Below are positions 1 to 64,000 of a DNA stretch of 64,000 nt, piece by piece (position 1 is the stretch's first letter; each line of letters starts with the position of its first letter). Made by a program: the position numbers and the translations under genes. Under the pieces are notes generated by a model that had not been told where the DNA came from, searched no databases, and saw nothing but the letters and a program-made list of their open reading frames with translations. Source of the stretch: a virus; IMG/VR virus record IMGVR_UViG_3300050014_000823, positions 204,773-268,772 of that record; one strand, given 5' to 3'.

Positions 1-913
1 CGCCACCACCCACAGTAACATAAATTGCATCAGGTCTAACAGTAAAATCATTTGAGCAAACACCGTTTGTTGAAGTAAATTGTGCCGTTCCACTTGCTGT
101 TATAGAACCAGTCCACCCAAGTCCCGTTTGTACTCCACATCCCAAAAATCCACCACAACGAACACTCATGCTACCACAACAACTATTAAAGATTGAGCAC
201 ATTGTCAAGTCATTTCCTGTTCCACTTGCATAAAGCAGTGCATGTCCGGTAATTGTACCACCAAGACAAACATTAGCACTATCATATTTACAAACACCAT
301 TTGTTGCGCCAGTTAAAGTACCGCTTCCACCACTACCACCAGAAGTTATATAATATCCCGGATATGGAAGTACCCAACCCGTTGAAGTTGAAGTAGCAAT
401 TAATACAGATTTATCTATTTGTCCCGGTGTCGAAGGTTCAGTTGTTGTCAACAGACCTGCAACACTTGGACTTAAAAAGTACGTGCAATTCGCAACTAAT
501 CCCGTTAATCCTGTTACATATCCTGCTTGTGTCAAATCAAAGCAATTGGCATTATAACATTTGCTTACTATGCCTAAAACTTCGCCATTATATGCACCAT
601 TTGCTATTGGCTTACTATACACCCCACTACCGAAGCCAATTACATCACCACAATTAAATCCATGTGATGTTTGATTTATTAATTTTGTAAGACTTTCACC
701 TTTAGCAACTTCCCAAGTACCAATGCCTGAAGCATTTGATACCCATGCCTTTCCTTGCCCTGCACCATAAGAAGCACTAAATCCTGTTGGACCACAGATT
801 TTTAATTGACCACAGATTACTGTCTGACCAGATAAATGTATTGAATGACCGGGAAATTGGTCGAAGTGGCAATCGTCCCAATTTTGTTTTGTATCTAATT
901 CTGCTGTTGACAT
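1..913 (-). CDS. Tail-fibre/adhesin-like structural protein, C-terminus outside window
   Basis: The reading frame is open from an ATG at 913 through the left edge, so only the first 304 codons are visible. The protein begins MSTAELDTKQNWDDC and is rich in Gly, Thr, Ser and Cys. At about residues 205-225 it carries the NGxxK...LGGTITG module also found in the fibre genes at 2764, 7417 and 8184, so it belongs to the same modular family. A segment around residues 85-185 (GDVIGFG..VYSKPIANG...TYFLSPSVAG) looks like a phage surface-protein domain. A GTATTTATT late-promoter-like box lies 14 nt upstream. A fibre or adhesin role is inferred from composition and neighbours; no enzymatic motif is visible. 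Confidence 0.7.
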   Translation of the reverse strand, partial: MSTAELDTKQNWDDCHFDQFPGHSIHLSGQTVICGQLKICGPTGFSASYGAGQGKAWVSNASGIGTWEVAKGESLTKLINQTSHGFNCGDVIGFGSGVYSKPIANGAYNGEVLGIVSKCYNANCFDLTQAGYVTGLTGLVANCTYFLSPSVAGLLTTTEPSTPGQIDKSVLIATSTSTGWVLPYPGYYITSGGSGGSGTLTGATNGVCKYDSANVCLGGTITGHALLYASGTGNDLTMCSIFNSCCGSMSVRCGGFLGCGVQTGLGWTGSITASGTAQFTSTNGVCSNDFTVRPDAIYVTVGGG

Positions 914-926
914 ATTAATATTTTCT

Positions 927-935
927 AATAAATAC
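927..935 (-). promoter_or_regulatory. Late-promoter-like box GTATTTATT
   Basis: On the minus strand GTATTTATT lies 14 nt upstream of the ATG at 913. It is one of a recurrent set of boxes placed on the coding strand just before start codons. Confidence 0.55.
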
Positions 936-950
936 TTTAGAAAGGCAATA

Positions 951-977
951 AAAAAACCCATCGAATTCGATGGGTTT
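951..977 (-). terminator. Rho-independent terminator of the GT9-like gene
   Basis: A perfect 24-bp palindrome (954-977, stem CCCATCGA/TCGATGGG) is followed on the minus strand by a T run (956-951). It lies 25 nt past the stop of the GT9-like gene and just before the promoter of the 1-913 gene. Confidence 0.85.
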
Positions 978-1001
978 CCTTAAAACTAAAAACTATGGCA
1001 A

Positions 1002-1913
1002 TTATTTCTGCTTGTTTACGGCTTCAATAATCTTGTTTATGTCAAACAGGTTGACAGTATCATATGGGAAAGCCTGGATTTGCCCACTAATATCGAATTG
1101 CTCCAAGTATGAGAACTTGTTAAGTTCATTTATATACTGTGCATTTGGAAGTACATTTATATGTTCCGGATAACCAAAAACTTCCGGCTTATTACCAATC
1201 CAAACAACGGTTGATTGCAGGTCGAGAGCTGCAGCGACATGTTGGCTGAAACTATCTATGAAAAGTCTCTTTGTACTCAAAGGAAACACCGCATATAATT
1301 CTCTATATGGCAAGTTAAGCATTTCTACTCCTTGTAAAACAGGTTGCTCTGGGGACTTAATATGAAGTATACGGTAAGATTTACTGAAATAATTCACGAG
1401 TTTCTGTGCAATCTCAACTGGCATATCCCTAAACCAAGATTTCTTTGAGTATTGCCCCGTAGGACTGCCACCATGCGTTTGTAATAACATGATTGGTCTG
1501 TTATCAGGTTTAATCTTATCTCTCGCTATTTCGAGTTCTCTGGGGTTTATATAGATTTTTGGTTTATAACCATCATAAGGAATTTTATACATATCACACC
1601 AACTTTGAGTCAAATGTTTTCTCTGTAGGATATGGTCTTCGGTGTGATAAACCTCTTGTCTGAATATTTTTGTTGTCGGTCTAATGAAATCTGCGAAAAA
1701 ATATTGCATCTGACCAAAGGTATAAAATCTGAATACATCTGGGTTGTAAAAGAACGGACCATCCCAAGCAGTTACAACAATTATTTTATAATCAGGGTAT
1801 GCCTTTTTAATTGCACGAATAACTGCAACACTCATAACTTGCTTACCATGACCACCTTCCGTATGAAAAATTATATATTTATCATCGTCTCTTATTTTAT
1901 CATCTGTTACCAT
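1002..1913 (-). CDS. GT9-like (heptosyltransferase superfamily) glycosyltransferase
   Basis: This 303-aa protein has the shape of an ADP-heptose:LPS heptosyltransferase (GT9, GT-B fold). An N-terminal glycine-rich loop TEGGHGKQVMSV (about residues 19-30) is followed by repeated beta-alpha units. The C-terminal half has PIMLLQTHGGSP and the family motif FIDSFSQHVAAALDLQ (about 218-233), which in GT9 enzymes helps bind the nucleotide sugar. The length is slightly short for a bacterial WaaC/WaaF (about 320-350). It is isolated among fibre genes, while the ADP-heptose pathway genes lie at 34-38 kb, so it could use their product. The donor sugar cannot be proven from sequence. Its terminator is at 951-977. 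Confidence 0.75.
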   Translation of the reverse strand: MVTDDKIRDDDKYIIFHTEGGHGKQVMSVAVIRAIKKAYPDYKIIVVTAWDGPFFYNPDVFRFYTFGQMQYFFADFIRPTTKIFRQEVYHTEDHILQRKHLTQSWCDMYKIPYDGYKPKIYINPRELEIARDKIKPDNRPIMLLQTHGGSPTGQYSKKSWFRDMPVEIAQKLVNYFSKSYRILHIKSPEQPVLQGVEMLNLPYRELYAVFPLSTKRLFIDSFSQHVAAALDLQSTVVWIGNKPEVFGYPEHINVLPNAQYINELNKFSYLEQFDISGQIQAFPYDTVNLFDINKIIEAVNKQK

Positions 1914-1937
1914 AATTTTGAATTTTTATATTAATTA

Positions 1938-2645
1938 TTATTTATATTCCCAACAAAAACCACCAGCGTGCTTTCTCTCTTTTTTTAAGCAATGATTTAT
2001 ATTTGGTTGAAAAATGCTTGTTATTGCCGATGCTTCCTTTTGACTTTTATATTCTTTAATAAAATCACCACTTTTAGATAATTGTATTATTGGTATGTTG
2101 TCTTTTTTTGTTTCTTTAAACACAAACGAATTTGCTTTTTCTTCGGACGAAAATAAATACGTGCTCCTATATGATTTTTTTCCTCTTTGGTCGATTACTT
2201 TTGAAATTATATCAGCACTAACACCATATGTATTTGCAACTTCATTAACAGAATCATATCTTTTTAAAAATTTACCTTCTTCGGAATATTGATAAACAGG
2301 TTTTAAGTAAGTACAACCACCATCACCACCATCAGTTAAATTTGTCAATTTAATTCCCTCATTTCTGTACTTTTGTATGTAATATCTTTCTAATCTTTCA
2401 TGCTCACATATCTTCAATTTATTATTGTATTCGTGCTCACATTCATCAAGTATTTTAATTTCCGGTTTTAATCCTAATGCAAGTATTTTATTAATGACAT
2501 TATCTTTATGTGTGTTCTTTTCTCTTTTCTTACCATTCGTATTTAAATGCTCATGAAATCTTTTATTTAAGTCATTAGCAAATCCAACATAAAAAATACT
2601 GTCATTTCTTGGGTCAATCAATCCGTAAATGTAAACAACTGCCAT
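1938..2645 (-). CDS. GIY-YIG homing endonuclease with NUMOD1-like repeats
   Basis: This 235-aa protein begins with a GIY-YIG nuclease domain: YIYG (residues 5-8) and YVG (19-21), followed by conserved Arg, His and Glu positions (NKRFHEH, ERLERYYIQKY). The C-terminal half holds two NUMOD1/IENR1-like DNA-binding modules, PVYQYSEEGKFLKRYDSV (about 115) and PIIQLSKSGDFIKEYKS (about 185), each with a helix-turn-helix. This is the architecture of intron-encoded or free-standing phage homing endonucleases. It sits alone between fibre genes as an apparently free-standing insertion, with a late-type box 23 nt upstream. No flanking intron was recognised. Confidence 0.88.
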   Translation of the reverse strand: MAVVYIYGLIDPRNDSIFYVGFANDLNKRFHEHLNTNGKKREKNTHKDNVINKILALGLKPEIKILDECEHEYNNKLKICEHERLERYYIQKYRNEGIKLTNLTDGGDGGCTYLKPVYQYSEEGKFLKRYDSVNEVANTYGVSADIISKVIDQRGKKSYRSTYLFSSEEKANSFVFKETKKDNIPIIQLSKSGDFIKEYKSQKEASAITSIFQPNINHCLKKERKHAGGFCWEYK

Positions 2646-2667
2646 ATTATAATTTTTTATACTTTTT

Positions 2668-2676
2668 TATAAATAC
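2668..2676 (-). promoter_or_regulatory. Late-promoter-like box GTATTTATA
   Basis: Minus-strand GTATTTATA preceded by C, 23 nt upstream of the GIY-YIG gene start at 2645. A further TATAAATA lies at 2704-2697. Confidence 0.55.
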
Positions 2677-2710
2677 GAGAAAAAATCAGAAAATCTATAT
2701 TTATATAAAA

Positions 2711-2743
2711 AAAAATGGAGAAAATTTCTTCTCTCCATTTTTT
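2711..2743 (-). terminator. Rho-independent terminator of the 1528-aa fibre gene
   Basis: An 11-bp inverted repeat (2711-2721 with 2732-2742, core ATGGAGA/TCTCCAT, 10-nt loop) runs into a T-rich tract on the minus strand, 20 nt after the fibre gene stop. Confidence 0.85.
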
Positions 2744-2763
2744 GATATCGTAATTAACTATTA

Positions 2764-5700
2764 TTAGTTAACGAAAGCCAAACTGTACCATGCTGTTGAT
2801 GCTGTGTCATACATTAATTCAAGTGCACCAAAGTCAGTATTAATCAATCCAGTTGCTGAACCATCGATGTTATGACCGCCACCATTAACCGTGATATTGT
2901 TTACTAAGGCATTACCACTTATGTCTTTGATTTTGAATGCCTGTCCATTGATTGGTGTAGCAGGTAATGTAATTGTTGTTCCAGAAGTAGGATTAACCAA
3001 CTGTACATATGTACTACCTGTTGTCAACGTTGTTGAAACTGCAACAGTTGTCTTAGCATAAATGTTGTTCTTGTCACCAAGACTTGAACCTACAACAGTT
3101 TTAATTTCACCGGAAGTATTTCTTACAAGTACTGAATCACTTATAGTACCAGCATTTGGTATAGTAGCTAAACATGTTATACCACAAATTATAACATTTG
3201 TTGGATTTACTACTATACTATTTGTAGTGAAGCCATCAGTAGTTTTTATTTCTCCACATGAACTAAGTGCAGTAATATTTGTAACAGCATTAACATATTT
3301 TCCAATCATTTCAGCTTTACAAGTACCTGCATTTAAACATAAACTTGCAGAATAATCATTATTACATTTATATACACGAGAATAAACCGTATAACTATTA
3401 GGGTCAACACTCGTAAATGCTCTACAAGTTACAGAATTATCACCAATAAATAAGCTACTTGATGTAGATGTAATATTAGTATTTCCAGTTAAAGCACCAC
3501 CAAGACTAACTATGCTACCTGCTTTGGTTAAACCGTTATTTGCAGTTATTGTTGTTAATCCTGTTAATGTAGCAACACTAAGTGTTCTAACTTCACCGCC
3601 TGTATTTCTTACAAGAAGAACATCAGAAGTTGCACCTGCTGTAGGCACAACACCAAGAGTTAATTTACCATTAATTGTTAATCCAGATGTACTGAAATCA
3701 CCTTTAATAAGTGCATTAGTACCAGTACCAATATAAAGTTGATTTGAACCAGCAGTTACTGCAGCACCAGCACCCTTACCAAGAATTATGTTATTACAGC
3801 CAGCCGAGATATTCAAACCAGCAGCACAACCAATTGCAATGTTATCATTACCACTCGAAATATTCGCCAATGCATTTTGACCAATACCTAAGTTATTACT
3901 ACCTGTAGTTACTATAGCACCACCCATAAGTGCTTGACAACCAATACCAATATTAAAAGCACCTGTACTAAGACAACTCATTATCTGTGTACCAATACCG
4001 ATGTTTTGGCAACCAGTCATTAAACTACTACCAAGTGCCAATACACTTCTACCAATAGCAATGTTACCACTTGCAGTTGGCTGTGCATAATATAGTGTTG
4101 AAAAACCAATAGCAAGGTTACATGTACCACCACCAGAAGCAGGACCTGCAGCATAACCAATCCATGTGTTAGCATTACTTAATGTACTACCAGCAATTTT
4201 TAATATTGTTGAACCACTCTGCTGATAACCAGCTTGAGTATTCAATTGTGCACCACCACAAACGTTAAGAGTAAATGCACCTGTTATACTTGTTGTACCT
4301 GTTAAAGCACCACCAAGTTTAACATTTGTTCCTTGTTTTGTTAAACCGTTATTTGCAGTTTGAATACCGCTTGTAGTAGTTTTACCAGTTACATAACCTG
4401 CGTCAACAAGTGAACGTGCTGTAAAACCTGCACAATAATTACCAGTATATTGAATACCAACCTGAGTAATACGTGAGTCTGTTATTACCAATGTTGGACT
4501 ACCTACTCCAGATAATGTAAGTGTTGTTGCACCTGTTATTGTACCACCAAGTTTAACTTGTTGAGCTGCTCTTGTTAAACCATTTGTTGCTCCAGTTATA
4601 GCATTTGTTGCAGTTATTAAATCTGAACAAGCAACCACAAGACATTCACCTGCGTTATATCCAACAGGAATTGCGGGAACTGCACCACAGTTTGCAGCAC
4701 AAATACTAATAACACCCGCAGAATAACTTAAAGCAGTACCTGCAAGGTTAGGGTCAACACATAATCCAGTACCTGCTGTAGATAAACCACAACCTGTAGA
4801 ACCACCGTTTCCTAAGTTAACACAAACTGTATGTACTCCACCAACCATTGAAATCGCAATACCTGCTCCTGCTTGAACATCAATGTTCGTTGCAAATAAT
4901 GAGAAAGTTAATGAAGTTACACCTACTGTTATTGGGTTAAGTGTTGTTAATGCCCAAAGAGTATTATTTTGTGTTGAACCTGACGTTACCGGGATTAAGT
5001 TACCATTAGAAACTTCACCTGAAGGTGTTCCATCATAGTCAGTTGCACGTGTCCAAGTACTTGTTGAGGCACTATATATACCATTGGTTGAACCAGATGC
5101 TTGATTTTTAACAAGAATTCTGTCTCCAGTTACTGTTAAAACACCATCAATTGTTTGGTTACCGCTTAAAGTTATTGGACCTGTAGTTGCCAATCTTACT
5201 GCTCCGTGAACGTTAAGTCCAGTAGCAATACTGTCAACATATTGTTTATCAACCAAAGAACGATTTGTATAGTTCAAACTATAATCAGATACATACACAA
5301 TACCTGTTTGTGCAGCACCTGCTCTATTATCGAAAATATTAAATCCTGAAGAACCATTAAAGTCAGCTAAGATACCAATAGCATTTGTTGTACCATTACC
5401 AATAGCACCACTACCAGATTCTGATTTGAACATTACTGTACCATTGCTTTGTCCAACAATAATTAAATCAGTTTCACCCGATGTTGCAAGTCTTAAGCCA
5501 CAAAATCTTCCTAATGTCAATGTACGATTACCATTATCAGATTCAATAATAGTATTTGCAACTAAAGCACCACCAAGGCAAACTTTTTGTCCTGTTGTAC
5601 CAATACCATTTGTTGCTCCGGTTAATCCACCAAGAGACGTAACTGATGTTGTACCAAGTACACCTGTTGAGGTATTAACACAAACTAAATTATTTGCACA

Positions 5701-7350
5701 ACCAATAAGATTCTTTAATGCTACGGATGAACCACCTAAGTTTACACCACCAGTTGCACCACTAATATTTATTTGATTTACGTTTTCACCTAAAACGAAT
5801 GCACCTGTGATGCAAGTATTTCCTGTTAATGCACCACCAAGAACAACTCTATTTCCAACCTTAGTTAAGCCATTATTTGCTAAAGATATGCCAGTACCAC
5901 CTGTGATTAAATATTTAACCCAAGAAACATCTGGAATTGATTGTTCGGTTTGTGCAATGTATTGACAGAATGGTTGAGTATACTCAAGACCGTGGAAAAG
6001 TAATCCACATTCTGTTGCAACTGCAATTTTATCTTGAGATACTGATACTGATGTTAAACATCCGCTTGGTAATGCCTTTGAACTCAATACCACTGAACAG
6101 TTTCCTGGACACATTTTAATGCCAAGTGCTTCACCAACACCATCGATAAGATTCAGTTGTTTTGTATTAATATCAATTGTTGTTGCACCAGTTAATGTAC
6201 CACCAAGTCTTATATTGTTACCTGCTTTTGTCAAACCGTTGTTTGCACTTATTGCAGTTGCACCAGTTATAGTTGCAACGCTTAAACATTTAACTCGTTT
6301 GTCAGTTGAATTCCAAACTAATACTGAATCTGATGTTGTACCACCAGTTGGAGTTGTGAAAAGTTTAACACCACCAGTAAGTGAAACAGTACCAGCATTA
6401 AGTGAAACAACATTAGTAGCACCATCAACACAAGCCAATGCTCCACCTGCTGATACTAAACCGATTCCATCTGTTGTTCCATCGATATACATTAATCCAC
6501 TATTACATACTGACATAGAAATTTGATGTCCAGCAATATCAATACCATCGCTTACACATGCATATAATGATAAATTATTATTAGTAAATTTATAACATGC
6601 ATTCGTATCTTCAAAACATAGTGAGTTACCTGCTAATCCAATTGTTGTAGTACCAGTTAATGTACCACCAAGTTTAACATTTGTACCTTGCTTTGTTAAA
6701 CCATTATTCGCAGTTTGAATACCAGAAGTAGTAGTTTTACCTGTTACCCAAGCAGCATCTGGAATTGAACGTGCTATAAAGCATGTGCTATAATCATTAC
6801 CATACAATAAAGCATTTGTACCTAACAATGTTGTTCTGCAACAGCCATTACAATTATAAAATTCTGAAAAAACACCATTATTTAATTGTGCGCAAACAAT
6901 AACAGCACTATGACCCATACAACTATTTGCTGCAGCTACAACCATGTTACATGAACTTTCAGCAGGAGCACAACTTGTACCGACATATAATTTAGTTCCA
7001 CTTGCTGTTGAGCAAGTGCCGTTTCCTGCCATAAAATATCTTAAAGCAACATCTGCAGGAATAGCAACGCAAGTATTGCCAGTTAAAATACCACCAAGTT
7101 TTACTTGTTGTGCTTGTTTTGTCAAACCGTTGGTTGCACCAGTTATTGCTGACCCTAATACACAAGCAGTTTTACCTGTTACATAAGCTGCATCAGCTAA
7201 TGAACGTGCAGTAAACGTTGAACTTTGGTCTGAGGTATAACAGATTGTACCAACAGATGCAATCTTCGTATCACCCGATAATGTTAATGGAGTGCCATCT
7301 GTTTGCTCAAACTTAGCACAACTTAGATTTAATTTTGTTGAAAATGCCAT
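2764..7350 (-). CDS. Giant modular tail fibre/adhesin with YadA-head-like repeats
   Basis: This 1528-aa structural protein has at least eight copies of a short module, NGLTK-x5-V-x-LGG-x-LTG-x-T, alternating with a second motif, RSLxDAxYVTGK. Residues about 710-805 hold a domain common in phage tail proteins (LSGNQTIDGV...RILVKNQ). Residues about 1050-1205 are a run of NIAIG/NIGIG-type repeats resembling YadA/Hep_Hag trimeric adhesin heads. The last 100 residues form a terminal domain ending in WYSLAFVN, which also ends the 251-aa neighbour. The protein is unusually Cys-rich for an extracellular fibre. It probably forms a trimeric host-recognition fibre, judged from repeats and context. A variant late box lies 23 nt upstream and a terminator follows. 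Confidence 0.8.
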   Translation of the reverse strand: MAFSTKLNLSCAKFEQTDGTPLTLSGDTKIASVGTICYTSDQSSTFTARSLADAAYVTGKTACVLGSAITGATNGLTKQAQQVKLGGILTGNTCVAIPADVALRYFMAGNGTCSTASGTKLYVGTSCAPAESSCNMVVAAANSCMGHSAVIVCAQLNNGVFSEFYNCNGCCRTTLLGTNALLYGNDYSTCFIARSIPDAAWVTGKTTTSGIQTANNGLTKQGTNVKLGGTLTGTTTIGLAGNSLCFEDTNACYKFTNNNLSLYACVSDGIDIAGHQISMSVCNSGLMYIDGTTDGIGLVSAGGALACVDGATNVVSLNAGTVSLTGGVKLFTTPTGGTTSDSVLVWNSTDKRVKCLSVATITGATAISANNGLTKAGNNIRLGGTLTGATTIDINTKQLNLIDGVGEALGIKMCPGNCSVVLSSKALPSGCLTSVSVSQDKIAVATECGLLFHGLEYTQPFCQYIAQTEQSIPDVSWVKYLITGGTGISLANNGLTKVGNRVVLGGALTGNTCITGAFVLGENVNQINISGATGGVNLGGSSVALKNLIGCANNLVCVNTSTGVLGTTSVTSLGGLTGATNGIGTTGQKVCLGGALVANTIIESDNGNRTLTLGRFCGLRLATSGETDLIIVGQSNGTVMFKSESGSGAIGNGTTNAIGILADFNGSSGFNIFDNRAGAAQTGIVYVSDYSLNYTNRSLVDKQYVDSIATGLNVHGAVRLATTGPITLSGNQTIDGVLTVTGDRILVKNQASGSTNGIYSASTSTWTRATDYDGTPSGEVSNGNLIPVTSGSTQNNTLWALTTLNPITVGVTSLTFSLFATNIDVQAGAGIAISMVGGVHTVCVNLGNGGSTGCGLSTAGTGLCVDPNLAGTALSYSAGVISICAANCGAVPAIPVGYNAGECLVVACSDLITATNAITGATNGLTRAAQQVKLGGTITGATTLTLSGVGSPTLVITDSRITQVGIQYTGNYCAGFTARSLVDAGYVTGKTTTSGIQTANNGLTKQGTNVKLGGALTGTTSITGAFTLNVCGGAQLNTQAGYQQSGSTILKIAGSTLSNANTWIGYAAGPASGGGTCNLAIGFSTLYYAQPTASGNIAIGRSVLALGSSLMTGCQNIGIGTQIMSCLSTGAFNIGIGCQALMGGAIVTTGSNNLGIGQNALANISSGNDNIAIGCAAGLNISAGCNNIILGKGAGAAVTAGSNQLYIGTGTNALIKGDFSTSGLTINGKLTLGVVPTAGATSDVLLVRNTGGEVRTLSVATLTGLTTITANNGLTKAGSIVSLGGALTGNTNITSTSSSLFIGDNSVTCRAFTSVDPNSYTVYSRVYKCNNDYSASLCLNAGTCKAEMIGKYVNAVTNITALSSCGEIKTTDGFTTNSIVVNPTNVIICGITCLATIPNAGTISDSVLVRNTSGEIKTVVGSSLGDKNNIYAKTTVAVSTTLTTGSTYVQLVNPTSGTTITLPATPINGQAFKIKDISGNALVNNITVNGGGHNIDGSATGLINTDFGALELMYDTASTAWYSLAFVN

Positions 7351-7372
7351 AATTTCGTATTTTTATGTTATT

Positions 7373-7381
7373 TATAAATAG
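7373..7381 (-). promoter_or_regulatory. Late-promoter-like box, variant CTATTTATA
   Basis: Minus-strand CTATTTATA, differing from the other boxes at the first base, 23 nt upstream of the 1528-aa fibre gene start. The palindrome TATTTATAAATA makes its orientation ambiguous. Confidence 0.4.
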
Positions 7382-7416
7382 TTAAAAAGCCGATAAGTCT
7401 TTGCATTATGTTAAAT

Positions 7417-8172
7417 TTAGTTTATGAATGCAGTTGCACTCCAAGAGTTTCCATTATTGACCAAAGTAACTGAGCCAAAGTCTGTATTAACAGTCGCACA
7501 ATCGGCACAGTTAATGCATCTTCCATTACCATTTACAATTATCATACACTCTAATGCATGACCACTAACATCAGTAATTGTAATCCTCTGACATGGTTTT
7601 GGTGTTACTGGCAAACAAATTGTTGAACCACTCTGAGCACCAATAAAATCATTCGAACAAGTTGCCACATATACAGCAGTAACTGCTTGACAATAAACAT
7701 TAACCTGATTTGATTTACCCGTTACATATCCTGCATCAACAATTGAACGTGCAATATAATTCAAACTATAATCACCCGCATAAGTAACACCAATTTGATT
7801 TGAAGCAAAACGTGAGTCAACAAATGTTAATGTTGAGCCAACCGAGAGCGTAAGTGTAGTACCTGTGATTATTGAACCACCCAATCCAAGACTTTTACCT
7901 GAATTATATAGACTTAAACCGTTGGTTGCACCTGTGATAGTTCCACCTAATGATTTAAGTACCAAATCACCGTCACCGATACCAGTTTTATACCAATATT
8001 CACTACCACCAATGTTAACAGTTAAACCAGTATACCTAACACCACCGACACCACCAGTAATATTACTGTTCGCTTGACCTACGCTCGTATATGGTGTAAG
8101 GTTGCATAAATATCTGCTATCCGTTGGTTTCGGAGCACTTGTGTAAATATTATCACTTAAATTTATTGCCAT
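7417..8172 (-). CDS. Short fibre-family protein
   Basis: This 251-aa member of the fibre family starts MAINLSDNI, nearly the same as the two larger genes upstream. It has the N-terminal domain RYTGLTVNIGGSEYWYKTG (about 45-65), one NGLSxxxSG..LGLGGSI module, one RSIVDAGYVTGK motif and the terminal domain (ITITDVSGHALECMIIVNG ... WSATAFIN) shared with the 1528-aa protein. It looks like a minimal fibre: anchor domain, one repeat and tip domain. It lies in a run of minus-strand genes with only about 11-nt gaps to its upstream neighbour, so it is probably co-transcribed. Specific function unknown. Confidence 0.75.
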   Translation of the reverse strand: MAINLSDNIYTSAPKPTDSRYLCNLTPYTSVGQANSNITGGVGGVRYTGLTVNIGGSEYWYKTGIGDGDLVLKSLGGTITGATNGLSLYNSGKSLGLGGSIITGTTLTLSVGSTLTFVDSRFASNQIGVTYAGDYSLNYIARSIVDAGYVTGKSNQVNVYCQAVTAVYVATCSNDFIGAQSGSTICLPVTPKPCQRITITDVSGHALECMIIVNGNGRCINCADCATVNTDFGSVTLVNNGNSWSATAFIN

Positions 8173-8183
8173 ATCTGTATTTT

Positions 8184-10085
8184 TTAACTATTTCTAAATT
8201 GTATTGGATTTGCATCTGTTGCAGCATATCCACTCATATAGACTTTATAATTTACACCCGCCCAACATCCCTGTGCCGAAGTAATTGCTATTGGACATTC
8301 ATCTGGATATTTATCTGACGGAGCATTGTTAATTCTACCGTTATCAAGTGCGTTTACAAACCAACAGGTCTTTGATGTTGAGGTTGCAGGTATTGCAAGC
8401 CAAGTCCATTCACCACTGCTACTAAATGTAACTGTAACTGTTCCATTACTATCTGCAACTGGTTTTGCAATACATCCTGTTGTTATAAGAGCATTTGTTA
8501 CTCCGGGACGACTACCTGCAGCAAGTTTACCATAATAATATGGATAAATACCTGTTATTGAAGCATTTGATACATTTGAACAACCACTTACTAATGGTGT
8601 GTTATAGTTTGTTCCCGAACTACCTTTTGGTTGAACGCCACAATCATATCTTGTACAAACACTCCATGTCTGACCGCCTAATAATACACTATATGCAGTT
8701 GCTGTTTCAACAGCAGGTGAACTTGCGCATGCTTGAAATCCCACAGGCATTTGACTGCCTGTAAAACTATATGCATTTGGTAAACCGCTTCTGAATGGAG
8801 AAGCACTACAATATTGTGGAGAAATACTACCTCTACTAAATGTTGCAGTAACACTCAAACTTGCTATTGAGCAACCAACTTCAAATGTGCCAGAAGGACT
8901 TAAACCAATGCTTACACTTGGATTTACCAAAGAAGTCGGAAATAATTCTGGTGCTAAAATCTCTTGAAGTAAGCATAATGCTGTTTTTCCCGTTAAATTA
9001 TCTCCTGCAGTTACACCACCAACTGTTTTTGTTGCGGGGTTAGCAAGATTATAAGTACCACCAGTAGCAACAAGACTTTCTGCAAATTGCTTAGTTATAA
9101 GCGAGTTGGCTGAAAGACCCGGAAGATAACTACCACTATATTGTAAATTAAAACCGCCACCTAAAACTGTATTTCCTGTTAAAGTACCACCTAAAGCCAA
9201 ACCCGCCATTGTAGCTGTTAAACCATTTGTGGCATTCACACTAACTGTATGTGTACCGCCAGATTGAACAACTGTTATGCCAGGACCACCCAGAACATCA
9301 GAAACGTGATTAAATAATACAAAATTTAATGATGTTACACCGACAAATATTGGGTCTGGTGTTGAAAGCACCCATGAACTATTTGCATTTGTGTTTCCAC
9401 TTAAAACCCACATATATGAACCACTCTCCACTTCAGTACCGTCAAAGTCTGTAGTACGACCCCAAATACCTGTTGAGGCACTATATACACCATTTGCAGT
9501 ATCACCAGTGGTAGAATTGTTTTGATTTTTAACCAAGACTCTCATGCCAGTGGTTGTCATATACCCATCAATTAACTGATTACCGCTTAAAGTGATGTTG
9601 CTTGTTGTTGCCAAACTAACCGCTTGTTTTGGTTTTAATCCGGATAGTATTGCATTTGCATAACCTTTATCAATTAAAGAACGGTCAGTATATGATGCAC
9701 TGTAATCACCTGCATATCTTAAGGTATATTGTGAAACAGTACCATCAAAGACAGTATTTCCTGTTAATACACCACCTAATATTGCTGTTGTACCACTTTT
9801 AACAAGTGTTAAACCATTTGTTGCACCTGTCAATACGCTTGTGCCACCTAATGATTTGAGCACTAAATCTACGTCAGCCACTCCAATTTTATACCAATAT
9901 TCTTTATTAACACCACCTGTCTGAGTACCGTTTATTAATACAGTTAACCCCGGAAATCTTTCGCCCGAAGGTATAAGCATATTAACCTCAGTTGTGCCAG
10001 TATATGGAACAGTAATGTTCAGATATCTACTATCTGCTGGTTTCGGTGCTTGGACCTTAATATTATCACTTAAATTTATTGCCAT
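8184..10085 (-). CDS. Fibre-family structural protein (FRNS-ending paralogue 1)
   Basis: This 633-aa protein begins MAINLSDNIKVQAPKPADSR and has the FPGLTVLINGT...EYWYKIG anchor domain. It then has NGLT...LGGVLTG modules and the LSGNQLIDG...RVLVKNQ domain (about 150-245). A C-terminal half from about residue 380 is shared with the next two genes: LSPSGTFEVGC, TGIYPYYYGKL, WLAIPAT...CWFVNALDNG, and a terminal FRNS. It is probably a tail fibre or baseplate-attached adhesin. The gap to the upstream gene is 12 nt with no promoter seen, so it is probably part of a fibre operon starting at 13093. Confidence 0.75.
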   Translation of the reverse strand: MAINLSDNIKVQAPKPADSRYLNITVPYTGTTEVNMLIPSGERFPGLTVLINGTQTGGVNKEYWYKIGVADVDLVLKSLGGTSVLTGATNGLTLVKSGTTAILGGVLTGNTVFDGTVSQYTLRYAGDYSASYTDRSLIDKGYANAILSGLKPKQAVSLATTSNITLSGNQLIDGYMTTTGMRVLVKNQNNSTTGDTANGVYSASTGIWGRTTDFDGTEVESGSYMWVLSGNTNANSSWVLSTPDPIFVGVTSLNFVLFNHVSDVLGGPGITVVQSGGTHTVSVNATNGLTATMAGLALGGTLTGNTVLGGGFNLQYSGSYLPGLSANSLITKQFAESLVATGGTYNLANPATKTVGGVTAGDNLTGKTALCLLQEILAPELFPTSLVNPSVSIGLSPSGTFEVGCSIASLSVTATFSRGSISPQYCSASPFRSGLPNAYSFTGSQMPVGFQACASSPAVETATAYSVLLGGQTWSVCTRYDCGVQPKGSSGTNYNTPLVSGCSNVSNASITGIYPYYYGKLAAGSRPGVTNALITTGCIAKPVADSNGTVTVTFSSSGEWTWLAIPATSTSKTCWFVNALDNGRINNAPSDKYPDECPIAITSAQGCWAGVNYKVYMSGYAATDANPIQFRNS

Positions 10086-10097
10086 ATCTATTGTTTT

Positions 10098-18206: not shown

Positions 18207-18257
18207 TTAACCAACCTTATTTTCTCAATTAGATGTAAAAACTCAAAAAAATCAATA

Positions 18258-18265
18258 TATTTGAT
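18258..18265 (+). promoter_or_regulatory. Possible host-type -7 box for the 108-aa gene
   Basis: Plus-strand TATATTTG about 55 nt upstream of the ATG at 18319. No convincing -33 box was found. Confidence 0.3.
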
Positions 18266-18318
18266 AAGTTTTCAATATAGCCATACGAATAAAGTTTTTT
18301 TAATTAAAAGTGGTTAAA

Positions 18319-18645
18319 ATGACAAATCAAACATTCAGTGGACAATTGGGTTTTGTTATTAAAAAAATCCACGCAATTAATAAAAGCGGAAAATGGTTCT
18401 ATTTTTTTAGCAATACCGATATAACTAATACTATTTCAAATAATTACAAAATAGTTGGTGTTGATGTTAATATATTCTCTATCACAAATAACTTAAAAAC
18501 GTTAATTGATATTGTTGGCTCTTTGAAAACCAATGATAATGAATTAAATGATTTATCTATAGAACCATACCCACTATTTAAAATTCCTGAAATAACTCAA
18601 GAGAATTCTTCTGAGGAATGGTATCTGATATTTATTACAGGTTGA
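18319..18645 (+). CDS. Hypothetical protein (plus strand, inside the tRNA insertion)
   Basis: I do not recognise this 108-aa protein. It begins MTNQTFSGQLGFVIKKIH, is hydrophilic with alternating Asn/Asp and Ile/Val stretches, and has no transmembrane segment. The frame opens at GTG 18310; I chose the ATG at 18319. It is the only plus-strand gene in the 1-50 kb part of the window, and its last 72 nt overlap the end of the minus-strand 97-aa gene tail-to-tail. It lies inside the 1.06-kb segment that separates the two parts of the UGA tRNA. Confidence 0.45.
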   Translation: MTNQTFSGQLGFVIKKIHAINKSGKWFYFFSNTDITNTISNNYKIVGVDVNIFSITNNLKTLIDIVGSLKTNDNELNDLSIEPYPLFKIPEITQENSSEEWYLIFITG

Positions 18646-18867
18646 TGCCTTATCCCATTCTGGAATTAGATTAATTATTCTTTTAATATTTTTTTCTGGA
18701 GTCCAACAACTAAGTAATCCATTCTTAGTTATATCAATATTAAAGTAAACATGCAAAACATTATCACTTGAATAACCGTGATATTTATAGTATGCAAAGA
18801 ACACTCTCCTTTCATACCATCGTAGTAGCCAATACATAAATTTATTAACTGGATTATATTTTTTCAT
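18574..18867 (-). CDS. Hypothetical 97-aa protein
   Basis: I do not recognise this protein. It starts MKKYNPVNKFMYWLLRWYER and is rich in aromatic and basic residues (VFFAYYKYHGYSS), followed by WTPEKNIKRIINLIPEWDKA. The frame is open up to 18918, but the ATG at 18867 is preferred because a late-type GTATTTATA box lies 15 nt upstream. It overlaps the plus-strand 108-aa gene at the 3' end. It lies inside the insertion that splits the UGA tRNA. Confidence 0.55.
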   Translation of the reverse strand: MKKYNPVNKFMYWLLRWYERRVFFAYYKYHGYSSDNVLHVYFNIDITKNGLLSCWTPEKNIKRIINLIPEWDKASTCNKYQIPFLRRILLSYFRNFK

Positions 18868-18881
18868 TATTGATATATAAT

Positions 18882-18890
18882 TATAAATAC
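18882..18890 (-). promoter_or_regulatory. Late-promoter-like box GTATTTATA
   Basis: Minus-strand GTATTTATA 15 nt before the 97-aa gene start. Its first base overlaps the stop codon that ends the DUF1566 fragment. Confidence 0.55.
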
Positions 18891-19150
18891 TAATAATAAT
18901 TATTAGCAAAACCACCAATTGCCGTTTTGTTTAAAAAGAGTTTGTTCAATTCATCTTTACTGGGTAAATACCAATCGCTATAGCTACCTAATACCAAATC
19001 AGAACACAATTTTGCAGCATAGTTTCCTGCCCCCTGATTACTGACTACAGTGTTTGTGTTCGCATTTCCAGTTCCCAATCCTGTTGCTGTTGCCCCTGTT
19101 GTAGTATTAGTTCCATTATACCATTGTATACCTGTACTATAGTATCTTTT
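18890..19150 (-). pseudogene. Truncated DUF1566 (Lcl-type) domain fragment
   Basis: The frame can be read from about 19150: YYSTGIQWYNGTNTTTG, then GLGTGNANTNTVV, CSDLVLGSYSDWYLPSKDEL and IGGFANNYY followed by TAG. This is the DUF1566/Lcl C-terminal domain found in bacterial surface proteins and phage fibres, but the usual WSSSEY-type ending is missing. There is no ATG; the only start is a TTG at 19078 in the middle of the domain. It is therefore a remnant. It begins right after the conserved boundary motif and ends at a late promoter box, so it looks like recombination debris. Confidence 0.65.
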
Positions 19151-19161
19151 GTTTTATTTTT
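19137..19161 (-). repeat. A-rich boundary motif after the 5' tRNA piece (copy 1)
   Basis: Minus strand, starting directly after GGGGAGATAGC: an A-rich stretch with the core AACAA-x3-ATACTAT. It agrees at 19 of the first 23 positions with 17816-17792, which directly follows the other 5' tRNA half. Confidence 0.45.
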
Positions 19162-19172
19162 GCTATCTCCCC
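19162..19172 (-). tRNA. Possible 5' end of the split UGA tRNA
   Basis: Minus strand GGGGAGA TA GC: an acceptor strand perfectly complementary to TCTCCCC at 18052-18046, the usual TA at positions 8-9, and the first two D-stem bases. Joined to the 18104-18046 part it would give a tRNA of about 70 nt. A 7-nt match in this region could arise by chance at roughly the 10% level, so the shared boundary motif is the main support. Confidence 0.35.
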
Positions 19173-19182
19173 ATATTAATAC

Positions 19183-19196
19183 TTTGTTAAAGAACG
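19183..19196 (-). promoter_or_regulatory. boxA-like element (copy 3)
   Basis: Minus strand CGTTCTTTAACAAA, close to the bacterial boxA antitermination core (GCTCTTTAACA). It lies just upstream of the 5' tRNA piece. Confidence 0.4.
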
Positions 19197-19260
19197 TTTA
19201 AAAATTTAAGAAGAATTTCGTCAGTCTTGTTTTGTAGTTTTCTGATTTGCCGTCAAATTT

Positions 19261-19278
19261 ACTGTAAACACCAACAGT
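19261..19278 (-). repeat. Conserved hairpin, copy C
   Basis: Minus strand ACTGT-N8-ACAGT, perfect 5-bp stem, loop TGGTGTTT. No tRNA body follows directly; an ATTTG/CAAAT mini-hairpin does (about 19244-19257). Confidence 0.55.
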
Positions 19279-19369
19279 TCTTCTTTTATTTCTCGAAATC
19301 TATTGGCGCAGTCTTCTTGTGACTTACCTTTGTCGGAGTGTTATGCCGAGACCATTAAATTTCATTGTA

Positions 19370-19440
19370 GCGTTGGACAGGACTCGAACCTGTGATTCCG
19401 AGCTTATGAGGCTCGTGAGATGCCGCTTCTCTACCCCGCT
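19370..19440 (-). tRNA. tRNA-Met (CAU) with disrupted 5' acceptor strand
   Basis: Minus strand: D-stem GAGA/TCTC, anticodon stem CGAGC/GCTCG with loop CTCATAA (anticodon CAU), 5-nt variable loop, T-arm ACAGG/CCTGT with loop TTCGAGT, 3' acceptor strand CCAACGC. The expected 5' strand would be GCGTTGG, but the sequence reads AGCGGGG, which pairs at only two positions. The stop codon of the neighbouring homing endonuclease (TAG, 19431-19433) lies at tRNA positions 8-10. So either the 5' end was replaced when the endonuclease inserted, or the tRNA is split like its neighbours. Confidence 0.7.
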
Positions 19441-20186
19441 ATATGCTTCTCAAAATTTTCAAATTCCTTTGTTACAAAGGATTTATCGAATTTTCCTAAA
19501 TCTTTTATAACATATGGTTCATACCCACAACCAATAATTTCTTTAATTTTTAATTTATCTCTATTCTCTGTTTGTAATAATGAATGATTTTTCGATATTT
19601 TCTTATAATGCCAAGCACCATTCCATAATACTGCAATTTTATAATCTTCTATAATTACATCTGCATCCCATCCATTAAAAATTTGTTCATTACAAAGAAC
19701 CAACTTAAATTTCTCACAACATAATTTAGCAAAATATATTTCGTTTTTACTTCTTTTATTTTGTGATTTTACAGAACATAAACCACCAATTCTTTCATAC
19801 CCTTTCAGTGGCATTCGGAATTTTGTGGCACATGAATGTCCACAAAATCTTTGGTTTACTTTCTTCTGTTCAAAACTATTTTCACAATATTCACAATTAA
19901 TAATTTTAACCTTTTTGTTTTTTAATGAAAGTTTATCTTTTGTTCCTTGTGAATGTACTCTCTTATTAGCACAGCCTCGTGAACAATAATATATTTTCTT
20001 TTGTGGGTGTAGTTTTTCACGTTCATTTACAATAAAAATTTTAGCACATGAAATACATTTAACCGAATAATCAACAAACTTACCATATTTTTTATCATTT
20101 TTTTGAGTATTTTGAAACTCATTTTGACAAGAAACATTACAAAATTTATTTTTTACCAATTTTCCACAATTCAAACAATTATTCAT
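19431..20186 (-). CDS. Zinc-finger Vsr-like homing endonuclease abutting tRNA-Met
   Basis: This 251-aa protein has four Cys-rich zinc-ribbon units in its first 120 residues (CLNCGKLVKNKFCNVSC, CISCAKIF, CEYCENSF). A Vsr/PD-(D/E)XK-like nuclease follows: RSKNEIYFAKLC, WDADVIIEDYKIAVLWNGAW, HYKK, then a Glu/Lys helix. It ends inside the tRNA-Met gene, its last four codons overlapping the acceptor region. Such enzymes often insert beside their target, so the tRNA may be the target. A late-type box precedes it by 14 nt. Confidence 0.75.
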   Translation of the reverse strand: MNNCLNCGKLVKNKFCNVSCQNEFQNTQKNDKKYGKFVDYSVKCISCAKIFIVNEREKLHPQKKIYYCSRGCANKRVHSQGTKDKLSLKNKKVKIINCEYCENSFEQKKVNQRFCGHSCATKFRMPLKGYERIGGLCSVKSQNKRSKNEIYFAKLCCEKFKLVLCNEQIFNGWDADVIIEDYKIAVLWNGAWHYKKISKNHSLLQTENRDKLKIKEIIGCGYEPYVIKDLGKFDKSFVTKEFENFEKHIAG

Positions 20187-20199
20187 AATACATATTTAT

Positions 20200-20208
20200 T
20201 ATAAATAC
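20200..20208 (-). promoter_or_regulatory. Late-promoter-like box GTATTTATA
   Basis: Minus-strand GTATTTATA 14 nt upstream of the start at 20186 of the tRNA-adjacent endonuclease. Confidence 0.55.
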
Positions 20209-20232
20209 TGCGGACTTTTAAATCGAACCATA

Positions 20233-20246
20233 GTTTTCAAAGAACA
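20233..20246 (-). promoter_or_regulatory. boxA-like element (copy 2)
   Basis: Minus strand TGTTCTTTGAAAAC, between the 20288-20356 tRNA-like RNA and the endonuclease gene. Confidence 0.35.
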
Positions 20247-20287
20247 TTATAAGGTAAAAAGGATAATTCGTTTGTTATTTTTGTTTT

Positions 20288-20356
20288 AAACAATGAGGTT
20301 TCGACACCCCAACATTCTGCCTGAAAAGCGGACACTCTACTTTGAGTTAATTGTAT
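20288..20356 (-). tRNA. Degenerate tRNA-like RNA (anticodon UUC?)
   Basis: Minus strand: acceptor ATACAAT with ATTGTTT (6 of 7 pairs), TA, D-stem ACTC/GAGT with a 6-nt loop, anticodon stem TCCGC/GCAGA with one mismatch and loop TTTTCAG (UUC, Glu), T-arm about GGGGT/ACCTC with loop GTCGAA. All arms are recognisable, but the T-loop is 6 nt and the D-loop lacks GG, so it may be degraded or not aminoacylated. Hairpin copy D abuts its 5' end. Confidence 0.5.
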
Positions 20357-20374
20357 ACTGTAATAACGAACAGT
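20357..20374 (-). repeat. Conserved hairpin, copy D
   Basis: Minus strand ACTGT-N8-ACAGT, perfect 5-bp stem, loop TCGTTATT. It abuts the 5' end of the tRNA-like RNA at 20356. Confidence 0.55.
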
Positions 20375-20393
20375 TTCCTTTTGTATTTTAAAT

Positions 20394-20407
20394 CTTGTTA
20401 AAGAACA
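20394..20407 (-). promoter_or_regulatory. boxA-like element (copy 1)
   Basis: Minus strand TGTTCTTTAACAAG, 20 nt after the -7 box. The core TTCTTTAACA resembles bacterial rrn boxA, which recruits NusB/S10 for antitermination of untranslated RNAs. Confidence 0.45.
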
Positions 20408-20426
20408 TTTGTCATTTCGGACGATG

Positions 20427-20457
20427 CAAACATAATACACTTTTATTTAACATGCAA
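20427..20457 (-). promoter_or_regulatory. Host-type promoter of the tRNA cluster
   Basis: Minus strand -7 box TATGTTTG (20434-20427) with TTG 20 nt upstream (20457-20455). It fits the Bacteroidota consensus and lies just before boxA and the first tRNA-like RNA. Confidence 0.65.
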
Positions 20458-20503
20458 GTGTTTTCTGAAAAAAATTAAAAATATTTTTACTATCGTCTGG
20501 GAT

Positions 20504-20512
20504 TATAAATAC
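20504..20512 (-). promoter_or_regulatory. Late-promoter-like box upstream of the tRNA cluster
   Basis: Minus strand GTATTTATA, about 70 nt upstream of the host-type promoter; a second, late start for the same RNA cluster is possible. Confidence 0.45.
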
Positions 20513-20552
20513 GTAATAGTTTTAAAAAAGTTACAAAAAAATATAAAAATTT

Positions 20553-22583
20553 TTATCTTAATCTTATATCTTCCTCATTTACACGCATTTTACCCAAGTA
20601 ATCAAACACATGTTTTTGGTCAGAACTTACTTCATCGGGGTCAATTAACAACTTTTTTTCTGCCTCACTAAGGTCAATTTTTTTCTTAGAAATCGGATTT
20701 TTATTCACATTGCTGACCATTTCGTGCACAGATTTTCGAACTTCTGGCTCAATTTTCGGCTTAATATCTTCGAATTTTACCTCAGTTTCATTCGTGGCAG
20801 TAGTAAAAGTTTCTCCCGACCAATTTAATAACTCTGGTTCTACACCATCATTTACACCCTCACTTACACCATCATTTACACCATCACTTTTTTCAATAGG
20901 TTTGTCTTCAAGTATGAATTTATCGTCACTTGCTTCCTCATTTGCACCCTCATTTGCACCCTCACTTACACCATCATTTACACCATCATTATTATCTATT
21001 TCACGTGTTGAGATTCCCGGAGATACAAATTGTGAAGTATCTATGGGTTTCTTTTCCTCGATATTTTCTGATTTTATATATGCACTTCTCAATAACTCGT
21101 CTTCCGCAGTTAATCCCCCTGCATTGCTTACAAGAGTATTAAATAAACCACCCGGAGAATGAGATTCAATTGATTCTGCTTTTCCAGCTATTACATCTTC
21201 ACTATATTTTTTCTTTACACTATATGTTGTACCTACATATCTTTCGTCAGTAATTTTAATTTCCATTGTATCGTTGTTAAAGATACAGTCTTTAAATGTC
21301 TGACCGTCTTTAGCAAACCTTGCCTTAATAATACGTATACTTGCGAGACTTGCTTCTTTCTGGTCAGGAGTTTTAGCTACCGACATAAAGAAGTGTGCTT
21401 TCTGTACTCTCTTGATGTTACCACCAGACTGATGCGCCTCAACGAGTTCAGCATCAAAACCTGAACGATTACTCTGAATTGCAGACCAACATGGAATGTC
21501 AAAATCACTTGCCATTGCTTCAAACGACTTAACAATTTGAAGTTCAGCCTCATTACGGTCATTGACTTTCTTGTGAGATTCTAAACAATCAAGATAGTCA
21601 AGTATAATAATATCGAATTTAATACCTGTTTTTTTCTGTTCTCTGAGAATCCAGTCTTTAATATCCGTCATTGTGGTATTTTCCTGGCTGAACTTTTTCA
21701 CTTTAAGTTTACCCGGATTCATGTGTGCAATATGGTCATTTGCCTTTTGAAGTGCTTCGTCATTTCTTTCATCGAGTTCACTTAAAGGTATTCCTGTCCA
21801 AATAGTAACATGCTTTCTCTTAATTTGTTCTTCGGTATCCTCAAAAATAATCTGACATACATTATAATCATGTGCACGTGCAGTATTGGCAATTTTAGTC
21901 AGTAATGTTGTTTTACCAACACCTGAAGGAGTCAAAATTAATCCAATTTCGCCTTTACCCAATCCACCACCAGTAAGTGTGTCAATAACACCAACACCAG
22001 TAGGAATTGTTTTACGAAATTCTTTCATTAGTGCTTTGTCAAGACCCTCTGTTGCATCACTACCATTATCTTCTGTATTGCCGATAAGTGCAATTTTTTG
22101 CATTTTTTCGTCAAACTCAGGTAAGAAGGTCTTGCTACGAATCTCACCTGTTTTTACTTTTGCAAGAACACCCTCTGCCCATTTGCGTATTTCTTGCTGT
22201 TTAATAAATTCAGTAGTTGCCTGTTGAACAACTATTCCATCGTGCATTAAAGTCTGATTGAGAATTCTTTCATTCCACAACTTAACTCTTTCGATTACAG
22301 CAAAAAGTGATTCTTCCTCAATAACATTATTGGGAGATTTGAATTCGTTTATGGCTTGGATTACACTCTGATTCTGTAGATTAGGTACTTTACCGTATCT
22401 CTTGACGTATTCCAACATAATAAGGAATAACCTCTTTATGTTAGGGTCATCAAAGTATTCTACTGCTAAGATTGGTATTGTTCTCTCGGCATATTCTGGT
22501 TCAACCAGAAGTTGCCACAATAATTTTTGTTGAAATTCCGGACCTTTGTATGCCGTTAAGGTATTATCTAATTGTTCGCTCAT
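20553..22583 (-). CDS. Replicative DNA helicase (DnaB/T4 gp41-like)
   Basis: This 676-aa protein has the DnaB/gp41 layout: a helical N-terminal domain (about 1-190) and a RecA-like motor. Walker A is TPSGVGKTT (about residue 218), Walker B-like DIIILDYLDCLE lies near 325, and the SAIQSN sensor follows. It would unwind the fork as a hexamer on the lagging strand. The C-terminal part (about 480-676) is an unusual extension: acidic, low complexity, with tandem NDGV/SEGV/NEGA repeats, ending in a basic helix. The extension may bind a partner such as primase. It is followed upstream by the 203-aa gene in a replication cluster with SSB, UvsX and exonuclease. Confidence 0.9.
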   Translation of the reverse strand: MSEQLDNTLTAYKGPEFQQKLLWQLLVEPEYAERTIPILAVEYFDDPNIKRLFLIMLEYVKRYGKVPNLQNQSVIQAINEFKSPNNVIEEESLFAVIERVKLWNERILNQTLMHDGIVVQQATTEFIKQQEIRKWAEGVLAKVKTGEIRSKTFLPEFDEKMQKIALIGNTEDNGSDATEGLDKALMKEFRKTIPTGVGVIDTLTGGGLGKGEIGLILTPSGVGKTTLLTKIANTARAHDYNVCQIIFEDTEEQIKRKHVTIWTGIPLSELDERNDEALQKANDHIAHMNPGKLKVKKFSQENTTMTDIKDWILREQKKTGIKFDIIILDYLDCLESHKKVNDRNEAELQIVKSFEAMASDFDIPCWSAIQSNRSGFDAELVEAHQSGGNIKRVQKAHFFMSVAKTPDQKEASLASIRIIKARFAKDGQTFKDCIFNNDTMEIKITDERYVGTTYSVKKKYSEDVIAGKAESIESHSPGGLFNTLVSNAGGLTAEDELLRSAYIKSENIEEKKPIDTSQFVSPGISTREIDNNDGVNDGVSEGANEGANEEASDDKFILEDKPIEKSDGVNDGVSEGVNDGVEPELLNWSGETFTTATNETEVKFEDIKPKIEPEVRKSVHEMVSNVNKNPISKKKIDLSEAEKKLLIDPDEVSSDQKHVFDYLGKMRVNEEDIRLR
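20839..20993. repeat. Imperfect 12-nt minisatellite inside the helicase gene
   Basis: Two runs (about 20839-20889 and 20928-20993) of ACACCATCATTT-type 12-nt units encode NDGV/SEGV/NEGA tetrapeptides. Unit number could vary by slippage. Confidence 0.75.
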
Positions 22584-22651
22584 TAAAATGTATGTGTTAA
22601 GAACAGGAGGTCACTGAAAATTATCAGTAACCGCCCGTATGAATACCCCAA

Positions 22652-23263
22652 CTATCGTCTCATTTTTCTGAGCAGTTCTTCCCGTTTTCCGGTAGAAAGT
22701 TCTCTGATTTGATTTATTGACATCCCTCTGACGTTGATTAAATCATAATCGTCCCACATATTTTTAATATCGTTCCCTTTGATTTTTGTGAAAATGTCTT
22801 TTGTGATTTCTGTGACTGCATCAACCACATCAGTTGACCATCTTGCAACAGGATTAAAACCATCTACATAGAAAACTCTTTCTACGATAGGATTTTCGTT
22901 GATGTAGAAACCAATTTTACATTCTACGCCTCTTATTGTTTTTTCCTCGATTTGCTGGATGATTGCCTGTGGATTGTATCTCAAATCATTCTTAATTTGT
23001 GAAGGATATGATTCAAGAATGTCTTGATTAAAATGGTATAGGTCATAGCAGGTATTACTGCCACAATCCCATAATATGTCGTACTTTTTTCTCGAAAGGG
23101 TTTTCTGCAACTTAGTAATTGCACGTGGAAGGATATCCCGAATGTCTATGGAATATCTTGTAAATGGGTTGAACTTATCTGCATCAAAAATTTTCTCACA
23201 CAATAATACGTTACCTTGCATTAATGCAAATCTGAATGTATTGCTGTATTCTTTTTCGTTCAT
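22652..23263 (-). CDS. Hypothetical replication-cluster protein with internal duplication
   Basis: I do not recognise this 203-aa protein. It consists of two related halves: residues 23-66 (EKIFDADKFNPFTRYSID ... ILWD) and 128-171 (ERVFYVDGFNPVARWSTD ... NMWD) align with the same spacing. Each begins with a beta-hairpin-like segment and ends in an amphipathic helix. The C-terminus is basic. It lies between helicase and exonuclease and has a host-type TATATTTG promoter 35 nt upstream, so it is probably expressed early and may assist replication. No catalytic motif seen. Confidence 0.75.
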   Translation of the reverse strand: MNEKEYSNTFRFALMQGNVLLCEKIFDADKFNPFTRYSIDIRDILPRAITKLQKTLSRKKYDILWDCGSNTCYDLYHFNQDILESYPSQIKNDLRYNPQAIIQQIEEKTIRGVECKIGFYINENPIVERVFYVDGFNPVARWSTDVVDAVTEITKDIFTKIKGNDIKNMWDDYDLINVRGMSINQIRELSTGKREELLRKMRR

Positions 23264-23297
23264 GGGGTCTGTTATTTTTAATTGTTAATACTATGTA

Positions 23298-23305
23298 CAA
23301 ATATA
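23298..23305 (-). promoter_or_regulatory. Host-type -7 box TATATTTG
   Basis: Minus strand TATATTTG 35 nt before the start at 23263. It would serve the 203-aa gene and the downstream helicase. The -33 region (TTTC) is weak. Confidence 0.5.
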
Positions 23306-23335
23306 ATGTGAATATGCCGAAGATGAAAGACTTTT

Positions 23336-24388
23336 TTATAATTTACCCTTATTATTTTTATAATATTCGTTAAGTAGCTGTTTCTCATTCTCTATGACAA
23401 CATAAAAAGGTTCTACGTAATTCGGAAAAGTGCCAGTGTATATCGTCAAGAACTCATCTTCCGTCATCATCTTAATCAGGTTTTTACTACCTCTGTCTGT
23501 CGGATTTAACGGCATTTTTAGCTGTTCGAGTTCTTCTCTTGCCTGTTCGTTTAAAAATGGTTCTCTGAGGTTAACTAATTTGTAATTCATTATAAGTCTG
23601 TCAACATTTGCCAAAAGACTTTCAAATACTTTCAATGGTTTTTGTTTGTTAGCAATGCGTTCCTTGTTAATCCTGTCGGCTTCCCGGCAAATTTCCCTTA
23701 CAGTAAACTTTTTATACTGCATATCGGGGAAATGTTTAACGAGTGTATCTTCTCCAACACCTGGAATTCCTTTAATATTATCTGCCTTGTCACCCGTAAT
23801 TACCTTCATAATAAGCGAGTTAGTATAGTGGTGACCAAAGTTCAAGGAATAATTTGCCTTTGTGATTGGCATATCGATGTTTGCGAAAAGTATTGTAATA
23901 TTTAAGTCTAATAATTGTCCGAAGTCCCTGTCATTAGTATAAAGATAAATTTCTTCACGATTTTCATATTGCATACAATAAGCTGCAATTATATCATCGG
24001 CTTCGATATCATCTACCTCAATTTGTCTCAGAAATAAATCTTCGGCATATGCTTTTATTCTCTGTCGTTGTTTTAAAATGGATTCTTCTTTCTCTGCTTC
24101 CCGTTTAATTTCGGCATCGCTCAATTCAATTTTTTGATGCCAACTTTTGTTTTTACGATTGGCTTTATACGCAGCGTCAATATGGTGTCTGTAGACACCA
24201 CCGTTTTGACCGTCCCAGACTAAAACGACTTTATTGATTTTATGTGCTTTTATTAATTTGCGTACAGTTGTGAGAAAAGAATATAACCCACCAATATGAC
24301 CAAACTTATTGGTGTGTACATCCTTTGCCCCGTTGAACGAGCGTTTCAACAGATAGGAAGAATCCACTAACAGAGTTCTTGTTCTCAT
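23336..24388 (-). CDS. 5'-3' exonuclease / RNase H of the FEN family (T4 Rnh-like)
   Basis: This 350-aa protein is a flap endonuclease/5'-3' exonuclease. Metal-binding acidic motifs are visible in order: LLVDSSYLLKR (D8), VLVWDGQNGG, EVDDIEADDIIAAY (central cluster), LYTNDRDFGQLL, and KVITGDKADNIKGIPGVGE, the last leading into the helix-hairpin-helix. In T4 the homologue removes RNA primers from Okazaki fragments. The start overlaps the UvsX stop by 4 nt (ATGA), so the two are translationally coupled. The C-terminal 90 residues are less conserved. Confidence 0.9.
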   Translation of the reverse strand: MRTRTLLVDSSYLLKRSFNGAKDVHTNKFGHIGGLYSFLTTVRKLIKAHKINKVVLVWDGQNGGVYRHHIDAAYKANRKNKSWHQKIELSDAEIKREAEKEESILKQRQRIKAYAEDLFLRQIEVDDIEADDIIAAYCMQYENREEIYLYTNDRDFGQLLDLNITILFANIDMPITKANYSLNFGHHYTNSLIMKVITGDKADNIKGIPGVGEDTLVKHFPDMQYKKFTVREICREADRINKERIANKQKPLKVFESLLANVDRLIMNYKLVNLREPFLNEQAREELEQLKMPLNPTDRGSKNLIKMMTEDEFLTIYTGTFPNYVEPFYVVIENEKQLLNEYYKNNKGKL

Positions 24389-25482
24389 CCTATTTCGAAG
24401 GTATCTTCTTTTGTGAAATCAGTGTACTTGTCGCCCAAGTCACCTACTTCAACATCAGTTCCAAGAATATCACGGAAGAATCCAAGATTTTCCTTTTTAT
24501 ATGCTTCAATACTATCTTTGTCCGGAAGTATGAATCCGTGTGGGGTACTTACTACCTTTCCTTCAAAGGAAATTCCACCAAGAGGTCCGTCAATTTGGTT
24601 TTTAGCAACGTTTACATTAGCCTCAATACCATATGCGATATCCCTGCTTTTGCTTGTAGCAGTTACTTTCTTAGCACCATGAGCAGCAATACCACCAAAA
24701 TGATAGATTAGTCGTGAACCATAAAAGAATGTTTCACCACCTTTGTGTTTTACAACACCTGCACCCATACTGTCAATCCAGATTTTCTGTACGCCAATAA
24801 CTGTATTGGTATACTTTTTACTTTCTTTTCTACTGTTTGGAATTGTGTTGTTGAGCATGTATTTGAAAGATTTCTCAAATGCTCCGGCATTCCACATGTT
24901 GTTATCTGAGGTATTTTTTTCTTGTGCATTGATTGATTTAATGCAATCAAGCGTACCCAATGAGTCGATTGCGAACAATAAATCATACGGTAAATCACCG
25001 TTTTCCTGTTGGTCGATTAGGAAAAACATTGCTGCAGCCATATCTTCAATGGCAGCTTCTTTTCTTTTTGGGTCTTGTTTCTTACCGAATTGGTTAAGAA
25101 GATATTCGTTATCGATTAAAATAAAAAATTCGTTATCCCAATCGAAACCCATTTTTCTTAAACGTTCATTTCCAAGGTTATTTTCAGTATCAATGATGAC
25201 AGGTAATACTCCCATTTTCTGTGCACTTACAATGCCTTCACAAACTGCTGTTGATTTACCTGTATTACTAAAACCACGTGCCAATGAAACATATCCCTTT
25301 GGAAAGCCGGGAAGACCTGTTGATTGTTGTAATGCTTTTGAACTTGGAATCCATATTAATGGTTTGTCTGGAGAATCTTCTCCACCAATTTTTTTCTTGA
25401 AATCGTTTAAGGAAAAAGTTTTTTTTGCCGTAGGTTTCCTAACAGGAGCTGCAGGAACTCCACTTTCGTTATCTTTTGCCAT
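24385..25482 (-). CDS. uvsX: UvsX/RecA-like recombinase
   Basis: This 365-aa RecA-family protein forms nucleoprotein filaments for strand exchange and recombination-dependent replication. Walker A is FSNTGKST (about residues 70-78) and Walker B-like LLFAIDSLGTLD lies near 168. The conserved VIIDTENN and the L2-type stretch KKVTATSKSRD are also visible. A Lys/Ala/Pro-rich N-terminus precedes the core. The length is close to T4 UvsX (about 390). It lies between SSB and the exonuclease, matching T4 functional clustering, and a GC-rich hairpin separates it from SSB. Confidence 0.9.
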   Translation of the reverse strand: MAKDNESGVPAAPVRKPTAKKTFSLNDFKKKIGGEDSPDKPLIWIPSSKALQQSTGLPGFPKGYVSLARGFSNTGKSTAVCEGIVSAQKMGVLPVIIDTENNLGNERLRKMGFDWDNEFFILIDNEYLLNQFGKKQDPKRKEAAIEDMAAAMFFLIDQQENGDLPYDLLFAIDSLGTLDCIKSINAQEKNTSDNNMWNAGAFEKSFKYMLNNTIPNSRKESKKYTNTVIGVQKIWIDSMGAGVVKHKGGETFFYGSRLIYHFGGIAAHGAKKVTATSKSRDIAYGIEANVNVAKNQIDGPLGGISFEGKVVSTPHGFILPDKDSIEAYKKENLGFFRDILGTDVEVGDLGDKYTDFTKEDTFEIG

Positions 25483-25509
25483 TTAATAAATTTGTTTAGA
25501 GTAAATTAA

Positions 25510-25530
25510 GGGGGAACATTATATTCCCCC
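25510..25530 (-). terminator. GC-rich hairpin between SSB and uvsX
   Basis: A 7-bp stem GGGGGAA/TTCCCCC with a 7-nt loop. On the minus strand it is followed by TTAATTT rather than a T run, so it may attenuate transcription or protect mRNA rather than fully terminate. Confidence 0.5.
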
Positions 25531-25555
25531 TCAATTCGATTTAATAATTTTTTCC

Positions 25556-26773
25556 TTAGAAAGGTAGGTCTTCGTAATCACCTGAAGGTGGAAGTTCTTC
25601 ATTTTCATCACCTACAAGGTCCTCGTGCTCGTCATGAACTAAAGCAGAACCCGCATTTTCGGTAAGGTCAACAGAGTCTTCCTTGTACGTACCCACTGTT
25701 GTAGGTGTTATGTTTGCAATAGTTGTACGTGGTCCTTCTTCAAGGTCAGATGCGTATTCGAAGTTCTCGTCATCATCTGCATCGAGATTCTGCTTACGTG
25801 TGTTAGCAGCGAGTTCAAGGTCTGGACGACCAGGAAATACCCAATGCTTGTTACTTGCATCACTATCTTCCCAATATGGGTTAGTACCTGCAGCAACCAT
25901 TTGAAGGAATTCCAACGGTGTGATTCCCGGTGCTTTCTTTGGTAAGAAAACTTGTCTCCATGAAGTTGTGTCTTCGAGCCACTGTCTTGCAACGATTGGG
26001 TCGCTGTGAAGTGGTGACTTAGCACGAGTACTCATGGCAGTAATTTGTTTGTAACTGATTTTGTTGAATTCAGTATCTGCCGTTGTTATACTGATATCAG
26101 TACCGTTAATCGGGTCTGCGAAACTTACACCATTCTGAGTGTTGAAGTCATCGAGAATCGGGAACAATTTATCAAGAGTACCTTGGTTCTTGAAATTATG
26201 TTTGAATCTCCAGAATTTAACACCGTCTTTTTCAGCACCCTTGTCGATACCTTTGATGATGTAGAATTTTTTAGCATCCCATTTACCTGCCTCAATAAAA
26301 ATCTCACGGTTTCTGTCCCATATGACTTTCTGTGCAGAGGTCAAGTCCTCTTTCTTAACTTTCTTAAGAGAAGGGTCTTGTGTTGCAAGAATTCTTTTTG
26401 CTTTTTCACAAAGCGGACATGGAGCAGGAATCATAATTTTGTTACCATTTCCATCGAGCACTGGATTACCATCTTTGTCAACTTTGACAATTTTTGGGTC
26501 ATTGTGTGCAGGGCAATAAACTTTCGCATATACCCTCTTACCACCAGCGATGGTCATAGGTACTGCATGGAAGAACGCCTCAACGAAAAAGAATTTCGTC
26601 TTGTACGGTAGAATCCTGAAAGTTTCTTTAGGTTTGCGGGGAGTGAAATACTTTGAAAGTATATCCTCTTTTGATTTGCGTTTGTTTTTTACTTGATTTT
26701 TCTGATAAGTACTAAACGCTTCTTTGAAATTTGACAAATCGCCACTTTGGGCATTTACATTTTGATTTTCCAT
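25556..26773 (-). CDS. Single-stranded DNA-binding protein (T4 gp32-like)
   Basis: This 405-aa protein has the gp32 layout. The basic N-terminus (KNQVKNKRKSKEDILSKYF) would bind neighbouring subunits. A core OB fold holds a zinc site (CPAHN near 92, CPLC near 125). The acidic C-terminus (EDLVGDENEELPPSGDYEDLPF region) would recruit partner proteins. It coats ssDNA for helicase, UvsX and polymerase. It is longer than T4 gp32 (301 aa), mainly in the acidic linker. Upstream are both a host-type box and a late-type box, fitting a protein needed throughout infection. Confidence 0.85.
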   Translation of the reverse strand: MENQNVNAQSGDLSNFKEAFSTYQKNQVKNKRKSKEDILSKYFTPRKPKETFRILPYKTKFFFVEAFFHAVPMTIAGGKRVYAKVYCPAHNDPKIVKVDKDGNPVLDGNGNKIMIPAPCPLCEKAKRILATQDPSLKKVKKEDLTSAQKVIWDRNREIFIEAGKWDAKKFYIIKGIDKGAEKDGVKFWRFKHNFKNQGTLDKLFPILDDFNTQNGVSFADPINGTDISITTADTEFNKISYKQITAMSTRAKSPLHSDPIVARQWLEDTTSWRQVFLPKKAPGITPLEFLQMVAAGTNPYWEDSDASNKHWVFPGRPDLELAANTRKQNLDADDDENFEYASDLEEGPRTTIANITPTTVGTYKEDSVDLTENAGSALVHDEHEDLVGDENEELPPSGDYEDLPF

Positions 26774-26823
26774 TTTGTTAATTAAATTACATTAAGTTAT
26801 TTTTACAATATATAATTGTGCTA

Positions 26824-26831
26824 CAAATATA
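26824..26831 (-). promoter_or_regulatory. Host-type -7 box TATATTTG of the SSB gene
   Basis: Minus strand TATATTTG 50 nt upstream of the ATG at 26773, just downstream of the late-type box. Confidence 0.5.
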
Positions 26832-26843
26832 GCCTACATTAAC

Positions 26844-26852
26844 TATAAATAC
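26844..26852 (-). promoter_or_regulatory. Late-promoter-like box upstream of SSB
   Basis: Minus strand GTATTTATA 71 nt upstream of the ATG. It lies 12 nt before the host-type box, in the -33 zone of that promoter, so binding of the two polymerase forms may be mutually exclusive. Confidence 0.45.
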
Positions 26853-26891
26853 AAGGATTTTTAAAAATAAACTAAAAATCCGAAACTTTTT

Positions 26892-28325
26892 TTAAGGTAA
26901 AATACCATCATTAACGACTGTGAATGATAACGTTTGCTTGTTCTCATAATAGTCGCCATTTTTTAATCTTATCTGCAAATAATAATCCTGCGGAATCAAC
27001 CATGATGTGTCCAAATCGAAATCATAACCACTTGAAGTCCTATTAACTTTAGTAAAAGGTATAATATCTATCTCATATTTTGCTCCGACTGTCGTAAATA
27101 GTCTATATTCAATATCCAAAGGTAAGAAATTACTTTGATTTGGGTATAGTTCTTTTATACTCAGCCTGATTTTTCTGATATTTCCTGCTCTGACATTCTC
27201 TTTTTCGTTGATTCCCCAGAAATAAAAGAAATAATTTCTTGGGTCAATCTGATTGCTCTGATTAAAGGTATAATACTTGTCTGCAGAGATAAGATAAAAC
27301 TCACCATTGTATTCTGTAGTTCTACTATTAATGGTTACTGACCATACATCACGGAATATTACTGCATCAGGATATGTTAGAGAATCAATGTTTATGTTTA
27401 TTTTGTAAACACCCCTTGACACATGTGTGATTGAATCACCTGTAAGGGTCAGCACAAGATTATCTTCGTAATCATAAATGTCTACCTTATTTACTGTGAT
27501 GTTTTGACTGAAGTTACCGACATTTACATATAGATAAAGGTCATTATCCTTATCCATGTAAAAATAATTTCTGTCGTCCGTAATTTCGTCCGCAATAATT
27601 GTTTCAATGAAAGGTTCGTAAAAAGTATTTGTGTGTTTAGCATGAAATGCAACTGCCTGTCTGAATTCAGTCTCTAATGCTTCGATATTATCGGGAAATT
27701 TAATTCCTAAACCAAAAGAACTACCCGTATATGCCGATGTTCCTGTATAACCTGTACCAAAAAGTCGTTGATTAATGTAATGTGTAACGTCAATTTCCAT
27801 ATTTTCATTACCTGCCTCGAATCCCTGTGTACCGATTATCTGTGTTACACCACTTATATATGCACCCGCAACTGTCCAACCGCTTGCTGTTGTTCTTGCG
27901 GTCCAGTTAGATGCCTGTTCGGGAATTACCGGAACAGGTCCTAAAGTAAATAAATCCTGTTTATCGGAATACGTAAAAACATAGCCATTACCTTCTCGCC
28001 AATCTTCGTTAACATTAAAAAGGTCTAAAGTAAAAGCTGCAGCACGGTCAATACCCATACTATATGACTTTTTTCCAATGAATTGCGGTGCATATGCAAT
28101 AGTATTAGTCATATGTAATACGTGTCCGATAATCCTTTGTGGATTTATTGAACCCTGTACAATTCTATCACGTAAACCCTGTAAATCAACATCAAAAATA
28201 AATCTACTAACCTTTGCATCGAATGTACCATAAGATATTTCGGTAACGGGGTTCTGAGAGTTATTCGTAAGGTTACTTTCGATTAACGTGTTATTCTTGG
28301 AAAAATATGACCTGAATACTGACAT
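26892..28325 (-). CDS. Probable virion structural protein
   Basis: I do not recognise this 477-aa protein. It is beta-rich with aromatic and Asn-rich strands, without transmembrane segments or catalytic motifs. The segment IDVTHYINQRLFGTGYTGTS (about 190) and the C-terminal Ig-like region (KINIDSLTYPDAVIFRDVW; DYYLQIRLKNGDYYENKQTL) suggest a multi-domain particle protein. A late-type box 13 nt upstream and the terminator-bounded position fit late expression. It could be a neck, tail or capsid-decoration protein. Confidence 0.55.
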   Translation of the reverse strand: MSVFRSYFSKNNTLIESNLTNNSQNPVTEISYGTFDAKVSRFIFDVDLQGLRDRIVQGSINPQRIIGHVLHMTNTIAYAPQFIGKKSYSMGIDRAAAFTLDLFNVNEDWREGNGYVFTYSDKQDLFTLGPVPVIPEQASNWTARTTASGWTVAGAYISGVTQIIGTQGFEAGNENMEIDVTHYINQRLFGTGYTGTSAYTGSSFGLGIKFPDNIEALETEFRQAVAFHAKHTNTFYEPFIETIIADEITDDRNYFYMDKDNDLYLYVNVGNFSQNITVNKVDIYDYEDNLVLTLTGDSITHVSRGVYKININIDSLTYPDAVIFRDVWSVTINSRTTEYNGEFYLISADKYYTFNQSNQIDPRNYFFYFWGINEKENVRAGNIRKIRLSIKELYPNQSNFLPLDIEYRLFTTVGAKYEIDIIPFTKVNRTSSGYDFDLDTSWLIPQDYYLQIRLKNGDYYENKQTLSFTVVNDGILP

Positions 28326-28337
28326 GTTACTTTTCTA

Positions 28338-28346
28338 TATAAATAC
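28338..28346 (-). promoter_or_regulatory. Late-promoter-like box GTATTTATA
   Basis: Minus strand GTATTTATA, preceded by C, 13 nt upstream of the start at 28325. Confidence 0.6.
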
Positions 28347-28353
28347 GAGCAAA

Positions 28354-28382
28354 CAAAAAAGACTACTCGTGGTAGTCTTTTT
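28354..28382 (-). terminator. Rho-independent terminator after the 899-aa gene
   Basis: A 10-bp stem (28357-28366 with 28372-28381, core AGACTAC/GTAGTCT), 5-nt loop, then a T run on the minus strand. It directly precedes the late box of the next gene. Confidence 0.88.
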
Positions 28383-28402
28383 ATTATCTGAAATATTGTA
28401 TT

Positions 28403-31102
28403 TTATTTCATGTTATGCTTAATTAAAATCTGCACAGCCTCTTTTTTACTCATTCCTGTTGGAACTCTACGATATGTTAGGGTTTCTCTTGCAATTTTAA
28501 TCTGACCTTCGTTTAATTCTTCTTTCTTCTCTTCTTCGGGTTCTTCCTCTTTTTCTTCTGGTTCTTCAACAGGTGCTTCTACAGGACTTTCTGCAGGAGT
28601 TTCCTCTGCTTCTGGTTCTTCGTCACCTTCTACTTCGTCACCAACATTATGAGGTTTAAATCCAAGTAACACATCTGTTGTTGCTTTATCGCCACCTTGA
28701 GCATCTGTTGATGCATTTGCCTGTGCTGAATCTTCAGGTGTTTCTTTGCTTGTATAATACTCTGGGTCTTCTGTAAGATGGTCCAAAACGATTTCCAATG
28801 CGTACATCGGGTCATCGGTATGTTCCATTTCAACTTTCAATCCCATTAATATTTGTTCTTGACTGAATTCCATTGGAGATTTACCTTCACCCTTACCGCC
28901 AGGAATTAATTCACCTACTTCTTCTTTGTCTTGTGCAAGTTGTTCAACATTATCTGTCTCTGGTTCCATTGACATTCCTATTTTATCGAAATCCGGCTCA
29001 ATTGCAGGTATTGGCATACCCTCATCATCAGTACCAATTCCCGGCATTTTACTCATATCTTCTTCTTCATCACCAACTTCGCTTGGACTTGGATTATCGA
29101 TATCTTCAATGCCCTTTTGAGCATTTGGTTCTGCTTCTTCTGCAAACTCTGCAGGTTCTTCTACTGGTTGTGCTATTCCACTATAACTTCTTGCCATATC
29201 TTTTTGAGCAAGTCCCTTTTCACCATATCCCTTTGGAACTTCTGGTAAATTAGAAATGTCGTCATCGCCATACACTTCAGTTTCATTCATGTTCGCCATA
29301 TCATACTGTAAGCCAATATAGCCAAGACGTGAATTCCAAGACATAATATAACCGTCTTTTTCGTAAGTTTGGTCTTCTGTACCATTACCAAGTTCCTGTG
29401 AACCTTGGTGTTGACCAGGATTATGCCATTGTTTAAGGTATTCCATTGCAGCGTCTTTACCTTTAGTATCAAGAATTTCTAATGGCTGATATGCTTCATC
29501 ACCCTGTAAGAAAACAACATCCTCATATTTGTCACGGTCTGTACTTTCATTTATTTTAACTGTTGACACCGGATTTTTCTTTTTCTTCGGATATTTTGAC
29601 TGTGATTTTGGCTTGAAAGTTTTACCCAATTGTTTAAATGGAGAAAATGCATCAGTATTTTCTTTTTTCTTATCCTCTTTTTTCTTCTCGTCTTTCTTCA
29701 CTTCCTTCTTCTCTGCTTCCTGCAAGAAAGGTTCTGCCTCTTTAGGATATGTTCTCGTTTTAGCGGGTTTTTTAACGCCTGCCATCCTATCAAGTTCAGC
29801 CATTACTTCGGGAGTAGTCGGAGAATAATTCGGATTTCTTGTACCGTTTCTTTGTACTAAAGCATCATATGCCTGTAATATTTTGTCTCTTTTTTCTGGA
29901 GATACTTCAGGAACTGGCTCATTGTCAGTAGGTAACACATCATCAACAGTTGGAGTTTCTGGCTCTTGTTGTGGCATATCTTCTGCATTTTCAACATCAT
30001 CTGGATTGTATTCCATTGTATCTACTTCTGAACCATAGCCGGGATTTTCTTCGTCATATTCATTTTCAACAACACCGCCCAATGTCATACCTGCAATAGG
30101 TTTGTCCATTTCCAAAACGGGTTGCATTTTTAATTTCATTGCTGGTTTATCGGTTTCACCTAATCCCAGACTTTTAAGACTATAACCTTCTTCTTTGAGT
30201 CTTTTGTTAACTGCTTTTTTTACGTTTGCAAGCAATTGCTCAAATGTCATACCTTCTCTGATATAATCCCACATAGAATTAACGTCAGCCAAATCATCCC
30301 AACTCATTGGTAACATTTTGTTTGCCAATCCCATTGCAACCTTATAAAGTAAATCTTTATGTAGGTTTGGAACATCTGCCTTTGTTAATTTTCTACCAAG
30401 TTGTTTTATATCGGTAATTTTACCACCAATCGGACTAACACCGCCAATTGGGGGAACAGGAGCAACCTCTTCTTTTACAAATTTGTCGAGTTCCGGAGAT
30501 TTTACTCTTACAGAAGGATTTGTAGGTTTATTGTCTGCGTAATTATGTCCTGTTTGCATTTTATCGAAACTATTTTTGCCAAACGGCATAGTATCGATAA
30601 TATTAATTGCCTCTTGAAGTTCCTCTGCATTTGGTCCTTCTTGACCTTTCACGTCAATATACTTGTCGATAATATCGAATAGTTCGTTTGTATAGTTGCT
30701 GTTGAAGTTCTGTAAAGCATTTTCATCCAACTCAAAAGTTTGTGAACCATTTGCATTGGCATATGAGAATTTCTGTAACTGTACACCTTGAACATTGTAC
30801 ACACCCTGTTGGTCACCATCATTGAATTCTAATTTGAATACGAATGTATATTGGTTTTTATCTTTATCAACACCGTTGATTGAAACTACGCTGTTGTCAT
30901 CAGTCATTTGTACTGTAGTCGTATTGCTACCACCATCATTTATTGTTAACTGACCATTTTTTAATGCCATGAAGCCACGGGTTAAAATTGTTTTAGCATC
31001 GGGTGTACCGAAACCTAAGTCTTCATTTAGCTTAACCTTATTGACTTTCTGAAACACTTCAAGAAGTCTGTCTGTACTGCCAACTGGTTTATATATTCTC
31101 AT
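28403..31102 (-). CDS. Large acidic low-complexity protein, probably virion-internal
   Basis: This 899-aa protein starts MRIYKPVGSTDRLLEVFQ and has LNED near residue 26. An N-terminal folded part (about 30-200: TLTVQ-like beta strands, NVQGVQLQKFSYANANG) is followed by long Pro/Glu/Lys-rich stretches (KKEVKKDEKKKEDKKK near 465) and a very acidic C-terminal part (EETPAESPVEAPVEEPEEKE), ending in a basic helix MSKKEAVQILIKHNMK. The N-terminal peptide resembles that of the next gene, perhaps a common targeting or propeptide signal. Composition recalls T4-like scaffold or internal-head proteins; the exact role is unknown. Confidence 0.5.
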   Translation of the reverse strand: MRIYKPVGSTDRLLEVFQKVNKVKLNEDLGFGTPDAKTILTRGFMALKNGQLTINDGGSNTTTVQMTDDNSVVSINGVDKDKNQYTFVFKLEFNDGDQQGVYNVQGVQLQKFSYANANGSQTFELDENALQNFNSNYTNELFDIIDKYIDVKGQEGPNAEELQEAINIIDTMPFGKNSFDKMQTGHNYADNKPTNPSVRVKSPELDKFVKEEVAPVPPIGGVSPIGGKITDIKQLGRKLTKADVPNLHKDLLYKVAMGLANKMLPMSWDDLADVNSMWDYIREGMTFEQLLANVKKAVNKRLKEEGYSLKSLGLGETDKPAMKLKMQPVLEMDKPIAGMTLGGVVENEYDEENPGYGSEVDTMEYNPDDVENAEDMPQQEPETPTVDDVLPTDNEPVPEVSPEKRDKILQAYDALVQRNGTRNPNYSPTTPEVMAELDRMAGVKKPAKTRTYPKEAEPFLQEAEKKEVKKDEKKKEDKKKENTDAFSPFKQLGKTFKPKSQSKYPKKKKNPVSTVKINESTDRDKYEDVVFLQGDEAYQPLEILDTKGKDAAMEYLKQWHNPGQHQGSQELGNGTEDQTYEKDGYIMSWNSRLGYIGLQYDMANMNETEVYGDDDISNLPEVPKGYGEKGLAQKDMARSYSGIAQPVEEPAEFAEEAEPNAQKGIEDIDNPSPSEVGDEEEDMSKMPGIGTDDEGMPIPAIEPDFDKIGMSMEPETDNVEQLAQDKEEVGELIPGGKGEGKSPMEFSQEQILMGLKVEMEHTDDPMYALEIVLDHLTEDPEYYTSKETPEDSAQANASTDAQGGDKATTDVLLGFKPHNVGDEVEGDEEPEAEETPAESPVEAPVEEPEEKEEEPEEEKKEELNEGQIKIARETLTYRRVPTGMSKKEAVQILIKHNMK

Positions 31103-31113
31103 GTTTATATCTA

Positions 31114-31560
31114 TTATTCGAAAATTATTGGGTTTTTCTGACCGAATTCTCTTAATAAAACACCTGCAAGAGCATTTGCTTCGTTTTCATGCTCACTACC
31201 CGTTTCATTTGAACCATCTTTCAAAACACCCGCTTTACGTTGTTTATCGTGTACTAATTCATGTGCAAGCGTCCTTAAAACGTCTGCTAAATTCCTATTT
31301 GTTGCCACCACTCGCAATTCATTTGTCTTTGGTGTGTACTTACCGAAGGAATGCATTGTTGGTGCTTCAGTTTCATCATACGAAATCACTATGTCTGGCA
31401 TACTTTCACCCAAACCAAGTTTATTCTTAGCAAACTCAACGAACTGATTAATAACCTCTTCCTTCTTCTCCTTTGGGAGAATCGACTCGTTGAGATTATT
31501 AACTCTTCTCATCATTTCAAAGAGTCGTTGTGGACTGCCGTATGCATGAAATACTCTCAC
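31114..31560 (-). CDS. Small HExxH metalloprotease-like protein
   Basis: This 148-aa protein contains a zincin signature: AHELVHDKQRK (His100, Glu101, His104) followed about 20 residues later by EHENEANALAG, where a Glu can be the third zinc ligand. The N-terminal peptide MRVFHAYGSPQRLFEMMRRV with LNES at 23-26 matches that of the 899-aa protein. It has no signal peptide or membrane segment. It may cleave virion or host proteins; prohead processing or peptide-bond hydrolysis during entry are guesses. It is 11 nt from one neighbour and 2 nt from the other, so an operon. Confidence 0.6.
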   Translation of the reverse strand: MRVFHAYGSPQRLFEMMRRVNNLNESILPKEKKEEVINQFVEFAKNKLGLGESMPDIVISYDETEAPTMHSFGKYTPKTNELRVVATNRNLADVLRTLAHELVHDKQRKAGVLKDGSNETGSEHENEANALAGVLLREFGQKNPIIFE

Positions 31561-31562
31561 TA

Positions 31563-32354
31563 TTAATTAAAATCATTAAAACTATTCTGAACATCTGTTT
31601 TGGAACTCTGTGGCAGGTCATCAAAGTCTGCAATAAAACTACCATCGGGTAATTCTCTTACACCCTTCTCGTGCTCTTCATTACGTTTCTCACTGAACCA
31701 GTTACCCGACCAAAAATCATTTAAGTTAAAATAATATGGATAACTCACATTTTTCTTACTCATAAGTTTCTCGGTATTAGTCGGTTCACGGACTTCCTCA
31801 ACATCGACACTAAGAGTTTCTAACTTCGCATTTAAACCTTGTACGGTTGCGTTTAGACCTTCTAATTGGTCGTGTATGCTTTGCATTGCTGCAATATTAT
31901 GTTTAATAATGTCATTCTGAATGTCATCAACTTCCTGTTGTGGCTCTGCACCCATACCCATAGGGTCAGGATTCATACCACTTGGGTCTACTGGTGGTTC
32001 AGGCATTGTGCCACCGCCTGCTGTCGGAGCATCTGTTCCGGGTGGTGTTTCTGCAGGTGGACCTGCTGCTGGTGGTTCGGGTAATGCACCCGGAGCACCT
32101 GTATTTCCTGCAGGGGGTTCACCCATACCCAAAGGCTGGTCATTGGAAGGCGCAGGAGGCACTTCGCCCCCACCTGGTTTAGGTGCGTCTTCTTGGTCAC
32201 CTGCTTCGTTAGTAATCGCAGGTATCTCATCGAACTGGTCGTTAGCACTAACTAAAGAACGATATCTTGGCGATTCATTAATCGTATAGCCAACACGATA
32301 CTTAAAGTTTCTAAGACCTTCCTCAAAAACTTTATCTTTCTTATTATCTTTCAT
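31563..32354 (-). CDS. Pro/Gly-rich protein with coiled coil
   Basis: I do not recognise this 263-aa protein. The N-terminus has FKYRVGYTINESPRYRS, whose INES recalls the LNE(S/D) of the two downstream genes. Residues about 55-140 are Pro/Gly/Ala-rich and acidic (EPPAAGPPAETPPG), probably disordered. A coiled coil follows (IAAMQSIHDQLEGLNATVQG, about 155-185). The end is aromatic (YPYYFNLNDFWSGNWF) then acidic. It may be a linker or scaffold in the same virion assembly module. Confidence 0.5.
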   Translation of the reverse strand: MKDNKKDKVFEEGLRNFKYRVGYTINESPRYRSLVSANDQFDEIPAITNEAGDQEDAPKPGGGEVPPAPSNDQPLGMGEPPAGNTGAPGALPEPPAAGPPAETPPGTDAPTAGGGTMPEPPVDPSGMNPDPMGMGAEPQQEVDDIQNDIIKHNIAAMQSIHDQLEGLNATVQGLNAKLETLSVDVEEVREPTNTEKLMSKKNVSYPYYFNLNDFWSGNWFSEKRNEEHEKGVRELPDGSFIADFDDLPQSSKTDVQNSFNDFN

Positions 32355-32367
32355 CTATATGAAATTA

Positions 32368-32550
32368 TTAATATTGCTCTCTTAATAATTGTTTACCGTC
32401 TTTAGTAACATAGATACGGTCAACACGTTCAATCAAGCCTTCACGTTCATCGAGAATGACTTTTTTTGCAGTGTCAACCTTTGGTTTCACTTCCTCAGTT
32501 TGAGGAACTTCAACAAAGTTATCAAGTGCGTTTTCTACTTTAGTTTCCAT
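32368..32550 (-). CDS. Small 60-aa acidic protein
   Basis: Sequence METKVENALDNFVEVPQTEE, then a basic middle and KDGKQLLREQY. I do not recognise it. It is supported by a late-type box 20 nt upstream and by lying 13 nt before the 263-aa gene on the same strand, as the first gene of that late operon. No motif was seen. Confidence 0.6.
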   Translation of the reverse strand: METKVENALDNFVEVPQTEEVKPKVDTAKKVILDEREGLIERVDRIYVTKDGKQLLREQY

Positions 32551-32569
32551 AGTACTTATAATTATTTCA

Positions 32570-32578
32570 TATAAATAC
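32570..32578 (-). promoter_or_regulatory. Late-promoter-like box GTATTTATA
   Basis: Minus strand GTATTTATA 20 nt upstream of the 60-aa gene; probably drives the 28.4-32.5 kb operon. Confidence 0.6.
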
Positions 32579-32633
32579 TATGTTTTGTTAGAAAATAATT
32601 ATTTTGGGAGTATCGTAGATGTGTATTTGAAAT

Positions 32634-33413
32634 TTATTTTAAATCTTGTAGTGTATAGCCACCAATTCCACCAGTTTTACACCTATTTAATGGTATCCAA
32701 CCCTCAGAAACATATTTATTTAATGTTTCACGTTCTAATTTAATCGCATTTTCAACTGAAACATATTCAGTTAATTGTTTTCTTATTGGTACTAAACCTG
32801 TCATTTTCATGTGAATTGTGACACTATCCCTTTCATCAGAATTTCTAATGTATTGTCTTTTAACTATATTATATGTTAATCCAACATATACGTGATTGTC
32901 TGAAAACTCATATGCGTATATACATCTTTTATATTTACTACCCACAGGAATCATGTGTTGACAAATATCATCAAGCCAACCACTTTTCAACGAAATAGTA
33001 TATACGTGTGGTGAGAATTTACAAAATTCGGTTTTTGTCTTATATTCCAATGCTCTATTTCGGCAATTTTCAACATTATTCCAATGTCCATTCGGCAATT
33101 TTTTAAATTTCATATGCCGACAAACATTTTCAAGCCACCCATTGTGTTTTGCTGATTCATATGCTTTTTTATCTCCTTGTTGAAATTCTATTCTATGTTG
33201 ATATTTTAACGCAACAGTGCGACATTTTTCCTCAGTCCACTTAAATGTATCTTCATACGGCTTTTTCATGTGTTTACATGCAATATCAAGCTGTCCACCT
33301 TTTCTCAATATTTCGTATGCTCTCGAAGATATTTCTCTGAAATCACGTCTATTCGAAAATTTAAGTGCTTCGTCAAAACACATTTTTTCAGTCCACTTAT
33401 TGTATTTTTTCAT
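32634..33413 (-). CDS. GIY-YIG homing endonuclease with three N-terminal repeats
   Basis: This 259-aa protein has three copies of a roughly 50-residue repeat in the first 160 residues: KWTEKMCFDEALKF, KWTEEKCRTVALKY and NNVENCRNRALEY, each ending in a (L)xxxCxHM motif. These are probably DNA-binding. A GIY-YIG nuclease follows (IYAYEFSDNHVYVGLTYN, about 165-182), with KRQ and a Glu in VENAIKLERETLN. The order is reversed from the 1938 gene, whose nuclease is N-terminal. It sits between two unrelated genes as an apparently free-standing insertion, with its promoter inside the preceding terminator. Confidence 0.82.
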   Translation of the reverse strand: MKKYNKWTEKMCFDEALKFSNRRDFREISSRAYEILRKGGQLDIACKHMKKPYEDTFKWTEEKCRTVALKYQHRIEFQQGDKKAYESAKHNGWLENVCRHMKFKKLPNGHWNNVENCRNRALEYKTKTEFCKFSPHVYTISLKSGWLDDICQHMIPVGSKYKRCIYAYEFSDNHVYVGLTYNIVKRQYIRNSDERDSVTIHMKMTGLVPIRKQLTEYVSVENAIKLERETLNKYVSEGWIPLNRCKTGGIGGYTLQDLK

Positions 33414-33416
33414 AAT

Positions 33417-33447
33417 AAAAAACCGTTAATATAAATACTAACGGTTT
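33417..33447 (-). terminator. Terminator hairpin with a late promoter in its loop
   Basis: A perfect 9-bp stem (AAACCGTTA 33420-33428 with 33439-33447) followed by a T run on the minus strand ends the sugar operon. The 10-nt loop carries GTATTTATA, and the next ATG is 6 nt after the stem. Confidence 0.8.
33430..33438 (-). promoter_or_regulatory. Late-promoter-like box in a terminator loop
   Basis: Minus strand GTATTTATA 17 nt upstream of the GIY-YIG gene at 33413, wholly inside the loop of the 33417-33447 hairpin. Confidence 0.6.
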
Positions 33448-33467
33448 ACATAAATTTTAAATTATAT

Positions 33468-34109
33468 TTATAATATTGTAACTAAATATCTTTTAAGTAA
33501 AGTAAAATTAGGGAGAATTTTATAATATGTCAGGTACGTATCACCGCTTAAATCTTCGTGAGATTTAATTGCCCTATTACATAAACCCAATTTTATTTCA
33601 TCTATACTAATCCGAAAAAAACCATACATATTGAGATTCACACCCCAAATACATTTTTGTTTTGAAATGGCTGTTCCTAACACATATAACATTTCGTCTT
33701 TGTAATTATAAAGCATGTCTATTTCTTTCGGCAAAACATCCATTAAACCCTGTACATCAACGATTTGAAAGAATATTGGGTCTAAATTTACGTATAGGTA
33801 TTTTGGACTGAAATAAAATTGTGGTACGGCTGCGATAAAACTTTCAATGCCTCTGACGTGCGATTGTTTGCTTTCTTCGAAGCTGCATTCCCAATAAAGT
33901 TCATTGCTAACTATGCGTTTTTTCAGAATATCCGCATTCTGAATTATCTGATTGTTGGGGTTTGAAGCCTTCATGAACGACCATCCAACGTATAGTGTAG
34001 GAAGTTTGTCGAGACTGTCATACTCTTGTGGTCCTTTATAGTAGTTAATATAACTGACTTCGGTATGATTTACCAGTTCTTTTTCATAAATAATGTTACC
34101 TATTTTCAT
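33468..34109 (-). CDS. Hypothetical protein, last gene of the sugar operon
   Basis: I do not recognise this 213-aa protein. It begins MKIGNIIYEKELVNHTEVSY and has LPTLYVGWSFMKASNP (about 38) and PKYLYVNLDPIFFQIVDVQG (about 102), with a mixed alpha/beta look and many aromatic residues. There is no signal peptide or membrane helix. It overlaps the hldD-like gene by 14 nt, so it belongs to the sugar operon and may act on the same glycan or on virion decoration. A terminator follows 21 nt after its stop. Confidence 0.65.
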   Translation of the reverse strand: MKIGNIIYEKELVNHTEVSYINYYKGPQEYDSLDKLPTLYVGWSFMKASNPNNQIIQNADILKKRIVSNELYWECSFEESKQSHVRGIESFIAAVPQFYFSPKYLYVNLDPIFFQIVDVQGLMDVLPKEIDMLYNYKDEMLYVLGTAISKQKCIWGVNLNMYGFFRISIDEIKLGLCNRAIKSHEDLSGDTYLTYYKILPNFTLLKRYLVTIL

Positions 34110-35013
34110 TTTTTAGCTTATTTACGTATTTCAAAACACCATCTTCTAACTCATGAAAAGGCTTTTTATAGCCAGCAACCCTCAACTTATTCATCTTAGC
34201 CTCAGTAAAATACTGATACTTGTCTCTGATTTTAATTGGGGTGTCAATATAATTAATAGTTCCGGGATTACCAAGACTTTTAAAAACTGCTTTCGCCAAG
34301 TCATTAAAAGTACGTGCTTTTCCTGTTCCGACATTATAAATACCCGAAAGTGGTTTTTCTGTTGCCATAAATATGCAAACGTCAACAATATCATCCACAT
34401 ATACAAAATCACGTAGCTGTTCACCGTCTTTGTAGTCTGGACGATGTGACTTAAATAATTGAATTTTTGCAGGACCTGAACAAAACTCAATTTGGTGATA
34501 TAAATGTAAAACAACAGAAGCCATTTTACCTTTATCGGCTTCTCCGTAGCCGTAAACATTAAAAAATTTTAGTCCGTACCAATAAGGTGGTTGTTTTTCC
34601 TGGACTTCTGCCCAAACATCGAACTGTTGCTTTGACCAACCGTAGGGATTAAGTGGTTGTAACTTAATGATATCCTTCTCGTCATTAAAACCTAATTCTC
34701 CGTCACCATAGGTTGCTGCACTTGAAGCATAAACCAAAGGGATTTGGTATTCTGCGCAGATATTCCAGATAAATATACTTGCGCCAACATTATATTCGTC
34801 AAAAAGATTTCTGTCCATAACAGTAGTATCGGTAATAGCACCTAAGTGATAAATAACATCTATATCTTTGGCGTGAATTAAAAGCCATTCATATATCGAC
34901 TGCAGACTTTCGGTACGGGTATCAAGTACCACAACACCAATTGCTCCACGTCTTTGCAATTCTGCAACGAGATTCTGACCAATAAAACCTAAACCACCTG
35001 TTACTACTATCAT
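34096..35013 (-). CDS. hldD: ADP-L-glycero-D-manno-heptose 6-epimerase (HldD-like)
   Basis: This 305-aa short-chain dehydrogenase has the NAD-binding TGGLGFIGQNL (residues 5-15) and the catalytic Tyr/Lys in NPYGWSKQQFD (about 140). HldD-specific sequence is clear: LKFFNVYGYGE, SHRPDYKDGEQLRDFVYVDD (about 200-220). In bacteria this enzyme converts ADP-D,D-heptose to ADP-L,D-heptose, the donor for LPS-type heptosylation. Length is normal. It overlaps the adenylyltransferase gene by 4 nt, so the two are coupled. Confidence 0.85.
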   Translation of the reverse strand: MIVVTGGLGFIGQNLVAELQRRGAIGVVVLDTRTESLQSIYEWLLIHAKDIDVIYHLGAITDTTVMDRNLFDEYNVGASIFIWNICAEYQIPLVYASSAATYGDGELGFNDEKDIIKLQPLNPYGWSKQQFDVWAEVQEKQPPYWYGLKFFNVYGYGEADKGKMASVVLHLYHQIEFCSGPAKIQLFKSHRPDYKDGEQLRDFVYVDDIVDVCIFMATEKPLSGIYNVGTGKARTFNDLAKAVFKSLGNPGTINYIDTPIKIRDKYQYFTEAKMNKLRVAGYKKPFHELEDGVLKYVNKLKNENR

Positions 35014-35438
35014 AAATTTTTTATTTTCTCAATAATATTTGTGCTTGACCTTTTATCTGTTGGGTAAAAAACCACACCAAACCTTGAATTTTCACTGCCG
35101 ATTACCTCTTTATTTCTATATTGGTCACCAACAACCATATAATCAATATCTAACTTATCGACTAAGTTTCTCAACTCATCATCTGTGTCAAAGATAAATA
35201 CTTGATGAACCATTCGCAAATTTCGCATTATTGTTATTCTTGTGTTAATGTCATTAATGGGTCGTTTATCACCCTTTAACCTCTTAACACGCTCATCTGT
35301 ATCAAGTCCAACATATAGCTTATTTTCCGCATCGAGAACTGGATATACATCACCGGGTTGATAGTTCTTTGCATACCAAAGTAAGTCTATGTGTCCCGTA
35401 TGTAAGATGTCAAAGCACCCGTTTACCCAGATATTCAT
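35010..35438 (-). CDS. Heptose-1-phosphate adenylyltransferase (HldE C-terminal domain-like)
   Basis: This 142-aa cytidylyltransferase-like protein has the signature GCFDILHTGHIDLL (residues 7-20) with the nucleotide-binding HxGH, and the second motif DKRSSTNIIEKI near the end. It resembles the stand-alone C-terminal domain of HldE (RfaE domain II), which joins heptose-1-phosphate to AMP. Here the kinase domain is a separate gene at 36867. A glycerol-3-phosphate cytidylyltransferase-like activity is possible, but the HldD, kinase and phosphatase neighbours favour heptose. Confidence 0.75.
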   Translation of the reverse strand: MNIWVNGCFDILHTGHIDLLWYAKNYQPGDVYPVLDAENKLYVGLDTDERVKRLKGDKRPINDINTRITIMRNLRMVHQVFIFDTDDELRNLVDKLDIDYMVVGDQYRNKEVIGSENSRFGVVFYPTDKRSSTNIIEKIKNL

Positions 35439-35722
35439 ATTTCTTCGATTCTTTTAGTTTTGTCATCAATAAGTAGGTCGTATGAGGGTTTAGTTTGGGT
35501 GTCAAGTCTGTGAAATTTACAACCCCAATCAGCAAGTTGTTTCGCTGTTAATTCTTTCCAATCTATACCAGTATTTCCACCCCTGGCGGTCCAATAGGTA
35601 ATTGAATGTCCTTCGTCAAAGAGTTTGTTGATTTTCTCAATCATATCATATCTTGGCTTGGCATTTGGATATCCCTCACTACTGTCACAGATTGTTCCGT
35701 CTATGTCTACTAAAATTTTCAT
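35435..35722 (-). CDS. Small HAD phosphatase, possibly heptose-bisphosphate phosphatase
   Basis: This 95-aa HAD-superfamily protein has the catalytic DIDGTICDS (residues 6-14, nucleophile Asp and acid Asp), a Thr motif in YWTARGGNTG (about 43), and DLLIDDKTK near the end. It lacks a cap. It is shorter than GmhB (about 190), so it may be a minimal version. In ADP-heptose synthesis a GmhB-type enzyme removes the 7-phosphate between kinase and adenylyltransferase. Position between those genes supports that, but capsule-type HAD proteins of this size exist too. Confidence 0.6.
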   Translation of the reverse strand: MKILVDIDGTICDSSEGYPNAKPRYDMIEKINKLFDEGHSITYWTARGGNTGIDWKELTAKQLADWGCKFHRLDTQTKPSYDLLIDDKTKRIEEI

Positions 35723-36870
35723 TGCTGGCTATCTCCTTTCTCTATTCTTATTGAATCTTCCGGAAAATCGGTTGTTGACACTTCAACTATAATCGAATTT
35801 GTAATCGCCATTAACTGATGTTCTACGTTTTGTTTAATTTCTATTTTGTCTCCTCTTTTAAAAAGAAAATAATCGAAAAAATCACCGTTTTCACTATTCA
35901 TAACACATTCCAAACTACCCCACATACAAAACCACAATTCTTGTTTGAGAATATGTTTATGCCAACTAAATTTTTTTCCTTTGAAAAATACTAAATATTT
36001 TAAACAATATTTTTCGTTATTTACTAAGTGAATTTCCAACCCCCACCCCTTCTTAACTACCTTCGAGTTCGAATTTAATCCAATAAAAACTTGTGTCCAG
36101 AATTCTCGATTGAAATTTGTAATATTATGACACTTTTTACATAATGTAATTAAATTATCTTCACCATTATTTTTTTTATTATAATCAACGTGATGTACAT
36201 GTAAGTCTTCGGTTTCGCCACACAATTGACAACAATTACCGTCCCTCTCTTTTATTCTGTCTTTTAATCCTTTATTAAATCCTCTCGCATATTTATGGTC
36301 TAACCTAACATTATCTTCAATTTCTTTATTATTTCCATTATTTCTGGAACAATTTAGTGAACAAAATACCACATTCTGTCCCTTATGTAAATTTCTCCTT
36401 GTGTATTCAAAAACTTTACCACATCTTTTACACGTAGCCTTTTCTTTATCTTCAATCCACGCAGGATTATTTTCATTTAGTCTTTGTTGACTCAAGTACA
36501 CGCTTAGACATTCTCTTGAACACACAATTCTTTCGCCATAATGCTTAAATTCATTACCACAAACCTCACAATTACTCGTTGTTCTTATATCGGTCTTTGG
36601 TCTTACTGAATCTAACTGACATGTTTTTGAACAATATTGTCTGTCCTTCTCCCAAGTTGGTGCATTAAATTCTTTCTGACATTGTTTACAAACCAATGTT
36701 GATTTACGATTTTCATCAGTTTGTTTTTTATTTCGATTTCGCTTACACTCATAACAAATATCACTTTTAACATATCTCTTATCGACATGTCCATATTTAC
36801 AAGGTTCACCAGTAAAGTACCACTTCTGACCGATTTCTTTAGCTTCTTCCCTTGTAATTATCTCAATCAT
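35719..36870 (-). CDS. HNH homing endonuclease fused in frame to a sugar cupin
   Basis: This 383-aa fusion has an N-terminal part with four or more zinc-ribbon CxxC pairs (CYECKRNRNKK, CKQCQKEF, CEVCGNEF, CKRCGKVF) and an HNH core near 205-260 (KERDGNCCQLCG, HVHHVDYNKKNN, LITLCKKCHN). From about residue 270 a cupin begins: VVKKGWGLEIHLVNNEKYC, SWHKHILKQELW and HQLMAITNS, like phosphomannose- or sugar-isomerase cupins. The cupin normally starts with its own Met near KVVKKGWG, absent here. So the endonuclease supplies the start, and the cupin is expressed only as a fusion. Confidence 0.8.
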   Translation of the reverse strand: MIEIITREEAKEIGQKWYFTGEPCKYGHVDKRYVKSDICYECKRNRNKKQTDENRKSTLVCKQCQKEFNAPTWEKDRQYCSKTCQLDSVRPKTDIRTTSNCEVCGNEFKHYGERIVCSRECLSVYLSQQRLNENNPAWIEDKEKATCKRCGKVFEYTRRNLHKGQNVVFCSLNCSRNNGNNKEIEDNVRLDHKYARGFNKGLKDRIKERDGNCCQLCGETEDLHVHHVDYNKKNNGEDNLITLCKKCHNITNFNREFWTQVFIGLNSNSKVVKKGWGLEIHLVNNEKYCLKYLVFFKGKKFSWHKHILKQELWFCMWGSLECVMNSENGDFFDYFLFKRGDKIEIKQNVEHQLMAITNSIIVEVSTTDFPEDSIRIEKGDSQQ

Positions 36871-37655
36871 AATTTTGCTTTATTTAAATCCACAACAACC
36901 ACACCCTTTTGAGTAACAACCCAAGCTGCGCACTTGTTTGCAAACTGAATTGCTTTGGAAATATCTTTATTTTTCATATAATCTGCAACCAAAGCCGCAA
37001 GGAAAGTATCTCCTGCACCACTTAAATCTCTGACTGGGTGTTCATCGTCTTCATTTAAAATCTCTTGATAATCAAAAATACCTACTTTATTGTGTGAATA
37101 CATTGCCCCCTTTTTACCGAGAGTTACAACTAATATATTACTGTATTGAAAGTCCAACCATTGTTTATTTTTCAGAAATTCTTTTTCGTTTATTTTAACA
37201 CAAAAAACCTTATCACACCAATGACCAAAATCTTTCTTCGTGTCCATAAAAACCAACGGATGTGAATTTGCAATGTGTTCTATTACTTCCTCACTAATAA
37301 AACCCTTATCATAGTCACTAATAACAATTGCTTCGTATTGACTATAATCAAACGCCATTTGCCTATCATATATGTTTGGTCCAACAAATATCATGTCGTT
37401 TTCATCAACCCGAAGTAACATCTGATTTGAAACTTCATCAACATATCGGGTTTTTGTTATGCCACTATATGTGTGGATATCTGCATCAATACCTAATGCA
37501 AGTAAGTTTGCATAGACATTCACAGCCATACCACCATTAGACTTATCACCCAAAGGTTTAAAAACGGGTACTGGTGCTTCAGGACTTAACCTGTCGCATT
37601 TTCCATAGCGAAACACATCTTTACAACCGTCACCGATTACTAATACTTTACTCAC
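36867..37655 (-). CDS. Heptose-7-phosphate kinase (HldE N-terminal domain-like, PfkB family)
   Basis: This 262-aa PfkB/ribokinase-type kinase has the typical start VLVIGDGCKDVFRYGKCDRL, SPEAPVPVFKP and the ATP/anion-hole motif LSGAGDTFLAAL (about 212-223) with catalytic Asp. Sequence order and LSPEAPVPVF match the HldE kinase domain, which phosphorylates heptose-7-phosphate at C1. The bacterial enzyme is usually fused to the adenylyltransferase domain; here the two are separate genes about 1.4 kb apart. It is slightly shorter than the usual kinase domain (about 310). Confidence 0.75.
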   Translation of the reverse strand: MSKVLVIGDGCKDVFRYGKCDRLSPEAPVPVFKPLGDKSNGGMAVNVYANLLALGIDADIHTYSGITKTRYVDEVSNQMLLRVDENDMIFVGPNIYDRQMAFDYSQYEAIVISDYDKGFISEEVIEHIANSHPLVFMDTKKDFGHWCDKVFCVKINEKEFLKNKQWLDFQYSNILVVTLGKKGAMYSHNKVGIFDYQEILNEDDEHPVRDLSGAGDTFLAALVADYMKNKDISKAIQFANKCAAWVVTQKGVVVVDLNKAKL

Positions 37656-38683
37656 TGTAATCTCTTTAAAATCTCAATTATTTTTTCCGCAGCGTGACCA
37701 TCACCAAATGGGCACTCTACATTTATTTCATAATCATTATGTACTTCGTCAAAAAAGTACTTTAAGTCTTCTGGTCTTGTTACCAAAAGACCATTTACAC
37801 CAATTGCTTCCGGACGTTCTGTAACAATTCGGCAAGTTAAACATATTTTATTGAAAAAACAAGATTCTTCCTGAAGTCCACCACTATCAGTTATTACCAT
37901 ACGACACTGAACCAGTAATTCAAGCATATCCTCATATGGCAATGGGTCAATAACTACAACATTTTTTAATAAATGCTTCCATTTCTGCACATTTGGATTT
38001 GGATGCATTGGTAATATGAAAGCATATTGTGGATATTCCGTTGCAAGTTTTTCCAACTCAGTAAACCATCTGTCCATCCAATGATGATTTTCACGCCTAT
38101 GTAATGTAACCAAAATTTTGTTGGTATATATGCATTTATCTTTATATAACAAGAGATTATCAATGACCGTATTACCAACAACATAAACATCATCCAAAAT
38201 TTTTTCTCCCGCAAGATTTCTTGCTGCCCAATCAGTTGGACATAGGTGAATATCTGCAATTTGTGATATTATTCTCCTGTTGACTTCTTCGGGATATGGG
38301 TTTTCTTTGTCGTATGTTCGGAGTCCGGCTTCCAGGTGTATTACTTTAATACCATGATGAAATGCAGACAGTGCTACCGCAAATGCCGATGTGGTATCGC
38401 CTTGGACCATTACATATGCATCAACGAATTTACCTGTTTCTGTGTTGAGTTTACAGAAAGACCGAAAAAATTCCCACAACTGTCCTGTTATCGAACTAAC
38501 AATCGAATCCAGTCTGTTGGGTTTATTCTCGATATTAAGAATCCAATCATATTCGAATTCTCCTATGTGAACCTGTTGTCCAGTGAATAGTATGTTAAAC
38601 TCAAAATTATTCTTCCTTAATTCATCGATAATCGGCTTAAGTTTAATGTATTCTGGTCGTGTGCCGTATGCTAATAATATCAT
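37652..38683 (-). CDS. wecB: UDP-GlcNAc 2-epimerase (WecB-like)
   Basis: This 343-aa non-hydrolysing UDP-GlcNAc 2-epimerase (GT-B fold) carries the family features in order: GTRPEYIKLKP (residues 7-17), QGDTTSAFAVAL, HLEAGLRTYDKENPYPEE with RRIISQIAD, the C-terminal VITDSGGLQEE and RIVTERPEA. It makes UDP-ManNAc for surface glycans. Length is normal. It shares 4-nt overlaps with the kinase gene and the next glycosyltransferase, so the pathway may add ManNAc-derived units to the same glycan. Confidence 0.85.
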   Translation of the reverse strand: MILLAYGTRPEYIKLKPIIDELRKNNFEFNILFTGQQVHIGEFEYDWILNIENKPNRLDSIVSSITGQLWEFFRSFCKLNTETGKFVDAYVMVQGDTTSAFAVALSAFHHGIKVIHLEAGLRTYDKENPYPEEVNRRIISQIADIHLCPTDWAARNLAGEKILDDVYVVGNTVIDNLLLYKDKCIYTNKILVTLHRRENHHWMDRWFTELEKLATEYPQYAFILPMHPNPNVQKWKHLLKNVVVIDPLPYEDMLELLVQCRMVITDSGGLQEESCFFNKICLTCRIVTERPEAIGVNGLLVTRPEDLKYFFDEVHNDYEINVECPFGDGHAAEKIIEILKRLQ

Positions 38684-39447
38684 TGTAAATCTTTTAATAC
38701 TTCAGGTAATTCTTCGTTAAACTCAACTGCCTTACACCAAGCAGGTGGATTAACAGGATGCATATTAACCATGTCTGGTGTCCATTTAAGCCATATATTA
38801 TTAAACCACGCATCTACATCAAAATCATTATGATGACCCCAAGTTTTTAACTTTTCTCTGAGTTCACTATCGGTTAATACGTATGATGCATGATAACAAA
38901 TGGCATTTGGAATATTAATGGTTGATATCCCCGTAGGTTTTCTTTTTCTTTCGAACCTATTTCCTCTGTTTAGGTTAATAAATATTTGGGGGTGACCAAC
39001 AATTTGACTGCCTAAATTAGCTACTGTTATATGTTTAAATGATTTCCAGAAACTTATCCACCCACAAGTATAAATGTCGTAGCCGGGATGATTAACAATA
39101 AACATTTTCATCTGCTCAAAGCCATCGTGAAAATAAAATTCGTCTGCATCATGAATCATAAGATAGTCAATACCATCTTCTTTGGCTCTGTCAACACATG
39201 CATTCCTTTGTGCTTCTTCGGTAAGCCAATCACCTAAAATCAAGACAATTTTATCAGCAAATCTCGATTCTCTTATTATTTTCAAGTCAAAAGAATTTAC
39301 ATATTCTTGTCTTGCGGTGGGGTTATATCCCCAAGGCTTATCGCTATATGCAATATAAATTTTATCTACATGTGGATATGCATTTTCAATATTTCTCATA
39401 ATCCACTTGTCTTGACCGAACAATACTATGTGTGTTGCAAATTTCAT
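38680..39447 (-). CDS. GT-A-fold glycosyltransferase
   Basis: This 255-aa protein has a GT-A-like design: IVLFGQDKWIMRNIENAYPHVD at the start, and a DxD-type metal motif in DYLMIHDADEFYFHDG (about 92-107) with acidic residues for the nucleotide sugar. FDVDAWFNN and HASYVLTDSELREKL lie in the acceptor half. It resembles GT2/GT17-type transferases, but I cannot name donor or acceptor. It overlaps wecB by 4 nt. Confidence 0.65.
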   Translation of the reverse strand: MKFATHIVLFGQDKWIMRNIENAYPHVDKIYIAYSDKPWGYNPTARQEYVNSFDLKIIRESRFADKIVLILGDWLTEEAQRNACVDRAKEDGIDYLMIHDADEFYFHDGFEQMKMFIVNHPGYDIYTCGWISFWKSFKHITVANLGSQIVGHPQIFINLNRGNRFERKRKPTGISTINIPNAICYHASYVLTDSELREKLKTWGHHNDFDVDAWFNNIWLKWTPDMVNMHPVNPPAWCKAVEFNEELPEVLKDLQ

Positions 39448-40070
39448 TTCTTTTTAGCTATTAAACATCCACAATCGGTTACAGAATCTTTAAATCCCTG
39501 AAAACCATCAAACATATGTTTCATTTCATCCCACGCACGCCAAACCCCGCATTGGTCTGGTTTACTTCTTTGCCAATAATCGTGCGTCCAAACATAATAT
39601 TTATTTTGCATGTTATATTTAAGTATTAACTCAATTTCTTTTCTTACGTGCTCTTCTGTGTGGTCACCATCCTGTATAATTAAATCGAAATCAAATGGTT
39701 CTGACAATATTTTCAGCGAATCGTCAAGAACACGTTTAAAATTATTTGAATGTAACTTGTCATATTCAAGTCTTTCTTGAATGTCAAGCAATGTGACTTC
39801 ACCGCAACCATTCATTTCAACCGCCTGCAATATGTGATTAGAACTTCTACCAAGAAAATTACCGATTTCCAATATTCTTTTTGGCTTTAAAATGCGCATC
39901 AACACAAATATTGACTTGCCCTCACTTTCCCATATGCTTCCTGCAGGTTCTTCGGGATAGCCACCATATAACGACTCATCATAATAACCACAAAAATCCG
40001 TAAGATTAACTCCCGTTAGTTTTTCAAACCCAATAAAATACGTCTTTATAAAGTCTTCCCTTTTATCCAT
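39444..40070 (-). CDS. Class I SAM-dependent methyltransferase (Methyltransf_24-like)
   Basis: This 208-aa protein has a Rossmann methyltransferase core: RILEIGNFLGRSSNHIL (motif I, about 70-86), VTLLDIQER (motif II) and FDLIIQDGDHTEEHV (motif IV region). It resembles sugar or cephalosporin-hydroxylase-like methyltransferases of the Methyltransf_24 type. The frame extends to TTG at 40079; I chose the ATG at 40070, which overlaps the upstream stop by 8 nt. It probably methylates a sugar of the glycan; substrate not predictable. Confidence 0.7.
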   Translation of the reverse strand: MDKREDFIKTYFIGFEKLTGVNLTDFCGYYDESLYGGYPEEPAGSIWESEGKSIFVLMRILKPKRILEIGNFLGRSSNHILQAVEMNGCGEVTLLDIQERLEYDKLHSNNFKRVLDDSLKILSEPFDFDLIIQDGDHTEEHVRKEIELILKYNMQNKYYVWTHDYWQRSKPDQCGVWRAWDEMKHMFDGFQGFKDSVTDCGCLIAKKK

Positions 40071-40626
40071 TTTTTTCAAACATAAAAAATTTTGCTGAAG
40101 TCAATAAAAAATTATCAACCTCTTCTATTAATTTAAAATCTTTACGATTCTCTTCCACCCAATCAGTAAACTTGCGATGAATGACATGTGGTGCACTACT
40201 ATCGTAGCTATTAAAATTTGACGAAAATATTAACACGTATTTCTTTGACCCATCAAACAATCTGGTCAAATATTTTTCATATTCCTCTTGAGAAAGAATG
40301 TGATATACTACGTCTAAGGATATACACAAATCTGCTTGGGGCAAATCCGACATTAATGAACAAAAATTCATGGCTTTATTGTTCTTAAACTTTTCGTGGC
40401 ATAAATAAAGTGCATATGAAGATATGTCATAACCCATATAACTATCAAAACCCTTTAACAGACTAATTTGATTACCATCACCACACCCAAAGTCCGATAT
40501 TGTTTTAATTCCGAACTTCGTGATATAATTATTAATCACAGTCGCTTTATGGTCGGCAGTTTCGCCATACGACCCATTACCCGAATTACCGCCTGCTCTA
40601 TATCTCTCTTCCCAATAATTATTCAT
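40063..40626 (-). CDS. Class I SAM-dependent methyltransferase
   Basis: This 187-aa protein starts MNNYWEERYRAGGNSGNGSY, a common start in small methyltransferases. It has motif I ISDFGCGDGNQISLL (about 42-56), an acidic ribose-binding residue in YMGYDISSYAL, and ADLCISLDVVYHI (motif IV). It probably modifies a sugar or glycan end group. It lies in the glycosyltransferase run of the operon, directly before a second methyltransferase. Confidence 0.75.
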   Translation of the reverse strand: MNNYWEERYRAGGNSGNGSYGETADHKATVINNYITKFGIKTISDFGCGDGNQISLLKGFDSYMGYDISSYALYLCHEKFKNNKAMNFCSLMSDLPQADLCISLDVVYHILSQEEYEKYLTRLFDGSKKYVLIFSSNFNSYDSSAPHVIHRKFTDWVEENRKDFKLIEEVDNFLLTSAKFFMFEKNG

Positions 40627-40636
40627 AATTAATTTA

Positions 40637-41290
40637 TTAATCGCTCCACCCTCTTAAACCTGCGTTTAGATGAATATACCCAACTTGTGGTGGCATTTCA
40701 ACATTATATAGCATAGATTCACTGTGTACATATTTAATTATATTTGATTTTAAGTTTGTTGTTGCAATTTTTTTATAAAACCAAAGTTCGGGACAAATAC
40801 TACCATTTTTATATTTGTCAATTTCCGATTCACTTTTTAATAGCGAAATTTTAGTAAACAATGCTTCAACCGCCCTTCTATTCATAAATATCACTTCCAT
40901 CATTGCATATTCATTGCCATACCACACGGGGTTTCTATATACTAAATCACATTTATTTTCGAAAACACTTGTTATATGGTTCATAACAACATCAATAGAC
41001 TTTGGATTTATTCTGACATCATCGTGTGAAAAAATTAAAACATCGAAATCTGTTTCCAATGACATATTACATGACAACATCAGTCCATTAACACATCCAA
41101 TTTTATGTTGGGGTGTTTCCATGTAATATTTAATACTTAGGTTATTTTCTTGACTAAAAAACTCATCATTTTTATAACTATTACACGCAATAAACTCTTG
41201 TGCGTCAGGAAAAAAACTTCTTTCAATATTTATTGTTTCCTTTAACGTTTTAAATCTATTATAAACATTATGTGCAAAAACTATTTTCAT
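40637..41290 (-). CDS. GT-A-fold glycosyltransferase
   Basis: This 217-aa protein begins MKIVFAHNVYNRFKTLKETI and has an acidic metal-binding motif FDVLIFSHDDVRINPKS (about 82-98) and a central HKIGCVNGLMLSCN typical of donor-site glycine loops. It is smaller than usual (about 250-300). It shows no membrane anchor. Activity is inferred from fold motif and context; sugar specificity unknown. Confidence 0.6.
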   Translation of the reverse strand: MKIVFAHNVYNRFKTLKETINIERSFFPDAQEFIACNSYKNDEFFSQENNLSIKYYMETPQHKIGCVNGLMLSCNMSLETDFDVLIFSHDDVRINPKSIDVVMNHITSVFENKCDLVYRNPVWYGNEYAMMEVIFMNRRAVEALFTKISLLKSESEIDKYKNGSICPELWFYKKIATTNLKSNIIKYVHSESMLYNVEMPPQVGYIHLNAGLRGWSD

Positions 41291-41299
41291 CTTACTAAT

Positions 41300-42028
41300 T
41301 TACCATATACAAACTTTATTTAATGTGTCAGCACCACGCAAATACCCTCTTGTTGGACCAAGACTCATCATTGAATCTAATGTCGAACCTGCGTCCAGAT
41401 AAGTGTTGTTGGGGGAAGACTTAAAACATTCCATGATTAGAATGTTCGAAAACGGACCTGCACAGAAGAGAAACAAATGATTTTCAATTTTTTTCTCTTC
41501 GATATATTTTTTCATCTTACCAACCAACTCAAAATCTTGCATCCACGCATTAGTACCAACGTAAAACGTCTGTACTATTTTACCTGCAAAGGGCAAGTGA
41601 TTAATAACTGCCTTGTTGTTTACTACCATAACAACATTATAATTGTTAAACTCAGGAATTATTGTTTTCACATAGTTGGGATAGTTTGCATTGACAAATA
41701 TATTACCCCATGTCAGATGCTCATCGTCCTGTCCTGTTAGTGCTTTTAATTTTTCGTGTTTCTCGTTACCAACACAACATCTACATGCAATTCCAACATA
41801 ATAATTGTCTGCCTTGTATTGTGCAGATTCAAGTAATTTTTCCCTGAAGTATCCGTGGTCTGGTTGATTTGGGTCATAAATAAACTCACCGTTTAATTTT
41901 TGCCTTAAGTCAATGAATTCGTTGAAAAGAATAATCATTTCACCGTCATTGTTTCTTGAAACAGCAAAAGGTATGTGATTTTTTATCTTTTCTTGAAACT
42001 TTATAAAATCTCCACCAAATGTTTTCAT
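41300..42028 (-). CDS. GT-D-type (DUF1792-like) glycosyltransferase
   Basis: This 242-aa protein has the GT-D hallmark near the start, PFAVSRNNDGEMIILFNEF (about 22-40), equivalent to the R-x-GDGE metal-binding motif of streptococcal GT-D enzymes. The C-terminal FLFCAGPFSNILIMECF and TYLDAGSTLDSM (about 200-225) match the conserved GT-D end. The family transfers hexoses in surface glycan assembly. It would be one of several transferases acting in series here. Confidence 0.65.
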   Translation of the reverse strand: MKTFGGDFIKFQEKIKNHIPFAVSRNNDGEMIILFNEFIDLRQKLNGEFIYDPNQPDHGYFREKLLESAQYKADNYYVGIACRCCVGNEKHEKLKALTGQDDEHLTWGNIFVNANYPNYVKTIIPEFNNYNVVMVVNNKAVINHLPFAGKIVQTFYVGTNAWMQDFELVGKMKKYIEEKKIENHLFLFCAGPFSNILIMECFKSSPNNTYLDAGSTLDSMMSLGPTRGYLRGADTLNKVCIW

Positions 42029-42029
42029 A

Positions 42030-42764
42030 TCATTTAATATTATTTACAGTTTTCCAACCATTATTTATACAATGTACACAAATCTCACCACGTAAATCCA
42101 GGTGATTTCCAATTCTCCATGAAGCATTTGCATCACTGCCAACCTCATTACCTGTTCGAAAATCCGAACTCCAGAGATTCTGATTATTATCTGGATGTGG
42201 TGGAACAAATGTATTAATGTTGCCGTACTTTTGTGCTAAGTAAGAAAATGTAATATCTTCACCATTATCCCAAGAATATGGCTTTTCATACCACATATAT
42301 TTTGCCCATTCTTGTCTAAAAAACCAAGCATGTCCAACTAAATCAACACGTTCAACTTTATTGGAGTGTCCACCATTCCAACCGAACTTATGATGAGGAT
42401 AATACCCTTTACAGTCAACAATTACACCACTACCACCAAGTATACCGTTGCTTTCAGGTTTTTCAATTGTTTCTACACAATTTTTAAACCAGTCCTTCTG
42501 TGGAAGTATATCATCATCAAACATTGCAACGAACTTTGTTTTAAGCATTGGTAGTATGGAAAATCTACCCCAAAATTTAGTGTTCCAGTTACATGCATAT
42601 GTTCGTATATCTTTATCAACAGGAAAATATTGTGCAACATCTGTTTTATTGTACCAAACATGAATGTTTTCGCTTTTAATTTCAACTGACTGTGCCTTTA
42701 CTGCTTGAATTTGTCTTTCGAGCATATAGGGTCTTTTATATACATTTAATACAACACTAATCAT
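42030..42764 (-). CDS. GT2-like glycosyltransferase
   Basis: This 244-aa GT-A transferase begins ISVVLNVYKRPYMLERQIQA, the typical nucleotide-binding start. It has the metal motif KFVAMFDDDILPQKDWF (about 75-92), and a catalytic-base-like YSWDNGEDITFSYLA (about 172). Donor sugar unknown. It ends a run of GT genes read from 45342; it overlaps the previous gene by 4 nt. Confidence 0.75.
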   Translation of the reverse strand: MISVVLNVYKRPYMLERQIQAVKAQSVEIKSENIHVWYNKTDVAQYFPVDKDIRTYACNWNTKFWGRFSILPMLKTKFVAMFDDDILPQKDWFKNCVETIEKPESNGILGGSGVIVDCKGYYPHHKFGWNGGHSNKVERVDLVGHAWFFRQEWAKYMWYEKPYSWDNGEDITFSYLAQKYGNINTFVPPHPDNNQNLWSSDFRTGNEVGSDANASWRIGNHLDLRGEICVHCINNGWKTVNNIK

Positions 42765-43732
42765 AATTTTTCAATATATTTTTGAGTATAAACACCGCCA
42801 CCCCTTCTTGAGTCTGCATGAAGTTGTGAATCATCATTGCCGTCATGATAAACCATAGAATATTGTGTTCTGAAAATCCAACAACTCATTTCTTTAATTG
42901 CATCGTTTATTTGATTCCACGCACGCACAGGTGTTCCTGGTTTACTCACCGCAACAGCATCAACGGGTTTCATCTTATATTCCATGTGTTTAATAACAGC
43001 ATCGTCTATTAGTGCAATTCCATCCACAAAATCTTTTCTCTGCCACCATTGTTCGTGCTCAGTTATTTTTTTAAATGACCATAAATGTGGTGCAATTGCC
43101 ATAATTCTGCCATTTTCTGCCTTTTTACTAAAAAACATATCCACAACCGCATCCAAGAATCCTTTAGAAAGTATAAAATCGTCATCCATCTGTAAAACAA
43201 CATGACAAGTAATATTCTTTAAAAATTCCCACATCTGATTATAACAATACCAGTGCAACACCTTTCCGTTGGGGGTTTTATTTTCAATGTATGTAAGATT
43301 TGAAAACTCATTTATTAAACTACCATATCTCGTATCAGTTGAACCGTCATTGAGAAGTATTATTTTTATTGTATATTTTGTTGGTTGCTCGTGAAATTGT
43401 TGTATTAATCTCCGAACCTTTTCATATCTATTGTGTGACGGTATGCAAATAACTACGTCATAATCAACAAATGCTTTTTTTTCATATATTCTAAAGCCAC
43501 TTGCGCCATTTTCAGCACGTAAAGCAGTACGTTCAGAATTATTTAATCGACTCACATCAATATATGTGTTCTGTTTATCTTGTAAATAGACATCAGCACG
43601 TTTTCTATTTCTAATTTCATCCAAATCATCCATTGCTTTATTTCCTCTTTTATCGAGAAATAATAATTTCTGATTTCGTAATTCGATTTTCTTCTCGATT
43701 AACCTCTTTCTCGAAATTTTTTGCCTTTTCAT
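42761..43732 (-). CDS. GT2-like glycosyltransferase with basic N-terminal extension
   Basis: This 323-aa protein has about 85 residues of basic extension (KRQKISRKRLIEKKIELRNQ) before a GT-A core: VVICIPSHNRYEKVRRLIQQ (about 93), KIILLNDGSTD and HVVLQMDDDFILSKGF (DxD-like). The ATG at 43732 overlaps the upstream stop by one base (TAATG); a TTG two codons earlier is possible. The basic extension might contact nucleic acid or an acidic surface, but that is a guess. Confidence 0.7.
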   Translation of the reverse strand: MKRQKISRKRLIEKKIELRNQKLLFLDKRGNKAMDDLDEIRNRKRADVYLQDKQNTYIDVSRLNNSERTALRAENGASGFRIYEKKAFVDYDVVICIPSHNRYEKVRRLIQQFHEQPTKYTIKIILLNDGSTDTRYGSLINEFSNLTYIENKTPNGKVLHWYCYNQMWEFLKNITCHVVLQMDDDFILSKGFLDAVVDMFFSKKAENGRIMAIAPHLWSFKKITEHEQWWQRKDFVDGIALIDDAVIKHMEYKMKPVDAVAVSKPGTPVRAWNQINDAIKEMSCWIFRTQYSMVYHDGNDDSQLHADSRRGGGVYTQKYIEKL

Positions 43733-45342
43733 TACCAACTTTCAGCTATAACTTCCTCATATAGTGTAAATACTTTATTGGCAGAAAAGTCCGAGTGATA
43801 TTTTTCCAAGTCCTGTGGAACTTCCTGTAATTCCTTATTTTGAATGTTTCCTTGGTCATCCACAACATATATCCAACCTGGTTTTCCACATAAAAATCCC
43901 TCAATGGTTGTTCTGCCTTTAAAAATTCCTGCAGTATAGTCACACTTCTTAATGTATTCTTCGACATTCTGCTTAACCCCAAGATATTTCACATGGTCGC
44001 CAACGAGAATATTAGCATACCCGCCATTATCCGCACCGATTATCTGTAATAATTGACCATTCGTTCTGGTCATTTCAACTAAGTCGAGTAAAATGTTTTT
44101 TCTTAAATGGTCAAGTGTACCAATAAACAGTACAATCTCTTTGGGATTCTTAACAGGCGTATAGTTTGTATTAAACCTCTTAGTATCGAATGGATTGTCA
44201 ATTGTGACAATCTTATCAGCCTCAATACCGTAAGACCTAATATAATCGGTGATGCTATCACGAATACTTATGTATCTCGCAATTCTTGGATTGATAATTG
44301 GTTCTTCGAAGGTAGGTATGACTTCGCTTCTGACATGCATAACTGCAGGAGTATTCGGGTATAAGCCTAACATAAGTTCCCCGATAGGTTTGTGGTTAAT
44401 GTGAATGATATCGAATTCCTGCTCATTTTTAATAAAATGAAATTTACCGTCTTGGTCCAGTACATAATTGGGTAAATTTATGTAACTGCAAACTCTTACA
44501 CCATTTGCAAGTGCTTTCTTGTGTAATGGTTCGCCAACAACTTGAGAAATTATAGTAACATCACAACCCTGTTTAACAAGTTCCTTTGAAAGTTCGTAAT
44601 TTGACATTTCAGAACCCGTGTAGTTTTTAAAGAACTGACAGCAGAGCAGTACTTTTAATCTACCCTCAGAAACATGACGAATAGGTAAATTATATTCACT
44701 GGCGAACTTTATCCTATTTCTGTCCCAATCTGGATTAGTTTGACCCATTGACTTGTGTAATACTCTTATTGAGGCGGTTACACCAATATTAACATCTTTC
44801 AGATAGTTATCTACACAAAATGGTAAGTCATAAAAGTGAAATAAACCATAATTCTCGTTGAAATTTTTAACTATTTGGTCGGGGTCAACACCCATGAATA
44901 AACCATCAATAATTATAACTGGTTTTACTCCGTTGAATTGTGGTGAATACTCACTTACCCATGTACTCATGCCGTTTGTGTGTTCAACAATACCATACAT
45001 TTTGCTTCTGTCTTCCCACCACATGCCAGATGCCGGGAGAAATGTTGTCCCCGCAAGTCCAATAATTGCGTAGTCGGTATGATTAAATTGGTTTAACAAT
45101 ACTTTTCCCCAGTTTTTTGTCTTATATACCATGTCGTTATGACAAAAAACAAACACACAATCTTTTTCTGCGTGGGTTTTTAGTGCATCGTTATAAATCT
45201 GTGGCAAACCAAACTGTCCAAAGTTCGGATAACAAATGGTTTTATGTTGAACTCCAATAGTCTCTTTTATGTGTGATATGAATTTATTATTTTCTTCCTC
45301 AGACAAATGTGAGGAAAACACTACGACAATATTATTTTTCAT
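43732..45342 (-). CDS. Two-domain glycosyltransferase (GT-A + GT-B fusion)
   Basis: This 536-aa protein joins two transferase folds. Residues about 1-225 form a GT-A-like domain (CVFVFCHNDMVYKTKNWGKV near 66, IIGLAGTTFLPASG). Residues 230-536 form a GT4-type GT-B domain: LKVLLCCQFFKNYTGSEMSN, IVLFIGTLDHLRKNILLDLV (about 410) and GIFKGRTTIEGFLCGKPG, the typical donor-site Glu region. It could add two sugars in sequence. The gene is the first glycosyltransferase of the operon and overlaps the KilA-N gene by 11 nt. Confidence 0.72.
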   Translation of the reverse strand: MKNNIVVVFSSHLSEEENNKFISHIKETIGVQHKTICYPNFGQFGLPQIYNDALKTHAEKDCVFVFCHNDMVYKTKNWGKVLLNQFNHTDYAIIGLAGTTFLPASGMWWEDRSKMYGIVEHTNGMSTWVSEYSPQFNGVKPVIIIDGLFMGVDPDQIVKNFNENYGLFHFYDLPFCVDNYLKDVNIGVTASIRVLHKSMGQTNPDWDRNRIKFASEYNLPIRHVSEGRLKVLLCCQFFKNYTGSEMSNYELSKELVKQGCDVTIISQVVGEPLHKKALANGVRVCSYINLPNYVLDQDGKFHFIKNEQEFDIIHINHKPIGELMLGLYPNTPAVMHVRSEVIPTFEEPIINPRIARYISIRDSITDYIRSYGIEADKIVTIDNPFDTKRFNTNYTPVKNPKEIVLFIGTLDHLRKNILLDLVEMTRTNGQLLQIIGADNGGYANILVGDHVKYLGVKQNVEEYIKKCDYTAGIFKGRTTIEGFLCGKPGWIYVVDDQGNIQNKELQEVPQDLEKYHSDFSANKVFTLYEEVIAESW

Positions 45343-46021
45343 TTAGCTTATATATTTCTACCTGTGCTTCCAATAATGCTTTTGTTTTTTCCATAGAATA
45401 GTCTCTATTAAAACATCCAATTAAAATGCTTTGTAAATTTTTTCTTAATTTTAATTCTGATTCGCTTGCATGTTGCCAAGGATTAGCTGGAAAAGTTTTT
45501 CCAAACACTAATATCTGAATTGTTCTTGCTTTATCCTTATAATCTTCCATTGTGGCTTCTTTATCAAAACGTCTCATGTAATACATATTTACCGCATTAC
45601 ACAATTCGCCATACAAATCAGAAGTTTCTTTACGTAATTCAATGAGGCTATCATAAACAAATTTTATTACATGATACTCAAATTTAGGATTAAGCCACAT
45701 TGAGAATTTAATGAAAAGATATGGATGCATCCATATCTCATCTGGCTTTCTTCCCATAAGAGTGTTTCCACCCTTTTTAATCGTAAATGCCTGATTTTGA
45801 GCCAAGTCACTATTCTGACTTGGGATATTTTCTTCTTTAAAAAGGACCTCAATGAAATCCTCTGTCTGTTTTAAACCCAAAAAATTTGCAATTTTTTTTG
45901 TGTCGTTATTAGACCTGTTCCATTGTTGAATTAAATAACTTGCATTGAACATTTCGTCTTTTGTACGCTGATTAACTAAATAATCACCCATTTGACGAAC
46001 CATTATCACACTACTTTTCAT
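45332..46021 (-). CDS. KilA-N domain protein
   Basis: This 229-aa protein has a KilA-N DNA-binding domain in residues about 18-125: FNASYLIQQWNRSNND, KKIANFLGLKQTEDFIEVL, TIKKGGNTLMGRKPDEIWMH and LFIKFSMWLNPKFE. The C-terminal half is helical (FDKEATMEDYKDKARTI). KilA-N proteins are antirepressor-like regulators in phages and large DNA viruses. It has its own host-type promoter (TATATTTG, 28 nt upstream) and precedes the glycosyltransferase operon, which it may co-express or regulate. Confidence 0.8.
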   Translation of the reverse strand: MKSSVIMVRQMGDYLVNQRTKDEMFNASYLIQQWNRSNNDTKKIANFLGLKQTEDFIEVLFKEENIPSQNSDLAQNQAFTIKKGGNTLMGRKPDEIWMHPYLFIKFSMWLNPKFEYHVIKFVYDSLIELRKETSDLYGELCNAVNMYYMRRFDKEATMEDYKDKARTIQILVFGKTFPANPWQHASESELKLRKNLQSILIGCFNRDYSMEKTKALLEAQVEIYKLNEK

Positions 46022-46048
46022 TTATTTCTATTTACGATTTAATTTTCG

Positions 46049-46079
46049 CAAATATAAACAATAAAAAAGTCAATGTCAA
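46049..46079 (-). promoter_or_regulatory. Host-type promoter of the KilA-N gene
   Basis: Minus strand TATATTTG (46056-46049) with TTG 20 nt upstream (46079-46077), 28 nt before the ATG. Confidence 0.6.
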
Positions 46080-46087
46080 GGTATTTT

Positions 46088-46369
46088 TTAAACTTCGATA
46101 AATATTCCGTTTTTCAGCCACCCATGATAGGTACACTTCAGTCCTTCATCGGTTATCGAGTTACAAACTATTGACGGATGTAAGGTTTTGGTGTCTTGGT
46201 CATAAATGTGAGGACCAGTAGAAGTTTTACCGCATTTGGGACAGCAAATGATTAGTCCACGTGAGATTAATTTACCGTCTTTATCGTTTCTGACGTAAAC
46301 AATACATTCACCACGGACTAATTCATCCGGATATGCGTCTTGTTTTATTACTGCCAGTAATTCTGCCAT
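46088..46369 (-). CDS. Small zinc-ribbon-like phage protein
   Basis: This 93-aa protein contains ICCPKCGKTSTGPH (about 41-54) and the C-terminal SITDEGLKCTYHGWLKNGIF, a pattern seen in small phage proteins with a zinc-ribbon-like fold. No catalytic motif. It overlaps neither neighbour (2 nt from the gp53-like gene), so it is probably co-expressed with the baseplate genes. Function unknown. Confidence 0.6.
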   Translation of the reverse strand: MAELLAVIKQDAYPDELVRGECIVYVRNDKDGKLISRGLIICCPKCGKTSTGPHIYDQDTKTLHPSIVCNSITDEGLKCTYHGWLKNGIFIEV

Positions 46370-46371
46370 GT

Positions 46372-46683
46372 TTATTGTGAACGAAATGCAGTCAACGCAG
46401 CTTCATAGTCTGCTTTTACCTTTGCAAGCGGGAATGGAATACGAATTAATGCGCCATCAGGTATGTCAAATTCATTCATATAGCCGTTTGCGTATAAAAT
46501 CAAAAAGTCATAGAATGGATTACCATAATATTTATTTGCTATTTTATCCAACCTACTAAATTCAGTATTCCAATTTTCAAATTTATCACTCTGATTAACT
46601 GGCAACTGAACAAAAGGCATCATATCGGTAGTACCGTTACTATTAACGAGTATTGCGTATCTATTATAATCTCTCTGTGCCAT
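46372..46683 (-). CDS. Baseplate wedge protein (T4 gp53-like)
   Basis: This 103-aa protein has the gp53 pattern: EFSRLDKIANKYYGNPFYDF (about 41-60) and ANGYMNEFDIPDGALIRIPF (about 64-83), the LysM-like segment found in baseplate wedge proteins. In T4, gp53 joins six wedges around the hub. It lies next to the large structural gene at 46686, consistent with a baseplate module. Confidence is moderate because the family is short and divergent. Confidence 0.7.
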   Translation of the reverse strand: MAQRDYNRYAILVNSNGTTDMMPFVQLPVNQSDKFENWNTEFSRLDKIANKYYGNPFYDFLILYANGYMNEFDIPDGALIRIPFPLAKVKADYEAALTAFRSQ

Positions 46684-46685
46684 AA

Positions 46686-49600
46686 TTATTGTTGTTTAGG
46701 TGGAAATTTTTTAATATATGCTGCATTTAATATGTCTGATTCTGCTTTTAATATGCCATTCATATATGTTTGTTGGTTTTCTGCTTCTTTCCAAGGTCTG
46801 TTGTATAATCCCTCTGATGTAAAGTTTGAATTAGCATAATAGTTAAATGTAATAGCATTCTGTAAAGCATCAATTGGTCCTTTGAGTGACTGACCACCAA
46901 TAACTTTCATTTGTAACGTTACTTTTGCTATCATTGGTTGCATACCAAAACCTTCGGGGTTCATATCCCAAGTAGTTTCAGCATAGTCAATGCTCAGGTT
47001 TTCAATAATAACCTTAGTAAAGAAAAAGTCACCAACTCTCAATATACATACAGGTTGTCTACCAAAAACTGAATTCTTTGCTCTTGGAATTCCAGCTTCA
47101 TCAACAACATCATAACGTTTTGCAGCTCCCTGTCTCATACATTGCTGTAAGAAGGTCAATCTCTTATGAAAATCTTCTGGTGTTTGAGTATGAAAAACAG
47201 GATTATAATAATTGCTTTCAACAGACTGAAAACCTTTCTGCATTGCAGCATCCTCTTTACGAACACTCATAACACACTGACTCGCATTATTACTGTTCTG
47301 TGACTTAACAAGCGGTTGATTACTTGCACGTAATCCCGCAACAATTACTGTATCGGGATAAGAAAGCGGTGGAATCTTCTTGGGTGGTGCTTCTCTCGTT
47401 CTCCTAAATTCAATTGTAGCATAACGCTCTTGTGTGGTTGCGGGAAGTTCAAGTTTAGCCTCAATTTCCTTTTGGGTTTTACCTGATGAGTTTGCAGGAT
47501 TAGCACCTGTTGCACCCACACTATCTATGCTAATTTGTATACTGCTAATATCTTCGCCAGGAAATATGGCTTCAAGTCTACCTAATACAATTTGTCTTGC
47601 TGCCTGTGCTCTTCTTCTGCCAAGCATATAATTATAGCCAGATTTACTGTCATTTAATTTAGAAGCTGCTCCGACTATTTTAATACCAAACATTCTTCTA
47701 TTACCGACAGGCTTAAACAATTCGTTGAGTTTTTTATCTAAAGCACTTTTAACACCAACATAATTATATTGTGAAAATCCGGGTGGTAATAAATTCTTAT
47801 CAAGTACTGGTGGGTCTGTTTTGGTCATACCTGTAACAAAGAATATGTCTTGATTAAACCCCGAACTAATAACTTTTTTTTGTTGTCTACTACCCGGCAT
47901 AATTTGATATTCATAATCCAAATACATAGTATCAACTATCTGAGAACTTTCACTTGCATCTTTAGGTAAGTCATTAGGAAATACCATTGTTACTGGTTCG
48001 GGTATTGTAACTTCAGGTTCAGGAGTATCAACAGGACCAGTAATTTGCTCTATATGGTCGTCATTGACTCTTTGTTTTTGAGCAGGATTTTCTAATATTG
48101 GAGCAGGACTATATGGGTCACCACCAAATGCGAAAAATTCTGCAATTGCACGATGTTTATCAGTACCTTTATATGTGGCATTTTTCAACTGTTGTGGATA
48201 GTCAATAAGCATGGTAAAGTTCAAAGTAGCTGACCTTTCACTGTGCATGTAGTTATACATTGGTTCGTTTCTGCCAACCATAACAGTCTTGTCAAAGTTT
48301 GATTGCGTACTTTCGTTTATTTCGAGATTATATGGTGGAAACCACATAAGTCTGCCATTAAACTGTCCAACTTCACAAATAGGTATCTGTGAACCATACT
48401 CATCGTCAATAATACCAACACTGTCTTTACTAATAACTCTAACTGCAAGGTTTTCAATTGAAAACATTAAATTACGATTATTTGGTTGGTCCGAACTGCT
48501 TTCGTGCGGTGGTAAGGTAGGGTGAATTCTTGGCATTACTCTGTCATAAATTACTGAGTTCTCGTTGCCACCATAAACATAGTTACCTTCGAATCTGATT
48601 GCTTTGGCAAATCTATCGTATTGGTCAAGCATAGAATGCTGTCGCACACCTGTAAGACCTGCAGTTTCCGCATTCATTGCATAATCACTGTCATTAGCCA
48701 CCCACAAACCAGAGCCGTTAAAACCAACAATGTTTTTATTTTTATTTTGAAATGCTTTTCTTGTAATGTCAACGACTGCACCATCACTGGCATTAAGTAA
48801 GTTACGTGTATATTCAAGCAATCCCGAATATGCACGAAAACTAACATTTCTTTGATTTGTTGGATTTACCTGTTCGTCTGCATGATTTGAAGTACCTAAT
48901 AATTTATTAATATTATCACTTGCATTAGGTGATATTCCATTCATACCCCAAACAAGTTTATTACTTACTGCATCATCACCAAATTCGTCTGAAGTATTAA
49001 TCCATTCATTTGCGGTTTCACTTAATTTAAAACCGTTTACTTCTTTAAATCTGATGTTTGCAACACCAAAGTTTTTTTCTACAAAGTCTGCAGTAGGAGC
49101 ATACTCTTGAGTATTATTTGAATCTAATTCCAAAGTATTTAATGCAAACGAAGTTGCCGTATTTGCCTGACTAATACTATCATCACTTGGCAAAATATTG
49201 CTATATGGATTGGTTTTAAAATAGTTAAAGTAACTTCTATAATGACTAAGCGGAGCATTAACTAAATCACTTCTTAATAATAATTGAGTGTCTGCAAATC
49301 CCTTACCACTATATTGAAGTAATGCCTTATCGTCCAATATGCTCTGACCAAAATACTCTGAACTTGCAAATCCTTGTTTATAAACGTTATTATTTAAAGC
49401 TGAATATAAAAATGAAAGTTGTCCCGTACCACTATTTTTAATATAATCGGCTTCGGTAGAATTCGGAGTAAAAGGATAATCAACAGCAGGAAAATAATAT
49501 ACTACAGCATTAAGAAAACTTTGAAAGTTTGATATTGCTGGTTTTTTTGTAATTCTTACGTCTAACCTCTTGGTAAATAGGTGAGTATTCTTAGCACCGT

Positions 49601-50006
49601 CAAATAAGTTTGAAACCTTTATAACAGGAAAATTCTGTTGTGCAATATGTGAACCTGCGTTCATTGCAAACTGTTTACCTAACATAGCCAAGCCTATTTT
49701 AGTCAAAGGACTTGCTTCTGCAGGATTTAACAGTCTACCATAAACGGTATTCTTGAGATTATATGACTTGAATGGTGCGATAATACTTGCAATACCATTG
49801 ACAGCATTAATAATATTTTGTGCTTGATTCTTTTCAGTAACAGGATAAAGATTGTTTGGGGTATAGAGATTCCTTGTCTGCAAGTCATTTCTTAGACTAT
49901 CAGTATTAAGTAAAAGTCTTGAAGGAGTGATACCTGCATTCTGCGAAGCATTACCAGTATTATTAGTACCTCTTACGAGTGTTGGGGGTGTATTGCTACC
50001 TGCCAT
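46686..50006 (-). CDS. Large baseplate-associated protein with OmpA-like domain
   Basis: This 1106-aa structural protein starts MAGSNTPPTLVRGTNNTGNA and is Asn/Ser-rich. Residues about 770-870 hold an OmpA/MotB-like unit: FGIKIVGAASKLNDSKSGYN, LGRRRAQAARQIVLGRL and ERYATIEFRRT, the pattern that binds peptidoglycan in OmpA. The C-terminal region (GAAKRYDVVDEAGIPRAKNS, PVCILRVGDFFFTKVIIENL, LKGPIDALQNAITFNYYANS) resembles a tail/baseplate domain. It is the first gene of a late operon with gp53-like and zinc-ribbon genes. Its role may be attachment to the cell wall during injection. Confidence 0.65.
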   Translation of the reverse strand: MAGSNTPPTLVRGTNNTGNASQNAGITPSRLLLNTDSLRNDLQTRNLYTPNNLYPVTEKNQAQNIINAVNGIASIIAPFKSYNLKNTVYGRLLNPAEASPLTKIGLAMLGKQFAMNAGSHIAQQNFPVIKVSNLFDGAKNTHLFTKRLDVRITKKPAISNFQSFLNAVVYYFPAVDYPFTPNSTEADYIKNSGTGQLSFLYSALNNNVYKQGFASSEYFGQSILDDKALLQYSGKGFADTQLLLRSDLVNAPLSHYRSYFNYFKTNPYSNILPSDDSISQANTATSFALNTLELDSNNTQEYAPTADFVEKNFGVANIRFKEVNGFKLSETANEWINTSDEFGDDAVSNKLVWGMNGISPNASDNINKLLGTSNHADEQVNPTNQRNVSFRAYSGLLEYTRNLLNASDGAVVDITRKAFQNKNKNIVGFNGSGLWVANDSDYAMNAETAGLTGVRQHSMLDQYDRFAKAIRFEGNYVYGGNENSVIYDRVMPRIHPTLPPHESSSDQPNNRNLMFSIENLAVRVISKDSVGIIDDEYGSQIPICEVGQFNGRLMWFPPYNLEINESTQSNFDKTVMVGRNEPMYNYMHSERSATLNFTMLIDYPQQLKNATYKGTDKHRAIAEFFAFGGDPYSPAPILENPAQKQRVNDDHIEQITGPVDTPEPEVTIPEPVTMVFPNDLPKDASESSQIVDTMYLDYEYQIMPGSRQQKKVISSGFNQDIFFVTGMTKTDPPVLDKNLLPPGFSQYNYVGVKSALDKKLNELFKPVGNRRMFGIKIVGAASKLNDSKSGYNYMLGRRRAQAARQIVLGRLEAIFPGEDISSIQISIDSVGATGANPANSSGKTQKEIEAKLELPATTQERYATIEFRRTREAPPKKIPPLSYPDTVIVAGLRASNQPLVKSQNSNNASQCVMSVRKEDAAMQKGFQSVESNYYNPVFHTQTPEDFHKRLTFLQQCMRQGAAKRYDVVDEAGIPRAKNSVFGRQPVCILRVGDFFFTKVIIENLSIDYAETTWDMNPEGFGMQPMIAKVTLQMKVIGGQSLKGPIDALQNAITFNYYANSNFTSEGLYNRPWKEAENQQTYMNGILKAESDILNAAYIKKFPPKQQ

Positions 50007-50019
50007 TTATTCTTTTTTA

Positions 50020-50028
50020 AATAAATAC
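50020..50028 (-). promoter_or_regulatory. Late-promoter-like box GTATTTATT
   Basis: Minus strand GTATTTATT 14 nt upstream of the start at 50006. Confidence 0.55.
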
Positions 50029-50129
50029 TTGCAATTTAATTTATTTGAATTATCTTTACATTGCCAAATTCTATACAAACCTGGCGCACGGGTCGAACCT
50101 TATATCTATCGTAAAATTATTGGGTTGAA

Positions 50130-50291
50130 ATGTTAAAACATAAATTACAAGGCGATTTAATTTGTTTCTTTTGTCAAAAAGAAATAAATATAGTATCCCG
50201 AATTTACCACAGGTTTTTTGAAAGTCTGAAAGAATTTCGAACAAATCTTTGTAATTTCGTGTTTGATTCGGAGAAGCGAACAAGCGTTTGA
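50130..50291 (+). CDS. Possible short hypothetical protein (53 aa)
   Basis: A short plus-strand frame beginning MLKHKLQGDLICFFCQKEIN and ending EKRTSV, in the 360-nt gap between divergent genes. It has a CxxC pair (CFFC) and no other feature. It may be chance; the only support is the frame and the gap. The rest of the gap (50029-50129, 50292-50368) shows no clear gene; a CACG/CGTG hairpin lies near 50298-50311. Confidence 0.25.
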   Translation: MLKHKLQGDLICFFCQKEINIVSRIYHRFFESLKEFRTNLCNFVFDSEKRTSV

Positions 50292-50368
50292 GTTTTCACG
50301 AAAAACGTGGCGAAGTTACAACTTTTTTTCGAGATTATTACTATGTTTTTAAAAATATTTGAAAAATT

Positions 50369-50959
50369 ATGAAATTAAACACAAAAAAATTTGCAGGACT
50401 ATGTGGAGTTAGTACAAGTACTATTAGATGTTGGTCAAGAAAAAACAAATTAAATTTTATATGTACTAAAGGTGGTCAAAGAAGATATGATGAATCTGAA
50501 GTTATAATATTTTTAAATAAAAGTAAAAGAAATTCTATTAATATAATTGAAGATTTAAAAAAATATGAAACATCATCACCAGAATATATGAAAGCATGGT
50601 GAAATAATAATCGTGAAAAATGTCGTGAATATACAAAAAATAGAAATCATAAAAATCTTCAGTTATCTGCAATTAAATGGATGAGAAATTTTTTATATAG
50701 AACAGAACAACAAGGATTTAAAAAAACTAAATTAAATACTATTACTGAATTTGGTTATACTCCAGAGCAATTAATAAAAAGAATTGAATGTCAGTTTCAA
50801 GATGGTATGTCATGGAGTAATAGAAAAGAATGGCATATTGACCACAGAAAACCAATTTCTATGTTTATTGAAGGTACAAGTCCAAGAATAATTAATATGT
50901 TATGTAATTTAAAACCTGTATGGGCAAAAGATAATCTATCTAAAGGTTTTAAGTTTTAA
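50369..50959 (+). pseudogene. HTH-HNH homing endonuclease interrupted by an in-frame TGA
   Basis: The first part (50369-50602, 77 aa) is a MerR-like helix-turn-helix: TKKFAGLCGVSTSTIRCWSR, TKGGQRRYDESEVIIFL. The same frame, after one TGA (50600-50602), continues to 50959 with REKCREYTKNRNHKN and an HNH-type core: EWHIDHRKPISMF and INMLCNLKPVWAKDNLSKG. A new start at 50681 gives a 92-aa piece. Homologues are single-chain, so this is either a broken gene or readthrough. The end overlaps the tape-measure stop by 4 nt on the other strand. Confidence 0.7.
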
Positions 50960-53496
50960 CCCTTACCCTTATAACCTCTTTTTGACTCATAGCTGTCATT
51001 TCTGATGTAAGCACCTGTCTGAGTGGCTTCATGAAACTTATAGCCGTCAATATTCATAGTAATATTTGAAACTACTGCAACTTGTTTGTCACTGAATTCA
51101 ACTTTTAATGGATTTTTAAGTAAATTTGTTAATTCTGAAAGTCCGCTACCGCCCTTGAAGTTTGCTTTTGAGATTCTTTCAACTGCATCGGCAACTGCCA
51201 TAAAGTCTTCACGACTTCCAGACATAACTGCCTTTATGTTTGCAAATGCTTCACCAACTTTTGAAACTTTATTTGCTGTAAGAGCAATAATACCTAAAGT
51301 ACTACCAAGTACTGCTAAACCAACCCAACCACCTACACCTGCGATAGCCAAAGCTGCACCGATTTCTGCAATACCAAGTCCGACTTCCATCATGTCTTTA
51401 CCTGCACCTTTACTATTTTTTACAAGGTCACCTAAACCAAATCCTAATACTCCAATACCCGCTGCAGCCAAACCAATGCCTGCACCAATTAATGCAACAC
51501 CTGCACCGAAAGCAATAAGTGGACCTGCTGATGCACCAGCTGCTGTACTAAATGCTAAAATGCCAACGGCAGCCAAAGAAGTTACACCAATTGAAATACC
51601 TAATGTTAATACAATATCTCTTAAAACTTTTGCTTGTTTATCGTCAAGTTTACTCATGGAATTTGCAAGTAAACTAATACCTGCGGCAGCAGTTCCAATA
51701 CCTGCACCTATACCTAATGCAGCAGCCCCAACACCTGCACCTGCGCCAGCAAGCATTTTTCCTTTTCCTGCCATTGCAGCACCTTGACCAATACCTTCAC
51801 GTTGTTTACCTAAACTACTAAGACCACCACCACCTTTACTTTTACCCATGCCCATACCACCACTAACCCATTTTTCTATAGTGTGATTTAGACCTGCAGT
51901 AACTGCTTTCCATGCAACGGCTGCGGTAATTAAGCCAGCACCAGTTATCCACGGACCAACTGATTTAAATAAAGCAGTAAGTGGTTCTAAAACATTTGCC
52001 CTTGTCCAAGTTAAAACAGTATTAACAGTTTCAAGTATGGGTAATAAACCCGATTTTATTTCAAGTAAAGTATTTTTAAGTGCATCTTCGAAGGTCTGTG
52101 AATCTATTGCACGGTCTTCCAAGGACTTACTTTCTTTCATAAATGAATTTGCCTGTTCTTTAGTAAGTGTTGAAATATCGTGCATATGACCTGCAAGTTT
52201 AACTTCATACCCCATAGTATTCTTATTAAAGATTGCAGCACCCTTAACTAATTCCTTTTCTCTATCAGATAATCCCAGACCAGCTAAGTCTTGATTCATT
52301 TTATCTAAGTCCAGTCGTCTTTTAGTAGTTTCAAAGATTTCTTCTTTAGAAATAATACCCAATGACTCTGCAACACTTGCAAGACGCTGTTTATCAGCAG
52401 GACTAATAAACTTTTCAAATGTACCGTCTGCTTGTTTTCTGAAAGTAGCAATGCCCTTAGTCATTTCAGAGATTTTTTCCATGACTTTTTCAGGTTCATT
52501 ACGCATCTGATAAAACATCTGCATTGGGTCTACCTTTGCAAATTCTCCACCCATAACCTGCAAGTTTGCAGTTAATTCGATTACCTTTTCAAGACTATCA
52601 CCCATGTCAGCAACTTTAAGTGCTGAGTCCATGCTGACTTTCATCTTTTCAGAGTTCATAGCCATTTCAGCCATTGCTTTTGAACCTCTCTGGAAAGTAT
52701 ATGTATTTAATTTTTTAAAATTATCATTTAAATTCTTAAGTACTTTAATTGTATTAACACCCATACGTTCTGAAGTATCAACAATACCTTGTACATAATT
52801 CATGGTGTTTTTAGCGTCAAAACCCATTAATTCAAATTGTGCACCGAGTTTGGTTGCCTGTTCAACACCAAGTCCAGTACCTTTACCAATTTTCATAATA
52901 TCATCAACCATTTCAGAAGATAATGCACGTGCACGTCCTGTTTCATCAGCATAACCTGTCATGATAGTGCCAACATCTTCAAGACTTCCACCTAATTTAG
53001 CAGCAAATCCTGCAGATTGTTCAAAGGTTTGACGGAGTTCAGCAGCTTTAGCACCCGACATACCAAGATTTAAAACAGTAGTTTTAATAATCTTGTCTTG
53101 GTCCATTAAAAACTTAATACCTGCACCAATTTGCTTATTGGTTTCACTAATAGTATTAACAAGATTTTTTCTACAATTTTGCTGTTTTTCTAATTGAGCA
53201 TTAACTTCTTTTTCATTTTTAATTTGCTCCTTTTGTAAATCAACAAGTTTTTTTAGTGCGGCTTTCTGTGGGTCACTTAATTTATTTTGATTGGCTAATA
53301 AGTCATTAATCATACGCTGTCTCTCAGCGATTTTCTCTGATTCTTTCGCTCTGGCAGTCTCCATATCCCCAATACTCTTATACCACTTAGCTTCTTCGCT
53401 TAATGCGTCTTGGATAGCCTTGTGGTTTTCAAGTTCGTCTCTCAACTGATTTTGAATCTGCCTTCTTGATGGACCTGCTGCTGGTGTTGTAGCCAT
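50956..53496 (-). CDS. Tail tape measure protein
   Basis: This 846-aa protein has a coiled-coil N-terminus (about 1-125, RQRMINDLLANQNKLSD...), a helical middle typical of tape measures (TVLNLGMSGAKAAELRQTF, VDTSERMGVNTIKVLKNLND) and long Ala/Gly-rich hydrophobic stretches at about 570-740 (GAGAGVGAAALGIGAGIGTA; AGPLIAFGAGVALIGAGIGL) that may span membranes during DNA ejection. The gene follows the gp26-like frameshift gene, the usual order for tail chaperone and tape measure. Its length would set the tail length (about 0.15 nm per residue implies roughly 125 nm). Confidence 0.85.
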   Translation of the reverse strand: MATTPAAGPSRRQIQNQLRDELENHKAIQDALSEEAKWYKSIGDMETARAKESEKIAERQRMINDLLANQNKLSDPQKAALKKLVDLQKEQIKNEKEVNAQLEKQQNCRKNLVNTISETNKQIGAGIKFLMDQDKIIKTTVLNLGMSGAKAAELRQTFEQSAGFAAKLGGSLEDVGTIMTGYADETGRARALSSEMVDDIMKIGKGTGLGVEQATKLGAQFELMGFDAKNTMNYVQGIVDTSERMGVNTIKVLKNLNDNFKKLNTYTFQRGSKAMAEMAMNSEKMKVSMDSALKVADMGDSLEKVIELTANLQVMGGEFAKVDPMQMFYQMRNEPEKVMEKISEMTKGIATFRKQADGTFEKFISPADKQRLASVAESLGIISKEEIFETTKRRLDLDKMNQDLAGLGLSDREKELVKGAAIFNKNTMGYEVKLAGHMHDISTLTKEQANSFMKESKSLEDRAIDSQTFEDALKNTLLEIKSGLLPILETVNTVLTWTRANVLEPLTALFKSVGPWITGAGLITAAVAWKAVTAGLNHTIEKWVSGGMGMGKSKGGGGLSSLGKQREGIGQGAAMAGKGKMLAGAGAGVGAAALGIGAGIGTAAAGISLLANSMSKLDDKQAKVLRDIVLTLGISIGVTSLAAVGILAFSTAAGASAGPLIAFGAGVALIGAGIGLAAAGIGVLGFGLGDLVKNSKGAGKDMMEVGLGIAEIGAALAIAGVGGWVGLAVLGSTLGIIALTANKVSKVGEAFANIKAVMSGSREDFMAVADAVERISKANFKGGSGLSELTNLLKNPLKVEFSDKQVAVVSNITMNIDGYKFHEATQTGAYIRNDSYESKRGYKGKG

Positions 53497-53515
53497 TTGT
53501 AATAGTTATTATAGA

Positions 53516-53524
53516 TATAAATAC
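53516..53524 (-). promoter_or_regulatory. Late-promoter-like box GTATTTATA
   Basis: Minus strand GTATTTATA 20 nt upstream of the tape-measure gene at 53496, right after the terminator of the gp26-like gene. Confidence 0.6.
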
Positions 53525-53553
53525 AAAAGACCGAGATTTTTATCGTCCCGGTC
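53525..53553 (-). terminator. Probable terminator after the gp26-like frameshift gene
   Basis: An imperfect stem GACCG/CGGTC (53529-53533 with 53549-53553) with inner pairs and a short TTTT on the minus strand. The stop codon of the 59-aa frame (53540-53542) lies in its loop. Confidence 0.6.
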
Positions 53554-53719
53554 TAAAATTGTTTTTACTTCGTGCTTGCTCTTGAAGTTTTTCTATTTCT
53601 TCATTCTCTCTTTGTAGTAAAAATAAGAAGTGTCGTCTTCTGTAGATTGGCAAGTGTTCGATATAATCTGCTTGGAACTTAGCGTGCTTGGTCAAGACGT
53701 ATATCTCTTCATCGACCAT
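53540..53719 (-). CDS. gp26-like C-terminal part, reached by -1 frameshift
   Basis: A 59-aa frame begins MVDEEIYVLTKHAKF and continues with YIEHLPIYRRRHFLFLLQ, ending FRPGR. Upstream, in the same frame, the sequence is open across LNLTGEYKK to the T9C4 tract at 53746-53758, where the 304-aa gp26-like gene can slip by -1. In related phages this stretch (GEYKK...MPIY) is the C-terminus of the same protein. So it is probably produced mainly as the fused product; separate initiation at the ATG is less likely. It lies just before the tape measure gene. Confidence 0.7.
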   Translation of the reverse strand: MVDEEIYVLTKHAKFQADYIEHLPIYRRRHFLFLLQRENEEIEKLQEQARSKNNFRPGR

Positions 53720-53736
53720 TTTTTTATATTCGCCCG

Positions 53737-54651
53737 TTAAGTTGAGGGGAAAAAAAAATCTATGCCCACAGTTAGGTTAGCATGAAATTTATATCCGTCT
53801 TTAGCCATGAACTCGTAATCCATATCAACATCAGGACTGACATCCATAATTTTTCTACGAATTGTAAAAGCATCCAAAGCAGGCATTGCATCAACAAACT
53901 TGTCAATATATGACCTGTCGGTTTTCTCGTTGATAGCAACAATATGTGATTTTAATTTCATTGTGTTGAAGTCTGAAAACTCTTGATTATAAGTTTCTTG
54001 TAATGCCTGTGCTTTCTTAAATAATTGATTTTCATCACCCGAACTAATAAGTCTGAATGTTACAGTCTTCTTACGCATAGGAATTTCAACAGTGAAATGA
54101 CCATACTGGTCAGGTTCTTGCTTAACTATCTTATACTTAAGTTTAGTTAAATCAATGGTATCTTTAAAAGGTATACCACTTCGTGGGTCAGTAACTTGTA
54201 CGGTATAATCTGGACCATAACTTGAAGTCCTTAAGAACAATATAACCGCATTTCTGTCGCCTGCAAGAAGTTCTTCGGGAAGAATACCTGGAGTTTTAAT
54301 CTTTCTACGGAGTAAAACATCCAATACAGTACCATTTTCTATTAAAGAAGGTGTAGTAAGTAAGTCTTCGTCTTTTGAAGTCATGTATTCAACATTAACT
54401 TCGGCAATACGACTTTGATAAAACTGACCTTTTGACGGAAGTTTAATGGCTTCATAAGAAGTCATCAAGTCTGGGTCGGTCTCTTTCGACATGGTTTTTT
54501 CAAAGTCCTGTGGATTAAAAACAGGCATTTTAGGTATTCCTGCACCAACTACTGGTGGCTGACCCTTTTCCTGACCTACAGTCGCTTCTTTATATTTTTT
54601 AATGGTTTCAGAGATATTCTGCTTTTTTGGTTTGTCGTTAATTTCTTCCAT
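53737..54651 (-). CDS. Baseplate hub/tail assembly protein, T4 gp26-like
   Basis: This 304-aa protein has the T4_baseplate (gp26-like) pattern: TSYEAIKLPSKGQFY (about 63), DEDLLTTPSLIENGTVLDVL (about 93), GILPEELLAGDRNAVILFLR (about 120), FRLISSGDENQLF, and YEFMAKDGYKFHANLTVGID near the end. The zero frame stops after FFFPST, but a nine-T run followed by four C at 53746-53758 permits a -1 shift that adds about 70 residues (see the 59-aa frame). Frameshifted proteins just upstream of a tape measure usually act as tail assembly chaperones. A late-type box lies 34 nt upstream. Confidence 0.8.
   Translation of the reverse strand: MEEINDKPKKQNISETIKKYKEATVGQEKGQPPVVGAGIPKMPVFNPQDFEKTMSKETDPDLMTSYEAIKLPSKGQFYQSRIAEVNVEYMTSKDEDLLTTPSLIENGTVLDVLLRRKIKTPGILPEELLAGDRNAVILFLRTSSYGPDYTVQVTDPRSGIPFKDTIDLTKLKYKIVKQEPDQYGHFTVEIPMRKKTVTFRLISSGDENQLFKKAQALQETYNQEFSDFNTMKLKSHIVAINEKTDRSYIDKFVDAMPALDAFTIRRKIMDVSPDVDMDYEFMAKDGYKFHANLTVGIDFFFPST
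53746..53758 (-). other. Slippery site T9C4 for -1 ribosomal frameshift
   Basis: Minus strand T9 followed by C4. The zero frame ends at TAA (53739-53737); the -1 frame stays open to 53540 and keeps family-like sequence. Confidence 0.65.
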
Positions 54652-54684
54652 AATTATAAAATTTTATATTTTATTATTGTTTTC

Positions 54685-54693
54685 AATAAATAC
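54685..54693 (-). promoter_or_regulatory. Late-promoter-like box GTATTTATT
   Basis: Minus strand GTATTTATT preceded by C, 34 nt upstream of the gp26-like gene at 54651. It lies in the divergent region with phoH. Confidence 0.5.
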
Positions 54694-54789
54694 GTAGAAA
54701 AAAATTTTCGACATAAATTCAAGATTTTTTATTAAGACTCGTATAAGTGGGTATTGAAGTAAAACATTAGATAATTTAACATAAATTTT

Positions 54790-55653
54790 ATGAGTAGAGA
54801 TAGATATAAAGAAGAAAAAGACTTTCAGGAACTAACTTCGGTTTCAGTAAATAGTGGTGAACAAATATCCCAAATAAAAGCAGAAATAAGTAAATTACTG
54901 CCACCGGACATTAAAATCATCGCAAAAAATGAAAGTCAAAAAAAACTTATAAATTCTATAAAAAATAATGAGATAACGATTTGTGCAGGTCGGGCAGGAA
55001 CTGGTAAAACCTTTGTTGCAATGGCAATAGCACTTGGATTACTGAGAAAACCGTCAAATAGATTTAAAAAAATCTACTTGGTCAAATCAGTTACCACGTT
55101 AAAGGGTGAGGAACTTGGATTTCTTAAAGGCGATTTAAAAGAAAAAATTGACCCGTTTATGTGGAGTTTCTACATTAATATGGAAAAGCTAATACTTGAA
55201 TCTTCGATGAAGTCCCTTCTTGAAAAGGATATTATCAGACCATTCCCGCTTGCATACATGCGTGGTGCCAGCTTGGATGATTGTATAATCATTGCAGATG
55301 AAATGCAGAACGTCAACATTGACAACTCTTTAACACTTATGACTCGTATTGGTAGTAACTCAAAGTTAATATTACTTGGGGACATGAACCAAATCGACAT
55401 GAAGAACAAGCACGAGAGTTCATTAGAGGCTATTTTAGACATGTTTACTGACACACAGAACATCGGAACTATAATGATGTCAGGTGAGGATGAGAATGTC
55501 AGAAACCCTCTTATTGTTGTAATAGAAGCAAAATATCTCGCATATCAGAAACTGCCGAAGAAGAAAAAGGTAACAATGGTCAATTCTACAACTCTTATGG
55601 TTGAAAACCGATATGTTGACGCAAATAAAATAACAGTAGGAAGTAGTGAATAA
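54790..55653 (+). CDS. phoH: PhoH-like ATPase
   Basis: This 287-aa protein is a PhoH family P-loop ATPase/RNA helicase-like protein, common in phages. Walker A is CAGRAGTGKTFVAMA (about residues 64-78); Walker B is CIIIADEMQNVN (about 172). TRIGSNSKLILLGDMNQID (about 183) and ENVRNPLIVVIEA follow. Its role in phages is unclear; phosphate starvation response and RNA metabolism have been suggested. It starts the plus-strand late/middle operon and is divergent from the gp26-like gene. Confidence 0.9.
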   Translation: MSRDRYKEEKDFQELTSVSVNSGEQISQIKAEISKLLPPDIKIIAKNESQKKLINSIKNNEITICAGRAGTGKTFVAMAIALGLLRKPSNRFKKIYLVKSVTTLKGEELGFLKGDLKEKIDPFMWSFYINMEKLILESSMKSLLEKDIIRPFPLAYMRGASLDDCIIIADEMQNVNIDNSLTLMTRIGSNSKLILLGDMNQIDMKNKHESSLEAILDMFTDTQNIGTIMMSGEDENVRNPLIVVIEAKYLAYQKLPKKKKVTMVNSTTLMVENRYVDANKITVGSSE

Positions 55654-55654
55654 T

Positions 55655-55936
55655 ATGGACACAAAAATATTAGTAATATACATTGGTGTTGCTGGAATTC
55701 GTAGTGAAGATATTCCAGAGTACGTACAGAAAGTATCGAGCAAAATAACACCACAAACTTTTGAGGGTGAAATAATTTTATTACCCACACAATCATACGA
55801 TACAAAGGTCGTATGCATCAACCCTGAGTATATAACCGAACCAGAATTGGTCGAGCGACACAGGACTATGATGAAAGAATTACAGGAAGCACTCCAGAAT
55901 CAATTGGAGCAATTAAAAACAAAAAGCAATGAGTAA
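55655..55936 (+). CDS. Hypothetical 93-aa protein
   Basis: I do not recognise this protein. It starts MDTKILVIYIGVAGIRSEDI and has a beta-alpha-beta look, then a helical Glu/Gln-rich C-terminus (ELVERHRTMMKELQEALQ). The start is the ATG at 55655, one base after the phoH stop; an upstream GTG at 55646 is less likely. It overlaps the next gene by 8 nt, so it is part of the operon. Confidence 0.65.
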   Translation: MDTKILVIYIGVAGIRSEDIPEYVQKVSSKITPQTFEGEIILLPTQSYDTKVVCINPEYITEPELVERHRTMMKELQEALQNQLEQLKTKSNE

Positions 55937-56672
55937 AAAACTTAAAATCGGAATTGACATTAATGAAGTACTGAGGGCAAGATGGCTTCAGTTTGACAGG
56001 TTTTACGACCAGGAATTTGGTACTGAGGATAGTGAAACAAAATATGAGTTTGACCTATTTGGTAAATATCCTTGGAAAGATACCGTTGAGGTAGAAAAGG
56101 AATTAAAAGAACCTGACGATATGCCTGCAGATATCAACCCAATTGATTATCAACTGGATAAAGACGGTGAAGCACCTGCTGACATTTTCTTATTTAAAGC
56201 ACCTGTGGAGAAACATCTTACCGTAAAGGAAGTTTATAATCGTTTCATGTATGAAGATTTTCTATTTGAAATCTTCGCAAGTGCACCAATGATGTACAAG
56301 GACATGGATGTGCACGTAAACAGATTTCAAGAAAAATATCGTGACACGGTTGATTTTACAATTGTTTCAAAAGAAAATCGTTTCAGCATACCATCGACAT
56401 TGTTCTTTCTCAGTAAAATTCGCAGTAGATTTACTGAGTTTCGCTTTGTTGAAACCAACGAAGAAATGTTTGAAGGTCTTGATATTCTTATCACTGCAGA
56501 CCCTGAACTTCTCGATGGCGTTGTTCCAAGCAAAAGCGTAGTAAAACTATTAAGACCATATAACGAAAAATGTTTTAGTGGCGAAATTACTCCGGTATTT
56601 CAAATCAATGACTTGATTGACAACGAAGAATTTGAAAAATTAATTGACTATATAAAACCAGTAACAGAATGA
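55929..56672 (+). CDS. HAD-like / 5'-nucleotidase-like protein
   Basis: This 247-aa protein opens with KIGIDINEVLRARWLQFDRF, where the DxDxx position fits a HAD/NT5C-type nucleotidase (D-I-N in place of DxD). It has VDFTIVSKENRFSIPSTLFF (about 138), where HAD enzymes keep a Thr/Ser motif, and ILITADPELLDGV, a possible acidic C-terminal motif. The catalytic second Asp of the usual DxDGT is replaced by As(n), so activity is doubtful. It overlaps the next gene by 4 nt. Fold call tentative. Confidence 0.45.
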   Translation: MSKKLKIGIDINEVLRARWLQFDRFYDQEFGTEDSETKYEFDLFGKYPWKDTVEVEKELKEPDDMPADINPIDYQLDKDGEAPADIFLFKAPVEKHLTVKEVYNRFMYEDFLFEIFASAPMMYKDMDVHVNRFQEKYRDTVDFTIVSKENRFSIPSTLFFLSKIRSRFTEFRFVETNEEMFEGLDILITADPELLDGVVPSKSVVKLLRPYNEKCFSGEITPVFQINDLIDNEEFEKLIDYIKPVTE

Positions 56673-57883
56673 GCACAGACGTATTAAATGTAGAAGCACA
56701 AAAAGCCGAAACAGAAAAAATCGAAAAGATTAAAACATCTTTAAATAACATCGTGACCAAGAAATCAAAATTCTTGTTTTGCGTATCTGAATCTCAAAGT
56801 CCCGCAGCAAGTGTGTATGAAATTTATTTTCATGCAACAGTTGTAAAAAACATGGGATACGAAGTCCTTATCTTAGTTGAAAAGGGCGATTACGTTATTC
56901 CTACTTGGATTGAAAAGGAACTCACAGCATTTAAACACGTATCAATGGCTGACCCAAAATTAGCAGTTGGACCTGAAGATGTAATGATAATTCCTGAAGT
57001 ATATTCCAACGTAATGGAACAGACCAAAAACTTACCTTGCGTAAGAGTTGGATTATTGCAGTCAGTTGACTACATGGTTAACTCTTTAATTCCCGGCACA
57101 GACTGGAAATCATTTAACATTAACGATATTGTCACAACTTCAGAAACATTGAAAGAGTGGGTTGAAACTTTCTACGGTAAGAATAAATTCAACATTAAAA
57201 CTTACAACATTGGTATTCCCGATTACTTCGAAAGAACAGAAGTTCCACAGAAACCAATAATTTCTGTTGTAGGTAGGAATGCCAATGAAATCTCAAAGTT
57301 TGTTAAATTGTTTTTCAGCAGGTTTCCGCAGTACAGTTGGGTTACTTTTGACCCGATGCTTACAAAATCAAAACCACCACAGCAAATGCGTAGGGTTGAC
57401 TTTGCAAAAAGACTTCAAGGTAACTTCGCAGCCGTTTGGATTGACAGGATTGCCAGCTTTGGTACATTTCCACTTGAGTGTATGAAATCCGGTACAATTC
57501 CTATTTGTTTGAAACCCGATATTACACCTGAATATATTCTCGAAAGAGATACTGTAAGCGGTAACACCGTTGTAAAAATTGCCGATGGTGCAGGAATTTG
57601 GACTGATAATTATTATGACCTTCCGGTTATAACAGGTGAAGTTCTTGTTAAGTTCCTTGACGATGCAATTTCTCCCGACCTATATACTTCAATGGAAAAA
57701 ATTGCAAGTAAATACAGCCAGGAAAATGCAGAACTGCAGCTTGCAGAAATCTATCAAGGATTTCTTAACACAAGAATTGCATTATTCCAAAGTGCTTTAG
57801 GACTTCCAGAAGTACCTGCAAACGGTCCTGTTCAAGAAGAACACGCTCCAGAAGCACCAAAAAATAACTTAAGAATTGTATAA
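56669..57883 (+). CDS. GT-B-fold glycosyltransferase
   Basis: This 404-aa protein looks like a GT4-type glycosyltransferase: KFLFCVSESQSPAASVYEIY at the N-terminal domain, KPIISVVGRNANEISKFVKL (about 192), and the donor-site motif SFGTFPLECMKSGTIPICLK (about 265-284) with the conserved Glu. The C-terminus is acidic and Pro-rich (PEVPANGPVQEEHAPEAPKN). It is followed by a GT2-like gene, so they may decorate a virion protein or the host surface. Donor unknown. Confidence 0.7.
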   Translation: MSTDVLNVEAQKAETEKIEKIKTSLNNIVTKKSKFLFCVSESQSPAASVYEIYFHATVVKNMGYEVLILVEKGDYVIPTWIEKELTAFKHVSMADPKLAVGPEDVMIIPEVYSNVMEQTKNLPCVRVGLLQSVDYMVNSLIPGTDWKSFNINDIVTTSETLKEWVETFYGKNKFNIKTYNIGIPDYFERTEVPQKPIISVVGRNANEISKFVKLFFSRFPQYSWVTFDPMLTKSKPPQQMRRVDFAKRLQGNFAAVWIDRIASFGTFPLECMKSGTIPICLKPDITPEYILERDTVSGNTVVKIADGAGIWTDNYYDLPVITGEVLVKFLDDAISPDLYTSMEKIASKYSQENAELQLAEIYQGFLNTRIALFQSALGLPEVPANGPVQEEHAPEAPKNNLRIV

Positions 57884-57892
57884 TTTATAAAC

Positions 57893-58723
57893 ATGAATAC
57901 AACAGTAATAATTCCAATACATGAGTATAACGATAAGATTTCAAGTCTTTTAGACCACGCAATTGAATCGGTACTTAAACAAGAAAAACTAACAGAGCAA
58001 CCACAAATTCTTGTGGTATATGCTTCTGCAATAGAAGAAGGTATAATCGCCTTTCAACAGAGTCTGTTGAGAAAGTACCAGAATGCTCTTGACATTCTTT
58101 TTATTAAGAATGACGGTAAAACCGATTATCAGTCACAAGTTAATCTTGGAGTAGAGTCGGTAACTACCGCATATTTCTCGGTACTTGAATTTGATGACGA
58201 ATATGGTACTACCTATTTCAGCATTGCAAACAAATACATTAAAGCATATCCGGAAATTGACGTATTTCTTACCATGATGATTGAGGTCAACGAACAGAAT
58301 ATGGGTATTAAGTTAACCAATGAAACCGTATGGGCACAACAGTTTGTAGGTGAGAACGGTGAAATGGGTTACTTGAACCTTAACGCATTGAAACAGTACA
58401 CAGACTTTAAAATGAGTGGTGCTATTATTAAAAAGTCAGAATTTGTCAACGTAGGTAAGTTTAAATCAAACATTAAGTTAACCTTCATGTATGAATTCTT
58501 ACTCAGAGCATTAAACAATGCCTGCAAAGTCTTCAGTATTCCAAAAATCGGCTACAAACACCTTGCAACACGTGAAGACAGTATGTTTGATGTTTACCAG
58601 AAGAACATGCCTGCAGACGAAAGAAAATTTTGGTTTGATACTGCAACTAAAGAAGCAAACTTTGTCAATGACAGAACTATTGACATGTCAAGAATGCTGA
58701 AGATAGTTGTAGATGAAAAATAA
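57893..58723 (+). CDS. GT2-like glycosyltransferase
   Basis: This 276-aa protein has the GT2 start TTVIIPIHEYNDKISSLLDH, LDILFIKNDGKTDYQSQVNL (about 62) and the acidic motif AYFSVLEFDDEYGTTYFSIA (about 92, DxD-like). The acceptor part includes FMYEFLLRALNNACKVFSIP. It is in line with the GT-B gene (9-nt gap) and ahead of the late sigma factor gene. Sugar specificity cannot be predicted. Confidence 0.7.
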   Translation: MNTTVIIPIHEYNDKISSLLDHAIESVLKQEKLTEQPQILVVYASAIEEGIIAFQQSLLRKYQNALDILFIKNDGKTDYQSQVNLGVESVTTAYFSVLEFDDEYGTTYFSIANKYIKAYPEIDVFLTMMIEVNEQNMGIKLTNETVWAQQFVGENGEMGYLNLNALKQYTDFKMSGAIIKKSEFVNVGKFKSNIKLTFMYEFLLRALNNACKVFSIPKIGYKHLATREDSMFDVYQKNMPADERKFWFDTATKEANFVNDRTIDMSRMLKIVVDEK

Positions 58724-58746
58724 TCGTATACTGAATTCTACCGTGA

Positions 58747-59502
58747 ATGAAAGAGAAAGAGTTAGAATGTGCTCCGTATTTTGCAGAAAGGGAAGAGAAA
58801 GCAGTACTCGATTATATTAATTCAAATTCCGCACAGGAAAAGAATAAAATATACAACGAAATCCTGCTCGAACCCTTCCGCAAGATGATTCAATCCATAC
58901 TTCGTAGGTATCCGATTCATATCGGAAACTACGATATGGAAGAAGTCGAATCTAATGCTTTGACACACCTTATAGAACATATGGTGAAGTTTAATCCCGA
59001 CAAGATTACCAAGTCCGGAGTGAAAACCAAAGCATTTAGTTATTGCCAGACGATTATCAGAAACTACTACAAAGACCACAGTAAAAAAAGTTACACTGAG
59101 AAAAAAATCAACTTGAGTTTTGACGACTATGTTGATGAGATTAATGAAAATATCGAATACACCTATGAAATGGAAGTCGATACACACAATCAACTCGATA
59201 AACTTATTAAAACTGTGATAGATAAAATAGAGGATAAAATCAATAATGACCCTCTAATGAAGAAGAATGAGGTAATTGTCGGTGATGCTATCGCCAACGT
59301 ATTAAAAAATTGGCAGGTGTTATTTCAAGAAGACACTCCAGATGGCAAATACAATAAGAGAGTAACAAATAAGTTTGCAAAAAACAAAATATTACTTTTT
59401 TTAAAAGAGCAAACTGGTCTGTCAACCAAAGAGATAAGAATTGCAATTAAACCTTTCAAGGATATTTACTTCCTGGAAAAAATTGACTATCTCGATGACT
59501 AA
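58747..59502 (+). CDS. Late transcription sigma factor (T4 gp55-like)
   Basis: This 251-aa protein has a sigma-70 region-2-like helical core at residues about 45-125: ILRRYPIHIG, NALTHLIEHMVKFNPDK, FSYCQTIIRNYYKDHSKKSY, then FDDYVDEINE. This resembles T4 gp55 ([20 protein letters not shown]). Region 4, which reads the -35 box, is absent, as in gp55. So it probably directs host core polymerase to a short -10-only promoter, and GTATTTATA is the best candidate. It is longer than T4 gp55 (185 aa); a coactivator like gp33 is not visible here. Confidence 0.75.
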   Translation: MKEKELECAPYFAEREEKAVLDYINSNSAQEKNKIYNEILLEPFRKMIQSILRRYPIHIGNYDMEEVESNALTHLIEHMVKFNPDKITKSGVKTKAFSYCQTIIRNYYKDHSKKSYTEKKINLSFDDYVDEINENIEYTYEMEVDTHNQLDKLIKTVIDKIEDKINNDPLMKKNEVIVGDAIANVLKNWQVLFQEDTPDGKYNKRVTNKFAKNKILLFLKEQTGLSTKEIRIAIKPFKDIYFLEKIDYLDD

Positions 59503-59519
59503 CATAAATTAAAAAACCT

Positions 59520-59528
59520 GTATTTATA
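59520..59528 (+). promoter_or_regulatory. Late-promoter-like box GTATTTATA (plus strand)
   Basis: Plus strand GTATTTATA 19 nt upstream of the 129-aa gene. It is the only plus-strand copy found and has the same orientation relative to its gene as the minus-strand ones, which supports a promoter role. Confidence 0.6.
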
Positions 59529-59547
59529 TGTACTAAAACTATAAACG

Positions 59548-64000: not shown

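Follow-up and report, generated by a model that had tools for sequence, protein, structure and literature searches.

The locus described here has its closest known counterpart in the LPS-type block T4-GC 304-308 of the cyanophages P-SSM2, S-SM2, S-SSM7, P-TIM68 and S-CAM1, in which the same five gene families lie adjacent to one another or nearby. In the accessible text of two papers on such genes, Sullivan et al. 2010 proposed a functional linkage of T4-GC 304, 305, 307 and 308, and Iyer et al. 2021 described jumbo cyanophages with cupin sugar isomerases, PfkB kinases and HIGH nucleotidyltransferases; that text proposes neither a heptose pathway nor a GmhA role for the cupin. RefSeq and PHROGs list the HAD protein of the cyanophage block as 'phosphoheptose isomerase' and its cupin as 'cysteine dioxygenase'.

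Another system to be compared is the bacterial ADP-heptose pathway with separate HldA, GmhB, HldC, HldD and GmhA proteins. Stand-alone kinases and adenylyltransferases exist in bacteria, as in HldA of B. cenocepacia and HldC of B. pseudomallei, so a split is not in itself unusual; nor is it novel in itself for a phage to carry a split pathway. Some phage operons that we collected by their GmhA gene (L172, L179, L216, L168) follow the same logic and gene order as our locus, kinase-GmhA-nucleotidyltransferase-GmhB in place of kinase-cupin-HAD-nucleotidyltransferase, with GmhA in the slot of the cupin. They differ from it in having canonical GmhA and GmhB, a longer kinase (about 300 aa as opposed to 262 aa) and no cupin.

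The window that we analysed is a stretch of 64,000 nucleotides from a giant-phage record of 299,144 bases that is linear and possibly incomplete. It contains all five T4-GC 304-308 families in linked form (PHROGs 7878, 8133, 1238, 7851 and 540), with homologues in the loci L027-L030. The genes from the kinase to the epimerase all lie on the minus strand and neighbours overlap by about 4 bases (start-stop), which indicates one operon; all frames of the block are intact. Four of the five steps of the bacterial pathway have a homologous or like-for-like enzyme in the window, which differs from that pathway in having no SIS-fold GmhA and a HAD protein that is not GmhB. It differs from the cyanophage block in that its HldD is a clear equivalog and its cupin bears an HNH domain.

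The original prediction read four of these genes as a split ADP-heptose route. Its HldD was confirmed: the ADP-heptose 6-epimerase gene (34096-35013, minus strand) scores 329.8 bits against TIGR02197, above the curated cut-off of 274.6, the nearest solved structure is E. coli HldD (1eq2), and both catalytic residues, Y140 and K178 of HldD, are present and conserved as Y124 and K161. The predicted D-glycero-D-manno-heptose-7-phosphate 1-kinase in the HldA role (36867-37655, minus strand) is a short PfkB-type sugar kinase (PF00294; PHROG 8133, E 1e-72) that carries the HldA motif RLSPEAPVPV and GAGDT and has HldA 4e84 as its closest solved relative (94 bits versus 49 for the runner-up); its best curated model, TIGR02198, gives 122 bits, under the cut-off of 345. 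The stand-alone nucleotidyltransferase (35010-35438, minus strand; PF01467, PHROG 7878), a predicted heptose-1-phosphate adenylyltransferase in the HldC role, likewise stays below its curated cut-off, with 91 bits against TIGR02199 (cut-off 181.5). A TagD-type cytidylyltransferase making CDP-glycerol, the CTP:glycerol-phosphate alternative that the original prediction had set against itself, is disfavoured for this gene, because the TagD model TIGR01518 gives 48 bits (cut-off 165) and the best single-domain solved relative is 5x9q, which we take to be B. pseudomallei HldC (108 bits versus 78 for TagD). The small HAD phosphatase (35435-35722, minus strand; PHROG 1238, E 8e-29) is minimal and cap-less, with near-invariant motifs DxDGT, T/SAR, K and DDK and a 'capsule biosynthesis protein' (9iqw, 70 bits) as its best solved relative. 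It is predicted to be the heptose-1,7-bisphosphate 7-phosphatase, the GmhB role, but had no match to the GmhB family among family profiles, PHROGs or solved structures and belongs to a separate minimal HAD family. Thus the kinase, adenylyltransferase and phosphatase are present as had been claimed, with the family assignments qualified in this way, and a split ADP-heptose route remains the interpretation that suits these four enzymes best. What had been overlooked is a fifth gene.

This gene (35719-36870, minus strand) lies between the kinase and HAD genes and encodes an HNH homing-endonuclease-like N-terminal part (36091-36870; PF01844, PHROG 1271 and others) fused in frame to a C-terminal cupin domain (35719-36087; PHROG 7851, E 9e-31). 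The same fusion is found in L003 and L017, and also in L242, there elsewhere in the genome; the fused cupin is under purifying selection (pN/pS 0.14-0.18). Invasion of the operon by homing endonucleases has happened repeatedly, as HNH on the cupin and, in relatives, GIY-YIG on the HAD gene.

An AlphaFold2 model of the cupin (pLDDT 90.8, pTM 0.83) had D-lyxose isomerases as all of its five top PDB matches in Foldseek, with a small lead over quercetinase, and the cupin domain of CapF is also a close structural match. The metal- and sugar-binding residues of the D-lyxose isomerase TsLI (K62, H75, H77, K86, E88, H143, E156 and D163; PMC8378251) correspond to K30, H43, H45, K48, E50, H90, E102 and D111 of the phage proteins, a mapping made from alignment and spacing that is approximate for D163 and D111. 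All eight counterparts (HxHxxKxE...H, K30, E102 and D111) are invariant across 59 phage cupins. The cupin fold, metal ligands, K-x-E and C-x-K are common to the phage cupins and the D-lyxose/D-mannose and L-ribose isomerases (7nzo, 2y0o, 5avp), and across CxK...HxHxxKxE the L-ribose isomerase can be aligned without a gap. In contrast to these enzymes, with which their sequence match is weak, the cupins of the phages are of shorter length and have a predicted phosphorylated substrate and an invariant DSxR-type tail, a candidate site for the phosphate; their loop before KxE is shorter than in the D-lyxose isomerases 2y0o and TsLI. The family PF07385 (Lyx_isomer) was found in 14 of 17 cupin members (E<=1, best 4e-6), although the window cupin itself had no match. 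An over-diverse cupin alignment gave no usable pattern as a query, so a closer subset was used. A profile of the 59 cupins against the PDB favoured oxalate decarboxylase-type cupins (E 9e-7) over D-lyxose isomerase (2e-4), so that sequence alone points to nothing narrower than 'metal cupin'. The PHROG name 'cysteine dioxygenase' was rejected, since the one entry of that kind came as low as rank 44 of the fold list, and no Pfam family so named was among those reported. Taken with its genomic context, the cupin is probably an isomerase standing in for GmhA.

To our knowledge, GmhA is the only known sedoheptulose-7-phosphate isomerase for the ADP-heptose pathway. The claim that no GmhA-type isomerase is seen holds for the entire 299,144-base record, where PF13580 had no match even at E<=10 in a search that was positive in 14 of 14 control genomes, but the 'missing isomerase' is probably there as the cupin. 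Searches of four complete cyanophages that carry the block, of 25 viral records and of 44 cupin-bearing viral records likewise gave no GmhA. In the Parcubacteria L113 and L114 the cupin adjoins the kinase, and no stand-alone GmhA was found in their genomes. We found no report of a cupin in the GmhA role in the open-access literature.

The block is not special to the phage of the window: it corresponds to the T4-GC 304-308 set of cyanophages, and many other viral contigs carry it too. In a collection of 62 diverse viral loci (representatives with <80% identity, picked by the adenylyltransferase alone), the kinase is present in 56, the cupin in 49, the epimerase in 42, the HAD protein in 37 and GmhA in none, with 31 distinct gene orders; of 20 representatives selected by the kinase, 13 have the cupin, and GmhA is again absent from all. 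When single GmhA sequences served as queries against viral contigs, matches were few and mostly at contig edges, so an alignment query was used, and none of the 49 resulting GmhA-selected representatives has the cupin. Cupin frequency thus differs between adenylyltransferase- and GmhA-selected loci (p 9e-20), and cupin and GmhA occur together in no representative locus. The cupin is encoded in >500 viral contigs. Against the pathway reading count some records with the cupin and no such kinase, e.g. L049 (203 kb), L090 (164 kb) and L035 (70 kb), several related phages (L011, L019, L020, L021, L026) that keep the kinase and have no cupin in the record, and the possible incompleteness of IMG/VR records.

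We consider it reasonably probable that the five genes provide the five steps that lead from sedoheptulose-7-phosphate to ADP-L,D-heptose, the cupin taking the place of GmhA. The cupin, of Mn type and with a fold unrelated to GmhA, would isomerise host sedoheptulose-7-phosphate to D-glycero-D-manno-heptose-7-phosphate, the kinase would phosphorylate C1, the minimal HAD would take off the 7-phosphate, the nucleotidyltransferase would add AMP and HldD would epimerise C6. Gene content, operon overlaps, homology, linkage, the absence of GmhA and conserved catalytic residues are observations; all substrates, the step order, the use of the product and above all the cupin reaction are inferred. The chances are about even that in phages and some Parcubacteria a cupin-fold metal isomerase replaces GmhA non-orthologously, giving a complete, compact, virus-borne ADP-heptose route that starts from sedoheptulose-7-phosphate of the pentose phosphate pathway and could bring heptose to hosts without it, e.g. 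cyanobacteria.

The kinase and nucleotidyltransferase scores under the curated NCBIfam cut-offs speak against the five-step reading, and host enzymes could supply the isomer. Gram-negative hosts usually carry gmhA, and some loci have the kinase and nucleotidyltransferase without the cupin; heptose-7-phosphate might therefore come from host GmhA while the cupin acts otherwise, e.g. as a nucleotide-sugar ketoisomerase or epimerase like the CapF cupin domain, to which it is close in structure (PF14667 matches 6 of 17 members). We regard this as unlikely, since no RmlC- or FdtA-type match was among the families reported, the block has no 4,6-dehydratase to make a keto substrate, and the cupin never shares a representative locus with GmhA. 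In the adenylyltransferase-selected loci the cupin is also present more constantly (49/62) than HldD (42/62), which suggests that it works ahead of the final step or separately from it. According to a review, heptose is missing from cyanobacterial LPS (PMC4390846), so cyanophages could hardly depend on a host heptose pathway.

A somewhat more doubtful alternative is that the kinase, HAD protein and nucleotidyltransferase act on another sugar (hexose, pentose or other heptose), the cupin being an isomerase of pentose phosphates or one that resembles type II phosphomannose isomerase. The scores of the kinase and nucleotidyltransferase below the heptose cut-offs would fit, as would sub-threshold matches of 12 of 17 cupins to PF01050 (MannoseP_isomer) or the TIGR01479 cupin domain, the window member matching the full extent of the ManC PMI domain, and the epimerases of other lineages, which are more distant SDR proteins (in cyanophages 31-37% identical to that of the window). 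However, the epimerase of the window lineage clears the HldD equivalog cut-off, the kinase carries the HldA motif, and GDP-mannose is made through a mutase and a ManC-type pyrophosphorylase, not through a PfkB kinase and a phosphatase. The genes might also be functionless at present, either remnants or stuffer DNA; the accessible text of Sullivan et al. 2010 raised stuffer DNA for cyanophage LPS clusters, and the repeated homing-endonuclease invasion might point the same way. This reading is very improbable given the intact, shortly overlapping frames, pN/pS of 0.14-0.39 versus relatives across the block, invariant catalytic residues and a gene set re-assembled in 31 orders.

If the cupin does perform the GmhA step, a common phage gene block turns into a defined pathway of five steps, two incorrect database names can be put right, and one can test whether phages add heptose to hosts, such as cyanobacteria, that make none. 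Heptose at the cell surface is relevant to phage receptors and to superinfection exclusion. Upstream of the five genes, the operon contains a WecB-type UDP-GlcNAc 2-epimerase (37652-38683, minus strand; TIGR00236, 257 bits, above the cut-off of 210) and a run of GT2, GT4 and weaker GT2-like glycosyltransferases and methyltransferases (38680-45342, minus strand; PF00535, PF13712, PF13439, PF13578, PF08241), which are likely users and modifiers of activated sugars. ADP-heptose would probably feed these GT2/GT4 enzymes and WecB would supply UDP-ManNAc, the combined product being a surface or virion glycan. A GT9-like transferase that had been placed at position 1002 was not borne out, as the 303-aa ORF there has no Pfam match (best E 0.083, SWI2_SNF2) and one weak PHROG of no known function. 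The last gene of the operon, o213 (33468-34109, minus strand), encodes a conserved protein: its AlphaFold2 pLDDT is 85, yet the five models differ among themselves, and Foldseek gave no structure match at E<0.001. It was found in all of the kinase-selected jumbo-phage loci.

The original prediction placed four enzymes of a split ADP-heptose pathway at 34096-37655, and these are real. They lie on the minus strand together with a fifth gene that the prediction did not include, in a single operon with overlaps of a few bases between successive genes, from WecB through to the last one. In the order of transcription, the block consists of a PfkB-type sugar kinase (36867-37655), an HNH-cupin fusion (35719-36870), a small HAD phosphatase (35435-35722), a nucleotidyltransferase (35010-35438) and HldD (34096-35013). 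It is followed by o213 (33468-34109, minus strand), the last gene, and is preceded upstream of the kinase by WecB and by a series of glycosyltransferase and methyltransferase genes reaching up to 45.3 kb. The virus record is linear and 299,144 bases long, the window being its bases 204773-268772. The N-terminal stretch of a 148-aa protein (31114-31560) with a zinc-protease-like HELVH motif also occurs in the 899-aa protein next to it (28403-31102).

The epimerase scores above the curated HldD cut-off (TIGR02197, 330 vs 274.6 bits), and Y140 and K178 of E. coli HldD (1eq2), which we take to be its catalytic bases, align with Y124 and K161, both conserved across the family. The kinase and the nucleotidyltransferase score under the curated heptose-family cut-offs, and their membership in these families is putative. 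Their closest solved single-domain relatives are HldA (4e84) and 5x9q, the latter presumably Burkholderia pseudomallei HldC, although its own entry title reads 'putative cytidylyltransferase'. A TagD identity (CTP:glycerol-3-phosphate) for the nucleotidyltransferase is disfavoured, the TagD model giving just 48 bits. The HAD protein, 95 residues long, is a cap-less phosphatase in which the motifs are complete; it belongs to PHROG 1238, and a GmhB identity was rejected. The name 'phosphoheptose isomerase' that it carries in PHROG 1238 and RefSeq is a misfit because the HAD motifs are present and no SIS domain was found in the four cyanophage genomes encoding this protein.

A heptose pathway remains the best reading of these enzymes, but it is neither unique to the window nor probably without an isomerase. 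The reaction of GmhA, the usual SIS-fold isomerase, resembles those of D-lyxose and D-mannose isomerases in converting a 2-ketose to a manno-configured aldose, and its substrate, sedoheptulose-7-phosphate, comes from the pentose phosphate pathway. A genome-level search of the window's own record found no PF13580 (GmhA) protein, but the isomerase is probably not lacking, the cupin being the only candidate in the block. Most likely, the cupin replaces GmhA in a widespread viral five-gene block of which the window is one instance. The main argument is that, with the cupin as the isomerase, five genes would match five steps, every substrate assignment being one that we infer. Heptose and KDO are reported absent from cyanobacterial LPS (PMC4390846), so for a cyanophage to make ADP-heptose it would have to encode all the steps itself. 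The product may serve on the virion or on the host surface, two uses that sequence does not tell apart.

An AlphaFold2 model of the cupin built with 59 sequences (pLDDT 90.8, pTM 0.83) retrieved D-lyxose isomerase in Foldseek at ranks 1-5 (E 6e-8 to 1e-7) and again at rank 10, with quercetinase and CapF close behind. In the D-lyxose isomerase TsLI, the sugar is contacted by K62, H75, H77, K86, E88, H143, E156 and D163, manganese is bound by H75, H77, E88 and H143, and activity is lost when the equivalents of K86, E156 or D163 are mutated (PMC8378251). By alignments and spacing, the eight contacts correspond to K30, H43, H45, K48, E50, H90, E102 and D111 (alignment numbering of the phage cupins), all invariant in 59/59 phage cupins, the D111 assignment being approximate because the family offers two acidic candidates at that point. 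No gap interrupts the alignment with L-ribose isomerase 5avp through CxKL...HxHxxKxE, and the lysine of that motif is absent from the oxalate decarboxylases and quercetinases among those shown. Against this resemblance, the 59-member cupin profile scores oxalate decarboxylases above D-lyxose isomerase, and the PMI (TIGR01479) and WbuC models also give sub-threshold matches. The substrate is therefore less well supported than the fold class and active-site type. The database name 'cysteine dioxygenase' (PHROG 7851) looks wrong, as do the names of the HAD and the cupin at NC_006883.2 239311-239992 (L027).

Viral loci were gathered by one gene at a time, those more than 80% identical in that gene were removed, and the other genes were counted in the flanks. 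Selection by the nucleotidyltransferase gave 62 loci in 31 distinct gene orders, with the kinase in 56, the cupin in 49, an HldD-like epimerase in 42 (HldD-like counts are upper bounds, since the profile also catches other SDR epimerases), the HAD in 37 and GmhA in 0. The cupin accompanied 13 of the 20 kinase-selected loci (GmhA 0), and the 34 cupin-selected loci had 21 kinases and 22 nucleotidyltransferases. The 49 GmhA-selected loci, by contrast, had 11 kinases and no cupin (cupin frequency vs the nucleotidyltransferase set, p 9e-20). For the kinase and cupin sets, GmhA was assessed by genome-level searches rather than locus profile scoring; these searches gave no PF13580 protein for 25 kinase-selected viral records, 44 cupin-bearing viral records or four complete cyanophages that carry the block. 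Over 86 loci, the kinase, the cupin and the nucleotidyltransferase have correlated sequence distances (r 0.30-0.47, permutation p 0.0005). Six GmhA contigs have the order kinase-GmhA-nucleotidyltransferase plus one further gene, a canonical GmhB-type HAD in the three contigs where this gene was identified (L172, L179, L168); in the window's kinase-cupin-HAD-nucleotidyltransferase-HldD, the cupin occupies the position of GmhA.

The same five families lie adjacent or nearby in P-SSM2, S-SM2, P-TIM68 and S-CAM1. In the passages dealing with these genes, the cyanophage clusters T4-GC 304, 305, 307 and 308 were described as co-occurring and possibly functionally linked (Sullivan et al. 2010, PMC3037559), and jumbo cyanophage sugar genes as including cupin sugar isomerases, PfkB kinases and HIGH nucleotidyltransferases (Iyer et al. 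2021, PMC7824862); there is no assignment to a heptose pathway in either passage. Genes for a transketolase-like protein and a zinc alcohol dehydrogenase adjoin the cyanophage kinase block (L028:5408-7630 in S-SM2, L029:6689-8913 in P-TIM68) and might provide or alter the precursor of the sugar. In the Parcubacteria MAG contigs L113 and L114, the cupin lies near a phage-type kinase and in L113 also adjoins the nucleotidyltransferase; these genomes yielded no stand-alone GmhA. The block is therefore not phage-restricted.

The linkage has exceptions, which weaken the pathway reading. No cupin was found in the records, which in IMG/VR may be fragments, of five related phages that keep the kinase and o213 (L011, L019, L020, L021, L026), nor a nucleotidyltransferase in three of them (L011, L019, L026), and the kinase is missing from some long cupin-bearing records (L049, L090). 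Six locally cupin-only loci have the kinase elsewhere in the record (L095, L110, L054, L081, L089, L102), and the locally kinase-only L023 phage has an HNH-cupin and the nucleotidyltransferase elsewhere in its genome. In L023, L024, L019 and L026, o213 comes immediately after the kinase, and the other four genes are missing at that locus. In every kinase-selected jumbo-phage locus, o213 closes the operon, even where only the kinase is left; it is about 60% identical to its relatives in L003-L026 and gave no Pfam or structural match.

The 383-aa fusion comprises an HNH endonuclease (residues 1 to ~260) and the cupin (262-383), a member of PHROG 7851. No in-frame ATG, GTG or TTG occurs at the cupin domain start, and so the cupin is probably made as the fusion. 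Its metal and lysine residues are kept, and purifying selection acts on it (pN/pS 0.14-0.18 vs two relatives; the kinase is higher, 0.30-0.39). In-frame N-terminal HNH domains on the cupin are also present at L003:1701-2906, L017:8759-9907 and L242:4792-5976. The last of these sits at a different genome place in the L024 phage, thus the HNH-cupin may travel as a unit, replacing native cupin alleles by homing. The operon has been hit repeatedly by mobile elements. At L003:3144-4022, L005:9162-10103, L006:5493-6512 and L009:2192-3133, the small HAD carries an in-frame C-terminal fusion to a GIY-YIG-like endonuclease, which takes the place of its last residues. The L003 nucleotidyltransferase has a C-terminal methyltransferase-like extension, and in other phages a methyltransferase-like domain is fused to the C-terminus of the cupin (L070:7953-9023, L072:619-1689).
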